The notes under the pieces were generated by a model. That model ran no database searches. It was not told the DNA's origin and saw only the letters and a program-made list of their open reading frames with translations. From the NCBI RefSeq assembly GCF_000203815.1, contig NW_004457695.1, forward strand, positions 2,726,054-2,790,053: DNA of 64,000 bases, given 5' to 3'. The stretch comes from Cavenderia fasciculata (lineage: Eukaryota; Evosea; Eumycetozoa; Acytosteliales; Cavenderiaceae). Position numbers and translations under genes: made by a program. Below, piece by piece: positions 1 through 64,000 of this stretch; the first letter of the stretch is position 1; every line of letters begins with the position of its first letter.

Positions 1-132
1 CAACCAAAATCTGTTGAAAACAGAGGAAAGACATTCTTTGATGACATTAACAAAACAGTCTATGGAAATACATCTATGGATGAAAGAATGAAAAGAAACA
101 AATTTTACCTTGAAAAAAGTAATAATGAATAA
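1..132 (+). CDS. 3' end of an unrecognised protein-coding gene (partial)
   Basis: The first 132 bases read as one open frame (43 codons then TAA) from the window edge, ending in KFYLEKSNNE. The segment is charged and Lys/Asn-rich with no membrane segment or recognisable motif. It runs towards the coiled-coil gene on the opposite strand, so the two converge with a spacer of about 190 bases rich in TTATTA. I do not recognise the family. That it is coding rather than chance is inferred from balanced codon use and the immediate AT-rich tail after the stop. Confidence 0.5.
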   Translation, partial: QPKSVENRGKTFFDDINKTVYGNTSMDERMKRNKFYLEKSNNE

Positions 133-318
133 ATAGATATTAAAAAATATTTAAATACACAAGTTAATTTTAGTGGACAAGATTAAATGTGTTCAACATA
201 CAATTTATTAAAAAAGTTATAAAGTTATTATTATTATTATTATTTGGTTGGGGAAAATAATTATTATTATATTATTCTTTGTGTAATGCATAATTTTAAA
301 TTAAATGTGGTTTTGTTC

Positions 319-3300
319 TTAACGATGTTCTTTTTCTGACAATTCCATTCTCAATTCTTTGTATTTCTCTTTGAGGATTGCGAATCGGGAACGTTCAGCT
401 TCAGCAATCTTTTTGACTTTGGCCAACTCTCTATCCTTTTGACAAGTTGATTTACATAATCTCTCGATTTCCTGTAACTTGAAATTGATAATCTCGGTTG
501 GCGACCCAAAGAGAATGTTGGATCTGTCCGAAGTGGATGGACTCATAGAGATGGCAGCAGTTGTTTTTGGTGAACCTCTAGTATGGTTGTTGTGATGGAA
601 CTGACTAGTAAAATAAGAAGAGAGGTATTGAAAGGTTGGCGAAAGACTATTTCCAGCGCTGGTCAAATCTGACAATGAACTGATTGATCCTCTTCTATTT
701 GCGCCACTTGGAATACATATAGACGATGAAACAAGATTTGAATTGATTCTATTACTCGATTCAATCATTGCATTTGGTGTAGTTATACTTGCTGTTGCTG
801 TAGTATGATTATTATTATTATTCGAAATATTATTATTATTATTATTTACATTATGATGATGTCCTTGATGATAATGATGATTATTATTATTAAATAAAGG
901 GCCATTATGATGATGGTGGTGATGATGCTGTTGTTGTTGATTTGAATGTAGTTCATTACTACTATGATTCAAACGTTTTTGATCATTAATTTGATGATAT
1001 TTTGGTTGTTTAAGTTGTAAATTTTCATCACAGTATGGTGACAATGATAGATTTTGATATTCATTTAAATCTCCCATCTCTATGAATACAGAATCCAAAT
1101 CAAATCCTCTTTTTGTTTTTGTTATTTCATCATAATTTAAATCTTTTAATAATTCTAAAATATAAGAAAGGAAATAATGTTAATAATTAAAATATTTTCA
1201 AAAATTGATTAACCATATAGTTTACATACTTTTAATTTCTTCTTTTAATTGATTTGCTTTAATTCTTTCTTTTTGAGCACGAAGAGCAACTTTGAGAATA
1301 GCATCTTCTTTTTCTCTTACTTCTTTTAATGATCTTAATTGTAATGATTCAACTTGACGACTTTCATCTTCCAACATTAGTTTTAATTCGCCAACCTTGT
1401 TGGAGAGATAGTTGGTGCGCATCATTTCATATTCAATAATGTCCTTGATACGTCTAATTTCTTCATCCTTTTTCTCGATCATTTTGCAAATATGGATCAA
1501 TCCCTTTTTCTCTTCCGTGTGACATTTACCAAAACTAATATCGGCCAATGAATTTTTTCTTTCCAACTGTGATGCCTTGGGTGAAATGTTCAATGGCGAG
1601 GCTTTACTTGGTGATGTTGATATTGGTCGACCAGATAATCCAAATGATGATCCCAAACTACACGGTGATCCACTTGCCAATGATTCAACTGAAAATCTTT
1701 CATTTAATCTTTTTACATCAATCGCTGTATTTCCTCTTAATTGTGCGATTGATATTAATGATTTTTTTAATCCTAAAACAAATAAAATAAAACAAAAATA
1801 ATTAATTAGATGAATCAAATACAACTATAGTATCATCTATATATATTTTACTTACTTGTAATTTGATCAGTATATTCCATTGATAATTTTTTTTGAGTTT
1901 CAGCCATCATTAGTAATCTACAAATATCTCTTTCCTTTTGTTCAACCTGTTTCTTTTTTGTATCCAATATGGAACTCCAATTTTCTTTTTCAGTTTGAAC
2001 CAGTTGTACTAGTTCTTCGTACTTTTCGCGTAAAAAGTTGGCTTTGACCGATTGAGATGTGGTCCTTGATCGAACTCGTTCCAACTCTTCATCTTTGTTG
2101 TGGTACGAAGATACGAGGACGGATACTGACCCCTCACTCTTTTCACTTTCATGTTGTTGGTGTGGAGAATCCCAAAATGACATGGATGAAATGGGTGTAC
2201 TCAAACTTCTACTGTGTCCAAGATGACTCTGATGACCAACGGATGAAGCAGTTGAAATGGAATGGTGATGTGGGTTTTGTGGTGATTGGCTTATATATGA
2301 ATTCATTGGTGACTCTACTAAAAATGGTGATTGGAAAATAGTACCTTCTATAGCATTCAAAGCTGTTGATTTTTCAATAATATGTTGTTTTCTATCACCT
2401 CCACCACCACCACCTCCATTACTTGCAGATATAGGTGATGAAATAATTGAAGATGTTGTAGAAGATACTGATGATGTAGATGATCCCAATTGTGTTAGAT
2501 TAGATATATTTTGATCATCATAAAAATCTTTTATATATCCTGCCAATTGTTCTTTATGATCTAAAAAATAAATAGAAAAAAAAAAAGAAAGGAAGGTTAA
2601 AATCATTTCCAGAATTAATAATTAATAATTAATATTTACCTTTAATAGAATTTAAATAGGCAATACAATCCAATTTATCCTTTTCAGCGACTCTGGTTAA
2701 TCTTTCAATCTCTCGTTCTCTTGATTCGATTTGAGATGAGAGTACATTTTTAACATCTACTGCATCAGTCGTTTGAGGAGTAAATGAAGATGACGCCGAG
2801 TTATTTATCGAGGATGGTGAATTGTTACCAACATGGCTGGTTCCCGACGAATCAGCCGTCGTCGAGCTAGAAGGTCTAGATGTCGAAGGATATGATGCAG
2901 GGTTATTTGATGTCGATTTTAAGCCACTCATTACTTGTGACAATGATGATGATAACGCTGCCGAAACTGGAATTGGTTTTTTAATTTCTACTTGTTGATG
3001 ATGATGATGATGTTGATGGTGATGATGTTTATGTTCATGTTGTTGTTCTAGTTGTTGTGGTTGTGGTTGAGGTTGTAATTGTAATGGTGGAAGTTGTTGT
3101 GATTGTTGTGGCGGTTGTTGTTGTTGTAGTGGTTGTTGTGGTTGTTCAAGTGGTGGTTTATGAGATGATATCTGTATCAACTCTGGTTCTTTAATTAATC
3201 GATCAACTGTAGTTACAGAATCACTACTTTTACCAAGATGTAGTGTATTATTGATGCAGGGTTGACTATTCCCTAAAACTGGTTGATTTTCTTTTTTTAA

Positions 3301-3648
3301 ATTGTCGATTGCTTCATTACCATTGCTGTTATTGTCGTTGTTGGACGATGATGACGATGATGAAGATGAAGATGATGATGAAGATGTGGAAGATATTGAA
3401 GATGAAGATGACAATGGAGTTGAGATATTTGGTGGTAAAACAAAACCTTTTGTCACACTGTGATGTGAAGAGTTTAGATTTCCTAAAGCAAATGTTAAAT
3501 CTGGACTACAAGATGTTGAATATTTTTGTGGCTGTGAATTATTATTATTATTATTATTAGTAGGAGATGGAGTATTGGTTTGATGATGATGATGATGATG
3601 ATTCTTATGATTAGTTAAAATTGATGGTGAACTGGTTGGATCTTCCAT
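319..3648 (-). CDS. Large low-complexity/coiled-coil protein, 4 exons, about 1030 aa
   Basis: Exons on the minus strand are 3648-2640, 2560-1856, 1772-1230 and 1154-319, joined by three short GT-AG introns. All three introns fall in phase 1, and the joined frame is open for 1030 codons. Each exon follows the same plan: a Ser/Asn/Gln/His-rich disordered stretch and then a charged heptad-like helix near its end (for example EREIERLTRVAEKDKL in exon 1, EEIRRIKDIIEYEMM in exon 3, KEKYKELRMELSEKEHR at the C-terminus). Homopolymers include Ser about 15, Gln- and His-rich tracts. There is no signal peptide or membrane segment, so it is probably cytosolic or cytoskeletal. I do not recognise a named family; function is unknown. 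The start is the first ATG of the longest frame, preceded by an A/T-rich leader. Exon borders are predicted from splice consensus and phase. Confidence 0.75.
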
Positions 3649-3713
3649 AGTTTATATATACAAAATTGGTTGGTTCCAAAAAAAATGGTAATATATATAT
3701 ATATACAAATCTA

Positions 3714-3746
<33 letters not shown>

Positions 3747-5324
3747 CAAAATGGTTATTATTGCTATTTTGAATGTTTGGTTTGGTTTGGTTTTGATGTT
3801 TTGGGGTTATATAAAGTTTTTCTCAAGTTGTTATATCCAAAAATCGAGTGGACTTGTAAAAAACTACTTTCTAAAAAAGGTTATAAATAAATATAAGGGT
3901 TTGTTTGTTGTTTGTTATAATATTATAGGTAGAGGTCCAACAATCTATCTATCTATCTATCTTACACATGATATATTCGATGGGAATGTGTCGTGTCGGT
4001 ATTAAAAGGTTGATTTCATAAAAAAAAAACTGTATATGAATATCTGTCTGTCTGTCTGTATGTATGTCTGTTTGTCAGTTGGTATAATTGTTGTTGGATT
4101 CCTAAATAAATGGAAAGAAGAGGATGGATTGAACCAAGTTAGTTAATATCAAAGCTAATGGAACTGTTAACATGATTAATAACAATGCAAATAATTCACA
4201 ATGGAATGGTTGGTTGGTTAGTTAGTGGGTTGGTGGATAGTGTAGTCGTGGATGGATTATTGATGAATGAAATGAACATATTAAAAATTGTACTATGACA
4301 ATGAATGATGGATGTGATGGTTTGGTACTATGCAATGCTATTCTATGCTATGCTAATGTTATGTTGACCCAATCATTGTAATGGCGACATTGCCTCTTTT
4401 CTCCTACTTGTCTCCTGTCTGTTATTATTAATATTATTATTGGTTTTTACCAGACACAGCCTTCCTATTGCCTATTGAATCAGATCGTTGGTGGTTGACT
4501 TTAGGTCAAAAAGGAGAATAAAATTTATTTCCAAGGTGCGCGCCGCCCAACAACAATCCTCAAACCAAACCCTAAGCGAAAATGACAATGACAATGACTA
4601 CTTTGTCTATTTTTGTTAAAATGTATTACAAAAATAATGTAATAATAATAATAATGTAGTTGTTGTTATTTATGTATGTTGATTCTTGGCGAGTTGTTCA
4701 ATGCTGCTGCTGTTGTTGCTGGATTGTAGAATAATATCAAATAAAATGTGATATGCGTACAATAAAATATAATCCACCTTACCAATTAGAAAATTAATTT
4801 TTAGTAGTAGTAGTAGTAATTGTTGTAATAATAATAATAATAGTCGTAGTTGTTGTTGTAGTAGTAGGATTATTGCATACAAATAAAAATTATATTTATA
4901 TTATATTTTCTCCTGTTTTTTTGGGTTGAATGAGCAAAGCGAAGAATAGAGAGACAAATATAATAATAAAAATTAGTAGTAGTAGTAGTAGTTGTGTTGT
5001 GTTGGTATATCTCTCTTCTGAAGGATAGAGGGGAAAAGGTGATAAAAGGGGATGGAAATTACACAATAACCAAAACCCTCACCCACACACGCACACCACT
5101 CATTCTCTCTCTGTTTGTTTGCAACACAAGCTTTTCCCCAGGACAAGACAGGGACTGACAGAGAGAGAGAGAGAGAGTGAGAGATGAACACACAATTAAT
5201 TAGATCTATCCAAAACTGTGTGTTCATGTTAACCACCAATTGAATGAATGAATGAATGAATGAGAGTTGATGTTACAACAACCAGACCAGACCACATTTA
5301 TTACTATTTTGATTCATTGTATTA

Positions 5325-5366
<42 letters not shown>

Positions 5367-5428
5367 ATTATTGTGGTACCAGTATCTATATCTAATGTTG
5401 TTGTTGTTTGGGTGGGAGGCTAGACAAG

Positions 5429-5459
<31 letters not shown>

Positions 5460-6246
5460 TAATAATAACTACCTTTGTTGTATTGTGTATGTTTGATGAT
5501 GAATTAATTCGTAAATGGTTTCTTTGTTTTGTTTTGTTTTGTTTTATTATTTGTGTGTTCTCGAGATTATTACAATGATAAAATAATGCAAAGAAGGTTC
5601 TGCGCTGCAAAGATTAATTTTTAAACAGGGAGGGAGAAGTGAAAGGAAAAAGAGGATCAGCAACAATTGGATTAAGATAAAAAAATAAAAAAAATAAAAG
5701 AATCTGCGAGATACCTTGGGCATATTGTATTGAACACCAAATAGGGAATCTCTGTTGTCAATGAATGAATGAGAAATACAATGAAAAAAGGGGTTTGAAT
5801 TTGATGTACATCATTACTAAATTCAAATAATTAATCTTGAATTAGATTTACTTAATTACTATTTCAACATTTAAATATTTATATATATATATATATATAT
5901 TGCCCAACAACAACTTTTTGTACTAAAAGAAAAAGTAAAAGTAATGAAGGTATTTTGTTTGTTTCCCTCCCCCAATGAAATACTATGATCCAGAGATTCC
6001 AATTTGAGAGGGGAATAAAAATAAACACAACACATTTTAGCCCTAAACTCATCATAGCTGACTCTGGAATCACAACAAAGATTAACCTTCCTGTCGTGTC
6101 TTGGTAAAAGTTTTGATTTTAAAAAAAAGGTTATATTGTTTGTTGTATGTGTATTAAATTAAATGATTATAATTTTGTTTGATATTATTCATTCATTACT
6201 ATTATTCTATTGTTATTATTATTATTCGAAATATTATTATTATTAT
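3649..6246. other. Gene-poor spacer rich in microsatellites
   Basis: About 2.6 kb with no convincing gene on either strand. It contains (ATT)n near 3715-3745, TATC and CTGT runs near 3945-3960 and 4040-4075, (TAG)n near 4803-4817 and 4975-4991, (GA)n near 5160-5178, two (TAA)n tracts near 5325-5363 and 5428-5466, and (TA)n near 5880-5900. The open frames here translate simple repeats (poly-Ile, poly-Leu, poly-Tyr) and look like by-products. The short stretch near 4538-4600 is less AT-rich than its surroundings, but I see no RNA gene in it. Confidence 0.6.
5325..5466. repeat. Paired (TAA)n microsatellites
   Basis: Two AAT/TAA trinucleotide tracts, about 5325-5363 and 5428-5466, separated by about 65 bases of mixed sequence. 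Trinucleotide tracts of this kind are common in dictyostelid spacers. Confidence 0.85.
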
Positions 6247-7083
6247 TTATATTTTTTGGGATTGTCTGTTTAATGGATAATCAGTGACGACAGCCTTGTT
6301 TCTTCTTTGTTCGATTTCTTCATGCTTTTCGAGGAACCGTTGTTTTTTGTAATGGTATTCTCTGTTTGTTGGATTTGGCTTTTCTTTTGATCCTCCTGCA
6401 AGCAAGTAGAATGGACATGTCAATGTAGCCAAAAGAATTGGAAGGAAGAATGGATTTCCATGTGGATACTAATATATTTATATATTAAAATATAGGATTA
6501 GATTTCAATCTTGATTTATAAATGACTATAAAATATTGTCAAAGATCTATATATATCTATCTCTATCTATCTATGATTTAATAGTTTTGAAACTTACAGT
6601 TTGACCAAATAAATAACCTCTTGCTTCTTCTTCTTCTTTACCAAATTCCTCTTCATGGTGGTGATCGTGATGATCATCATGATGACCATCATCATGGTGA
6701 TCGTCCTTCTTGTGGTGATGATCTTCCTTGTGGTGACTATCCTTGTGATGATCATCATGATGACCACTCTTCTTTTCTCTTTCAATCTTGCTAATCAACT
6801 CTGCATACTCTTGCTTGACAACTTCGTAGGCATCGTGATCGATCTTTTGCTCCTTTCCAAAGAATCTTTCGAGTGACAATGGGCCCTCGGTGGTGATCTT
6901 TGATTCGACAGCAGCACCCTTTTGTCTTAATTTTTCCTCATATTTGGCTAAAAGTTCCTTCTCCACGTCATGATGACTCGATGGTGATGTGGAATATGAT
7001 CTGCAACATGAAGTAGCAGTAGCCGATGGGATGGTCGTGGTGGATCTAATTACAGTTCTAGTGATGATTCTGTTGACGTTCAT
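6247..7083 (-). CDS. Mitochondrial-type protein with a His/Asp-rich segment, about 235 aa
   Basis: Two exons, 7083-6598 and 6468-6247, joined in phase 0 (donor GTAAGT, acceptor TTAG). The first ~35 residues are rich in Arg, Ser and Thr with no acidic residue (MNVNRIITRTVIRSTTTIPS...) and carry RSYSTSP, which resembles a mitochondrial presequence with its cleavage site. Residues ~105-150 are a run of His, Asp, Lys and Glu (GHHDDHHKDSHHKEDHHH) that could bind metal ions. Exon 2 adds a hydrophobic segment (FFLPILLATLTCPFYLLAG), probably one membrane span, and a basic tail. The plan suggests an inner-membrane or respiratory-complex accessory subunit, but I cannot name it. Mitochondrial location is inferred from the N-terminus only. 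Confidence 0.7.
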
Positions 7084-8205
7084 TTTAAGGTACTAGGTTG
7101 TTGTTTGTTGTTGTTTGTTATATATTACAAGTGATAGTGATACTCTTTCTTTCCTTCCTTTCTTTCTTTCTTCTTATTCTTTGATAGATATGTTGATTGT
7201 TTTTTGTTGCTATACAAAGAACTTGATTGATTGGTTGATAGATATGAGTTGAGTGTGTGTTGTTAAAGATGGTTGAACTGAGTGAATCTGACAAAAGATA
7301 AAAGATGATCAAACTTTGTTATTGTCTCGATCGATCGCTACTACTATGAATGATGATGATTTGCTATGAATGTCGTTCGATCGTAAGCTACTTTTGTTGT
7401 ATTCTTTTGTTAATATAAAAGTTATACCTCTATCTATGCTTTCAGTGAGCGAAACAATGACCATTTAGCACACAGAAAAAAAAATTGAAAAAAATCATGA
7501 AAAAAGCTTTCGTTTTGAACTTCCTTTTGGGCTATGAAACATAGGTATTCATTCTGTGTTTATTCTATGTTTGATTAAACTGCGTGCGTAGTTATACATA
7601 CATAATATACAAGGTATCACTACTGCATATACATTATCCAGTATATATACTTGTCGATTCATCAGGAATGAATTCCAAACAAGAGAATGATAACGAATTA
7701 TCAAAGATGAATGGTTCAAGAAAGAAAGAATGATAGCGATGAATGGTTGTAACGTTTCAATGTTCTACAGTCTATCCAGATTGATTGATTGATTGATAGA
7801 TAGATCATATATTCTCAAACTCAAAAATACACTTTTAAACCAAGGGTAGATTGATTGATGGCGTGGTTTATCACACACCACACAGAGAGAGAGAGAGAGA
7901 GAGAGACGGCCCCTTTCTTATCCAAATCTGCCACCTTTTGGTATACCCACTCACACCCAATCAATATACCTCTTCTTCTTGTTCACTTCATCACTTTAAA
8001 CAACCAATATTTTAAAATTATCTTCTTCCTCGGAGAAGTTTATATTGGATCATTATTTATCATAATGCAACGACAACAACCCAACAACAACAACAACAAT
8101 ACCTTTAATATATTTATTTCTTTTTTTTTACATCACTTCTTCTTTTTCTTTGTATTTAAAAAAATATCTATCTATCTATATATTTATTTATTTATTTATT
8201 AAAAG
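7084..8205. other. Divergent intergenic region, likely two promoters
   Basis: This 1.1 kb lies between the starts of the mitochondrial-type gene (-) and the GPCR gene (+), so it should hold both promoters. It contains a (GA)n run near 7884-7904, (ATTG)n near 7780-7800, CAACAA repeats near 8066-8098 and an A/T-rich leader just before the GPCR start. An open frame at 7855-8202 translates these repeats and has no family resemblance, so I do not call it a gene. Confidence 0.55.
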
Positions 8206-9511
8206 ATGGGTGGAGATATTGCTAGTAGTTGTGCAAGTGTTTTGTCTGGTGGAAGAATTGCATCATTGTATATTGTCAATTTAATAGGTAGCACAGTGTC
8301 GGCCATTTCATGTCTATTGACTATATTTACATTTGTGTATCGAGTCAAGAAAGGATTGGCATTATCCAACCCACCTTCCAACAGAGGACACTTGCATGTA
8401 TACTTGGAATCAAAACAACCTCTATTGTCCAAGATTGACCGACCTGATAGTAACCGTCTATCATATGATTCATTTGATTCTTTCCCTGCTGCTGCCGAAG
8501 ACTTGCAACACCAACAACAACAAGTTGAAGGGGAACAATCATGCTCATGTGCACCAACATCCACAGTCTCAGTGGATGATCATTATGGAAATGCTAATCA
8601 AGACACAACAACACCATCATCTCCAAGACCAAAGACAATTAATCGTCTCATTTTCTTTTTGACATTGTCTGATTTTATTGGATGCTCAAGTATTGTATTT
8701 ACTCAAGTCTGTATGTTGGCCGACTTTCATTTCGCAACTACCATTCACTTTTGTATTGCTTTGCGATGCGTCATTCATTTTGGGTTTCTTTCTTCCTTTC
8801 TTTGGACTAATTGTATGTTTAAATTTAACGAGAAAATAATCAAAATATAAATATATTACATCTCCCATCTAATTAATTATTTATTAATTTAATTTAGGTA
8901 TTGCATTTTATTTACTTCGAGAAGTATATGAATGGAAACCACAAAGATTTCCATTTTATATCTTTCATATTGTGTGTTGGGGTATCCCATTAATCTCTAT
9001 TACCATCTTTGCATCTGGTCATTTTATTGTCAAAGCTGATCAAATTGGATGGTATGAAAAAACAATTAAACACACAAACAAACAAATCATATAATACTAA
9101 CACTTATTCTTTTTTAGGTGTACAATAACACCAAAGTTTCAATTCTTTTTTTGGGTATTACCATTGGTTATATCAGTATTGTGGAACTTGTTATGTTATG
9201 TATTAATCTATAAAAAGTTTAATCAAATCCTATCATTTGGCGTGTTTGGATCGAAATCACATCAACTCAAGCGACATGTCTCTAAAAAGTTAACGCTCTA
9301 TCTTGCAGCATTCCTTGTTTGTTGGCTACCCGATCTCATCAACCATACTATCTTTTATGTTGGAGCATGTCCTCCGTTTGTCATGTGGGTGTTGCAAGAC
9401 CTCTTTTCACCACTGCAAGGTTTCCTCAACTTTGTAGTCTATGTCCTAACTTATCGTATCGTCACTGTACCTTGGAAAAGAAACACTAATGCTAATCGTC
9501 TTTCATGTTAA
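8206..9511 (+). CDS. cAMP-receptor-like (Crl/cAR-type) seven-helix GPCR, about 384 aa
   Basis: Exons 8206-8812, 8898-9051 and 9118-9511 join in phases 1 and 2. Seven hydrophobic segments are visible: TM1 near residues 18-45, TM2 near 146-170, then TM3 to TM7, with TM3/loop text FLWTNCIAFYLLREVYEW and TM6/7 text LAAFLVCWLPDLINH and LQGFLNFVVYVLTYR. These match the layout of the dictyostelid cAR/Crl family, plasma-membrane receptors that couple to heterotrimeric G proteins. Between TM1 and TM2 there is an unusually long insert (about residues 48-143) with a Gln run, a Cys pair and many Ser/Pro/Asp; this loop is short in cAMP receptors. No ligand can be deduced. The cytosolic tail after TM7 is short (about 12 residues, ending NANRLSC), unlike the long phosphorylated tail of cAR1. 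Confidence 0.85.
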
Positions 9512-10041
9512 CTTGAGAGCAAGCCAAGCAAACTAGTTTAAGAAACAAGAGCATGAATCACCTAGTGTGTTACTGCAAACAAAATAAAAAACAGAGTGTG
9601 ATCATTGCTAGTCTCAGTGATCCACCAACCTTTTGTGATCACCGAAATCCAAGGAATTCACACCATTTTTGGGTTGTTTGGGTTTCTCTTGTGTTGCAGA
9701 GAAAGATTTTTACCGCGAATTCTTCCTGGGACCCTGTTTAAACGATGAGTTGGCGGAATCAATTGTTTTTTTCAAACATATTTACGAGCTACTGATTAAA
9801 TTTTATTCATTGTTTAAACAATCATTCCCACACTATTCCCTTTACTTAAAAAGACAAGACACCATTGTCTTTGTCATTTAATCACACACTTACTTACACA
9901 CACACACACACACACACACGTATACATTCTACGAGAACCCAAACTACAACATTCATCAAACACATTTTACATTTTACTTTTTTAAAAGAGAATAATCATA
10001 TTCATATAACCTATAACATATAATAATAATAACATATAATA
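9512..10041. other. Spacer with a less AT-rich segment and an (AC)n tract
   Basis: The segment about 9512-9760 is noticeably less AT-rich than the flanking spacer and contains overlapping short open frames with no recognisable protein. It could be the 3' end of the GPCR transcript or a non-coding RNA; I cannot decide. An (AC)n dinucleotide tract lies near 9895-9919, followed by the A/T-rich leader of the PH-domain gene. Confidence 0.45.
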
Positions 10042-10800
10042 ATGGAACCAATCGAAAATAATATTAATGAAGAGGATATAATAACGGTAGCACCTAGAAC
10101 ACAAAGAGTAAAGAGTGATTGTTTGTCGGATAGTGTTGAATTTACAACAACGGGGACTGATTTAAATCGATCTTATTCATCGCCACCTACTCCTACTACT
10201 TCTTCTTCTTCATCATCTTCATCTTCTTCATCATCATCATCGGCATTTACAATTTCAGAGGATGATAGTAATAGTAGTATAATGAGTTCAAGTAGTAATA
10301 GTAGTTTTACAGCAGCTGCATCGTCATCAATTAGTTCTAGTGCAACTGTCAACAACAACAACACGATCAAAAGTAGTAGTAATAGTATTAGTCCCATTAA
10401 ATCAAGTTCAAACAACAATCTTGTACAACAACAACAACAACCACCAAAGAAAATTGAAGGAGAACTAGACAAACAAGGACACATATTCCCAACTTGGCGT
10501 ACTCGTTGGTTTAGAATTGAAGAAGGACATTTACTATACTTTAAGAGCAAGAAAGAGTCTGATGATAATGGCGTACCAATAGATCGAGTACCATTACGCG
10601 GATCCCGGTGCTCCAAGAAACCATTCCACACTCGTTCAAAAACCATCTTTGAGTTGATGGTTCCTTCCTCCTCTAAAAAGGTGTTTTTGTTTGAAGCAAA
10701 AACGGCAAAAGAGGTTGATTTTTGGATAAACGAATTGGAAAAGGCTTGTCAATTGGCAAGATCGCCATCAATGAAAGCTTTACCTCCTTATCAACAATAA
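10042..10800 (+). CDS. PH-domain protein with Ser/Asn-rich N-terminus, 252 aa
   Basis: Single exon. Residues 1-135 are low complexity (Ser runs, Asn runs, a short Gln run). Residues about 138-240 form a pleckstrin-homology domain: it starts KIEGELDKQGHIFPTWRTRW (beta1-beta2, with the basic patch that usually contacts phosphoinositide headgroups), continues with FRIEEGHLLYFKSKK, and ends in the C-terminal helix with the conserved Trp (EVDFWINELEKACQLA). No other domain is present, so it is probably a small membrane-binding or adaptor protein. Lipid specificity cannot be read. Start is the first ATG after an AATAATAATA leader; the stop is followed by a TAA-rich tail. Confidence 0.85.
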   Translation: MEPIENNINEEDIITVAPRTQRVKSDCLSDSVEFTTTGTDLNRSYSSPPTPTTSSSSSSSSSSSSSSAFTISEDDSNSSIMSSSSNSSFTAAASSSISSSATVNNNNTIKSSSNSISPIKSSSNNNLVQQQQQPPKKIEGELDKQGHIFPTWRTRWFRIEEGHLLYFKSKKESDDNGVPIDRVPLRGSRCSKKPFHTRSKTIFELMVPSSSKKVFLFEAKTAKEVDFWINELEKACQLARSPSMKALPPYQQ

Positions 10801-11576
10801 TAATAATAATCCAACTCAATATAAATAATAATAATAATAATAATAATAGTAGCAATAGTCAAATCAAATCCAACTAATCCAAAAATTACTTCTTCTTTCA
10901 TTTTAAAATATTCTCATTGGAGGATATTATTATATTTATCAACCATCCAATCAACCAAATAATAATAATAATAATAATAATTAATCAATTTCAATCAATT
11001 CATCAATCCCACCCAACCTGAACGAATCGAATTTCACTTGTACTAATCATCATAATAATAACAACCATAATAATAATACATAATAATATCGAACAAATTA
11101 AATACTTCCTCCATTGGAACTGTATTTAAATAACTACCCTTCCTTTTTTTCCTTTCCTTTTTGGAATCATCATACCCAACTCTCTTATCGATAAGAGATG
11201 ATCATATCATATAATAATATAATAAATATTTAATTGTAAATTTCCCATACCACCTACCTAATTATTACAAGAGAGTTGATTCATTTAAATTGAAGACTTC
11301 TCCCAGGTTGAAGTTGTCGACATGATATCAACCAACATTTAAAGATGGCGATATAATTTTGTTGAGGGGTGATTTATTGATGTTGTGATCCCATTTACAA
11401 CAATGATGAGTTTTTCTTTTTTTTTCCTCACGATGATATCTTTGATCACTCACCTGCTGGTTATTTTTAAACATAGAGTTATTTTTATCTTGTTAATTAG
11501 GAGAGAGAATTAGTTTTAGTTATCTATAATATTAACTATCTTTTAAACAAAGATAGATAAGAGAGACGGATAGAGA
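10801..11576. other. AT-rich intergenic region
   Basis: Contains (TAA)n tracts near 10800-10848 and 10961-10983, several TCAATCAA-type repeats and a palindromic TCTCTTATCGATAAGAGA near 11181-11198. No gene seen. The last part is the presumed promoter and leader of the ABCA gene. Confidence 0.55.
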
Positions 11577-14369
11577 ATGAGATTAAGACAAACAAAGATT
11601 CTTTTAAGAAAAAATCTAATTTTAATTGTAAGAATCAATCAATCGATCAACCAGAATCATCAAAGCAAGATTTATAAATTAATACATCTATCTTACCCCC
11701 AATACAAATATTATTATTTATTTATGACTATTCTAGAAAAGAAGTTATAGAGCAACATTTATTCAATTGATTGTACCATTTCTATTTGTCTTTTTCTTAT
11801 GGATCCTTCAATTTGGTATCAAAGCAAATGAAAAGAATAGTGATGCTTTAAAAGTTTGTAAGTTAAACACATCAATCAAAAGAAGAAATACATATGTATT
11901 TGATAATAAGCCCTAATCCTGATTTATTATTATTATATTATTTAGATGATAATCCAATACCAGATCAAATTGGAAATATACCAAGATGTATTATAGGTCC
12001 AGATTTGGATTATTGTTATACAGTGGCATATACAACCAATACACCAGTTGGTGAGTTTGTAATCAATGAAATCAAACGTAAACAAAACATTCCAGATGAT
12101 GAAATTAGAGTGTTTGCCACTTCAGATGATATGGATGTATTTATTGATGAGAATCATAATAGTACAACTGCTGCCATTTCATTTAATCTCACTTCAACCA
12201 ATCAACTTCATTATTCTGTCATGTATAACAAATCAACTGTCTATAATGAAGCTAAAGAGATCCTAACTCAAACTTATATTCAATTGCCTTGGATTCATGC
12301 TATTGAAGTAAGAAGAAGTAAAATAATAGACAAATATAAATTTATTCCAAGTTCTAACAATAATAATTATTATTTCAATTTCTAGTTTGAATTAACAAAA
12401 AATATAACAAATAATAATAATTTAAAATTTAATGTTGATTTTATAGAATATGCACATCCAGAATTGGTGATTAGAGATGTTATTGGTGATATGGGACCTG
12501 TATTTTTCTTTGCAGCTTTAATGTTTAATGTGGTCATTCAACTTGGTCAAATTGTAAGAGAAAAGGAATTAAAGTTACGTGAAGGTATGAAAATGATGGG
12601 TCTCCATGACTCTGTCTATTGGTTCACATGGACTCTTACCAACATTGCCACCAATATTGTATCGGCCTGTATCTTGACTGCCAGTGGTTACATTTTCCAA
12701 TTTGATTTCTTTAAAAGAAATGAATTCCCAACCTTTTTCTTTGTATTTATTCTCTTTGGTATATCAATGGTTCCATTTGTATTTTTCTTATCAACTATTA
12801 TTAAACGTTCAGAAATTGCTAGTAAGTTGGAAATTACAAAACAAAAACAAAACAAAAAAGAAAATAACTTTACTAAACTCTTTTATTTATTTATTAGCAT
12901 CAATTGGATTTGTAATATTTTTAGCAGGAATTGTAATTCAAGGATTTGCACCAACAGCATTCCAAGAGAATTTCTATGCAGCTGTTAGAGTTATATTATC
13001 ACTTTTACCATTTGCTCTGTTGTCCAAGGGTATTGGAGATTTGTCTGCTGCGTCGGCAGGTAGTCAAGCCAATGGATTAAAGTGGTCCGAGAGATTTGAC
13101 AATGAATTCTTTTCATTGCAAGATGTCTATAGTTGGTTCATCTTTGACTTTTTCTTTTATTTCCTCATTGCTCTCTATTTGGACAACGTACTAAAAGGAT
13201 TATATGGCGTTGCCAAGGGTCCATTCTTCTTCCTCCAACCATCATATTGGAGTTCAAAACCACAAAAACCAAAACTAGAATCTGCCAGCAAATCCAAGAA
13301 AAGGGCTAAAAAGGGTATAGAGTTGGATGAAGCAGAAGACGAAGACGTTGTGACAGAGAGAGAAAATATCATCAATGGTAATCTCTCTGAACACGATTCG
13401 GCAGTAAAGATTACAAATCTCCGCAAGGTTTACAAAAAATCAACTTGTTGTGGAAAAACAAAAGAATTTGCAGCTGTCAAGGGTACTTATTTGTCGATTG
13501 CACAGGGTCAACTGTTTGTCCTTTTGGGACACAATGGAGCCGGCAAGACCACTACGTTCAACATGATGACAGGGTTATTCGGACCTTCTAGTGGAGATGC
13601 AACCGTGTTTGGACATTCGATTGTTACAGGAATGGATGAAATTAGAAAGACAATGGGTGTATGTCCACAACACGATATTCTATGGAACGAGTTGACTGGA
13701 CGTGAACATCTTGAAATATTTGCATCGTTCAAGGGTATTCCAGACACGGAAATTCCCAAAGAGGTTGAAGAACGTCTAAAAGATGTTGAATTGACCAACG
13801 TGGCCAATTTACCAACCGGAAAATATTCTGGTGGTATGCGTCGTCGTCTCTCTACTGCTATTAGTCTTATCGGCAACCCAAAGATTGTATTCCTTGATGA
13901 ATGTACTACCGGTATGGACGTATGTAGTAGACGTCAAGTTTGGAATCTCATAGAACGTGTAAAGAGAGGTCGTATCATCATTTTGACAACTCATTCAATG
14001 GAAGAAGCAGACATCCTAGGCGATAAAATAGGTATAATGTCCAAAGGTAAATTGGTATGTGTAGGAACATCACTTAGACTCAAGAGCAAGTTTGGAGCAG
14101 GTTATAAATTGGTTGCACTCTATGACGCCACCGTTGATGATGCAGCAACAAAAATTGCCAACTTTTTTGAAGTTCAATTATCTGTCAAACCATCTTTAAT
14201 GCAAGTCGGCTCACTAGAGTTTAATGTTCCAAGATCACAACTCAACAATTTAATGGAGTTCTTTGACAAGGTTGAAGCTGCAAAGGCTGTCCTACCACTC
14301 ACCGATATTCAAATTCGTATGTCAACTCTAGAAGAAGTTTTCCTTACTATAGCTGGTCATGATGAATAA
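11577..14369 (+). CDS. Half-size ABC transporter, A family, about 813 aa
   Basis: Predicted exons: 11577-11627, 11737-11857, 11946-12307, 12386-12821, 12898-14369. The tiny first exon (MRLRQTKILLRKNLILI) and the second (KRSYRATFIQLIVPFLFVFL...) give the usual ABCA start with TM1; a luminal loop follows, then a group of membrane helices (about residues 200-440) and one nucleotide-binding domain. Visible motifs: Walker A GHNGAGKTT (534-542), Q-loop VCPQHD, signature YSGGMRRRLS, Walker B IVFLDE (653-658) and the H-loop TTHSMEEAD. After the catalytic Glu there is Cys where most ABC ATPases have Pro (LDECTTGMD). One membrane domain plus one ATPase is half of a full ABCA, as known for several dictyostelid ABCA proteins, which would have to dimerise. 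Likely role: ATP-driven lipid or sterol transport in an internal or plasma membrane; substrate unknown. The first exon is short, so the start is less certain than the rest. Confidence 0.88.
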
Positions 14370-14791
14370 TTAGATCCTAATATTTATATTTATATATATT
14401 ATATAAACCACTCACAACCATAATTAAATATTTTTTCCAAAAAATAATAATAATACTTTAATAAATGAAATATATATTTGTAATACTACAACTTTAATTT
14501 ATTTCAACATAGGTCAATGAGAGGTCTGATCTTGTATAACCTCTGATTTCTAAAAAGTAACTGGAGGGTGGTTATGATCAACATCGACTGCAACAACAAT
14601 TGGGCCTTTATTTAAATTTATTAACTTGGGATGGCATGGTAGCGACCCAGCATTCAGGGACGACGTCGGGACCAAGATCAAATTGATTTTATTTTTTTGG
14701 TTCAAAGGAACTCGCTCCTTCTCTCTTGCATTTTAAAATATAATTATTATATTTGAATCAAACAAATAGAATAGAATAGAGATATCAAACA
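14370..14791. other. Intergenic region
   Basis: AT-rich tail of the ABCA gene with an AATAAA-like signal near 14459-14464, then a segment (about 14500-14740) of more balanced composition without any open frame or RNA gene I recognise, then the leader of the next gene. Confidence 0.5.
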
Positions 14792-16511
14792 ATGATAGAC
14801 GTATCATCATTCATCAAAGTGTTGATGAGAATATTTATATTTTTGTTTTTATTGATAAACACTTCTGTATTAGCAACAACTGTTGAGAATCATAATAACG
14901 ATAATAATAATAATAATAATAATAACAACACTATTATAACAACATTCTATGTAACAAATATAAATATTAGTAGTAGTAATAATAATAGTAGTGTATTATG
15001 TGGTCAAAGCATTTTAACAGCATGTCCAGATATACAAAGTGCATTTGATGCATTCTACCAACAACAACCATCATTTCAACAACGATTGACAATCATTTTA
15101 ACTGCACCACCAAATAATAACAATAATAATAGTACTACCAATAACTCTACAATAATATTTAATAGTGAAAGAAATAGTAATTTAATTATTAATCAAAGTA
15201 TAGTTAACATTACAACAACAAACCAAGACTATGGATTGATTACAATCGATTTGTATAATATGACATCATGTTTTGCTCAAGTAGTATCTAGTGGTATAAA
15301 CTTTTACATTAAAGGTGTATCATTTACAAATACACCTCGACTTGTCAATGAAGTGGTATCGTTCATCTTTAGTAGTAACACACTCGAAGATTTCTATTCA
15401 ATCGCAATCACAGACTGTCACTTTTCCAACATCAACTAAATTAATTGAATTAGTAGATATGAACAACTGTACATTTGCAAATGTTGTGGCACAGGCATCA
15501 ATCGTCTATGTACAGGGTGCAGGTTTCACTAATTTCTTCTCTGTTGATGTCGTCTATGGTAGTGGTAACAACATACTCTGGCTACACGACGTTGGTGTCG
15601 TAACCATTGAATCGAATACGTTTACTGAATTCAACAGTGTAGGTCATGTGGTAGACATGTATGGCAACGACAATATCACAGTGTCAAGTAGCTGGTTCTC
15701 TGAATTGGCCGGTACATCCGTTATCAATAACAATGCCGGTCAATATTACACGGGATTCACCAACATCACATCCTGCACCTTTTATTCGAATCAAGTCGAA
15801 TCGTCGGTACTCTTATCGAATGGTGGTGCATCATTATTGATTGCAGACACCAAGTTTTCCATGAACTCTGCTGGTGGAAACGGCTCTGCCTTTTACCTCT
15901 CTGAAAACTTGGACACTGTCATTATGAATTCGACCTTTTACTCTGGTGATTCTCAAGGTTATGGTGGTGCAATCTATGCAATTGACAGTACAGTACGTCT
16001 TGACAATTGCAATATCGTCCAAAACCGTGCCGGGTATGGTGGAGCCATTTATCTAGTCAACTCGTCCTTATCGCTTACCAATACCGACGTTGGATTAAAT
16101 ATGGCAATTGATAATGTCGGTGGTGCAATCGCATGTAATAGCATGATATTCAGTCACGTAGAGTTGAACGATGGAAACACATTTTATGCCAACAAAAATT
16201 CACAATCCGTGCCAATCACTGGTACTGGATGCTACAACAATGGAAATCTATACATGTGTAGTGTCAATGGTACTTCATGTGGACCCAATACAACTGGTGG
16301 TGGTAGCGGTAGTTATCCCGATAATAATGACAACACTCCAAATAATCACCATACTGCATTGATTATTATATTTTCAGTTTTAGGTGGTGCCATTGGAATA
16401 GTTATCATTGTTACCATTATAATATATCGTCATCATCGTCATCATCATCATCATCATCATGATAGTCATCATCATAGTTATCAACATGAATATGCACCAA
16501 TTTTACAGTAA
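14792..16511 (+). CDS. Secreted/membrane beta-helix (Pmp-like) protein with an apparent frameshift, about 570 aa
   Basis: Two overlapping frames form one protein: 14792-15439 and the +1 frame that continues to 16511. The first begins with a signal peptide (IFIFLFLLINTSVLATT) and an Asn-rich stretch; the second contains repeats of the right-handed beta-helix type (NNCTFANV, SCTFYSN, YGGAIYAIDST, YGGAIYLVNSS, VGGAIAC), as in pectin-lyase-like and polymorphic-outer-membrane-protein folds. A single membrane span (ALIIIFSVLGGAIGIVIIV) and a short His-rich tail close the protein, so the beta-helix is predicted to face outward. The frames meet at the TAA at 15437; leaving out one base there would read ...SNIN then KLIELVDMNNCTF, which fits the repeat rhythm. 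The break could be a sequence error, a real recent mutation, or a polymorphism. The next gene converges with a 116-base spacer. Confidence 0.7.
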
Positions 16512-16627
16512 TATTAACCATAACCACAATAGATTTTCACCTCAATCAATGTCTGATAAAGGTTAGGTAATGTTCCTATCTATGAAGAAATAATAAAATA
16601 TTAATAATTTAAAAGATTTATTTTTCT

Positions 16628-19004
16628 TTACAAATCAGAATTTCGTATTAAACTTTGATTCTCATCACAATTGTCATCGTCATCATAGTCATCGAAATAA
16701 TCAGCTTCCTTTTCATTTCCTTCATGTTGATCTTCGTCGAGTTGAAATAATTGGTTGATACTATCATTTTGTCTTTTAAAATTGTTATGTTGGTCATTAT
16801 TGTCATTAGAGGTTGGTGACATGGTAGAGGTGATTGTCCAACGATTATCCATGACATCCGATTTCCTTTTCTTGAAACATTTGGAAAATGGAATGGCAAG
16901 ACAACACATTGAATCCGAGTAGATATCTTTTCTAGAGTAACAACATTTACAACAGAAACGAGCTTCTTTTGGTTTGGTCAAACAACAAAAAAGAAATATA
17001 CCAGAGGTGACCAACGTGGCAATACCACCAGCCACTCCAATCGTCACCCAGTTGAATCTCATGTTACAAGAACCTCCAAAATAACCAGATTGACAGCTTC
17101 CACAGTCATCTCCATAGTACCCTGTTCCATCCAAACACTTGCATGTGCCATCGGGTTGACAATTTCCATTTCCAGAACAAGTTTCACTTGCAAGACAATA
17201 GATTGTACAGTTGGAAGCTGGAAAGTAGTTGTGTGCACATTGACAATTCTTTGTGGTACATGTCCAATTTGATTGACATAGCTCTGTACAAACACTATCA
17301 CCAAGTCTCAACAACCCACTACCAGCTATAGTCGTATTGTCATCCAAATCCAATGTCCAAGTAGTTGCAACCACCAAACTATTTTCTCCAACTGCCAATT
17401 TACAACTTTTAATAAATAAACTACTACTATTATTGGTTGATTCATCACCATCCAATGGAGGAAATTCTAATGATTTTCTAGTTCCCTTTTGTGAAATTAA
17501 TATTACTCCTTTTTCTTGTGTACAAAGATAAATACTATTATCAACTGCTACAACTTGATCTAATATCGTTAACTTTTTAAAAAGAATTATATAATTAGCA
17601 TATTTCTAAATAATACTCTTTTTCTATCGATACATACAGGTTCATTATTAATTAACCAATTTGTTTCATTTGTTATTGTATTTATACTCATCAAGTATGT
17701 ACCACCTTTTGGTTTTTGATTGGCCAATTGAAATGATGTTATAATGTATGGGTTGGTGATAGCTATGGTTGGACTTAATATACCTGATCGACAATCAACA
17801 TTCTTTACAAGTTTTTGAGTGTAAAAGATGACCGATTGATCGTGTAAATACCTAGATTCAATATTGAAACTAGATCCATTACAAACTAGTTGAGTGACAG
17901 TCTCAAACACCTCTATCCTTGTTGGTCGATTGATAATATTATATGTAAATACTCTAATAACACCCGATGATGTTATCTGACCAAAGTATGGGTCTTGATT
18001 GGGATCTAACATTAAATAATAAGAGTCATTGTATGACAGTGCAACAGTAAATGGTTGATCAGTGTTGGATTGATTATATACAACTACTTGACCATACTGG
18101 TCGTACGTATAATCTATAAACACCAATGTATCATTTAATCCATCCATCAAAGTAGATTGTGACCTCGTAGATTGTAGAGTTGATCCATCTGACGAAGATG
18201 GGAATTCAATACTATTGATTAAATTGCCACTCGTCCTATCAAACATATATACATATTGATTACAATTAATGGTAACCAAACCATTTAATAATTGTGGGAA
18301 TGAACATAATATATTTTGATTATTTGGTACAATAGTTATATTACTAATCCAATAAATAGTTCCATTCTTTGCACTAAATGAAAGAAAAGAAAAAGTATTA
18401 AATTAAATTGAATGAATGAATTAATTTAATAATTATTATTAATAATATGTTCATACTCAATAGAATATAATTGATTATTTAATTGATCTAACAAAAAGAT
18501 TGTACCATCTTCATTATTATTACTACTCGTTTCATTATCATATAATAATGAGAATACTAATGATTGAAATGAATCATCATTATCTGAATTGTTATTATTA
18601 TGATTGTTGTTATTTGTAGTTTGATTTATATTAATGTTTAATGATATACCAAAATATAATACAATGGTATTATAATTAAATCTCTTTAATTGAATTGATA
18701 TAGTTGTACTGTTGTTATTGTTGTTATCTTGGTTATTATCATTTAAAGATAAGAATACAAATGATTGATCATCTAATACGATTGGATTATAAACTAAATG
18801 ATATGGTTGTGGTTGATTACTTGTAGTGTCATGATGATTGTTAAATGTCCATTCCAAGTTATTTATGATTGGATCACTGCTTGAATAACTAGTATGATAT
18901 TGATCATGATAGAATTGATAGTATTGTGCAAAAACAAATGGTGAACTGCTGCTTGCAACCAAAATAATAAATGTTAATAATAAACTTTGAATATTAATAT
19001 TCAT
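16628..19004 (-). CDS. EGF-like type I membrane protein, about 742 aa
   Basis: Exons 19004-18457, 18373-17638 and 17572-16628 join in phases 2 and 0. It opens with a signal peptide (LLLTFIILVASSSSPFVFAQ) and an ectodomain of about 500 residues rich in Asn/Gln and in short beta-strand-like pieces (TIYWISNITIVPNN, YVYMFDRTSGNLINSIEF), suggesting a beta-propeller, though I cannot count blades. Residues about 515-600 are Cys-rich and EGF/laminin-like (SGNGNCQPDGTCKC, GYYGDDCGSC). A membrane span (VTIGVAGGIATLVTSGIFLF) near 604-625 is followed by a Cys patch and an acidic cytosolic tail of about 110 residues (YFDDYDDDD). Probably a cell-surface receptor or adhesion protein; ligand unknown. The third exon starts after a TTTTTAAAAAG acceptor chosen by phase; a start a few codons away is possible. 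Confidence 0.75.
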
Positions 19005-19049
19005 TCTCTTTTCTAGATTGATATAAAGATATGATTAGAATGCATAAAG

Positions 19050-19052
<3 letters not shown>

Positions 19053-19099
<47 letters not shown>
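19053..19099. repeat. (TAA)n microsatellite
   Basis: About 15 copies of TAA upstream of the EGF-like gene, in the spacer that separates it from the tail of the LRR-IPT/TIG gene. Confidence 0.9.
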
Positions 19100-19249
19100 T
19101 AATTATAATGAATGATCAAATGATTGTCTTTTTTTTTTATTATTATTTAATTAAAACTATAGAGATATCATAGATGAATGAAAGATTGATGTTTCAGTCT
19201 GGTAAAAACAACGTGTTTTGGTTTTGTCCAGAACCAGGACAAAAAAAAT

Positions 19250-22006
19250 TTAAAACAATAAAACTACACCGAAAAAGAAGAACAAGGAGGTGACTATGCG
19301 ACTGTAGTATCCCAGCTTGACCATCGTCGACGATGCTGAGCTTGGATGCACTTCACTTCCATCGATAATTGGATCGAGAGTTCCTGTAGTTGTGGTGGTC
19401 GTAGGTCTCATACTGGTGATTGGTGACATGGTAGTGGCGGTACGAGTAGTCGTAGTCGTAGTACTAACCAATGTGGTCTTAACATTGGTAGTGACTCCAG
19501 CTGAACTAGTTGGTGAGATGGTGGAAGTAGTCGTAGTAGTTGGTGATCCAGTGGTAGTGTCAACTGTTGTGGTGGCAGTTGTAGTAGTTGGTGATCCAGT
19601 AGTTGTATCAACAGCTGATGTGGTAGAGGTGGAACTGTTAACAGTTGAGATTGACGATGAATCGGTCGTTGTGGTGGTAGTAGTTAAATTGGTTATATTA
19701 ATAAAACGGTCTTGACCAAGTCTCCAACCATTCACAATAATTTCCACAGTGTAAATCCCTGCTGGTACTACATTTGCTGGAAGATTACAAGAGATGGTGG
19801 TATGATTAGATTTAGCTTGATTGATTGGACATGGTAACCCTCCACCAATCATAACTGATGAGGCTGGAGTACTCGAAAATTCACCAACCAAGTATAAATT
19901 GCCACCAGCAGTCGTAATGTTTGAATGTGACCAAAGGATTGGATAGTCTAGGTAGAATGCCCAGTTTGACGTTGCAGAACCATAGGCATTTGTGACTGTT
20001 GGTTGGGACCCCGTTGGAACATTGGCAGTACCAACGATACAAATAATGTTGGTCGAGTTGATCGATTGCAAGACACAGTCATAGTTGGAAGCTCCTCCTC
20101 CAAGAGTGATGTTGTGTGTAATCGATGGTACGAATTCACCCTTGATGTCGACCAACAATTGGTTGAGTAGTTGTTTGTAGGTAGTCGAGGTGATTCTTGG
20201 TCCAGCATAAATGAGATTGATCGTTGCATTAATGGTCGAGCTAAAAACAAGTGTGACTTGTTTTGGTTTGGACCAAGGCACAAGATAATCAGCAGCAACA
20301 TTTGGCTTGGAAATGAATAATCCATTTGTGCCAATAGTCTCACCCCAACCAAGTGAAGTTCCTCGAATTTCAATCGATGTAGTTGAACTTGTAATATAAT
20401 AATCATATTGTGATAATCCAAATGCTTTAAAATAAAAAATAAAACAAAATAAATTAATAAATGTAAAATTAAATAAATTAATTATTATATTACAACTTAC
20501 AAGTACAAATATGATTTTGATAGTTTGGTACAGAGGTACCGGTGAACCAACTTGAAACACCATTCTTCCAATAACATTTAAAACAATCGGCAACGTCGGT
20601 GAGATTGATATTGTTGGCAAAGTTGAGTGAACTCGATTGACAATAGTTGTTTGGTACGGTACCCGACAAACGATTGTTGGATGCTGTGAATTGTGGAAAG
20701 TAGTAGTCGGTTGGAAGCGAGCCAGTCATATCATTGTAACTATAGCCAAGACCATAGGTTGATGCTGGAAAGTAAGAGACGGGTGGAAAGGTGGTTTGAC
20801 CAGACTTGCTTGACGTTTCAGAGTAGTAATAAGTGTTTGGTGGTAACACTGAAAAGGTTACATTTGACAATTGGAGTGAAATGGTACGGAGTAATGGAAA
20901 GGCAGCAAGACTGTTTGGTACAACAGTTTGATTACCTTGGACATGCAACAATGAGATATTCTTTGAACCGTTGAAATCAAAGGTTGCACCATTGTCGTAG
21001 GAGCAGTGAAGCAACGATTGAAGATTAGGAATATTAACATAGATTGTTGGTTTGGTTGATAATACTTGATTGTTTGAAAACAAAGACAATGTTTTCAAAT
21101 TTGGGAATAGAATCGAATGAAAATTATACAATGTATTTGTTCTTGATAATATTACTTCACTAAATAATAAAATAAATGGTAAATATAATATAATCACATT
21201 TTAAAGATTGATATATAATATTTACAGTGAAACAAGTTTGGTGGATGGTGATGACAATGATACCCAATACTCTAATCCATGTTCAAACATTAATCTAAAC
21301 AAAGAAGAAAAGGAATTATATAATTAGTTTATGAAATAATTGAATTTTAATTAATATTAATATTAATATTAATGGTTAATACATACAAATGAGTAATATT
21401 TGATTGAAATATAGAGGTTGGTAGGACAGTAAGACGATTACCAGATACTGATAATCTATTGAGGAGAGGCAAGTTGATTGGGAACCCAGTAGGAAACTCA
21501 GTGACAGATTGTTGGTATTGTACATTGAGTGTAGTGAGTTTTGAAAGATCACGAATGTAATTTAAAACATTGTAGGTTGTAATGTTTTCCTTTCTACTAA
21601 TCGAGATTGATAAACATTCTGGTAGATAGAATCTACCATTAAGAGGTACACCAATTGGACTTGGTCTTTGATATCTAGTGCCATCAACAAGTGAGATTGT
21701 TTTAATGTGGTTTCCAGTCTCTGTAACGACACAAGTGACTCCACTTGCACTACCACTGCACATTCCCGTCTCTGTTACATTCCATGACAATTGATATTGT
21801 CTTGATATCCATTCCAATGTATCGACTATATAAACAAGATATAAAAGAGTTAGCACTAAGATCTAGATAGATAGATAGATATCTAAAAATAAACAAAAGA
21901 AAAAACACATACATTCTTCTACTGTAAATGAATAGACAGTCTTTGTCGATTGTGATAAAAGTAAGATGATTGTTGTAATTGTAAATAATATTAGGTGTTT
22001 ATACAT
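19250..22006 (-). CDS. LRR + IPT/TIG surface protein with Thr-rich stalk and GPI signal, about 811 aa
   Basis: Five exons: 22006-21913, 21825-21387, 21294-21226, 21159-20501, 20424-19250, with phase kept at each join (1,2,2,1). Signal peptide: LILFTITTIILLLSQSTKTV. The next part is leucine-rich-repeat like, with the N-cap pattern LEWISRQYQLSW, CSGSASGVTC and repeats such as LPLLNRLSVSGNRLTVLPTS and FPNLKTLSLFSNNQ. Around residues 550-690 are beta-sandwich pieces of IPT/TIG type (PILWSHSNITTAGGNLYLVG, YTVEIIVNGWRLG). A Thr/Ser stalk with SPTTTT repeats (about 695-780) leads to a hydrophobic C-terminus (IVTSLFFFFGVVLLF) preceded by small residues (SSASS), the layout of a GPI-anchor signal. IPT/TIG domains occur in dictyostelid adhesion and recognition proteins (the Tgr family), but those have a membrane span, so this is not a plain Tgr. 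Likely an adhesion or recognition glycoprotein. Confidence 0.8.
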
Positions 22007-22530
22007 TATTATTATTATTAATAGTTGATTATTAATTAATTGATTGATTGATTGATTTGATGATTCTAAAACAACATGACAATCATTGTATTTATAGTCT
22101 ATAGTTTAGTTTGTTGTGTCTCTATACTCTTATTAGAGTAATGAGAATATTCTCATTCTCGATAATCATTTCCTCTACATATCATTGATGTTTAATCTAT
22201 CTATAACCAAACTAGTTATTTGTTGCGAATGTGATGAAATAAGTGCATGTGATGAATCACAGCACTTGTTCAACATGTTTTTGTTGACAAAGAAAAAGAA
22301 TTTTTTGCCCATTTTCATTGAAGTTTAGTACAACTATTTTAGATTGTTGAAGTTTCATATTATTAATATTTTAAGGATGATTGGAATGTTGATCTTTGCA
22401 CTAGTGATGATGATCACAGAGACAAAGATAAAGAATAGATTATTTATTTGAAATGAGCAATAAATATGGTGCTCTGTGAATATGAGGTTGATTGAATCTA
22501 CGATAAAGTGATCAAAGGAGGGTTTTCAAA
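22007..22530. other. Promoter region of the LRR-IPT/TIG gene; carries an upstream module shared with 24.7 kb
   Basis: The region between the lectin gene's 3' end and the LRR gene's start. Bases about 22080-22235 resemble 24655-24815 in the same orientation: TTTGTTG, GAGTAATGAGA, TTCTCATTCT, ATATCATTGA-like and ACTTATTTGTTG-like blocks appear in the same order. The rest is AT-rich without genes. Confidence 0.5.
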
Positions 22531-24098
22531 TTAAACATAGAGACTATATTTTTTGTTGAATGCCATTTGACCTTTCTCATTTAGAATCCAGAGCTCTGGG
22601 AATCCTGGAGCAGCAACGAGTTGTTTGCTTAGGCCTTGTGTTCCCCACCAATTTGGAACGTATCCAAAGTATTGGGTAACTGGGATTGTAACACATTCGG
22701 AGCATATGCAAGTACTACATAAACTTGATTTTCTAAAAACAAAGTTTCCATTTGCCCACTCACCCTTGTATTTCATTGTCACTGGATATTCATAAGGACG
22801 ACCATTATTGCACCTAAAACAACAACAACAATTAATAATTAAATCATCAAAATATTCCTGCTACTATATATTTTAGAGTACTTACGAAAGGTATAAAAAG
22901 GTTGGTGATTCTGGTATGACTACAAATGTAGTTTGAGTTAGTAATTCGGTAGCATCCATTGATCCGTTTGCGTAGAATCTAAAATTCATGGTGGAGGAGG
23001 TGAGAGGGTTAATCCATTCATTTGGCTCGTTGACATGATTGATTCCTCCTGTTTGTCGGTTGAATTGACCCCATTGGAGAGAGAGATCGGGTCTTTGGAG
23101 AACAAACCCCCAAGTACCTGCGTCCAACAATGGCATACGGAGATAACGAGTGCCTGATTGACTGGTTATGAGACACCAATACGATTTGGTTGAATCGGAT
23201 GCCATTGTAGTGCAACCATTACCATCGTCACCATAGTAGAACATGTATGGTGATTGTTGTATGTCTGGAGCATCGCCAGCCCAAACATAGGAACCTGTTG
23301 GTGCTGTACGGGGGTTGTCAGTAAACAAAGCTATCCTGCCCTGTGCCGTCATGAAAAGGTAGTGTTGGCCGTTGGTGATAAACTCATTGGCCTTTAATGA
23401 ATTCAATGCAGTGTTTTGGTTGTCGAGGTAGGAACCTGGGATAAGCATGTATGGGCTATTCGAGACAATAGCTGGACCAAATCTACCCCAAACCATCTTG
23501 CCAGCATCGTTGACAATCACAATACCCCAAGCTCTACCATAGGAGCCTGTCGGAAGAAGACCAAAGCTTGTACCACCTAGTCTCTGGGTATTTGCACACC
23601 AATGTTCAGTGGTATACGATTGATCATTAGCGAAACGATGGGTAACACCAAGACACAAATTACCGTCATCCCTAAGATAAAGAAAGGATCCAAACATTGG
23701 GTCTGAAGTTGAAGTTTGACCAACACTGTAGACACTTTCTCCTCCAAAGGTAACAACAAGACCAGCAGCATAATTGACATATAATGCAACTCGTTGACTC
23801 CCTTCTCCAAAGCTCCATGCGGTGCCGTAACCTAATTTATTGGCCATACCCTTGGTAATTGAAGCACCTGGCACAAGTGTAATTGAATCTGCACTGTTAA
23901 TAGGGGATTCTATAGATCAAAAATAAATAAAAAAAAGATTAAATAATTGTACTCTTTTTTTTTTTTTTTTGAATAATAGTTTGGTAATTACGTGATAATG
24001 TACATCCTATTAAATAGATGAATAATATTAAAACTAAAAGAGGAGAGAAAAAAAATGATAAAGAGGAGAGAGAAAATGGAAAAAAATTAATAACAATA

Positions 24099-24134
<36 letters not shown>

Positions 24135-24158
24135 ATTACCAATTGATTTAATTTTCAT
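22531..24158 (-). CDS. Secreted bulb-type-lectin-like protein, about 455 aa
   Basis: Exons: 24158-24140 (MKIKSI plus one base), 24033-23992 (completes a signal peptide, VLILFIYLIGCTLS), 23909-22886 and 22813-22531; phases 1, 1, 2. The two mini-exons are inferred, but they supply a signal peptide that the long exon lacks. The mature protein has several repeats of the pattern hydrophobic-x-DDGNxC, as in YLRDDGNLCLGVTH and YYGDDGNGCTTMAS, and GxYVWxG/GRAWG strands with WCxxT pieces, resembling bulb-type (GNA-like) lectin beta-prisms. Typical mannose-binding QxDxNxVxY motifs are not intact, so sugar binding is uncertain. A Cys-rich stretch (CSTCICSECVTIPV) sits near the C-terminus. No membrane span or GPI signal, so it is probably secreted. 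Neighbouring surface genes lie on both sides. Confidence 0.7.
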
Positions 24159-24654
24159 TGTTTCTTTTAAGAGATAAATGAGAATGGAGACTATTGAGCT
24201 CCCAATAGTTACTTTTATAATCTATCATTGATTTGATTAAAAAATAAAAATAAAATATCCTTACATTGGTTGGTTGGTATACGTGTTCAAAAACACTGAC
24301 GTCGGCTCTAAACAAAAATCAGGGGGAGGACCTGTTTTGTAAATCATATGATTATCTATAGATACACCAACCAAACAACATCAAATCAACCTGTGTTTTG
24401 GCCGCGAACGTGGGGACCATCATCGACAATGGTTCTATCTATCTATCTTTGGGCATAGGGAATCTATGAAATAAAAAGCGGGGATTATTTGAACCGAGAA
24501 AGGATTGGATATGATACTAAAAACCAATTCATAGTTTTTGTGCTAGTTGAGTTGTCACGACCAAACAAATCATCATATATGATATATTATATTATGACGA
24601 CTCTTGATTAGATAGATATGTTATTAGTAATGTGCGTGTTGCTTTTGAAGTAGT

Positions 24655-24815
24655 GTTGAACATCTTTGTATTTACAGTTTTATGTCTCTTTGAGTAATGA
24701 GATTATTCTTCTCATTCTAGACAATCATCTAAAGGATGATCTGTATATATCATTATTGAATGTTATGATATATCTAAACCCAAACCACTTATTTGTTGTT
24801 GTGCGTATGATATAA
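24655..24815. repeat. Diverged copy of the module at 22080-22235
   Basis: Shares ordered blocks with 22080-22235 (CTTTGTATTTA, GAGTAATGAGA, TTCTCATTCT, ACAATCAT, CACTTATTTGTTG) in the same orientation. Both lie upstream of minus-strand surface-protein genes, at about 70-230 and 500-660 bases from the start codons. It could be a duplicated promoter element or an old repeat. Confidence 0.5.
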
Positions 24816-24897
24816 TGAAAAAATTAATAAAAATTAATAAACAAGCACCTCTCACTTTTTTTTTAATTTTTGCAAAGTATTATTTTTAATAATTCCC

Positions 24898-25247
24898 TCT
24901 TTTCCTTGGAGCAACTTAATCTTATCTCCTAAAATGTCTGCTTCCTCTTCCATTGACGAGTTGTCAAAATGATGATACGACCTCTCTTTACACGTTCTAT
25001 GAGATTCCAAACTTGACGTCTACTACATACATCCATACCAGTTGTACATTCATCAAGGAATACAATCTTTGGGTTGCCAAAAAGAATAATACGTCGTCTA
25101 CTCTCTACTGCATACTACAAGAGTATATATTCTCCGGTGGGTTAATTAGCCAAGTTGGTCAGTGAGTGTCTGGAATACCCTTGAAAGCGATGCAAATATT
25201 TCAAGATGTTCACGTCCAGTCCACCCGCTCGCCATAGAATATCATGT
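24898..25247 (-). pseudogene. Truncated ABCA ATPase-domain fragment
   Basis: The minus strand matches about 13669-14035 of the functional ABCA gene in this window: CACAACAxGATATTCTATGG, the run encoding GREHLEIFASF, KIVFLDECTTGMDVCSRRQ, IERVKRGRIIILT and the start of the H-loop region. Only part of the nucleotide-binding domain is present; a block of roughly 60 bases is missing after the Q-loop part, and stops and frameshifts interrupt it, so it cannot encode the domain. It keeps the Cys variant after the Walker B Glu, so it descends from this gene or a near relative. Homology fades near 24898 and 25247, and no other ABCA exon lies around it. Confidence 0.85.
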
Positions 25248-26348
25248 TGTGTATACAAAAAATATCAGTAGATCTAAACTCTTTGAAGTATCAAAGTGGT
25301 AATATCTTAAAAAAGGTTAGTCTTAAATTTATCTTCCCATTTTATAAATTCTGGGAGGATAAGATATGTTGATAGAAATGGTTGAACACTCAACAAAAAT
25401 GCCCGATCATCATCTTAAGAGACAGGTAGTAAAATACGCACTGGGGGTTTGTGGGAGTGGTGGAGTTAATCTAGATTAAGTGTTGTCGATCGTGATTGCC
25501 AACACTCAAAATAACTCATTTCGGTTTTCAGCTGTTTTTTAAAAAAAAAACTGCCAAAATACAGGGGCGTTGGGAGGCAGACCGAGTGCATATTGCTTTG
25601 TCCAACCTTGAGAGTTCTCCGCGTCGTTTTTTTTGCAAAACCTTGAAAATGTTGTCCTTGGAAAGGACCCTGTCTCGTACTCATGGGTGCTCTGAGTTTT
25701 CAGATTTTTATTGTCTAAATTACAGCCTTTGGGTTACACCCAACTTATACTCACGGAAATAACACAACATTATTCTTTTCTTTCTATGGATGGTCCGATT
25801 CAGCCCTGTCGTAGTGGGGAGAGAGGGGGGAGGTTTAGAATTCTGGCTGGTAACCAGACAGAAACCCAACGCCATGTTTGTCCCTATTGTCCTATTGGTT
25901 CAATGTGGTCTATATTGATGTATTCCGTAAATCTAAGACCGCCCTCCCTCTCTCGAGCAAGTACAATCGCAATCAGATCTCTGATGCATCTTTTTTTGTT
26001 TGCATTATTTATTTTCTTTTTTTCCCTATGATTCTTCTTCCTCTTCTTGTTCAACTATCTTCATTCTAAGGTTTAGTTTTATTTTATTCTTCTTCTCTCC
26101 TCCTTACCTCCTTTTTCCTCTTTTTTTTTAATCTCTCACAACGGTTATTTTTGTAACATTAAAATCAATTTTGTATTATTATTATTATTATTAATTTATT
26201 TATTTATTTATTTCGTAAGTAAAATATTAATCTATAATATGTATTATACAAATGATTATCTCTAACTTTGATCTATTTTTTTCAATACTTTTAACAATAA
26301 TAGGATCAAAAAAAAACAAAAGGAAACAGGAATTTTTTTTAGATAGTA

Positions 26349-29300
26349 ATGGCATCATTATTTTCTAGAGTAGTTATCCTACTCGTCTTTGCTTGTGTTT
26401 TCACTCAAGGTACATACATACATACTTATATAATAATGATAATAATAATTCTATTTCCTACTCCTCAAAATCCAAAAAATATTGAAAACTAAAGTGTGGA
26501 GGAGGGAGGGAAAAGTTTGAAAAAAAAAAAACTTTGCAAAGATACTCATACTCATACTTTCTCTTCATTTCATTTATTACTTTTACTTTCAAATTAGCAA
26601 CACATTTTAGATTTGGGTCTATTTCATGGGCACCATTATCACAAGACAATTATAATGTTATTAATGTAAAGTTGAATCTTGCATTTAGATCGGGTTATTG
26701 GAGCTCGAGTTCGATCAGGGTTGGTAATACCATTTCATCGGGTACTGGTACGATTACCAGTGGCAATGGAGGGTCTGTTGCAGTACCACTTGTCGTCAAC
26801 ACGATCAATACTGTCGATGGCTGGTTTACCGGTACCGCCGAATTCCAATACACCTACCCCAAGGGCAAGAACGCCACCTACACCATTGTCTACACTGGTA
26901 ATGCTCGTATCTCGACGCTCTACAACAACGCCGACAAGAATTGGAGACTCACTTCAAGTGTCACTATCAACACATGGAAGCAAAACAGCTCACCAGTCAC
27001 CAACACCTACCCAATCATTCCAGTGGTTACACCAGGCACCAACACATTCCAAATCGTCGCTACCGACGCTGAGAGCAGCACACTCACCTACTCGTTATCC
27101 GAACCATCCGAGTTTGGTGGAGGTTCCAAATGCCCCAATCTTACAGTGTCCAACTCTGGTCTAGTTACCTTTACCACTGGTATCAAGCCATCTCTCTTTA
27201 ACACTCAAATCAAGATCTCTGACGGTACCGATTTCACCGTCACTGATTTCATTCTCCAATCCGACTATGGATCGATTAATGCCGAACCACCCTATTTCGC
27301 ACCACCAACTCCCGATGACGGTGACGTCCTTTTCGTGCAACCAGGTACCAACATCTCATTGACCTATCTTGCCAAATCCAACACTAGCTCGCAAGTATTC
27401 ATCAAGCCATCCAACGTCCCATACGGTGTCACTCAATACGCCCAAGCTGGTTTGAATCCAGGTACCATGAACAGTTGGTGGGTTCCAACTGCCAGTAATG
27501 TAGGTCGTTATGTCATTTCTCTAGGTCTCTCTGATAAAGAAGGTTTGAGTATGACTGGTCAAAGCTCCTTTGTTTTAGTTGTTGGTAAGTTTTTAAACAA
27601 ACAAATTATATATATAATTAATCTATCTTTTATTAATTACCTTTTAATTTATTTTGTTTTTAGAATCACCATCATGTGGACATGGTAGACCATGTAATGG
27701 AGCAGATACATCATGTTGTGTTTGTGATGGAAATTGGGATAATTCAACCAAATGTTTTGAATGCAAAGAAGGATTCTATGGTCCAGATTGTATTCCAACT
27801 CCACCATGCAAGAATGGTACTGTCAATGGCGGTGTAGCCGGTGACGGTTCCTGTCAATGTTACTCTGGATACACTGGATCCGCTTGTGACACTCCAATCA
27901 GCAAGAGATGTGCCGCTAGCGACCCATCAGCAGTTGTTTCCACCGCCTCCAACGACAATAGTTTTGTCAACCCAACTCTCTCGTCGGTCTATGTCTCGAC
28001 CACCTCCAAAACAGCCTTTAACGTCCCCATCAAGGTTACTGTACCAAGCCCACTCCCAGCACTCGATGTCTACGTCCTCTTGGATGTCGCCACCAGAACC
28101 TCAACCATTACCAGTGATTTCATCAACTATATCGACTCTTTTGTCAACTTGGTCGGTGGAAACGTCGAGAATGTTAGATTTGGTTACGGTAGATTCTCAG
28201 ATGCCACCAATGGTGGATACAACTTCCAAGCTGTCAACACTATCGGTACTACGATCAATGATTTCATCAAGACTACCGCCTTTACCACCACTACCACCAC
28301 ATCGGGCAACTCAATGGTCGCTCTCTACAACGCTGCACTCAACTCGAATGGTTGGAGACAGGGTTCGTTCAGAGTGATCCTCGTCGTCACTGACAATGAT
28401 GCCGTCGCACCAACCACTGCCAACAGCAACCTCTACATGAATGCATTGGCACAAAACTCGATCATGCCAGTTGTTCTCGGCACTGGTAGCTCATCGCTCA
28501 CCAACTGGAACGCATTCTTTAGCGCTGCCGGCTTTGGTTACTCGCTTGCATCGGGTACTGGCTCTGCATGGGCATCCAACGCTGCCACACTCGCATCGGT
28601 CCGTTCATACTCCAAGATTGTCACCCGTGTCACCAACGATGCCGACGGTTTTGCCACCGCCAAGGTTGCCGACGTCACTACTGCTTCGCTCAACACCATC
28701 AATGTGCCCGTCGTCTTCCCAACGGCCGACCCATCCAACAATCCAACCGTCGAAGTCTCCTTTATCGGTTTTGGCAAGAGTTCAATGAACATTGTCTACA
28801 ATCACGCCCCCGTTGCCATGTCGTCGATCATCAACATCAACGAAGACACCGTCGCCACCTTCTCGTTTGCATCGACCGTCTCTGACCCCGATTTCAACAT
28901 CCTCACCATCTCTTTCAACTCGCTCCCAACCAAGGGAAGCATCAAGTACAATGGAGCCGCTGCCACCACCACCGGTGTCTACCCTTCAGCCGCCATCTTT
29001 ACCTATACCCCAAATGCCAACTACTTTGGAGCTGACATGTTCTCCTACAGTGTCAATGACGGTTGTTTGGTGTCTGGATCAACCGGTTTGATCACTGTCA
29101 ACCCTGTCAATGATCCACCAACTTGCAATGCCTATGGTATCACCTCGAATGGCGGTCAATCATCTGCTGCATTCACACTCACCGGTAGCGACATTGACAA
29201 TGAGCCAAGTGAACTCTTTATCATCTACTCTTCACTCGCCAACATTGCATCGTACGGTACACTCAAGACTGTTGCCGGTGCTGCCGTTGTTGCAGGTACC

Positions 29301-32207
29301 AAGTATGTATACGGCACCCAATTCATCTTTACCCAAACCTTTAACGGTGCCGACACTGTCACCACCGTTCCATTTGTCATCCATGACGGTGAACTCCCAT
29401 CCTCTTCATCGTGCAGTCTTACCATCAACATGAAGCACACCAACGTTGCTCCAGTACTCTCTGCTCCACTCTCGGTCACATCCAATGCAGGTTCTGAAAT
29501 CATATTTGGTGTCACTGCCGAGGATTCAGACTCTACTACCATCCAATTCTCGGTTGTATCTGTCACTCCTGGCACTGGATACTTTTATCTCTGTGGAACC
29601 TCCACCAAGATCACCGCCGCTGTCAATGTTGGCACTCCAATCACCCTCGCCAACAACAAGGCATTGACTCAAGCAGTCTGCTACCACATCGATGGTGCTC
29701 AACCAAACGGTCTCAACGTTGCCAGCGTTGTATTTGGTTCGGCCGACAACCAAGGTCTCCCATCCAACACTGTCACTGTCCAAGTCAACGTTGCCGGTAC
29801 TCGTAACAATGCCAAGCCAGTTGCCACCCCAGTCACTGTCCCAGCACTCTATGAAGACGGTCTCTCTGTCGCTATCGTCCTCAACGGTACCGATGCCGAT
29901 ACTTTGGATCAAGGTAACCTCCGTGCAGTCTACACTGCTCCATCCAAGGGTCAATTGATTGTTGCTGCCGGTGGTGCTGTTGCTGCTGCCGACGGAAAGG
30001 CTCCATACACTGTATACTACAAGCCAAATGCTCTCTTTTACGGTACTGACTCATTTACATTCTATGTCTATGATACTATGGGTGCTGTCTCTGATTCTGT
30101 CACTGTTACACTCACTGTCATCCATGTCAACCATCCACCAACTCTTCCATCTGCCACACTCTCATTCACTCAACTCTCACATCCACTCCAATCACTCACA
30201 CCCAATGATGTAGATGTCGGAGATGTGTTGACATGTTATGTTGTCTCACTCCCAACTACTGGTCAAGTCACCGACTCTAGCAGTGTTGCTATTACCAGTG
30301 TTGCATCACCAGTTGTTCTCTCGACCAAGCAATTCAGTGCCAAGGAAACACCAGCCAACTCTATCGACCCATACACCACTACTTTCAAGGCCAAGTGTTG
30401 TGATCAAGTTGGTGCCTGTTCTCCAGACACTACCATGACCATTGTCTACAAGTATATTAACCAAGCTCCAGTTGCTCTCCAAACCAACGCATCATGTGAT
30501 CAAGACTCATCAGTCACATTCAACTTTAACTATACCGATGACAAACCACTCCCAGCTACCATCAAGTTGGTCACCCTCCCAACCAACGGTGTCCTCCTCG
30601 TCAACAATGTCGTCGTCTCATCGACCGACACTATCCTCCCAACCGACAATGTAGTGTACCGTCCAAATGCAGGTAAATCCAACGATGATACTATTGGCTT
30701 TGCCGGTCCACTCGACACTATCTCATTCAGTGTCATTGACTCTGATTCGTTGTACTCTCAACAACCATCAACTGCCACATTCTATGTTGCTCCACGTAAA
30801 CCACCCACCTACACTGGTCTCAACGAGCTCAACACCAATGAAGACACTACTTTGAACTTTATTGTTGAAGGTGCTCCACCAAGAGGTCAATCCAACTTTG
30901 ATCTTGTTCTCGGTGACATTGAAGGACGTGGACAATTGTCATACTATGTTTGTGATGAACCAGAATGTCTCCGTATCGCCAAAAAGGGAGACACATTCCA
31001 ACACGATACCAAGTATCCATTCATCTACACTCCATTGGCCAATGACAATGGAAATGCCATCTTTAACCTCTCCTTTACCCTCGTCTCTGAACAACAAGTA
31101 TCATCAGACACTGTAAAGATTGTCATCAATGTACTCCCAGTCAACGATCCACCAACCATTGTATTGAATGACTTTACCATTGTCGGTGTCGAAGGTTCCA
31201 AAGCACCATTGACCAATGTCATCTCATTCCCAATGAACCAAAGTATCATCATGTCTTGGTCTGGTTATGATATCGACTCGCCAAACAACACTCTTGTCTG
31301 CACTGTCGCTTCACTCAAGGTAGCTGCCGGTTCATTCTACACTTACAATGCATCCAACTCTGAAAATGGATTTGTTGGAAGCAAGCTCGTAAGAGGTTCG
31401 TCACTCGGCACTTATGATGCCGTCACTAACCTATGGCACGCTGTCTTTGTCCCAACCGAGGGTCGTTATGGTAATGGTTTTGCTGGATTCTCTTTCAGTT
31501 TGGTCGATGACCAATTGTTGGCTTCACCACCATCGACCGTCACCATCAACGTTGAGTCGGTCAACCAAGCTCCATCCATCACACTCAAGCAAGCCTCCTT
31601 TACCGGAGTTGAACAAACCGATATTGTCATCACCGGTGTCACTTTTAGAGACCCAGACTCCAACATTAACAATGTCTCTCTTGTCATCTCGGTTGTCAAC
31701 GCCAACCAAGAACTCGTCAAGGGATCGTCCATCTCATTCTTTGGTAATGTTGAAAAGGAATACTGTGTCAATGAAACCAACAAGATCACCTGTGTTGAAG
31801 ACCAAGACACTTTGAATGCCTTGATCAAGACCATCACTGTCCACAACCCAACCACTGGAAACATCTTCCTCAACGTCTTTGTTGATGATCTCGGTTACAA
31901 TGCACCAATCGCCAAACGTAACGTCAGTCATCTCACAGCCACTGAAAACGTTGCACTTCTCGTCTCATCCAAGCCAACCAGCAAGACTACCAACACCACA
32001 GTCTTGTCTGCTGCTATTGCCGGTGCCGTCGCAGGTGCTGCCATTCTAGTTGCCGGTGCCTGGAAGTTCCTCAAGAAGTCCGTCCCACCAACCAGTGCCT
32101 TCTTTGGTGACTCTCCATTCTCTGATGGTGCCATCTCATCCAATCCACTCTACCAAGAATCTGGTAATGCTGGTGTCAATCCATTCTATGAAGCTAGTTC
32201 TGCTTAA
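26349..32207 (+). CDS. Sib-type (similar to integrin beta) adhesion protein, copy 1, about 1863 aa
   Basis: Exons 26349-26409, 26598-27584, 27664-32207 (both introns phase 1). Order: signal peptide (VVILLVFACVFTQ); an N-terminal beta-rich domain (residues ~21-345); two EGF-like Cys modules (~350-435; CGHGRPCNG, CQCYSGYTGSACD); a VWA-like domain (~475-670; begins LDVYVLLDVATRT); a long array of cadherin-like/VCBS-type beta domains with VNPVNDPPTC-type linkers; a Gly-zipper membrane span (AIAGAVAGAAILVAGAWK, ~1797-1816); and a cytosolic tail with NPLY (1843-1846) and NPFY (1855-1858). In D. discoideum, Sib proteins bind talin through these NPxY motifs and mediate adhesion to substrates and particles. 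The usual DxSxS metal site of the VWA domain reads DVATR here, so metal-dependent binding is doubtful. Codons are strongly C-ending, unlike neighbouring genes, suggesting high expression. A tandem paralog follows 1 kb downstream. Confidence 0.9.
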
Positions 32208-33210
32208 AATCAATAATATTTAGTTCAAACATTCAATTCATTTTTTCCCTCCTCATTTATAAGTAGTACTACTAATCAATAATAATAATATTAACCAAAA
32301 CATAATTTATAAATCTATACCCATTTTTTATTTTAAATATCACAAAAAGGAACCCTCCTAACTATCTTTTTTTTTTTATTAAACTAATACTAATACTTTT
32401 TTAAAAAAACACAACAACAGATACAATCATCAAAAACAAGTGGAGCCCTTGATCAATTGTATGTATGCAACCCGAAAGAAATAATAATCTACTTTTAGTT
32501 TACCAAGCTAACACTTCCATTCCATTTTCTTTTATATAAATTTAGATAATTTGGATTCGCGAAGGGAGAACTGGTTCCCCCAAACACCACCTATACAAGC
32601 AAAAGATATAGGCACTTTTTCAGGGGACATTATGATAATGGCCTAATTTTCTCGAGTGATGATGAATTATAAATATCCATTAGTGTCTTTTCACTGTTTT
32701 AAGGGACCAATTTCAGACCCAAGAGCGTTTTGGGGATTTCACATCGAACGTTTGATAAAAAAAATATCGTGTTGGCGCCGATCGAGATAAAAGTGGGCGA
32801 TCAAGAGACACAAAGAGGAATGAGGTTAACGCCACCAAAAGTGAGGGTGGGGCACTAATTCTGACTCTGAGCTTGTCATGAACTGTTCTCTCTCTCTCTC
32901 TTTCTTACTGTACCCCCAGAAACACGAATCAATCTACAGAAAAGTGAGTTTGGGCTTTCCCTCTTTTGAATTTATGGTGTCAGACCATCCTAGGAGCTCG
33001 GGGAGAGTTCGCAACCTCCACATTCATTGTCATTTATTTTCAAGCCCCCTCCTATCTCTATATCTATATATTATCTATTTATCTCTGTTTGTTGTTGTGT
33101 GGTCCCCCCTCTCTGTATTACCATCACTCTACTTGTATTATTAAATTTTTTCATACCCTCCAACACAACACAAATCCGACAACAAAGGAGCTCATACAAA
33201 TAAATAAATA
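32208..33210. other. Spacer between the two Sib genes
   Basis: The first 200 bases are the AT-rich tail of copy 1. The middle (about 32560-33000) is less AT-rich with CT runs near 32886-32902 and no gene. The final part contains TATCTATC repeats and the leader of copy 2. It is not a recognisable duplicate of the copy 1 upstream region. Confidence 0.5.
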
Positions 33211-36200
33211 ATGTCAATCATTGCAAGAGGATTGCTATTCCTCGTTTTTGCATGTGCATTCACTCAAGGTAATTAATATCAATAATATCACACCACCACA
33301 CATTCATAAATCTATTTATAAATCACAGATCAACTTTATGATCGATACAACACTTCACCCACACTCAGTAGCATTCAGTGTTTTACTGCATACGATTGTT
33401 ATTTGAAACAAAAATTACGATCACACCGAGAAAAAAACATCTTTTTTTTTTTTTGAACTCCGACTTTTGACCCGCGCATATACTTACTCATACATCTACT
33501 TTTTCTTTACTTTTAGGAACACATTTTAGATTTGGGTCTATTTCATGGGCACCAGTATCAGTTCAATCATATAATGTTATTAATGTAAAGTTGAATCTTG
33601 CATTTAGAGCTACGTTTTTCAGTAATCCATCGGCTGCAGTTGGAGTCATTCTCAACTCTAGTACTGGTACTATTACCGATGGTCTCTCTACTACTGCCAG
33701 AGCAGTCAATCTCCAGGTAAACACACTCAACTCTGTCGATGACTGGATCTCTGGTACCGCCGAATTCCAATTCACCTACCCAAAGGACAAGAATGCCACC
33801 TATACCATGGTGTACAGTGGTAGTGCTCGTATCTCTTCACTCTACAACAACGCCGACAAGAATTGGAGACTCACTTCAAGTGTCACCATCAACACATGGA
33901 ATCAAAACAGTTCACCTGTTACCAACACCTATCCAATCATCTCTGTTGTTACACCAGGTACCAACACATTCCAAATCGTTGCCACTGACAAGGAGACAAC
34001 CTCTGATGACCTCGTCTACTCTTTGGTTACCGCACCAGAAGAGTTTGGTGGTGGAGTAGTATGTCCAAATATTACAGTCTCTCCAAAGGGTCTAGTTACC
34101 TTTACCACTGGTATCAAGCCATCCCTCTTTACCACTCAAATCAAGATCTCTGACGGTACCGATTTCACCGTCACTGATTTCATTCTCCAATCGACTCTGT
34201 CTACCGTCAAACCACCCTATTTTACCGATGACACACCAGCCGATCAATCTGTCATCACCATCCAACCAGGACAAACCAAGTCATGGGTCTATGTTGGCAA
34301 GTCAAACACTAGCACAGAGGTTTTCATCAAGCCATCCAATGTCCCACTCGGTATCTCCCAATCCACCCAATCTGGCAAGAATCCAGGTACCATCACCAAC
34401 TCTTGGACTCCAACCATCACAAACGTAGGTCGTTATGTCGTTTCTCTTGGTCTATCTGATAAAGAAGGTGTTAGTATGACTGGTCAAAGATCCTTTGTTA
34501 TCATTGTTAGTATGTAATTAAAAAAGAAAAAGAAAAAGAAAAAAAAAAAAAAGAAAAAAAATATAAACTTAAACTTTTTTCTTTTTGTATTTTTTTAGCT
34601 GCACCAGTTTGTGGTAATGGAGCACCATGTGCTGGATACCAAAATAATACATGTTGTTTATGTAATTCAATTGGATGGTCTAATACTACTCAATGTTATG
34701 ATTGCAAGGAAGGTTATTTTGGTGCCAATTGTTCGTTGGCTCCAACATGCAAGAATGGTACTGTCAATGATGGTGTAGGAGGTGATGGTTCGTGTCAATG
34801 TTACTCTGGTTGGACTGGAGATGCTTGTGATACACCAGTCAGCAAGCGTTGTTCAATCAGCGATGCCTCTGCCGTTATTTCAACTGCCAGTACCTCGGTT
34901 GGCTATGTCAACCCAACTTCCATGTCTGTCTATGTCTCGACCAGCTCGTCTGCTTTCAACGTTCCATTCTCACTCTCTATCCCCAACCCTGTCCCATCAC
35001 TCGACGTATTCTTCCTCTTGGACGTTGCACCCAAGACCATCACCATCCAAAACGACTATCTCAACTTTATCGAGCCATTTATCAACACGATCAAGGGCAA
35101 GGTTGATAACGTCCGTTTTGGATACGGTACATTCTCTGATGCTGCCGCTGGATACAACTTCCAAGCCGTCGCAACCATCGGTACCGATATTATTGATCTC
35201 GTCAAAAACACTCAGTACATTTCGGCCACTACCTCGACGACCGGTAACTCTTTGCTCGCATTATACAACGCTGCTCAAAACTCGAATGGTTGGAGACAAG
35301 GTTCATTCAGAGTCATCATTGTTGTGACCGACTCGGACACTGCTGCACCCGTCAATACGGCTACCCGCGACCTCTACATCAACGCATTGGCCCAAGCCTC
35401 GGTCATGCCCGTCGTCCAAGGCACTGGCAGCGTTGCATTGACCAACTGGAACACGTTCTTTGCCGCCGCTGGGTTTGGGTTCACCTCGACCTCTGCCACG
35501 GGCTCTGCATGGGCTGCTTCTGCCGCCACACTCGCCTCGGCCACCTCGTTCTCCAAGATTGCCACCAAGGTCATCACGGATGCCGACAAGTTTGCCACTA
35601 CTGCCGTCGCAGCCATCTCGACCACCTCGACCGTCTCTGCCTACTCGGTCAACGTGCCCGTCAAGTTCCCCACCGCCACCACTCCATCCAACAACCCAAC
35701 TGTCCAGGTCTCCTTTATCGGCTTTGGCACATCCACCATGAACATTGTCTACAACCACGCACCCGTTGCCAACCCATCGACCGTCTCCACCTCGGAAGAC
35801 ACCTCTGTCAACTTTTCATTCGGCTCGTTAGTGTCTGACCCAGACTTTAACCTCATGACGATCCGTATCACCACGCTCCCCACCAAGGGTACCATCACAG
35901 TCAACGGCTCGACCACCATCACTACCACCACCGACACGAGCTCGCTCTCGACCTTTACCTACACGCCATCGGCCAACTACAATGGCGCTGACTCGTTTGC
36001 CTATTCAGTCAGCGACGGGTGTTTGAGTGTTGCTTCGACCGGTTCCATCTCGGTCACCCCCGTCAACGACCCTCCAACCTGTGTCTCTAGCTCTTTGACC
36101 GCCGTCCCATACACACCATCCACCTTTACACTCGGAGGTGCCGATGTCGACGGTGACACCATCACTGTCGTCTTTTCATCGCTCGCCACCATTGTCAACG

Positions 36201-39154
36201 TTGCCACCATCACAACCTCTACCGGAGCAGCTGTCGTCGTTGGAACCAAGTACCCAATCACCACCCAATTCCAATTCAACCAGACTGTCAATTTCGCCGC
36301 CAACGTACTCGTCTCTATCCCATTCACCATCAACGACGGTGTACTCCCATCATCCACCTGTAACCTTGCTGCCACCTTTACCCATTTGAATGTTGCTCCA
36401 GTCCTCTCGTCACCACTCTCGGTCACATCCAACCCAGGTAGCAACATCCAATTCAACATCACTGCCGAAGACTCTGACTCTACCACCATTCAATTTGCCA
36501 TCTACAGCATGACCAAGGGAACCGGTTACTTTTACAACTGCGCCAACCCATCTGTCGAAATCACCATCGCTGGCAACATCCTAAATCCAGTCGCACTCGC
36601 CAACAACAAGGCAGTGTCCCAAGCCATCTGCTACCACATTGACGGTGCTCAAGCCAACGGTCTCAACATTGCAAGCATCAAGTTTATTGCTGCAGACAAC
36701 CAAGCTCTCCCATCCAACATTGTCACTGTCCAAGTCAACGCTGCTGGTACCCGTACCAATGTCAAGCCAGTTGCCACCCCAGTCACTGTCCCAGCACTCA
36801 ATGAAGATGGTCTCTCTGTCGCTATCGTCCTCAACGGTACCGACGCCGATACTTTGGATCAAGGTAACCTCCGTGCAGTCTACACTGCTCCATCCAAGGG
36901 TCAATTGATTGTTGCTGCCGGTGGTGCTGTTGCTGCTGCCGATGGAAAGGCTCCCTACACTGTATACTACAAGCCAAATGCTCTCTTTTACGGAACTGAC
37001 TCATTTACATTCTATGTCTATGATACTATGGGTGCTGTCTCTGACTCTATCACTGTTACACTCACTGTCAACCATGTTAACCATCCACCAACTCTTCCAT
37101 CTGCCACACTCTCATTCACTCAACTCTCACATCCACTCCAATCACTCACACCCAATGATGTAGATGTCGGAGATGTTTTGACATGTTATGTTGTCTCACT
37201 CCCAACTACTGGTCAAGTCACCGACTCTAGCAGTGTTGCTATTACCAGTGTTGCATCACCAGTTGTTCTCTCGACCAAGCAATTCAGTGCCAAGGAAACA
37301 CCAGCCAACTCTATCAACCCATACACCACTACTTTCAAGGCCAAGTGTTGTGATCAAGTTGGTGCCTGTTCCTCAGACACTACCATGACCCTCGTCTACA
37401 CATACATTAACCAAGCTCCAGTTGCCATCCAAACCAACAGCTCTTGTGACCAAGATACTAGTGTCACATTCAACTTTAACTATGCCGATGACAAACCACT
37501 CCCAGCTACCATCAAGTTGGTCACCCTCCCAACCAACGGTGTCCTCCTCGTCAACAATGTACCAGTCACCTCAACCTCTACTATCCTCCCAACCGACAAT
37601 GTAGTGTACCGTCCAAATGCAGGTAAATCCAACGATGATACCATTGGTTTTGCCGGTCCCCTCGACTCTATTCTTTTCAATGTTATTGACTCTGACTTGT
37701 TGGCATCTCAACAACCATCAACTGCCACATTCTATGTTGCTCCACGTAAACCACCCACCTACACCGGTCTCAACGAGCTCAACACCAATGAAGACACTGT
37801 ACTCAACTTTATCATTGAAGGTGCACCACCAAGAGGTCAAGAACAATTCGATCTTGTCTTGGTCAACCTTGAAGGACGTGGACAATTGTCATACTATGTT
37901 TGTAATGAAGAGGAGTGTCTCCGTGTTGCCAAGAATGGTGACAAGTTCCAATACAACACCAAGTACTCGTTCATCTACACTCCATTGGCCAACGACAATG
38001 GAAATGCCATCTTTAACGTATCATTCAACCTCGTCTCTCAACAAGGTATTGTATCCAACGTCTCTACCATCAACATCAATGTACTCCCAGTCAACGATCC
38101 ACCCATCATTGTATTGAACGACTATATCATTGTCAATGTCCAAGCTCCAGCACCATTGACCCAAGTCATCTCATTCCCAATGAACCAAAGTATCATCATG
38201 TCTTGGTCTGGTTATGATATCGATTCGCCAAACAACACCCTCGTCTGTACCGTCAACTCGATCAAGGGTATTTCCGGTGACTTCCGTGCCTACAATGCAT
38301 CCAATGCAGATAATGGCTTTGTCGGTGCCGAGATTGCAAAGGGTTCTTCACTTGGTACATACGACCCAGTCGACAAGTTGTGGCGTCTAGTTTACATTCC
38401 CAAACTCGGTGGGTTCGGTCGTGGATATGCTGGGTTCTCATTCAACCTCGTCGACGACAAGTCACTCATCTCTCTTCCATCGGCCATCACTATCGATGTT
38501 GAGTCGGTCAACGTAGCTCCCTACATTACACTCAATCAACCCAAGTTTGCCGGAGTTGAACAAACCGATATTGTCATCACTGGTGTCACTTTTAGAGACC
38601 CAGATTCCAAGATCAACAATGTCTCTCTTGTCATCTCGGTTGTTGATACTGCCCAACAACTCGTTGCTGGTGCATCCATCTCATTCTATGGCAACGTTGA
38701 AAAGGAATACTGTGTCAATGAAACCAACAAGATCACCTGTGTTGAAGACCAAGACACTTTGAATGCCTTGATCAAGACCATCACTGTCCACAACCCAGTC
38801 GTCGGTGTCATCTTCCTCAACGTCTTTGTCGATGATCTCGGTTACAATGCACCAATCGCCAAACGTAACGTCAGTCATCTCACAGCCACTGAAAACGTTG
38901 CACTTCTCGTCTCATCCAAACCAACCAGCGAGACTACCAACACCACAGTCTTGTCTGCCGCTATTGCCGGTGCCGTCGCAGGTGCTGCCATTCTAGTTGC
39001 CGGTGCCTGGAAGTTCCTCAAGAAGTCCGTCCCGCCAACCAGCGCCTTCTTTGGTGACTCTCCATTCTCTGATGGTGCCATCTCATCCAATCCACTCTAC
39101 CAAGAATCTGGTAATGCTGGTGTCAATCCATTATATGAAACTAGTTCTGCTTAA
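33211..39154 (+). CDS. Sib-type adhesion protein, copy 2, about 1868 aa
   Basis: Exons 33211-33268, 33517-34509 and 34599-39154 place both introns exactly where copy 1 has them (after the signal peptide, and before the EGF-like modules), both phase 1. The domain order is the same: signal peptide (GLLFLVFACAFTQ), N-terminal beta domain, EGF-like modules (CGNGAPCAG, CQCYSGWTGDACD), VWA-like domain (LDVFFLLDVAPKT), beta-domain array, membrane span, and tail with two NPLY motifs (1848-1851 and 1860-1863). As in copy 1, the VWA domain lacks the DxSxS serines. Long stretches of DNA are nearly identical to copy 1 (see findings) while others, such as the VWA domain and the first beta domains, have diverged. 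Codon use is C-ending and GC-richer than copy 1 in the VWA region. Expected to act at the cell surface with talin on the inside. Confidence 0.9.
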
Positions 39155-39520
39155 AATCAATCAAAAATATTTAGTTCTTTAAATTTAATTCATCCAACCT
39201 CCAAATAATAATCAAAATAATCAAAATAATAATAATAGTTACAATCAACCAACCAACCATTCCACTCATTTAATAAACCATAATTAAATCAAATTTATTT
39301 ATTTAAATCTCATTTTTGATTTAATTCATTATCTATAACTCAAATGTCTACCTGCAGCATTAGTAGTATTTATTGTAATAATATATAGTTATTATAATAT
39401 GTCATTGGCTTTGCATCATATCTATAGATTCATTTCCCTAATTTTTTAATGTTTTCTTCCAAAAGTCAAATTTAATTATTTATTATTTATACTTTTCTTG
39501 GGTCATAGAGTTATTATTAT
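39155..39520. other. Intergenic region
   Basis: AT-rich tail of Sib copy 2, with AATAATAATAATAG near 39224-39237, and the leader of the next small gene. No RNA gene or motif recognised. Confidence 0.5.
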
Positions 39521-39970
39521 ATGTCTCAAACTAATACTTCTTTTCATTCAAATGAATTACGTGGTCGTCGATCACACCCATATGTTGCCATTCAAGCAGT
39601 GGGAAGTTGGAAATATATATCAGTTCAGGGAACAACACTTGCATGGGAATCAGGTGCCAAGATTGTCAAGTGTGATGCCACCAAGATTGATATATGTGAA
39701 AAGTTTCAAATGCATGAAACTGATAATATTCATGTTGCATTGGAAGACAGTAGAAGAAATTTTATTAGGGTCAAACCAAATGGATCAGAGGATGGATCTG
39801 GAAATATTCAAACTTGGGAAAGGTTAAAGTTAATCCCTGTGAATGGTCTTTACAATGCTATAAATGATTACTATATCCAAACATTTCATGGGAACTACTT
39901 GACTGAAGCTGGAGGTAATCTATCCCTAACACCACAACCAACTACAATTTTTAGAGTACTTGAATTGTAA
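39521..39970 (+). CDS. Small beta-trefoil/fascin-like protein, 149 aa
   Basis: Single exon, no signal peptide or membrane span. The sequence alternates short strands in the manner of a beta-trefoil: PYVAIQAVGSWKYISVQGTT, VALEDSRRNFIRVKPNG, and FHGNYLTEAGGNLSLTPQPT then FRVLEL. Phrases of the form GKYLxxxGGxLxxxP and FxVxEL are typical of fascin and agglutinin-like trefoils. Fascins bundle actin, and dictyostelids use such folds in hisactophilin-type proteins, but this protein has few His residues, so it is not hisactophilin. At about 150 residues it holds one trefoil. The assignment is by pattern only. Start: ATG following TTATTATTAT; upstream frames do not extend it. Confidence 0.5.
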   Translation: MSQTNTSFHSNELRGRRSHPYVAIQAVGSWKYISVQGTTLAWESGAKIVKCDATKIDICEKFQMHETDNIHVALEDSRRNFIRVKPNGSEDGSGNIQTWERLKLIPVNGLYNAINDYYIQTFHGNYLTEAGGNLSLTPQPTTIFRVLEL

Positions 39971-40716
39971 AAAAAAAAATATTCAACTGTTTCCAACTTT
40001 CTTATTGTTGTGAATATTTAAAAAATAAATAGAGGATGGCATTTATAATACTATTTAATTCAAAATTTGGTTAAAAAGAAAAGACAGGAAAAAAAAAAAA
40101 AGAAAAAGAGGTGGTGAGGTGTATATTTTATAATTTAATATGAACACCTTATATTTATCCATTCAAAACTACTCTTCTATATTATGAGAACATATCTTTG
40201 ATACCTTTAATTTCATTTTATGAATATATATATATTTAAAAATCATCGATCGAAAAATCACATCAAAAAAAAGTTGTAAAAAAAGTGGATATTTTCATTG
40301 TCATGCCCAGGATCAGATTCAAAGTATCTCTGAGAGTTGAGTGTGGTATTAGTCCCTATTATTTACTTCCTTCTCCCTATCTCCTCCTCTCTACAAATAT
40401 TTTGCATCTTCTATCTTTACCAACTTACAACATCACACGTTCATTGTTATTTATTAATTGTTTGTTGTTGTGTGTACATGTGTGAAGAATCAGATTGACA
40501 TCTTTCACTTACACCACCACGAGATCAACCGTCGCGACTAGTCACCAGCAATCAATCAATCAAGCTACATTACAGATAAGTCATAGAACCCACAACTAGC
40601 TACGACTCTACTACTAGTTATAATCTATCGACATTCATCACCTATATCGAGTAATATCAAAGTAGTAGTAGCTATCAGGTGTCAGTCGCTGTGTTGTTGA
40701 TTAGATCAGTAGCAAG
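39971..40716. other. Intergenic region and 5' leader of the myosin gene
   Basis: AT-rich until about 40270, then a less AT-rich, CATCA/CTACT-rich stretch (40480-40716) that looks like a 5' untranslated leader. A short open frame (40285-40485) in the middle has no similarity to anything I recognise. Confidence 0.5.
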
Positions 40717-43700
40717 ATGAACCATTACAGAGTGTCAGAAGGTCTAGAGGATCTATGCTACCTTGAACAGTTGAGCGAGACTGATGTATTAAACAACATA
40801 CAACTTCGATTTCAAAAGGGGTCGATCTATACCAAGATTGGTGAGCAGATTATCAGTATCAATCCATTTACCTCATCTACTGCCTCATCTTCTTCCTCTT
40901 CTTCCACCACAACTGCCTCTTCATCCTCAACCAATATTTATTCAACGCAATCAAAACAATCATTTAGAAACAAGTACATGTATGAGTGTCCACCACACAT
41001 CTATGCCCTGGCAGAAGACACTTACAAGAAATTATTATTGACCAAGGAAAATCAATGTGTAATCATAACTGGAGAAAGTGGTGCTGGTATGAAAACATCA
41101 ATCAAACAAATAGATTGAATACATTGAATCATTAATAATTAATCAATTACATTTATTATTATTAGGTAAAACGGAAGCATCAAAAATATTTATGGACTAT
41201 ATATCATTTTGTAGTAGTAAAATTAATAACAATAATAACAACGATATTATGAAAAAGGTTATTGATTCAAATGTATTATTAGAAGCTTTTGGTAATGCCA
41301 AAACAATTAGAAATGTATTTATTAATCAATCAATATTATATTAACCATAACTCAATTGAGATTTGACTAATAATATTCTTCTTGCTCTATTTATTTAGGA
41401 TAACTCATCAAGATTTGGTAAATTTATAAATTTACAATTTGATGTAAATGGAATACCAGTTGGAGCAAAGATTAATCAATATTTAATTGAAAAGTCACGT
41501 GTTAATACAAGAGCACATGGCGAAAGAAACTTTCACATCTTTTATCAATTTTTAACAAATCATAAATTGACTGAAAGGTATGGTCTGAGTGGAGACTCGT
41601 CAATCTACAAGTGTCTCAGTAATAGCGATTGTTTCAAAGTGGACACGATCAATGACAAGAAATTATTTGATAATTTACTCGATTCTATGAACGGATTGGG
41701 TTGGAACGATCATCAACAAGACGCTATTTGGAGAGTGATCGCTGCCATTTTGTTGATTGGTAACCTAGACTTTGAAAGTGACACTGAAAAGTCTACGGTC
41801 GACGCTGTCGTTGTCTCTACACCAGACGTGTTGAAACGCATATGTCTACTGTTGCAATGTAACCAAGACTCTCTTGAAAAGGCACTCATCTCGAGATCTT
41901 TGACTACTGGTGCTGGAAAACGTGCCAGTTCGATTCGTGTACTCTTGGATTACCATCAAGCATGCAATGCAAGAGACTCTTTGGCACGTGTATTATATGA
42001 AAGATTGTTTGGTCATATTTTGGATCGTCTAAACACCACCCTCAAGCCAAAGGACCGAGTGCATGTCGAATCAATGATTGGTATCCTCGATATCTATGGC
42101 TTTGAAGTGTTTCAAAACAACAGTTTCGAGCAATTCATCATCAACTATGCCAACGAAAAACTACAACAACTCTTTATCCACCTCGTCCTCCGTCAAGAAC
42201 AGGAAGACTATGAAAAGGAAGGTATCAACTGGGTCAACATCAACTACTTTGACAATGCGCCCGTCATTGAGTTGATTGAAGGTCACCCAGTAGGTCTTTT
42301 CAAGCTACTAGAAGAGTCTTGTTTGGTTGGTCAGGCCACTCCAGAGACTCTGATGAACAAGTTTAATCAGTTCTTTGACAAACATCCATTCTATCAATCG
42401 TTTGAACAAACATTGGCCCTTTCACCATCGTCTCCTCAATCCTTTGAGACACCAGTTTGCCAATTCACTGTCAAACACTATGCAGGCAAAGTAACCTACG
42501 ACTTGACACACTTTTTGGCAAAGAATCGTGATTCTCTTCATCATGATCTCTTGTTGGCAGTTGAAACATCGAAAAATGACATCATCCACTCGATCTACTC
42601 CATCTCTGAACAATTAAAGATTAGCAACAGCAAAAGAATGCCAATGACATCGGCTCAACAATTTAAAGTTGCCATCAATGAACTCATCAGTATCCTCCTA
42701 ACTTGTCAACCACATTATATTAGATGTATAAAATCAAATGATCAAAAGAAATCAAATTATTTTGATCATGAAAGAGTTTTAGATCAAGTAAGTAAAAAAA
42801 AAAGAAAAAGAAAAAGAAATAAGATTATATTAATATTAAACTAAAACTAATTTCTTTTTATTTTCTAGATTCGATATTTAAATACAGTTGATACAGTTAA
42901 AGTTATTAAAGCTGGTTTTGCAAATAAATGGCATTATAATAGATTCTTTTCAAGATTTAGTATTACCTGTAATTCTACTTGGCCAATTTGGGATGTATGT
43001 AATAGAATAGAAAGAAAGAAAGAAAAAAACTATATTGTTTATTAATTTTAATTTGGTTTCTTTTTATATTTTAGAAATCAATTAAAGAAGGAGTAGAAGA
43101 AATTATTAAAAATTTAATTTCAAATGTAAATGAAAGAAATCAACAATGTGTATTTGGAAGAAAAAAACTATTTATCAAATCGGCCAAGACATTATTCTTG
43201 TTTGAAAAAATCAGAGAAGATAATTTACCAAAGGCTGTTGTGATCATTCAAAAGCTATGGAGAGGCCATCAGGCGCGAGTATGGTTCCAAGCAGAAAAGA
43301 GACGTCTACAAGAGGAAAAGGAAGAAATTCAAAGACAATTGGCTAGAAAGAGAGCCGTTCAGAGAATTCAATCTGTCTATCAACGATACAAGATTCGATC
43401 GTTTATCAAAAAACTTGGTCAATGGATTGAAGGACCCTATTACAACAAGGGTCGCCCAATGCCAGCCTTGTGGACATGTCGTCGTCCAATCGATGATATG
43501 ATGCAAGTTATGCACATTACATGGTGGGCAAAGGTCAAGGTTTCAAAACTGACACTTGAACAACGTGCTCTTGTAAGACAAAAGATTCTTTGTTTGGACT
43601 TGTTTGGTGGAGGATATTTGAAAAAGAAACCTTGGGAACCAAAACGTAGATTTATGGCAGATTACATGTCCAATGATAGTAATCCCAAGAAACAACAATT

Positions 43701-44226
43701 TACAGAAGCCATTCAAAATCTTTTCCCAAAAGGAGAGGACAAGGAAATTCTCTTTGCCGACAATGTCATCAAGGTCAACAAGAGAGGAAAATCTCAACTA
43801 CGTACCCTCATCATCACCGATCAACACATCTATAAATACGATCCAAAGAAATACAAAAAGAAAAAAGAAGGACTCAAAATTCACATGATTGTAGCTCTCA
43901 GCGCCAGCAACAAACGAGATACATTCATGTCAATCCACTTTAAACAACCAATTCGTGACCTCTTTATCGATTTGGGATGTGAAGGTGTTGAAAAGGTTAG
44001 TGAAGCAGCAACCATTCTAGTCCAACAAGTTTACAAGTTGACTCGAACCTCTATACCCCTCCTCCTAAGAGAACCAGTTACCTTTAACAACAGCCGTGAC
44101 TCTAGACATGTTGGTCAAGATTGGGTTGTATCATTCTCACCTTATCCACGTGGAAAAGAATCTCAATTGTGTACATTTAACAAAGGTAAAGGAAATGCAG
44201 CAATTGTTTATTATCCTCCAGAATAA
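40717..44226 (+). CDS. Class I myosin heavy chain, short-tailed, about 1061 aa
   Basis: Exons 40717-41086, 41166-41314, 41399-42787, 42869-42994, 43075-44226; phases 1,0,0,0. The first intron splits the P-loop codon. Motor domain (~1-720): P-loop GESGAGKT (119-126), switch [11 protein letters not shown], switch II DIYGFE, and the actin-binding region [20 protein letters not shown]. Two IQ motifs follow ([26 protein letters not shown]), then a basic TH1 tail that binds acidic lipids ([19 protein letters not shown]). There is no SH3 or GPQ tail, so this is the short-tailed class, like dictyostelid MyoA/MyoE/MyoF; the exact ortholog is unclear. A Ser/Thr-rich insert (~50-75) replaces the usual YTPEIVEQY segment after INPF. 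Before the DSLAR helix there is KRASSIRV, where the TEDS-rule residue falls, and this would suit PAK-type kinase phosphorylation. Expected role: membrane-actin motility, endocytosis. Confidence 0.93.
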
Positions 44227-44419
44227 ATAAATAAAAGGGAAAAAACTATTATATTTTTTAAAAAAAGGGATTGAAGAGGGAAATAATTTATTGATAATTA
44301 CAATTAATATGTAAAATATTATTACTTGATTATTATTGATTTTAATGATTAATAAGGGCAGGTATAGAAAAAATATATATTTTTCTTTTTGTTCTTTTCT
44401 TTTTTAATTTTTTCTATTT

Positions 44420-46165
44420 TTAAAAGTCTTCATCGCTATCATCACGATAAGCAACAACATTTGATTGTCTCTTACGAATAAGAGAAACTACAAGACCAAT
44501 TAAAAATGTACCAACAAATACCCAAGTTGCATAATAATAAACAATACCAAAGAAGCTTGTTCCCATTTGAATTCTTGAAGAGAGGACACCGATTTGAGTC
44601 ATTTGACAGGCATTGGGTGGAGCATCCAAACTGCATGGAGAAACGGCTTGACTGGTAGCATTGAACCAAACTTGAGTACCAAACATACCATAACGAGGAG
44701 CCAATGTGAGAATTTGAACATTCATACAAAGATTGGCAAGCATTAAAAGAACGGTGGCCATTAAAAGACCTTGTGGTGCAGTTCTTCTTGGTAAAAATTC
44801 ATACATCTTGATCCAAATAAATCTAATACCAATACGAACAATACCTGCCAAAGTTGAGAAATATACAAATGTAATTAATAATCCTAAAATTATAAAATCT
44901 AATGGGAAATACTAAAAAGAAAAAAGAAAAAAGGTTAATATTTTCTTTTTCTTATTCTATTATTCTTTTTTCTTTTTTTTTTTGTTTCCATACAGGAGCA
45001 AGAAGTGATAAAAGTAAATCAACTGGATTTTTTAATTTTGGATAAGTAGTAAGGAAACCACAAGATGAACCACAAACTGAACTTGTAAGTTTATCAATGA
45101 TTGAAAGAACGATAGAAATTACTATAAGGAATGATACCAAAAGGAAAACAAAACCAAAGATAAAAGAGAATGGACGGAATATGACGAGAATCTTTTTAAT
45201 TCCCTTTTCCGAACCATCCAAACGACTTGAACGACGTTGAAGGGCTCTTTCACGCGATTGAAGAAGTGAAAGATTAGCTTCGTCACGTGACGACATGTTC
45301 TTTCCAGATGCATTCTTTGAAGAGAGGAAGCCAACACGTTCTCTAGTCTTGGAGAGATCGCTATCGATTTGATCACGATCATCTGATACTCTTCTCTTTC
45401 CTTTGATCAGACCCATTGGCATTGCCGACAGACCATAGGCAGTGTATGAAATCCAAACGATAAATCCAAGTAATGTCAAACAAGCAATGGCAAACATTAA
45501 AGATGCCTCTGCTGCGTTTTGATTCATAATTTCATCTTGAATCCAATCTTTAACGTTTTGATTATCCACTGGTTTTGAAGATCCAGGACGAATGAATGCT
45601 CCAACAATCAGCAATACAACCATAAATACAATTAAAAAGGTTGTGTATTTACATCCCGCATATACTCTTTGACATGTTGTTAATCCTTCATCATACTCTT
45701 CAAAATAGAAATAAGCAAATGGTATCAATACCAATGCAAATCCTAAAATTAATGCGTATAATACTAAATAAAAAAGAAAATAGAAATAGAAATAGAAATA
45801 GAAAGAAAAGAAAAGAAATCGGTCAGAAAACTATGTTTACAATTGCGTTCGTCTTTGTCGTTTCCTTCTATTCTCTCTCTCTTACCATAATAAATAATTC
45901 TAATAGAATCATTTCTAAAATTGATATCACTTGTTGATAGTGTGACATTTCCTCCTTGATCAGACATTGTACTGACATTCAAGATATCTACTGGGATAAT
46001 GAATAGACATAAAAGGGTGATGGTTAAACCGAGGACTGCAACCACGGTTGTTAACTTTTCTGCTTCATGCTTGTCAGAGTAGTATTTAACAATTAAATAG
46101 TTTAATGCTAATATTACAACTATACAAACACCAAAAGATGCATATCCAATTGCTATTGGTAACAT
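44420..46165 (-). CDS. lmbrd1: LMBR1-domain protein 1 homolog (lysosomal cobalamin-type transporter), about 513 aa
   Basis: Exons 46165-45886, 45763-44994, 44911-44420 (phases 1, 0). Nine or so hydrophobic spans are visible, starting IGYASFGVCIVVILALNYLI and TTVVAVLGLTITLLCLFIIP, with a central hydrophilic cytosolic loop (about residues 220-300) rich in Arg, Asp and Ser (RVSDDRDQIDSDLSKTRERV). Stretches such as IIPVDILNVST, FAYFYFEEYDEG and CGSSCGFLTTYPKLKNPVD are characteristic of LMBRD1-type proteins. In animals LMBRD1 helps cobalamin leave the lysosome together with an ABCD transporter; here the same location is inferred. The length is close to the usual ~540 residues. The gene converges on the myosin gene with a spacer of about 190 bases. 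Confidence 0.88.
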
Positions 46166-46487
46166 ATCTTCTAAATGACTATTAGTCGGTTATTACTATT
46201 ACTACGATAAACTATATATATTTATTTAAACAAAGCTAAAGCTAAAGCTAAAGGGGTTAAGTTGAATGAGAGAGGGAAGGGTTGGTTTGTGTTGTTGTTG
46301 TTTTATCTTTTTAATCATACTAAAAAAAATATAATAGTGAGGGTGATGAATTTGGGTAATAAAATTAATTTTATTTATTTTAATTTAATTTAAATATTTT
46401 TAGATCCCCAGGTTTCGTTGTTGTTTTTGTCCGATCCTACCTTGAACAACCAACTTTTCTTTTCCTAATTATTATTATTTTTTTTTA
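46166..46487. other. Short intergenic region
   Basis: Holds the LMBD1 leader and the tail of the next minus-strand gene. AGCTAA repeats at 46235-46252; otherwise AT-rich with no gene. Confidence 0.5.
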
Positions 46488-46961
46488 TTATTTTTTGTTA
46501 TTATTATCAACAGTTGTTGAAGTAGTACCACTAGAGGTACTGCTACTAGGAGTAAGAGGTTTTGAAGTAAAACGATAGACACCAAAAGCAATGAGACCAG
46601 CAGTGATAGCTAGTCCCCAACTATAACCAGATGCTCTAAGAAAACCTCTATAGAACTCACCGACGTTGAGCTTTGGAAACTCTTTACCTGACTCTTCAAT
46701 GTGTGTACGAGGTTTAAAGAAACTCTCTGATGTCTTTCCTTCATCGAGTCTGAAGCTGTTTGGGTCTCTAGATACATTCAACTTTTCATAGATCTTTTCT
46801 TTTGCTTTCTCTTGGTTCTTGTGATGTTCATCGATGAGGTGTTCTTTGGTCTCTTCAAGTTTACCAATATTCTCTACTACTTTTGTTTTTAATTCTTCTA
46901 ATACCTTTTCTTTGGCTTTATTAGATTTATTATTATTATTATCATTGTTTTGGTTTACCAT
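46488..46961 (-). CDS. Small single-pass membrane protein, 157 aa
   Basis: Single exon. Residues 1-15 are Asn-rich, residues ~16-62 are a charged Lys/Glu helix likely to form a coiled coil (KAKEKVLEELKTKVVENIGK), and one membrane span lies near residues 111-131 (SWGLAITAGLIAFGVYRF). The tail is Ser/Thr-rich and ends NNNNKK. With no signal peptide and a helix before the span it may be a tail-anchored or mitochondrial outer-membrane protein, but the ~27-residue tail after the span is long for a strict tail anchor. I do not recognise the family. Confidence 0.65.
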   Translation of the reverse strand: MVNQNNDNNNNKSNKAKEKVLEELKTKVVENIGKLEETKEHLIDEHHKNQEKAKEKIYEKLNVSRDPNSFRLDEGKTSESFFKPRTHIEESGKEFPKLNVGEFYRGFLRASGYSWGLAITAGLIAFGVYRFTSKPLTPSSSTSSGTTSTTVDNNNKK

Positions 46962-48041
46962 TATGAATTATTAGTTTGTTTATTTTATTTAATTATTATT
47001 TGTTTGTGTTTATTATTTGTATGTAACGTGTTTATATGATTTGTTTCTCTGTTTGTATTAGTTTAATATCTCTCTCCTCTCACACACAAACTCATTGATG
47101 AAGTTCACACAAACACCAAACAAACAATTAAAATAATTTAATTACCACAATTTAATTTTCGTTTTTGTAGTTTAACAATTATTAATTAATTGGACAAGAA
47201 ATAATAATCAACAATATATTTTGTTTTTTTTATGTTCCATGTGACCTGCCATATAAAGAGAGATGTCTTCTATTGGGCATAATGATATTGAATGGGAATA
47301 GGTATCAATGGAATGTTCAAAGTATTATCGACTCTATTGAGTCCGTCTCAAAAAAATTGGATGGTTTTGTATAATTATTAATATCGAAATAAATGATAAT
47401 GGATGGAATACATTGAACAAGGTTTAACATTTATACTTTTATATGGACCAGGCATATCTTGACTTGTCTATCAAGTATCGAAACCAATTATTGTTGATTT
47501 TTTATGTAGTTTTGTTCTCATCATTATTGCAAGGTATACCAACTTTATTGCAAAAGCAATCAACGTTATTTGTTTGATAAATGTTTTAATCCAGTCACAA
47601 AAGAATTTGTGAACCTTCCTCTTTTTGTAAACTGCCCATTACTTATTTTACTTTGGAGTGTTTTGTTATGATGACTCTTAAAATAACAACAATTCTATAT
47701 ATAAAACATCAAGATGTTCTATTTAAATAATACAGCTGCCACCCATGCAATGTATGTACATACAGATACAATAAGTTGACATTTTATCAAGCGACATAAC
47801 AACAACTCTTGCCTTGGTATAATTATTATTATTTTTTGGGCAATGGGCACCCATTTAAATGCATGCACCAGATTTTAGACGTTCTCATGAAGCTGGTTGG
47901 TGAGTGTTTACCCTTCCTCTCAGAGAATTCATTCACACATGCTTATAAGTTGATTAAATAACTAGTACAAGTTAATTTTCAAGGCTTTAACAAAATATTA
48001 TCTTTTTTTAAATAAAAGAATTTGCCACTTAAAAAAAACAC
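46962..48041. other. Intergenic region
   Basis: About 1.1 kb, AT-rich, without a gene I can support on either strand. It includes the promoter of the small membrane protein and the poorly coding 5' side of the HSP70-like fragment. Confidence 0.5.
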
Positions 48042-48398
48042 AAAAATGGCGGTCTGTCCAAAGAACAAATCGAAAAGATGACTGCCAATGTCGCCAAGTA
48101 CTGGGCCGACTACCAAGATCAAAAGAATTGTTCAGATTCCAAGGAAAATTTGGAATCCTATATAGAAACAGTGCTTGAAGCCATCAAGAATGAAAGAACA
48201 TTTCAGAGAAAGACCAGACGATCAAAGATGGACGGTATCTTTCAAGAAACTATCGAATGGATCAACAACAACCAAAGCGCTACCAATCAAGAGTTTGTTG
48301 ACAAGTTTAAGGATCTTGATCAACTCATCAGCCCAATCCTTCAACGAGCCAGTGAAAATACAAATGATATTGTTGAAGAAGAAGAAGTTGATATATAA
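48042..48398 (+). pseudogene. HSP70 C-terminal fragment, 5'-truncated
   Basis: The frame from 48042 reads KNGGLSKEQIEKMTANVAKY, then a helical region and TIEWINNNQSATNQEFVDKF, ending EEEEVDI. This corresponds to the C-terminal end of the substrate-binding domain and lid of cytosolic HSP70 (GRLSKEEIEKM..., ...EAIxWLxxNQxAxxEEFxxK...) and its EEVD end, here with an extra Ile. The ATPase domain is absent, a stop lies just upstream of the matching frame, and the sequence is divergent, so it is probably a gene relic. The internal ATG at 48078 could start a 106-residue protein, so a small expressed gene is not ruled out. It converges on the ankyrin-type gene. Confidence 0.6.
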
Positions 48399-48512
48399 AT
48401 AAATAAAAAAATAACCTGTAGTTATAAGCAGATGTAAGATCTGCCTTTGGGTTCTAAACCAAGATGATGTGACAGAGAGGGGGAGCTGACAAGTAAAATG
48501 TACACTTACGAT

Positions 48513-48835
48513 TTATTGTTGATTTTGTACCGATTGATATTGATCTTTGATAAATGACAATATTTTAAGCATTGTAGAATCATTAATTGTTGAAATGAAT
48601 CCATAATGATTGATAATGTGGAGTGATCCAGTTTGTAGTTTGTAGCCAACGTGGAATAGATAAAGAAGCATTTCATACTTGTAAGGTACTATCATTATTT
48701 GATTGATAAATGATTTTTGGTCCAACTCGAAAAGAACTTGTTTGAGCTTGGGATCCCGTTGCATGAAATACTCTAATAATTGAACTTGACCACTTGACAC
48801 GATCATCGATAGGGTCGTGGCTGGTAATGATTTTG

Positions 48836-48886
<51 letters not shown>

Positions 48887-50492
48887 CTCCTCTTTGTCCT
48901 GCTGCTGCTAGCTCCAACTCGAATAATATTACATTGTCCCAACCCTGTTCGATAGCAACACTTGGTACCAAGGTGAGAGGATTCAAAGTGGCAATGAATC
49001 GAAGAAACTCTACGCTTCCATTGGCACATGCTGCCTTTTGTACAAGTCGACTCAATCCCAAATCTCGAGCTACGTACAGCTGATATAGTTGTTTGGACTG
49101 TGTACGGGCGACAAGACTTACGAATTTGTCCAAAGCAGGTCCTGGTCGTTGGAGGATCTGCCATAGCGATGCAAGAGTATTATACACTAGATCCTCTGTA
49201 AATGATGGCTCCTCTCGAACCATACGTATGACAGTGGCACAGAATCGATGACTCCAATACTTTTGCATAAAGTTTAATTCATGGTATTGGAATCTCTTTT
49301 CCTTTGTTTTGAAACGGGTGTCAAAAAAGTCAACATCTTCTCGTAGGAATGCCAACTCTAAATCGGATGGCGTCTTGGAGTCGAGAGACACTCGCCAATT
49401 ATTCTCTGCAAGCTTCTCCTCGGAAAATTCCAATATCTCGGGCGTTCCAACCTTGAGATATTCGCGAATGATGGCGGGGAACCTGTACCCGTGATCATAC
49501 AGCTTCTTTACAATGGCAAATGAATCGACGTCGGTTCGTTGCGTTGCAGAGAGTAGAGCAGCTTGCTTGCTGCCGTCATAACATGCAATCAACATGTCCA
49601 AATCTACCAATGCAATGTATTTAAACATGTGGTTGTGTAGTGGACGAAGCTCGCGTGATAGGTAGTCGACTACCTTTTCAACGTTGGCTTGACGGTCGAC
49701 AAACTCTACCTCTACGCGTGCCAAATGGTTTGTAGTGTCGGTCGACAAGAATTTGTTGAGGTAATCGTGATCATCTTTTCGAGTAGGATGTCTTGCGATA
49801 AATGCATCCAACTCTATACTGGCTCGACGTATATTATCAAACAATCTATTACCATTCAATCGATTCTTGCGCACCTCGAACCCACTTTGAATCTTGAACC
49901 ATTTCGAACATTCTAACTCTCTGACTGTGAAATAATCACCATGTAAATAATTGGTATCTATACATTCGACATTCATCTCGATCAGTACCTCCAACACCTC
50001 TTTCATGCCACTTTCGAGTGCTGCATGATATGCATTCTCTACCGATAATTCTATTGGGTCTCTCTGTCCGAGTAGCATCTTTACAATCTCGACATTGCCT
50101 CCTCGACAAGCACATGCTACAAGGTTGCCCGCCAAGAATGACGATCTCTTTAGTTGGTAGAGGTATTTGAATTGTTCTAGATCCGTCACCGTTTCACAGA
50201 TCGACGCGATTGATCTCGCGTGAAAGGGTACGTAGATACCACGCTTGATCTTATCGATCAATAGTCCAACATGTCCATGCTCCAACATTTGCTGTGCAGT
50301 GTACCAATGTTCATAACGACATATTCGATCGATTGCAAATCGACTATCAACACCACCACCACCACCATCATCATCGCTGCTCGCAATCGATTTAAATATT
50401 CTATCTCTTAGATAAGAGTTTCGAAATACACATTGAAATAATGTTGATTGAAACTCTTTCTCCTCTTCTCTATTCCTTTTTGTTTGACACAA
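48513..50492 (-). CDS. Ankyrin-repeat-type dictyostelid protein, 659 aa
   Basis: Single exon on the minus strand. The N-terminus (FQSTLFQCVFRNSYLRDRIF) and the body, in which ankyrin-like helix pairs appear (LVACACRGGNVEIVKMLLGQ, AALESGMKEVLEVLIEMN, ACANGSVEFLRFIATLN), fit the large dictyostelid family of degenerate ankyrin-repeat proteins. Repeats are irregular and separated by long linkers. A run of 16 Asn (near residue 540), encoded by the ATT-type repeat at about 48838-48887, interrupts the C-terminal third. No signal peptide, membrane span or catalytic motif. The family has no established function; protein-protein binding is the safe guess. The start ATG at 50492 is the first of the open frame. 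Confidence 0.75.
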
Positions 50493-50740
50493 TCAATTGA
50501 TGATCATTCAATAAAAAGACTGAAGTCAGTAAGCTAAGTGGACCAAATCATTATTATATTACACATACATTTATTTGTTTAGTTTTTTAATTATTTAATT
50601 GAATTAAAATTTTCAAGGCACGATATTGTGGTTTCTTGTACTATCTTTTTTTTTTATTTATTTATAAAGTTGATATTGAAGAATGGTTGGTAATTGACTT
50701 GTGTGTTTGTTGATCTGTGATGACTGTTGACCTTCTTGAT

Positions 50741-51424
50741 CTAGTTTACAAACAATTCGTCGAATAATTCATTTTCATTTCCTTCTTTGATAAGCACTAC
50801 CGATGCAGATTCATCTCGATCTTGAGCATCCAAGTACTCTTTGGCATAGCGGAAAGATTTCTTCTTTTCATCGACCGAGCATTTCTTGCCATACCAGATA
50901 TAGACCGACATGCCAGAATCCACAATAAAGACTTCGTTGGTGTCCAATATGCTTTTTGGGAAATCACCTTTTGCGACCTCTTCGAATATTAACTTTCCAG
51001 AGCTATCAGATACCTTGTAGAGGGCCTTGGTAGTGGCTTTGACTGATCCACCGCTAACAATCTTTTTGCCTGGGAATAGTTTGGCAAAAGATTTGGACTC
51101 GAATCCCTGTACCTCTCGGTATAGGACTGGTGTACCACCAAGGAAATCATCCAACTCTTGAGCCTTGTGGTGGGCAGTATCTTTCTCTTCCTTGGTGCTC
51201 AACTTGCCCAACCATATATAGATGTCAAATTTCTTTTGGTGCGTGTTCAATACGATGTAGGATTCGCCGTCCAAGAACGTTCCATGGTCTTCTTGTTTCA
51301 CCTCGACCACATTCGACCCTTGGACCTTCCATACTTTTAATCCATCCTTTGATCCGGCACCACCCCAAAATGTGTGATGCTCAGATTGCAATTGCACCGT
51401 CTCCCAAATTTTTAATATTTTCAT
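50741..51424 (-). CDS. Gelsolin/severin-like actin-binding protein with two gelsolin repeats, 227 aa
   Basis: Single exon. Residues about 25-115 form one gelsolin repeat (GLKVWKVQGSNVVEVKQED, FLDGESYIVLNT, FDIYIWLGK, ELDDFLGGTPVLYREVQGFE) and ~125-225 a second (ALYKVSDSSGKLIFEEV, FIVDSGMSVYIWYGKKCS). The ELDDFLGG and DIYIWLG blocks and the repeat spacing match severin and other gelsolin-family proteins, which sever, cap or bundle actin in a calcium-regulated way. Severin has three repeats, so this is a shorter form. An out-of-frame ATG lies seven bases upstream (51431) and reads MADENIKNLGDGAIAI before a stop; that reading resembles a severin-like leader, so a one-base indel near 51,390 or an upstream overlapping frame should be considered (see findings). 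Confidence 0.85.
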   Translation of the reverse strand: MKILKIWETVQLQSEHHTFWGGAGSKDGLKVWKVQGSNVVEVKQEDHGTFLDGESYIVLNTHQKKFDIYIWLGKLSTKEEKDTAHHKAQELDDFLGGTPVLYREVQGFESKSFAKLFPGKKIVSGGSVKATTKALYKVSDSSGKLIFEEVAKGDFPKSILDTNEVFIVDSGMSVYIWYGKKCSVDEKKKSFRYAKEYLDAQDRDESASVVLIKEGNENELFDELFVN

Positions 51425-52338
51425 CTGCCATTATTTTATTATTTTGCCTTGTAATTCTTAACTTGAAGTTAAGTTTGAAAGAAAAGAACAGAAATGCAAC
51501 TTATAAAGCTTAACTTTTGGAGGAAAAAAAAAAAAAACTGATGTGCTGGCATGTGTGCTAATTACAATTGTAAAATGCGCACAAGAACTGCTAGTATTAC
51601 CTTTATCATTACAATTATTGGAGTTTGGTCGGGATTATACTCAACCACTGTCTCATGTGCTTTCTCTCATCGATTCAACATGTATAATCTCCCCTTTTCA
51701 TGAAAGGTGACCCCTATAGCATGCACTCTCATCGTGCACCGTCAAAACCAGCGCAAAGAATGCTGAGAGAGAGATTTCATGGACAGTTTACAACATAAGA
51801 AGAGATATCTCCCAATCAAACACTTCTGAATTGCTATTAGAAGGTGGTGGTGGTGGTGGTGGAGGAGGAGGTTTGCTAAAGAAGAAGAAGATCGCAAGTC
51901 ACCTATCCACCCCCCCCCCCCCCCCCCCCCTCCCAAATAATAGTATGTGTACGATGATAGTACCAAGATACAGATAATATATTACTTAATATGCATTACA
52001 TTGTTCTATTGTCACACTTGTATTGCCAACATAGAAAGATTTTTAGGAGATAATCTTGGTTAACATGTACGTAGAGAGATATGATGTTTTTTGTGAAAAT
52101 CATTAAATATTACCTAGCTTTGCCTTTTAATTTAATATTTAATATGGTCAAACTTTAACTTTTTTTTGCGAGGTAGTGTTTCTTGGAGTTTGACCATCGC
52201 CCACTTTAGCACTCTGAATTTTAATAATAATAATCCCTCTTACTTTTATCGTTTCACTTTTATGTTTTCACCATCATTTCAAAGTTTAATCATTAATAAT
52301 TGTTTTTAAGAAATCTAGCTTGGGAAGAAAATTGTGAG
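51425..52338. other. Spacer with a poly-C tract
   Basis: AT-rich 5' flank of the gelsolin-like gene followed by a GGT/GGA run (about 51843-51874) and a perfect 21-base C tract (51910-51930). No gene. The last part is AT-rich sequence up to the HSP70 N-terminal relic. Confidence 0.6.
51910..51930. repeat. 21-base C homopolymer
   Basis: Uninterrupted C tract in otherwise AT-rich DNA, close to a GGT/GGA repeat at 51843-51874. Homopolymers of C this long are rare in dictyostelid DNA, where long runs are usually A or T. Confidence 0.9.
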
Positions 52339-52690
52339 ATGACGATTGGCATAGATCCTGGAACAACCTATTCTTGTAATTATTTTCTCTTTTAGGTGTA
52401 TGGATCGATGGTAGAGTATTGAGAGATTGTTGTTCCTTGGCAAAAACAGCCAAGGAAATAGAAACACACCATCATGTGTATCATTTAAAGATGATAAACT
52501 TTTGATTGGGGAGGCTGCCAAGAGTCAGGTGGTCGGCAACCCACAAAACACAGTGTACGATGTCAAGCGTCTCATTGGTCGAAAGTTTAGTGATCCAGTC
52601 GTGCAGTCTGATATATCAAGAATTGGCCATTCAAAGTTGAAAGGAAGGCGGCAGTGACAGACCAGTCATTCAAGTCGAGTACAAGGGTAT
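52339..52690 (+). pseudogene. HSP70 N-terminal (ATPase domain) fragment
   Basis: The sequence begins ATG ACG ATT GGC: MTIGIDPGTTYSC, the canonical HSP70 start, then a short gap (GTAATTATTTTCTCTTTTAG), and in other frames pieces such as [45 protein letters not shown] and DRPVIQVEYKG, all conserved in the first ATPase lobe of HSP70. Several frame changes separate the pieces, and nothing beyond about 130 residues remains, so it is a broken, truncated copy. The residues kept are closer to consensus than those of the C-terminal fragment at 48042, so this may be a separate event. Confidence 0.85.
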
Positions 52691-53619
52691 ACCATGTTTA
52701 AATAAAAAAATATTTATAAAATAATCAATGTATAATCAATGGCAATGCGCCATATCTATCGATCAATAAAAAAAAAAAACAGTATTTCCATCTATCCAAA
52801 GGTAGGGAGGTTTGATATTTGACAACTCACCATATCTATCAATCAATATTTAACTTGGGAACACTCATTTATCTCCAACAATGGGTCACCCCATCCTACT
52901 CACCACCATCGATATCATGACACACTTTAGATTGACACAGTACTTACCACCACCATTCCCACATCACCATCTATTAAATGCAACCCACCATCGTTGATGA
53001 TGATCATAGCACAGATAGATCAACATTGTTGATATGAAATCAAACAAATCAAACAATGAATATATTGATCAGATGTGTTTTGTTTATTAAAAATGGGTTG
53101 GGTTAGTACGACATGTAGGCATGAATCATGATTCTTCAAACAGCAATCAGGAAAGTTTGTTGAACTAGCAATGCATGCAAACTAATTAACCCAACTACAC
53201 ACATGCACACACACTAGATTAATAGTTCTCTCTCATTCATATCAATATTAAACATGATGGTAATAATGGCAATCAACTAGTTATGATTCCAACCAACAAA
53301 CAACCAAAAGTTAACCTTTTTATTTTTAAAAAAAGAATTTGGTGATGTAATAATTAAATTGGATCAATGTTAATTTAACTCTCTTACCTATTTATCCATC
53401 ATCCATCTATTTTTAATCTTTTAACCAAATCCATCTATCCATTCACCATCCATTCGAAAATTTTCATTACCATTTTGTTGTTATCTATTAATCCATTGAT
53501 CAATCCCAACAACAAATCAAATTATTATTCACTAAAAAAAAAAAAAAAATCTATATATCATGTTTGAATCAATCGCATAATCATATTACGATACAGTTTG
53601 ATATTTTTGTTTAAATCTT
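52691..53619. other. AT-rich intergenic region
   Basis: Contains CCATATCTATC and TCAATCAATA repeats (near 52749-52765 and 52830-52848), several TCCATC-type repeats and A/T runs. No gene or RNA gene seen. Confidence 0.5.
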
Positions 53620-53625
53620 TTGCTC

Positions 53626-53943
53626 ATGGTAGCCAGTCTGTATGCATACAGTATGGAATTGGACAAACGCAATGCCAAAGAGAGGCCGAGAATTGTACGA
53701 CCAATACACTGCATGTATGGCACCTATTGCAAGATCATGGGTGACGAACGCTATGTTGGTCGCTGTGTCAGAATATCATCAACTTTAAAAACACAACATT
53801 TTCAAGCCATCTGTTTTTTACCTCTTGTGTCAAAGATACGTTGGAAAAAAAGTGAAAAACTTGACCGTGTGATCAAGAGGGTCAACACAGCGAATAAAAT
53901 TCGATGTGAGCGCGTGATCACCTCGATGAGAAACGTCATCTGA
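53626..53943 (+). CDS. Small basic hypothetical protein, about 105 aa
   Basis: An open frame reading MVASLYAYSMELDKRNAKER and ending SMRNVI at 53943, with many Arg and Lys. Its base composition is less AT-rich than the spacer around it. It has no signal peptide, span or motif that I recognise, no intron and no neighbour suggesting a role. It could equally be a remnant of a larger gene. The upstream ATG at 53620 gives a frame two codons longer. Confidence 0.35.
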   Translation: MVASLYAYSMELDKRNAKERPRIVRPIHCMYGTYCKIMGDERYVGRCVRISSTLKTQHFQAICFLPLVSKIRWKKSEKLDRVIKRVNTANKIRCERVITSMRNVI

Positions 53944-54396
53944 TATCATACGCACTTTGACCAATTTAAAAATAAGGTGACCTTCTATTATCCCTTTGTA
54001 CAAACTTAAAAATAGATTTAATCCATGATTATTTATAAACAAGGAGAGAAGTTTCTTTGTTATTCATCTATTGTTATTTTATTTGTTGTGTTCGAAGGAT
54101 TCTTTTAACTGTTTTTAATTTTATATTTATACTATTATCTATCTATATATATAACAAGGTTTATATATTTTTTTTACTCTAGTATTTTTAAACATTTAAA
54201 AACTTATAAATAATCTTTTCATCAATTCAATTATATCCAAAATTGTTTATTTAATAACAACTCAATTAATCAAAATCTATATATATATTTATAAATAGAT
54301 TTGTGGGTTATAAAAGTAGTTATCGTTAGTTGTGACATCTCTAGATTTTTGATCAGACATTTGCTTGGCTGAAAAAAAAAAAAAAAAAAAAAAGCA
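53944..54396. other. Promoter/leader of the ABCB gene
   Basis: AT-rich region that becomes an A tract of about 22 bases (54371-54392) a few bases before the ABCB start codon. Dictyostelid leaders often contain such A runs next to the ATG. No RNA gene seen. Confidence 0.55.
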
Positions 54397-54825
54397 ATGG
54401 ACCACGACACCAACTCAATTGGCGTGAGTGATCAAGCAGCTGATGGTGATCATAGTGTTAATGCCAACAACAACAATAATAATAATGAATTACAAGCAGT
54501 AGATTTAATTAATAATGCAGATGATAATGTATCATTATGTCCATCAGATGTAAACATTATCAGTCAAAATGATAAGTTAAAACAACAACAACAACAAGCA
54601 GAGGAAGAAGGAGCAGACAAAAAGAAAAAGAAAAAAGGGTTCTTTGGAAAGAAGAAAAAGGATGGTAAAGAAGATGATAAACCAGCAGAGGAAAAGAAGC
54701 CAATGGTTAGTTTCTTTGAGTTGTTTAGATATGCTACTTTGACTGAAAAGATGTTAATGTTTTTCGGCTCTTTGGCTGCCTTGGCCAATGGTGTTGCTAT
54801 GCCAGCTATCAGTTTGTAAGTATAA

Positions 54826-54863
<38 letters not shown>

Positions 54864-57800
54864 GTATAAACATCTTATTATTATTATACTTTTCCATTTA
54901 TTAATTTTTTTTGTTTTTTCCATCTCCTCTTTCCTTTCTTCTCATTTTATAGAGTTGCCGGTCAGATGGTTGATAGCTTCAGACCCGAGAACTTTAATGA
55001 CCCCGACTACAAGCTAGGTTTGTTGTTTAACCCTTAATAAATACACCAACACATTGTCTTACTTACTTTTTATTACATTTATTCTCTAGGTGCCGAAGTC
55101 GCTAAAATAGCAGTGTACTTTGTATACATTGGTATTGGTACATTGGTATGTTCCTACATTGAAACATCCATGTGGATGATTGCCGGTGAACGCCAAGCAA
55201 AGACCGTTCGTCAAGAGTACCTCAAAGCCATCCTCAGACAAGACATTGGTTGGTTTGATGTAACCAAGTCATCGGAATTGGCGACTCGTATCTCAAGTGA
55301 CACCCTTCTCTACCAAGAAGGTATCGGTGAAAAGGTTGGAAACTATATTCATCACAACTCTACTTTTCTTTGTGGTTTCATTATTGGTTTTACCAAGGGT
55401 TGGCAAGTAAGTAAAAAAATGTTACGAAAAAAAAAACAAAAAATATTGACGATATTCCTTTTTTTTTTTTTAGTTAACTTTGGTTATTTTATCAGTTACT
55501 CCATTATTGGCAATTGCTGGTGGATTTGTTGCAAAGGTTATTTCAGAGTTTGCAATTGAAGGACAAAGAGCATATGCAAAGGCTGGTAGTGTTGCTGAGG
55601 AAAAGTTGGGTGCCATTAGAACTGTGTCTATGTTTTCGGGAGAGGAAAAGGAAACCAATCGTTATGCTGAAAACTTGGAGGAAGCTTTAGCTATCGGTCA
55701 TAAAAAGGGATATACTAATGGTGCTGGTATTGGTGCTGTATTGTTTGTTATCTTTGGTACTTATTCATTGGCATTCTGGTATGGTTCTAAATTGATCTTT
55801 GACGGTACCAACAATGCAATCACTGGTAATCCATGGACTGGTGGTGATGTATTGACTGTATTGTTCTCTGTCATTATCGGTGCTATGGCTTTAGGTCAAG
55901 CTGCTCCTTCAATGGCCGCCTTTGCCGCTGCTAGAGCTGCAGGCCATAGTATATTCTCAATCGTTGATCGTAAATCATTAATTGATCCACTATCCAAGGA
56001 TGGTAAGAAACTCGAGACTGTTCAAGGTAACATCGAGTTCGAACACGTCCAGTTCTCGTATCCATCACGTCCAGATGTTCCCATCTTCCAAGATTTCACC
56101 CTATCGATCAAGGCCGGACAGACTGTTGCCCTAGTCGGTGACAGTGGTGGCGGCAAGTCATCAGCCGTATCTCTCTTGGAACGTTTCTACGATCCAACCG
56201 GCGGTCGTATTCTATTGGACGGTAGTGATCTCAAAGATATCAATGTCAAGTCACTTCGTGATAACATTGGTCTCGTCAGTCAAGAACCAGTGTTATTTGC
56301 TGTAAGTATCATTGAGAATATTAGATATGGACGTGAAGATGCTACAATGGATGAGATTATCGCCGCTACCAAGGCTGCCAACGCTCACGATTTTATCAGT
56401 AGTTTGCCGGAAGGCTATGATACATTGGTGGGAGAAAAGGGAGTTCAAATGTCTGGTGGTCAGAAACAACGTATTGCTATTGCCCGTGCTATGATTAAAG
56501 ACCCAAAGATCCTATTACTCGTAAGTAGAAACAAAAGATTGACTCTAATATCATGATTGACACAATATCATTAACACATTGCACTTGATCTTTATATCTT
56601 AAAGGATGAAGCTACCTCTGCGTTGGATGCTGAATCAGAACATCTTGTACAAGCAGCCATCAATCGTCTCATTCAAGGTCGTACCAACATTATCATTGCT
56701 CACAGACTTACAACCGTTCAACATGCCGATGTCATCGCTGTCGTACGTGGTGGAGCTATTGTCGAACAAGGTAAACATGCCGAACTCTTGGCATTGAACG
56801 GTGTCTACACCTCACTCGTTCAAAGACAACAAGCTAGCTCTGAAGAGGACAAACTCAAGGCCAAAATCCTCCAAGAAAAGACTGGCAATGCCGATGACAT
56901 GGGTCTCGCCAAAAAAATGCAAGAAACTGTCAAGGATCAAGAAGAAGAACCAGATATTCAAGAACTTCTCGCCAAGGAAAAGTTGGAACAAGAACAATTA
57001 AAGAAAAAGGAAATTGAAATGGTTAATCTCACTCCAGAGGAAAAAGAAGCAAGAGACAAGGCAGCAACCAAAAAGAAACAAAAAGAGATGCTCAAACAAA
57101 AGGTACCACTTCGTAGACTATTAAAAATGTCATCACCAGAAATCCATCTATTCATCATGGGTTGTATTGCAGCTCTCTGCACAGGTTCTGTCAATCCAAT
57201 CTTTTCCATTCTCTTGGCTGAAATTTTAACAGTCTTCCAAAACCCAGATATGGATACTCTTAAAAAAGAAGCTGCTATGATGGCCATTTGGTTCTTGATC
57301 GTTGCCATAGGTAGTGGTATTGCTCATTTCGTTCAAATCGTTTGTTTTAATCATATTGGTATGTACATAGGCTCAATTGAAAGAAGAGAAAAAAAGAGAA
57401 ATGAATCCTTTAAAAAATTAATATATTAACACTTTTGTTTTTTTTTTTTAATTTCTATCTTTATTTAGGTGAAAGACTTACATTCCGTTTACGTCATATC
57501 TCATTCCGTAGTATTATTCGTCAAGAAATTGGATGGTTTGATATGCCAGAGAATGCAACAGGTGTATTGACCACTAATCTTGCCAAGGATGCTACGCTTG
57601 TCCAGGGTCTCTCTTCAGACAGATTAGGTCTGTTACTACAAAACTTGATTACTGCTTTAGTAGGTCTCATCATTGCCTATGTGAGTGGTTGGAAGTTGGC
57701 TCTTGTAGTAACTGCCACTATCCCAGCCATCATCTTGGCAGGTAAGCTAGAGTTGGACTTTATGCAAGGTTTCTCTCAAAAGTCAAAGGACGCTTATGCA

Positions 57801-59154
57801 AATGCTGGCCAAGTAGCCAGTGAGGCCATCGGAGCCGTTCGAACAGTCGCATCATTCTCATCGGAAGAAAAGATATTCAAAAACTATGAAAAGAAACTAG
57901 CCGGTCCCATGTCGATGGGTTTCAAGAATGCTCAAGTCTCGGGTATTGCCATGGGATTCTCTCAATTTGTCATATTTGCCGTGTACGCACTATCCTATTG
58001 GTATGGTGGTCGACTAGTAGACAGCAATGAATGGCCAGCATCCGACTCTAAACTCGCAGACACATGTGCCGGTCCTTTTGGTGGACCAAATGATTTCTGG
58101 CCCTCCGAGTCAGTTTGCATCAATGCTATCAATGCAATTGAAGGTTTTGGTGTAATGATGAGAGTGTTCATGGCTATTGTCCTTTCCTCACAGGGTATTG
58201 GTCAGAGCTTTTCGTTCGCACCTGACATGGCCAAAGCCAAAACAGCCACGCTATCCATCTTTGCTCTCATTGATCGTGTCTCCAAGATTGACCCATTTAT
58301 CAACAAGGGTACCACCGTCAACCCAACTGAAATTCGTGGAGACATTGAAATTAAAAACTTGCATTTCACCTACCCATCAAGACCCAACAAGAAGATTTTC
58401 AATGGATTGAACCTTGTCATTCCAGCTGGATCAAAGGTTGCTTTGGTCGGTTCATCAGGTGGTGGTAAATCCTCTATCATCTCGTTACTCGAACGTTTCT
58501 ACGATCCAGCTCAAGGTGAAATTACCATCGATGGACAAGATATTCATGGTATGAATCTCAAATCACTCCGTTCGATCCTTGGTCTCGTCGGTCAAGAACC
58601 AACTCTATTCTCTGGAACTGTCTATGACAATATCGTCTATGGAAAACCCAACGCTACCATGGAAGAGGTTGAAACTGCAGCCAAGTCTGCCAATGCTCAT
58701 GACTTTATCTCTGCACTTCCAAATGGCTACCAAACTCAACTTGGTGACAAGTACACTCAATTATCTGGTGGTCAGAAACAACGTGTCGCCATTGCCCGTG
58801 CTATCATTCGTCAACCCAAGATCCTATTACTCGTAAGTAGAAACAAAAGATTCTAGACTCTAATATCATGATTGACTCTAATATCATCAACACATTGCAC
58901 TTTATCTATGTATCTTAAAGGATGAAGCTACATCTGCGCTCGATTCCAAGAGTGAAAAGGTTGTACAAGCAGCTCTTGATAACATTATGAAGGGCAAGAC
59001 AGCGATTGTGGTTGCTCATCGTCTCTCTACGATTATTGACAGTGACATTATCGCCGTCATTCACAATGGTACCATCATTGAACAAGGTAATCACAGAGAA
59101 TTAATGGACCTCAATGGTTTCTATAGCAGATTGGTTTCAAAACAAATTCAATAA
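54397..59154 (+). CDS. Full-length ABC transporter, B family (P-glycoprotein type), about 1399 aa
   Basis: Exons 54397-54815, 54953-55017, 55090-55406, 55474-56520, 56605-57358, 57469-58832 and 58921-59154. Architecture: a Lys/Gln/Glu-rich cytosolic N-terminus (1-105), membrane domain 1, ATPase 1, a Lys/Glu linker (about 760-840), membrane domain 2, ATPase 2. Motifs: Walker [10 protein letters not shown] (489-497) and GSSGGGKSS (1195-1203), signatures MSGGQKQR and LSGGQKQR, Walker B plus DEATSALD in both halves, and H-loops AHRLTTV and AHRLSTI. All catalytic residues are present, so both sites should hydrolyse ATP. It resembles multidrug-resistance exporters; the substrate cannot be deduced. 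In both halves an intron falls directly before DEATSALD, and the two introns are nearly the same sequence. The gene converges on the kinase gene with a 91-base spacer. Confidence 0.93.
56521..56604 (+). other. Intron before DEATSALD of ATPase 1 (near-identical to 58833-58920)
   Basis: Starts GTAAGTAGAAACAAAAGATT, contains CTCTAATATCATGATTGA and ends ATCTTAAAG. The matching intron in the second half of the gene shares these blocks with a few substitutions and short gaps. Confidence 0.85.
58833..58920 (+). other. Intron before DEATSALD of ATPase 2 (near-identical to 56521-56604)
   Basis: Same start, middle block and 3' end as the ATPase 1 intron, about 4 bases longer. The repeat CTCTAATATCA occurs twice in this copy. 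Confidence 0.85.
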
Positions 59155-59245
59155 ATAATCAACATAAAATGGAAATCAAAAAGTTGAATATAAAAAAATA
59201 TATATAATTTTATTTGATTTGATTTGATTACTTATATTATTATAT

Positions 59246-61307
59246 TTAGAGAACAATTGGAATTATTGTTGATGGAGATGATGTTGGTAGAGTTGGTGTT
59301 GTCATGGTATTATCAATAACAGTAGGTACATTGTTGGTATTATTATTATTAATTTTGTGACATTTTGCGATGGACAATGAACCAAAGTTTGGACTACGAA
59401 CAAAACTGAATCCATCAAAATAAGCTTGTTGGGAAGATGATAATACGGGCGAGGTAGAGAGTGATACTCTGCTTTGAAGATCGGTGATGTCAAAGTTGGT
59501 GATATCGTGGGCGTCGGCGACGGTTGGGATAAATGGTGGAGCAATCTCACGTCTCTCAAGCTTGTGCCATTCGAGTCCCTTGAAGAATCCGTGCTTCTTG
59601 ATCTTCTGAATGGTCAGTCTCTTTTTAGGATCCTTTTGCAAGAGATTGGCAATCAAGTTTTGACCGTGTGGAGAAACAAATTTTGGAATCTTTGGTTTCT
59701 CCTTGAGGATCATGTCTTGAAGGGTGGCATTGTTCTTGTTGGTAAAGGGTGGATGACCGACCAACATGTCGTACATTAGAATACCAACACTCCAAATATC
59801 AACTGCTTTTCCATAGCCGTTGCGAGTGATTATTTCAGGTGCCATGTATTCCAACGTTCCACAAAACGACTTGCAAGGTGTCAGTTCATCTTCACCAATC
59901 TCTTCCTTGGCCAAACCAAAATCGGTCAAGACAATGTGTCCCTCGGAATCGAGCAGGATATTCTCGGGCTTGAGGTCACGGTGACAGATACCCAACTCGT
60001 GAAGATGCTCCAATCCAAGAATCAATTCGGCCAAATAGAATCTGGCCTGACTCTCCTTAAACATCAACTCCTTTTTCAAGTGATAGAATAATTGTCCACC
60101 ATTTACAAAATCCATTACCAAATAAAGTTTCTGTGCATCTTGGAATGCATAATGAAGTTTAACAATAAATGGATGTTTAATTCTTTTTAATATATCTTTT
60201 TCAGAAATTGTATTTTGTACACTAAAAGGAAAAAAAAAAGAATTAATTAATATTTGTTTGTTTGTTTTGTGTTTGTGTTTGCTTGTCATACCTATTCTTT
60301 TTAATAATATGATTCTTTTTAAGAGTTTTTAAAGCATAAACTTTTTTGGAATCATTTTTAATGACTTGGTGTACTTTACCAAAGCCACCTTTTCCAACTA
60401 GATGGGTGACGGTAAAAGAGTTGAGATTGATGGTGGTGGAAAGATTGATGACTTGAACTGAGGGATGTGAGGAACTGAGAGCAACCAAATCTTCATTACT
60501 GGGTACTTTGGGGATACTAGTTGACTCGTCACCACTAGAGATACCATCAGACAACTCTTCAGCTGAACTAATAGTCTCGTAAAAGTCACTAATCTCCTCT
60601 TCGTGATGAAGGGGACTCTTGAGTGGTGAGGAACAGTGGTGTGTTAGAATGGGTTCAGACACTTCATCAAAGGTATGATTGAGGTTAGTCTCGATACTAA
60701 ACCCCTTTTGCATTTGGGCTTGGTTGAGTTTGGCTGGTTGATCCATTTTCCAATGACCGGCTTTTCCTTTTGGTTTTCCTTTTCCTCCCGATTTGGGTGG
60801 TGGTGGAGCAAGGGTAGAGCCAGCATTAGCGTTGCGTTTAGGAGTCAACATGGGAGCAGTCTCTTTTCTAACGGTAATAGGAGACGATCTTTTAATTGGT
60901 GAGGCAGAACCATCATCAGCTGATGATGTCATGGTGTTGTTGTTGTTGTTGTTAAATGGAGTGGACCAGGCACCGATTGAAATGAATGGACTGGCACCAC
61001 TATCCGCTTTGGATGGTGATGTATTGTTTTGTTTATCCCTTGCTGCGCCAGACATCATCATACTCATAAGTGATGATGATGATGAGTTGGTGGCTGGATT
61101 GGCAGGGATGGTGATAGTGGATCCAGACCCTCCTCCTCCATCTTGTGACGACGACGACATTATGTTGTTGAAGTTGTTGAAATGGTTGAGATTGTTGGTG
61201 GATCGTTGTTGGTAGGGTTGAGTAAAGGTGGTGGTGGAAGTGGTGGTGGAGATTGAATCGGCACCACCACCATTATTGTTGTGGATGGTGCCATTGTTGT
61301 TCTGCAT
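59246..61307 (-). CDS. AGC-family protein kinase, S6K-like, about 663 aa
   Basis: Exons 61307-60292 and 60221-59246 (phase 2). Residues 1-295 are low complexity (Asn, Gly, Ser, Thr; a Pro patch APPPPKSGG). The kinase domain follows (about 298-560): Gly loop GKGGFGKV (near 305), ATP-anchoring Lys in YALKTLKK, catalytic HRDLKPEN (near 423), DFG (near 439), activation segment KSFCGTLEYMAPE and WSVGILMYDMLVGHPPF. After it come an AGC-tail stretch, APPFIPTV, and FDGFSFVRSPN (near 607), which matches the hydrophobic motif and the FLGFTYVAP segment of S6 kinases, with SP sites in the turn-motif region. Regulation by PDK1 at the activation loop and by TORC-type input at the hydrophobic motif is expected from the family. 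S6K is the best match; other AGC kinases are possible. The intron cuts the kinase domain between the Lys helix and the aC helix. Confidence 0.88.
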
Positions 61308-61795
61308 TTTTGTTGTTGTAGTTGCTTAAAGGGAAATAAGATATATTTCCGCTGTTTTAAAGGGGTTGTGGAGTGTTAAAGGGTTGATACAATAGTAGAG
61401 GTAGTATTAACAATAAGTAATCGGCAATGTCGTCGTCGCGATGGAGGAGGAATGTGATTAGTTAGTTCTCTGCTGGTCAAGTTTTCAAGACTGCGGTTCT
61501 TGATGTTATTTAGAGTATTAATTGTGGAAAGATGAGACGGCTGGTGCCGTTGATGTAAGATATTGGTGGGGTTAAAGAAGATTAACGTTCTGTTGTGTTG
61601 TTCTGTTTGCTGTAGGTGGTCAAGTCGACTAATGATGTGACTTGATGTCTACAACTAATACAAAGTAATTTAAAGGGTAATGAAGGGAGGGGTGGGTATA
61701 TAAATAAACTAAAGTAAATATCTTCTAAATATATTTGCTGTAGCTTTCTTTCTTTCTTGTTGTAATGTTTCTCTATCAATAAATATAAATATATA

Positions 61796-61829
<34 letters not shown>

Positions 61830-62720
61830 TAACAAACGACTGTAAAAATGATAATATGTGTGTAAACAGATAAGATAGAATGAATGAAATTTAAAAAAAA
61901 GAGTATAGAACAGGAGAGTGGGTGTTGAGTTGGTGTGTTTTTGGGGTGAAACGTCTGTTGTCAAAAATAATTAAATAGCAAGTTCTCGTTTTCAGTGCAA
62001 AACGGTGGTTTGTTAGGTCACGTGAAGGGAGGCCAGTTCAGCAAACAACAAAAATAATCTCTTTTAATATCTTATCTAATATTTTTGATGATGGTGATAA
62101 ATAAATAAATAAATTGTTCAACATATAAAGAGAGCGAGAGATAGGTTCAAGGGAGGGACTATAGAGTTAGATTATTTCATTCAAGATATCTCATAGAAGT
62201 AGTTTATTCTATTCTAGCCCGTCAATTTTTCATATTTAGGGCGTCTAAAACGACACGCGTCTTTTTCTAAAGAGAGGTCTTGTTGAGAATCTAAACGACC
62301 CCTGTTTGGCCTGGTCAGATGAAACTTCCAACCATGGATTTTGTTTTTTCTTTTTTTTTTTTTTTCAAAGACGTGTTGTGCTGTTTAAACAGTCCCCAGA
62401 CCAATTGTGTTATATAATTATCTATCTACTCCTCCTTGCTCCATCTCCTTCTTCACTCAAATAACAGATACCGACTCTAGACTCGTGTATCATTCATTAG
62501 CATCAGTTAACTTAATCTTTTTGTTTTTGTTGCTCTCTTCTCTCTTTTTCTTTTGTATATTTCATTCAATCGCATTCACTCATTTGCAATAACTCGTTTC
62601 ACGAATAACTAGATATAAAATATACATTTATATACTTTATATAGTTCATACATACAATACAATCAATACATAGAACATACATTACATACACATTTAGATA
62701 GATATATATAAATAATAATA
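61308..62720. other. Divergent promoter region between the kinase and ammonium-transporter genes
   Basis: About 1.4 kb with no gene seen. (TTAT)n lies near 61799-61830, T runs near 62350-62364 and a TATA-rich, TACATACAT-containing leader before the ammonium-transporter start. It probably contains both promoters. ORFs here are short and uninformative. Confidence 0.5.
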
Positions 62721-64000
62721 ATGAGTTCATCATCAGGATCAGACCATGGTCTATCACCTAATTGCGTAGATGGTAGAGTGGATACAGGTGATACTACATG
62801 GGTATTGCTCTCAACTATCTTAGTACTTGGTATGATGCCAGGTTTGGCCTTTTTCGAAGCAGGTCTTCTCAGAATGAAAAATACTCTTTCCATTATTACT
62901 CAGATCATTTCAGGTATCGTTGTACTCACTGTCATGTGGCAAGCTTTTGGTTATTCTCTTACTTTTGGTCCATCTCAGGTATGTATAGACAGACATATAC
63001 AACAATCCAGATAGAACAACAACCTTTGACGAGTCGGTCCAGTCGTTCGTCTTTGTGTTTCTTTTTTTTTCTTTTTTTTAAAGATCTCAATACTCACTCT
63101 ATATATTTATATTCTTATTCTTTTTATTCTTATTGTAGAAAGGAATTATTGGTAATTTAGATAATGCATTTTTAATTGGTGTATCATATACTGATTGTAA
63201 TAGTCATGCACCAAACATTCCATCGGCTGCCTATGCCATGTTTATGATGATGTTTGCCAATATTACACCATTGTTGATGACTGGTGCCTACGCCGAACGT
63301 GTCAAATACCGTTCCTTTATCCTCCTCACCGTATTTTGGGAGATTATTGTTTTCTATCCAGTTGCTCATTGGATTTGGGGTGGTGGTTGGTTACAACGTA
63401 TGGGTGTCCTCGATTTTGCTGGTGGTATCGTTATTCATACTTCTGCTGGTGTTGGTGCTCTCGTTGTTGCTTTATGTATGTAATAGAAATCAATATATTA
63501 TTAAAAAAATAATAATACTAAAGTTAACTTTTTTTAATTTTTCAAGATTTAGGAAGAAGAAAAGGATTTGAAAAGTATGGAGGTGAATTCCCACCATCCA
63601 ACATTCCATTGGCTTGTTTAGGAGCTGCTTTATTGTGGATGGGTTGGTTTGGTTTCAATGCCGGTTCGGCTTTGGCTGCTGGTAGTGTTGCTGCCTCGGC
63701 CGTTGCCTCTACTCAAATCGGAGGTTCATTCTCTGGTATTGTTTGGATTATTTTGTCGTGGCTCAAGGGTAAGCCATCGACCGTTGCCGTGATCAATGGT
63801 GTTATTGCCGGTCTCGCCGGTATCACTCCAGCCTCTGGTTTCATCAACAACCAATACTCGATTGGCTTGGGTGTCGTTCTCGGTCTCGCCAGTTACTTTT
63901 CCGTTTTCCTTCTCAAGCACAAGTTGCACATTGACGACGCACTCGATGTCAGCTCTGTTCACGGTCTCACCGGTATCATTGGAGCCATCGCCATTGGGTT
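62721..64000 (+). CDS. Ammonium transporter (Amt/Mep family), 3' end beyond the window
   Basis: Exons 62721-62978, 63139-63475 and 63547 to the window edge (phases 0, 1); about 350 residues are visible of a usual 450-500. The N-terminal family signature is present (MPGLAFFEAGLLRMKNTL), as are MMMFANITPLLMTGAYAER, containing the Phe gate, and the twin histidines of the pore: HTSAGVGALVV (His about 186) and SSVHGLTGIIG (His about 337). Both catalytic histidines and the aromatic gate are retained, so it should be a functional ammonium channel or transporter. In D. discoideum Amt proteins regulate ammonia levels and the slug-to-fruiting-body choice; which of AmtA, B or C this corresponds to I cannot say. 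The N-terminal segment before the first span is short and Ser-rich. Confidence 0.92.

Follow-up and report, generated by a model that had tools for sequence, protein, structure and literature searches.

Where new spliceosomal introns and their sequence come from is not settled, and only rarely can a source be traced. Intron transfer between paralogues and intron transposition are both named mechanisms (PMC3443670). Introners carry target-site duplications or terminal inverted repeats in many families, the fungal ones excepted, and the main text of the large introner survey in which this is described (PMC9860276) mentions neither Dictyostelium nor Amoebozoa. For D. discoideum and D. purpureum, the portions of Ma et al. 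2015 used here (PMC4683709) give 98 putative intron gains, two of them with a source and neither of these with a source for the entire intron; PMC10733785, in the portion used here, treats introns common to orthologues and has no bearing on the ABCB/TLDc case described below. In this case an entire intron is traceable at three places, two of them in the halves of an ABCB-type transporter gene (i1 and i2) and one in a gene with a TLDc domain (i3), and the shared exon bases are informative on the route. No prior report of the ABCB/TLDc intron was found in the literature searched, outside which most subscription-journal papers lie.

The window is the whole stretch of DNA analysed, 64,000 nucleotides in length (contig C14 bases 2726054-2790053), and the genome searched comprised 31.0 Mb on 21 contigs. 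Pfam ABC_membrane and ABC_tran were present in each of the two ABCB exons scanned, and the protein has two membrane regions and two ATPase regions. Both i1 and i2 are in phase 0, between ILLL and DEATSALD, in both NBDs (Table 1), so that the original prediction of one intron position common to the two ATPase halves was borne out with exact coordinates. The near-identity of the introns, also predicted, was confirmed as well: both start with GTAAGTAG and end with ATCTTAAAG, the blocks GACTCTAATATCATGATTGA and GTAAGTAGAAACAAAAGATT were found only at i1 and i2 within the window (search with up to 3 mismatches), and 79 of 84 ungapped columns are identical (94%), with 4 further gap columns in two gaps. 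The interior alignment scored above 2000 of 2000 dinucleotide shuffles (z = 14.0).

Table 1. Positions in the window of the ABCB-type gene, its two related introns and the sequence around them
Feature	Position	Strand	Description
Full ABCB-type transporter gene	54397..59154	+	TMD-NBD-TMD-NBD, 1399 aa, 7 exons; joined CDS without internal stops
Exons of the ABCB gene	54397-54815, 54953-55017, 55090-55406, 55474-56520, 56605-57358, 57469-58832, 58921-59154	+	
Intron i1, NBD1, before DEATSALD	56521..56604	+	84 nt; nearest to the node joining the three copies
Intron i2, NBD2, before DEATSALD	58833..58920	+	88 nt
15-nt exon flank of i1 (K-I-L-L-L)	56506..56520	+	Same in NBD1 and NBD2; the TLDc gene shares the last 5 nt, TACTC
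11-nt exon flank of i1, GATGAAGCTAC	56605..56615	+	Same in NBD1 and NBD2; the TLDc gene shares the first 8 nt
15-nt exon flank of i2	58818..58832	+	Same as that of i1
11-nt exon flank of i2	58921..58931	+	Same as that of i1
Best-scoring segment of raised synonymous identity, NBD1 side	56437..56655	+	Codons -28 to +16 around i1, intron included

When i1 or i2 was translated as unspliced sequence, in-frame stops were met in both introns, so splicing is required for the frame to continue. The G+C content is 27% for i1 and 28% for i2, both of which end in AAG; the other four introns of the ABCB gene have 17 to 26% and end in TAG. A near-repeated 18-nt unit occurs once in i1 (56537-56554) and twice in i2 (58852-58869 and 58870-58887). 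As judged from their sequence, i1, i2 and i3 should all be removed as ordinary GT-AG introns, and a regulatory role is unnecessary.

The earlier claim that the flanking exons differ more than the introns stood for the farther NBD exon but failed next to the introns. Nucleotide identity between the NBD exons of the two halves is 0.62 overall (243 aligned codons) and 0.60 outside codons -5 to +6, whereas the adjoining 15 nt upstream and 11 nt downstream are identical, and the shared block is therefore the intron plus short exon flanks. Where the amino acid is conserved between the halves, 8 of 8 codons from -5 to +3 are identical. Among conserved degenerate codons from -25 to +18, a window picked post hoc with the data already seen, 28 of 34 agree between the halves, compared with 50 of 105 outside it (Fisher p = 2.7e-4), and a permutation in which the segment selects itself returned codons -28 to +16 (29/34 identical, p = 0.0048). 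A paralogue on C3 that has no intron there is homogenised between its own halves over the same stretch (core 7/7; 23/34 against 43/105, p = 0.006; permutation p = 0.0012), and the halves of a paralogue on C7 give a weak signal (Fisher p = 0.048; permutation p = 0.08). Comparison of the ABCB gene with the C7 gene by permutation gave raised identity in three of four cases (p = 0.03, 0.03 and 0.004, with segments ending at codons -11, -5 and -5) and a segment of -28 to +33 that was not significant in the fourth (p = 0.38), and two of the four Fisher tests were at p = 0.05 to 0.06. Since part of the stretch is raised against C7 also, only the core adjoining the intron is clearly special to the ABCB gene. 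Codons -8 and -7 differ at several bases within the supposed conversion tract, which does not fit a single clean tract. Gene conversion, the first of three options offered by the original prediction, appears nonetheless to be the best reading of the likeness of i1 and i2, being favoured by the identical exon flanks, the raised synonymous identity round the intron and the similar within-gene signal in C3, and we infer it as the route between the halves.

A genome search using i1 with its flanks returned three places, namely i1, i2 and i3, the last at C14:1473815-1473913 (E = 5.8e-13, 78%), 1.3 Mb from the ABCB gene. The gene that holds i3, as its first intron, encodes a TLDc domain in a later exon (E = 1.6e-43), and in the gene model made in the present analysis the exon before i3 codes for MVGIL and the next begins with DEADIYK. 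Aligned with i1, i3 matches in 71 of 77 ungapped columns, with 16 gap columns and 0 of 2000 shuffles as good; aligned with i2, it matches in 68 of 80. A search with i2 and shorter flanks returned i1 and i2 only, and a search with i3 alone returned only i3; as the i2 and i3 queries miss the link, i3 is near the detection limit, and it is marked out by its E-value across the genome, by splice sites that align and by 13 exon bases. These bases, common to the ABCB and TLDc genes, are TACTC before the intron and GATGAAGC after it, with immediate divergence beyond.

Since i3 lies in an unrelated gene, conversion between the halves cannot account for it, and the intron apparently moved between unrelated genes too, at matching exon sequence. 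The first 126 aa of the TLDc gene have no clear paralogue in the genome (best other E = 0.32). A weak hSac2 match of the TLDc protein began at exon-1 residues (E = 3.5e-4, below the cut-off); when the genome was searched with the hSac2 family, the three matches listed fell at two places other than the TLDc gene, and these loci gave no indication whether ILDEA is native to the TLDc gene. A PDB search found nothing. Of the sites that distinguish i1 from i2, four can be read in i3, and at all 4 it agrees with i1; the substitution distances (5/84 for i1-i2, 6/77 for i1-i3 and 12/80 for i2-i3) are nearly additive, with i1 at the node. On these comparisons i1 would link i2 and i3, and the polarity drawn from the four sites is suggestive only.

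The three copies are probably explained by conversion between the halves together with transfer between the ABCB and TLDc genes at shared exon sequence. A short spliceosomal intron would have been gained by one half of the ABCB gene, and local gene conversion would have copied it to the homologous site of the other half, in a block made up of the intron with no less than 15 nt of exon upstream and 11 nt downstream. The intron would also have passed between the ABCB gene and the start of the unrelated TLDc gene, at TACTC/GATGAAGC (the slash marks the intron site), a transfer that may have been guided by the short exon sequence or may have carried it along. The route between the genes could have been homology-guided repair, or could have run through an RNA or cDNA intermediate.

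The exon junction itself was searched as the 13-mer TACTCGATGAAGC, of which at least 4 uninterrupted exact copies were listed in the 31-Mb genome. At all 4 the longest frame reads (V/I)LDEA(D/H), which we take to be a Walker B-like motif of DEAD/DEAH type, and has no intron. The intron is thus carried by 3 of the 7 known exact sites, a count outside which sites cut by another intron fall. For the intron to land by chance on a match of 13 bases would be very unlikely, so that either the flanks travelled with the intron or the match chose the site. The second of these is the core of a rival explanation, which we regard as possible but unlikely, in which NBD1, NBD2 and the TLDc gene each acquired the spliced intron in a separate insertion at a matching site; one such route is reverse splicing into an mRNA that carries the exon-junction sequence of the intron, then reverse transcription and recombination. 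Such insertions would account for the same 13 bases at all three copies and for the occupied fraction of the exact sites; they agree with the finding that i1, i2 and i3 contain no exact terminal inverted repeat or target-site-like repeat, and they follow a named model (PMC3443670). However, the further identical exon bases of the halves (15 + 11) are explained by conversion and paralleled in C3, the 4 remaining exact sites, all in frame at the Walker B-like motifs, are empty, and according to PMC3443670 the only reverse splicing demonstrated took place in a mutant and returned the intron to where it came from. A narrower form, in which the intron homes to its own exon junction and re-inserts only at TACTC/GATGAAGC, a Walker B coding word, without the marks of a transposase, is put forward tentatively, as a conjecture we think improbable on balance; if it were true, 3 of the 7 exact sites in the genome, in two unrelated genes, would be occupied by one intron.

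An old intron, present before the duplication, kept alike by selection as a regulatory RNA or splicing element and lost elsewhere, is very unlikely. It would suit the observation that the 3' part (TTAAC, ACATTGCACTTGATCT) and the 5' end are best kept across the three copies. However, an Rfam scan of window positions 56400-59000 gave nothing within i1 or i2 at E values of 5 or below, and folding of i1, i2 and i3 (i3 with one exon base) gave z of 1.1 to 1.7, less stable than most shuffles, so that the earlier suggestion of selection on the intron as a regulatory RNA received no support from either and is needless for the explanation. The exon flanks, moreover, are as identical as the intron, synonymous positions included, and only three copies were found genome-wide, where copy counts are lower bounds since the searches score the best candidates only. 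A 21-base intron pattern searched in the genome with up to 3 mismatches returned the three copies and two other loci (L010 and L011), which by eye lie outside an intron context and were rejected as further copies. A pattern search with exon context carries little information, as its spacing range admits i1 only. An exact intron 19-mer occurs in three IMG/VR contigs with close sample numbers, and this was taken as chance.

The other ABC genes bear on the age of the intron and of the halves. Among the 21 ABC NBD matches in the genome, the intron at the DEATSALD point is absent from 19 of the 19 outside the ABCB gene (18 readings of the intron site, plus L032, whose match ended short of the site and which was read separately). 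With 19 other NBDs lacking the intron, retention of an old intron would need many losses, and conversion in any case. Long open frames in the C3 and C7 genes make intron loss there conceivable. An NBD protein tree was built from 12 NBDs, the two of the ABCB gene and 10 of the 19 other matches. In it ABCB NBD1 pairs with C7 NBD1 (85/91), and ABCB NBD2 with C7 NBD2 (89/89) and next with C3 NBD2 (86/94); 5 of 9 inner branches are unresolved, only one is starred, and C3 NBD1 is not placed with the other NBD1s. The tree supports, without proving, an order in which the halves would predate the separate ABC genes, and we infer that the intron is a gain in the ABCB gene and not an old intron lost elsewhere. 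Introns at the same position in the two halves of transporters have been used to infer an age before duplication. The present case cautions against this inference: where the halves of a duplicated gene share an intron position, the sharing does not prove the intron older than the duplication.

Late duplication of the ATPase segment, another of the options first offered, would make both halves young copies, and the near-identity of the intron and its immediate flanks is what would be expected of it. It is highly improbable for a segment of NBD size: the halves differ at 42% of amino acids, and each groups with the matching half of C7, which together make a duplication as large as an ATPase half unlikely. 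If only a very short segment were duplicated and took the place of its homologous site, the event would amount to conversion.

For controls on intron sharing, 53 intron-like stretches were predicted roughly in the window and loci (i1 and i2 included), some of which are probably not introns, and 30 passed the filter, one of them being the TLDc intron with a wrong 3' end. A query of 1854 bases made from 17 of the 30 (one shortened) and i1 gave 39 matches, in which i1 found i2 and i3, and other matches were obtained for 4 of the 17 control stretches. The first of these four matched 10 other places, as a multi-copy family; the second matched a paralogous gene, 87% alike over 2.3 kb; the third matched C7 (90% over 73 bases), with a 25-base piece at 6 more places, and its C7 stretch, which shares three pieces with L004, is apparently a repeat; and the fourth had a 40-base CTA-rich match at C5. 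A match to an unrelated gene limited to the intron was shown for 0 of the 17 controls, the multi-copy family and the 40-base match being left as possible exceptions. Among 1225 pairs of 50 AT-rich control stretches, which may include paralogues and simple sequence, the best local score was 60, compared with 68 for i1-i3 and 45 for i2-i3. An assembly artefact or chance likeness may be dismissed as hardly credible: it draws on i3 alone, whose score with i1 is little above that of the best control pair and whose score with i2 is below it, and against it stand the shuffles (0 of 2000 as good for each of the three pairs), the genome-wide E-value of i3, the coincidence of splice sites and 13 exon bases, the distinct exons around the copies, and the substitutions and indels that separate them.

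With conversion and transfer at shared exon sequence as the preferred explanation, the case may be set beside the described systems. It resembles intron transfer between paralogues (PMC3443670), where recombination passes an intron to an intronless homologous site, but here the two homologous sites, donor and recipient, belong to a single gene, and the presence of the intron in an unrelated gene as well falls outside that model. It resembles intron transposition by reverse splicing (PMC3443670) in that an unrelated gene holds the entire intron, exact at both boundaries and lacking a target-site duplication, but here the site has 13 exon bases in common with the other copies, and the case is known from DNA sequence alone. 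Introners, or introner-like elements (PMC9860276), are likewise similar introns in unrelated genes of one genome, but here only three copies were found, of which two occupy homologous positions within a single gene, with no exact target-site duplication or terminal inverted repeat and no wide spread. Ma et al. 2015 (PMC4683709) were also concerned with source sequences of dictyostelid introns, but here an unrelated gene holds a counterpart to the whole intron, both ends included; the cut-offs they set (80% coverage, 0.85 similarity, E = 1e-10) are stricter than the 78% match of i1 and i3. On these comparisons, the case would belong to a known general kind, as a whole-intron transfer that can be traced, and its own trait would be the matching of exon sequence.

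The copy of the i1/i2 intron (the near-identical introns that precede DEATSALD in the two ATPase halves of the ABCB gene) carried by a TLDc-domain gene lies beyond the window limits, and belongs to the main finding.

Position of the third intron copy
Feature	Genome coordinates	Loci	Context
i3, third copy of the i1/i2 intron	C14:1473815-1473913	L003 1501-1599; L004	Intron 1 of TLDc-domain gene

The 13-base exon-junction sequence common to all three copies, TACTCGATGAAGC, was found uninterrupted at four sites (L043, L044, L045, L046), all of them lacking the intron and encoding (V/I)LDEA(D/H) in frame. In i1 and i2, the 3' part bears a short resemblance to CAACACATTG, which lies in intron 2 of the ABCB gene (55018-55089); when i1 was compared with 50 control stretches, the top local score was only 30. 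The exact 19-mer AACACATTGCACTTGATCT was present in three IMG/VR viral contigs with closely spaced sample numbers (L047, L048, L049), and these matches were taken as chance.

Elsewhere in the genome, a multi-copy family was seen at about 1597-2743 of L004, one stretch of which has 10 further genome places, and C7:150400-152900 shares pieces with this region. L036 (C5) and L040 (C14) form a paralogous gene pair with 87% identity across 2.3 kb, intron included.

In the C3 ABCB paralogue, which lacks the intron, both ATPase halves (L015, L016) were homogenised over the same stretch as in the i1/i2 gene, with 23 of 27 silent codons identical between codons -30 and +2, counted from the i1/i2 site. 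Because the same stretch is homogenised, sequence comparison suggests that within-gene conversion is recurrent in ABCB genes.
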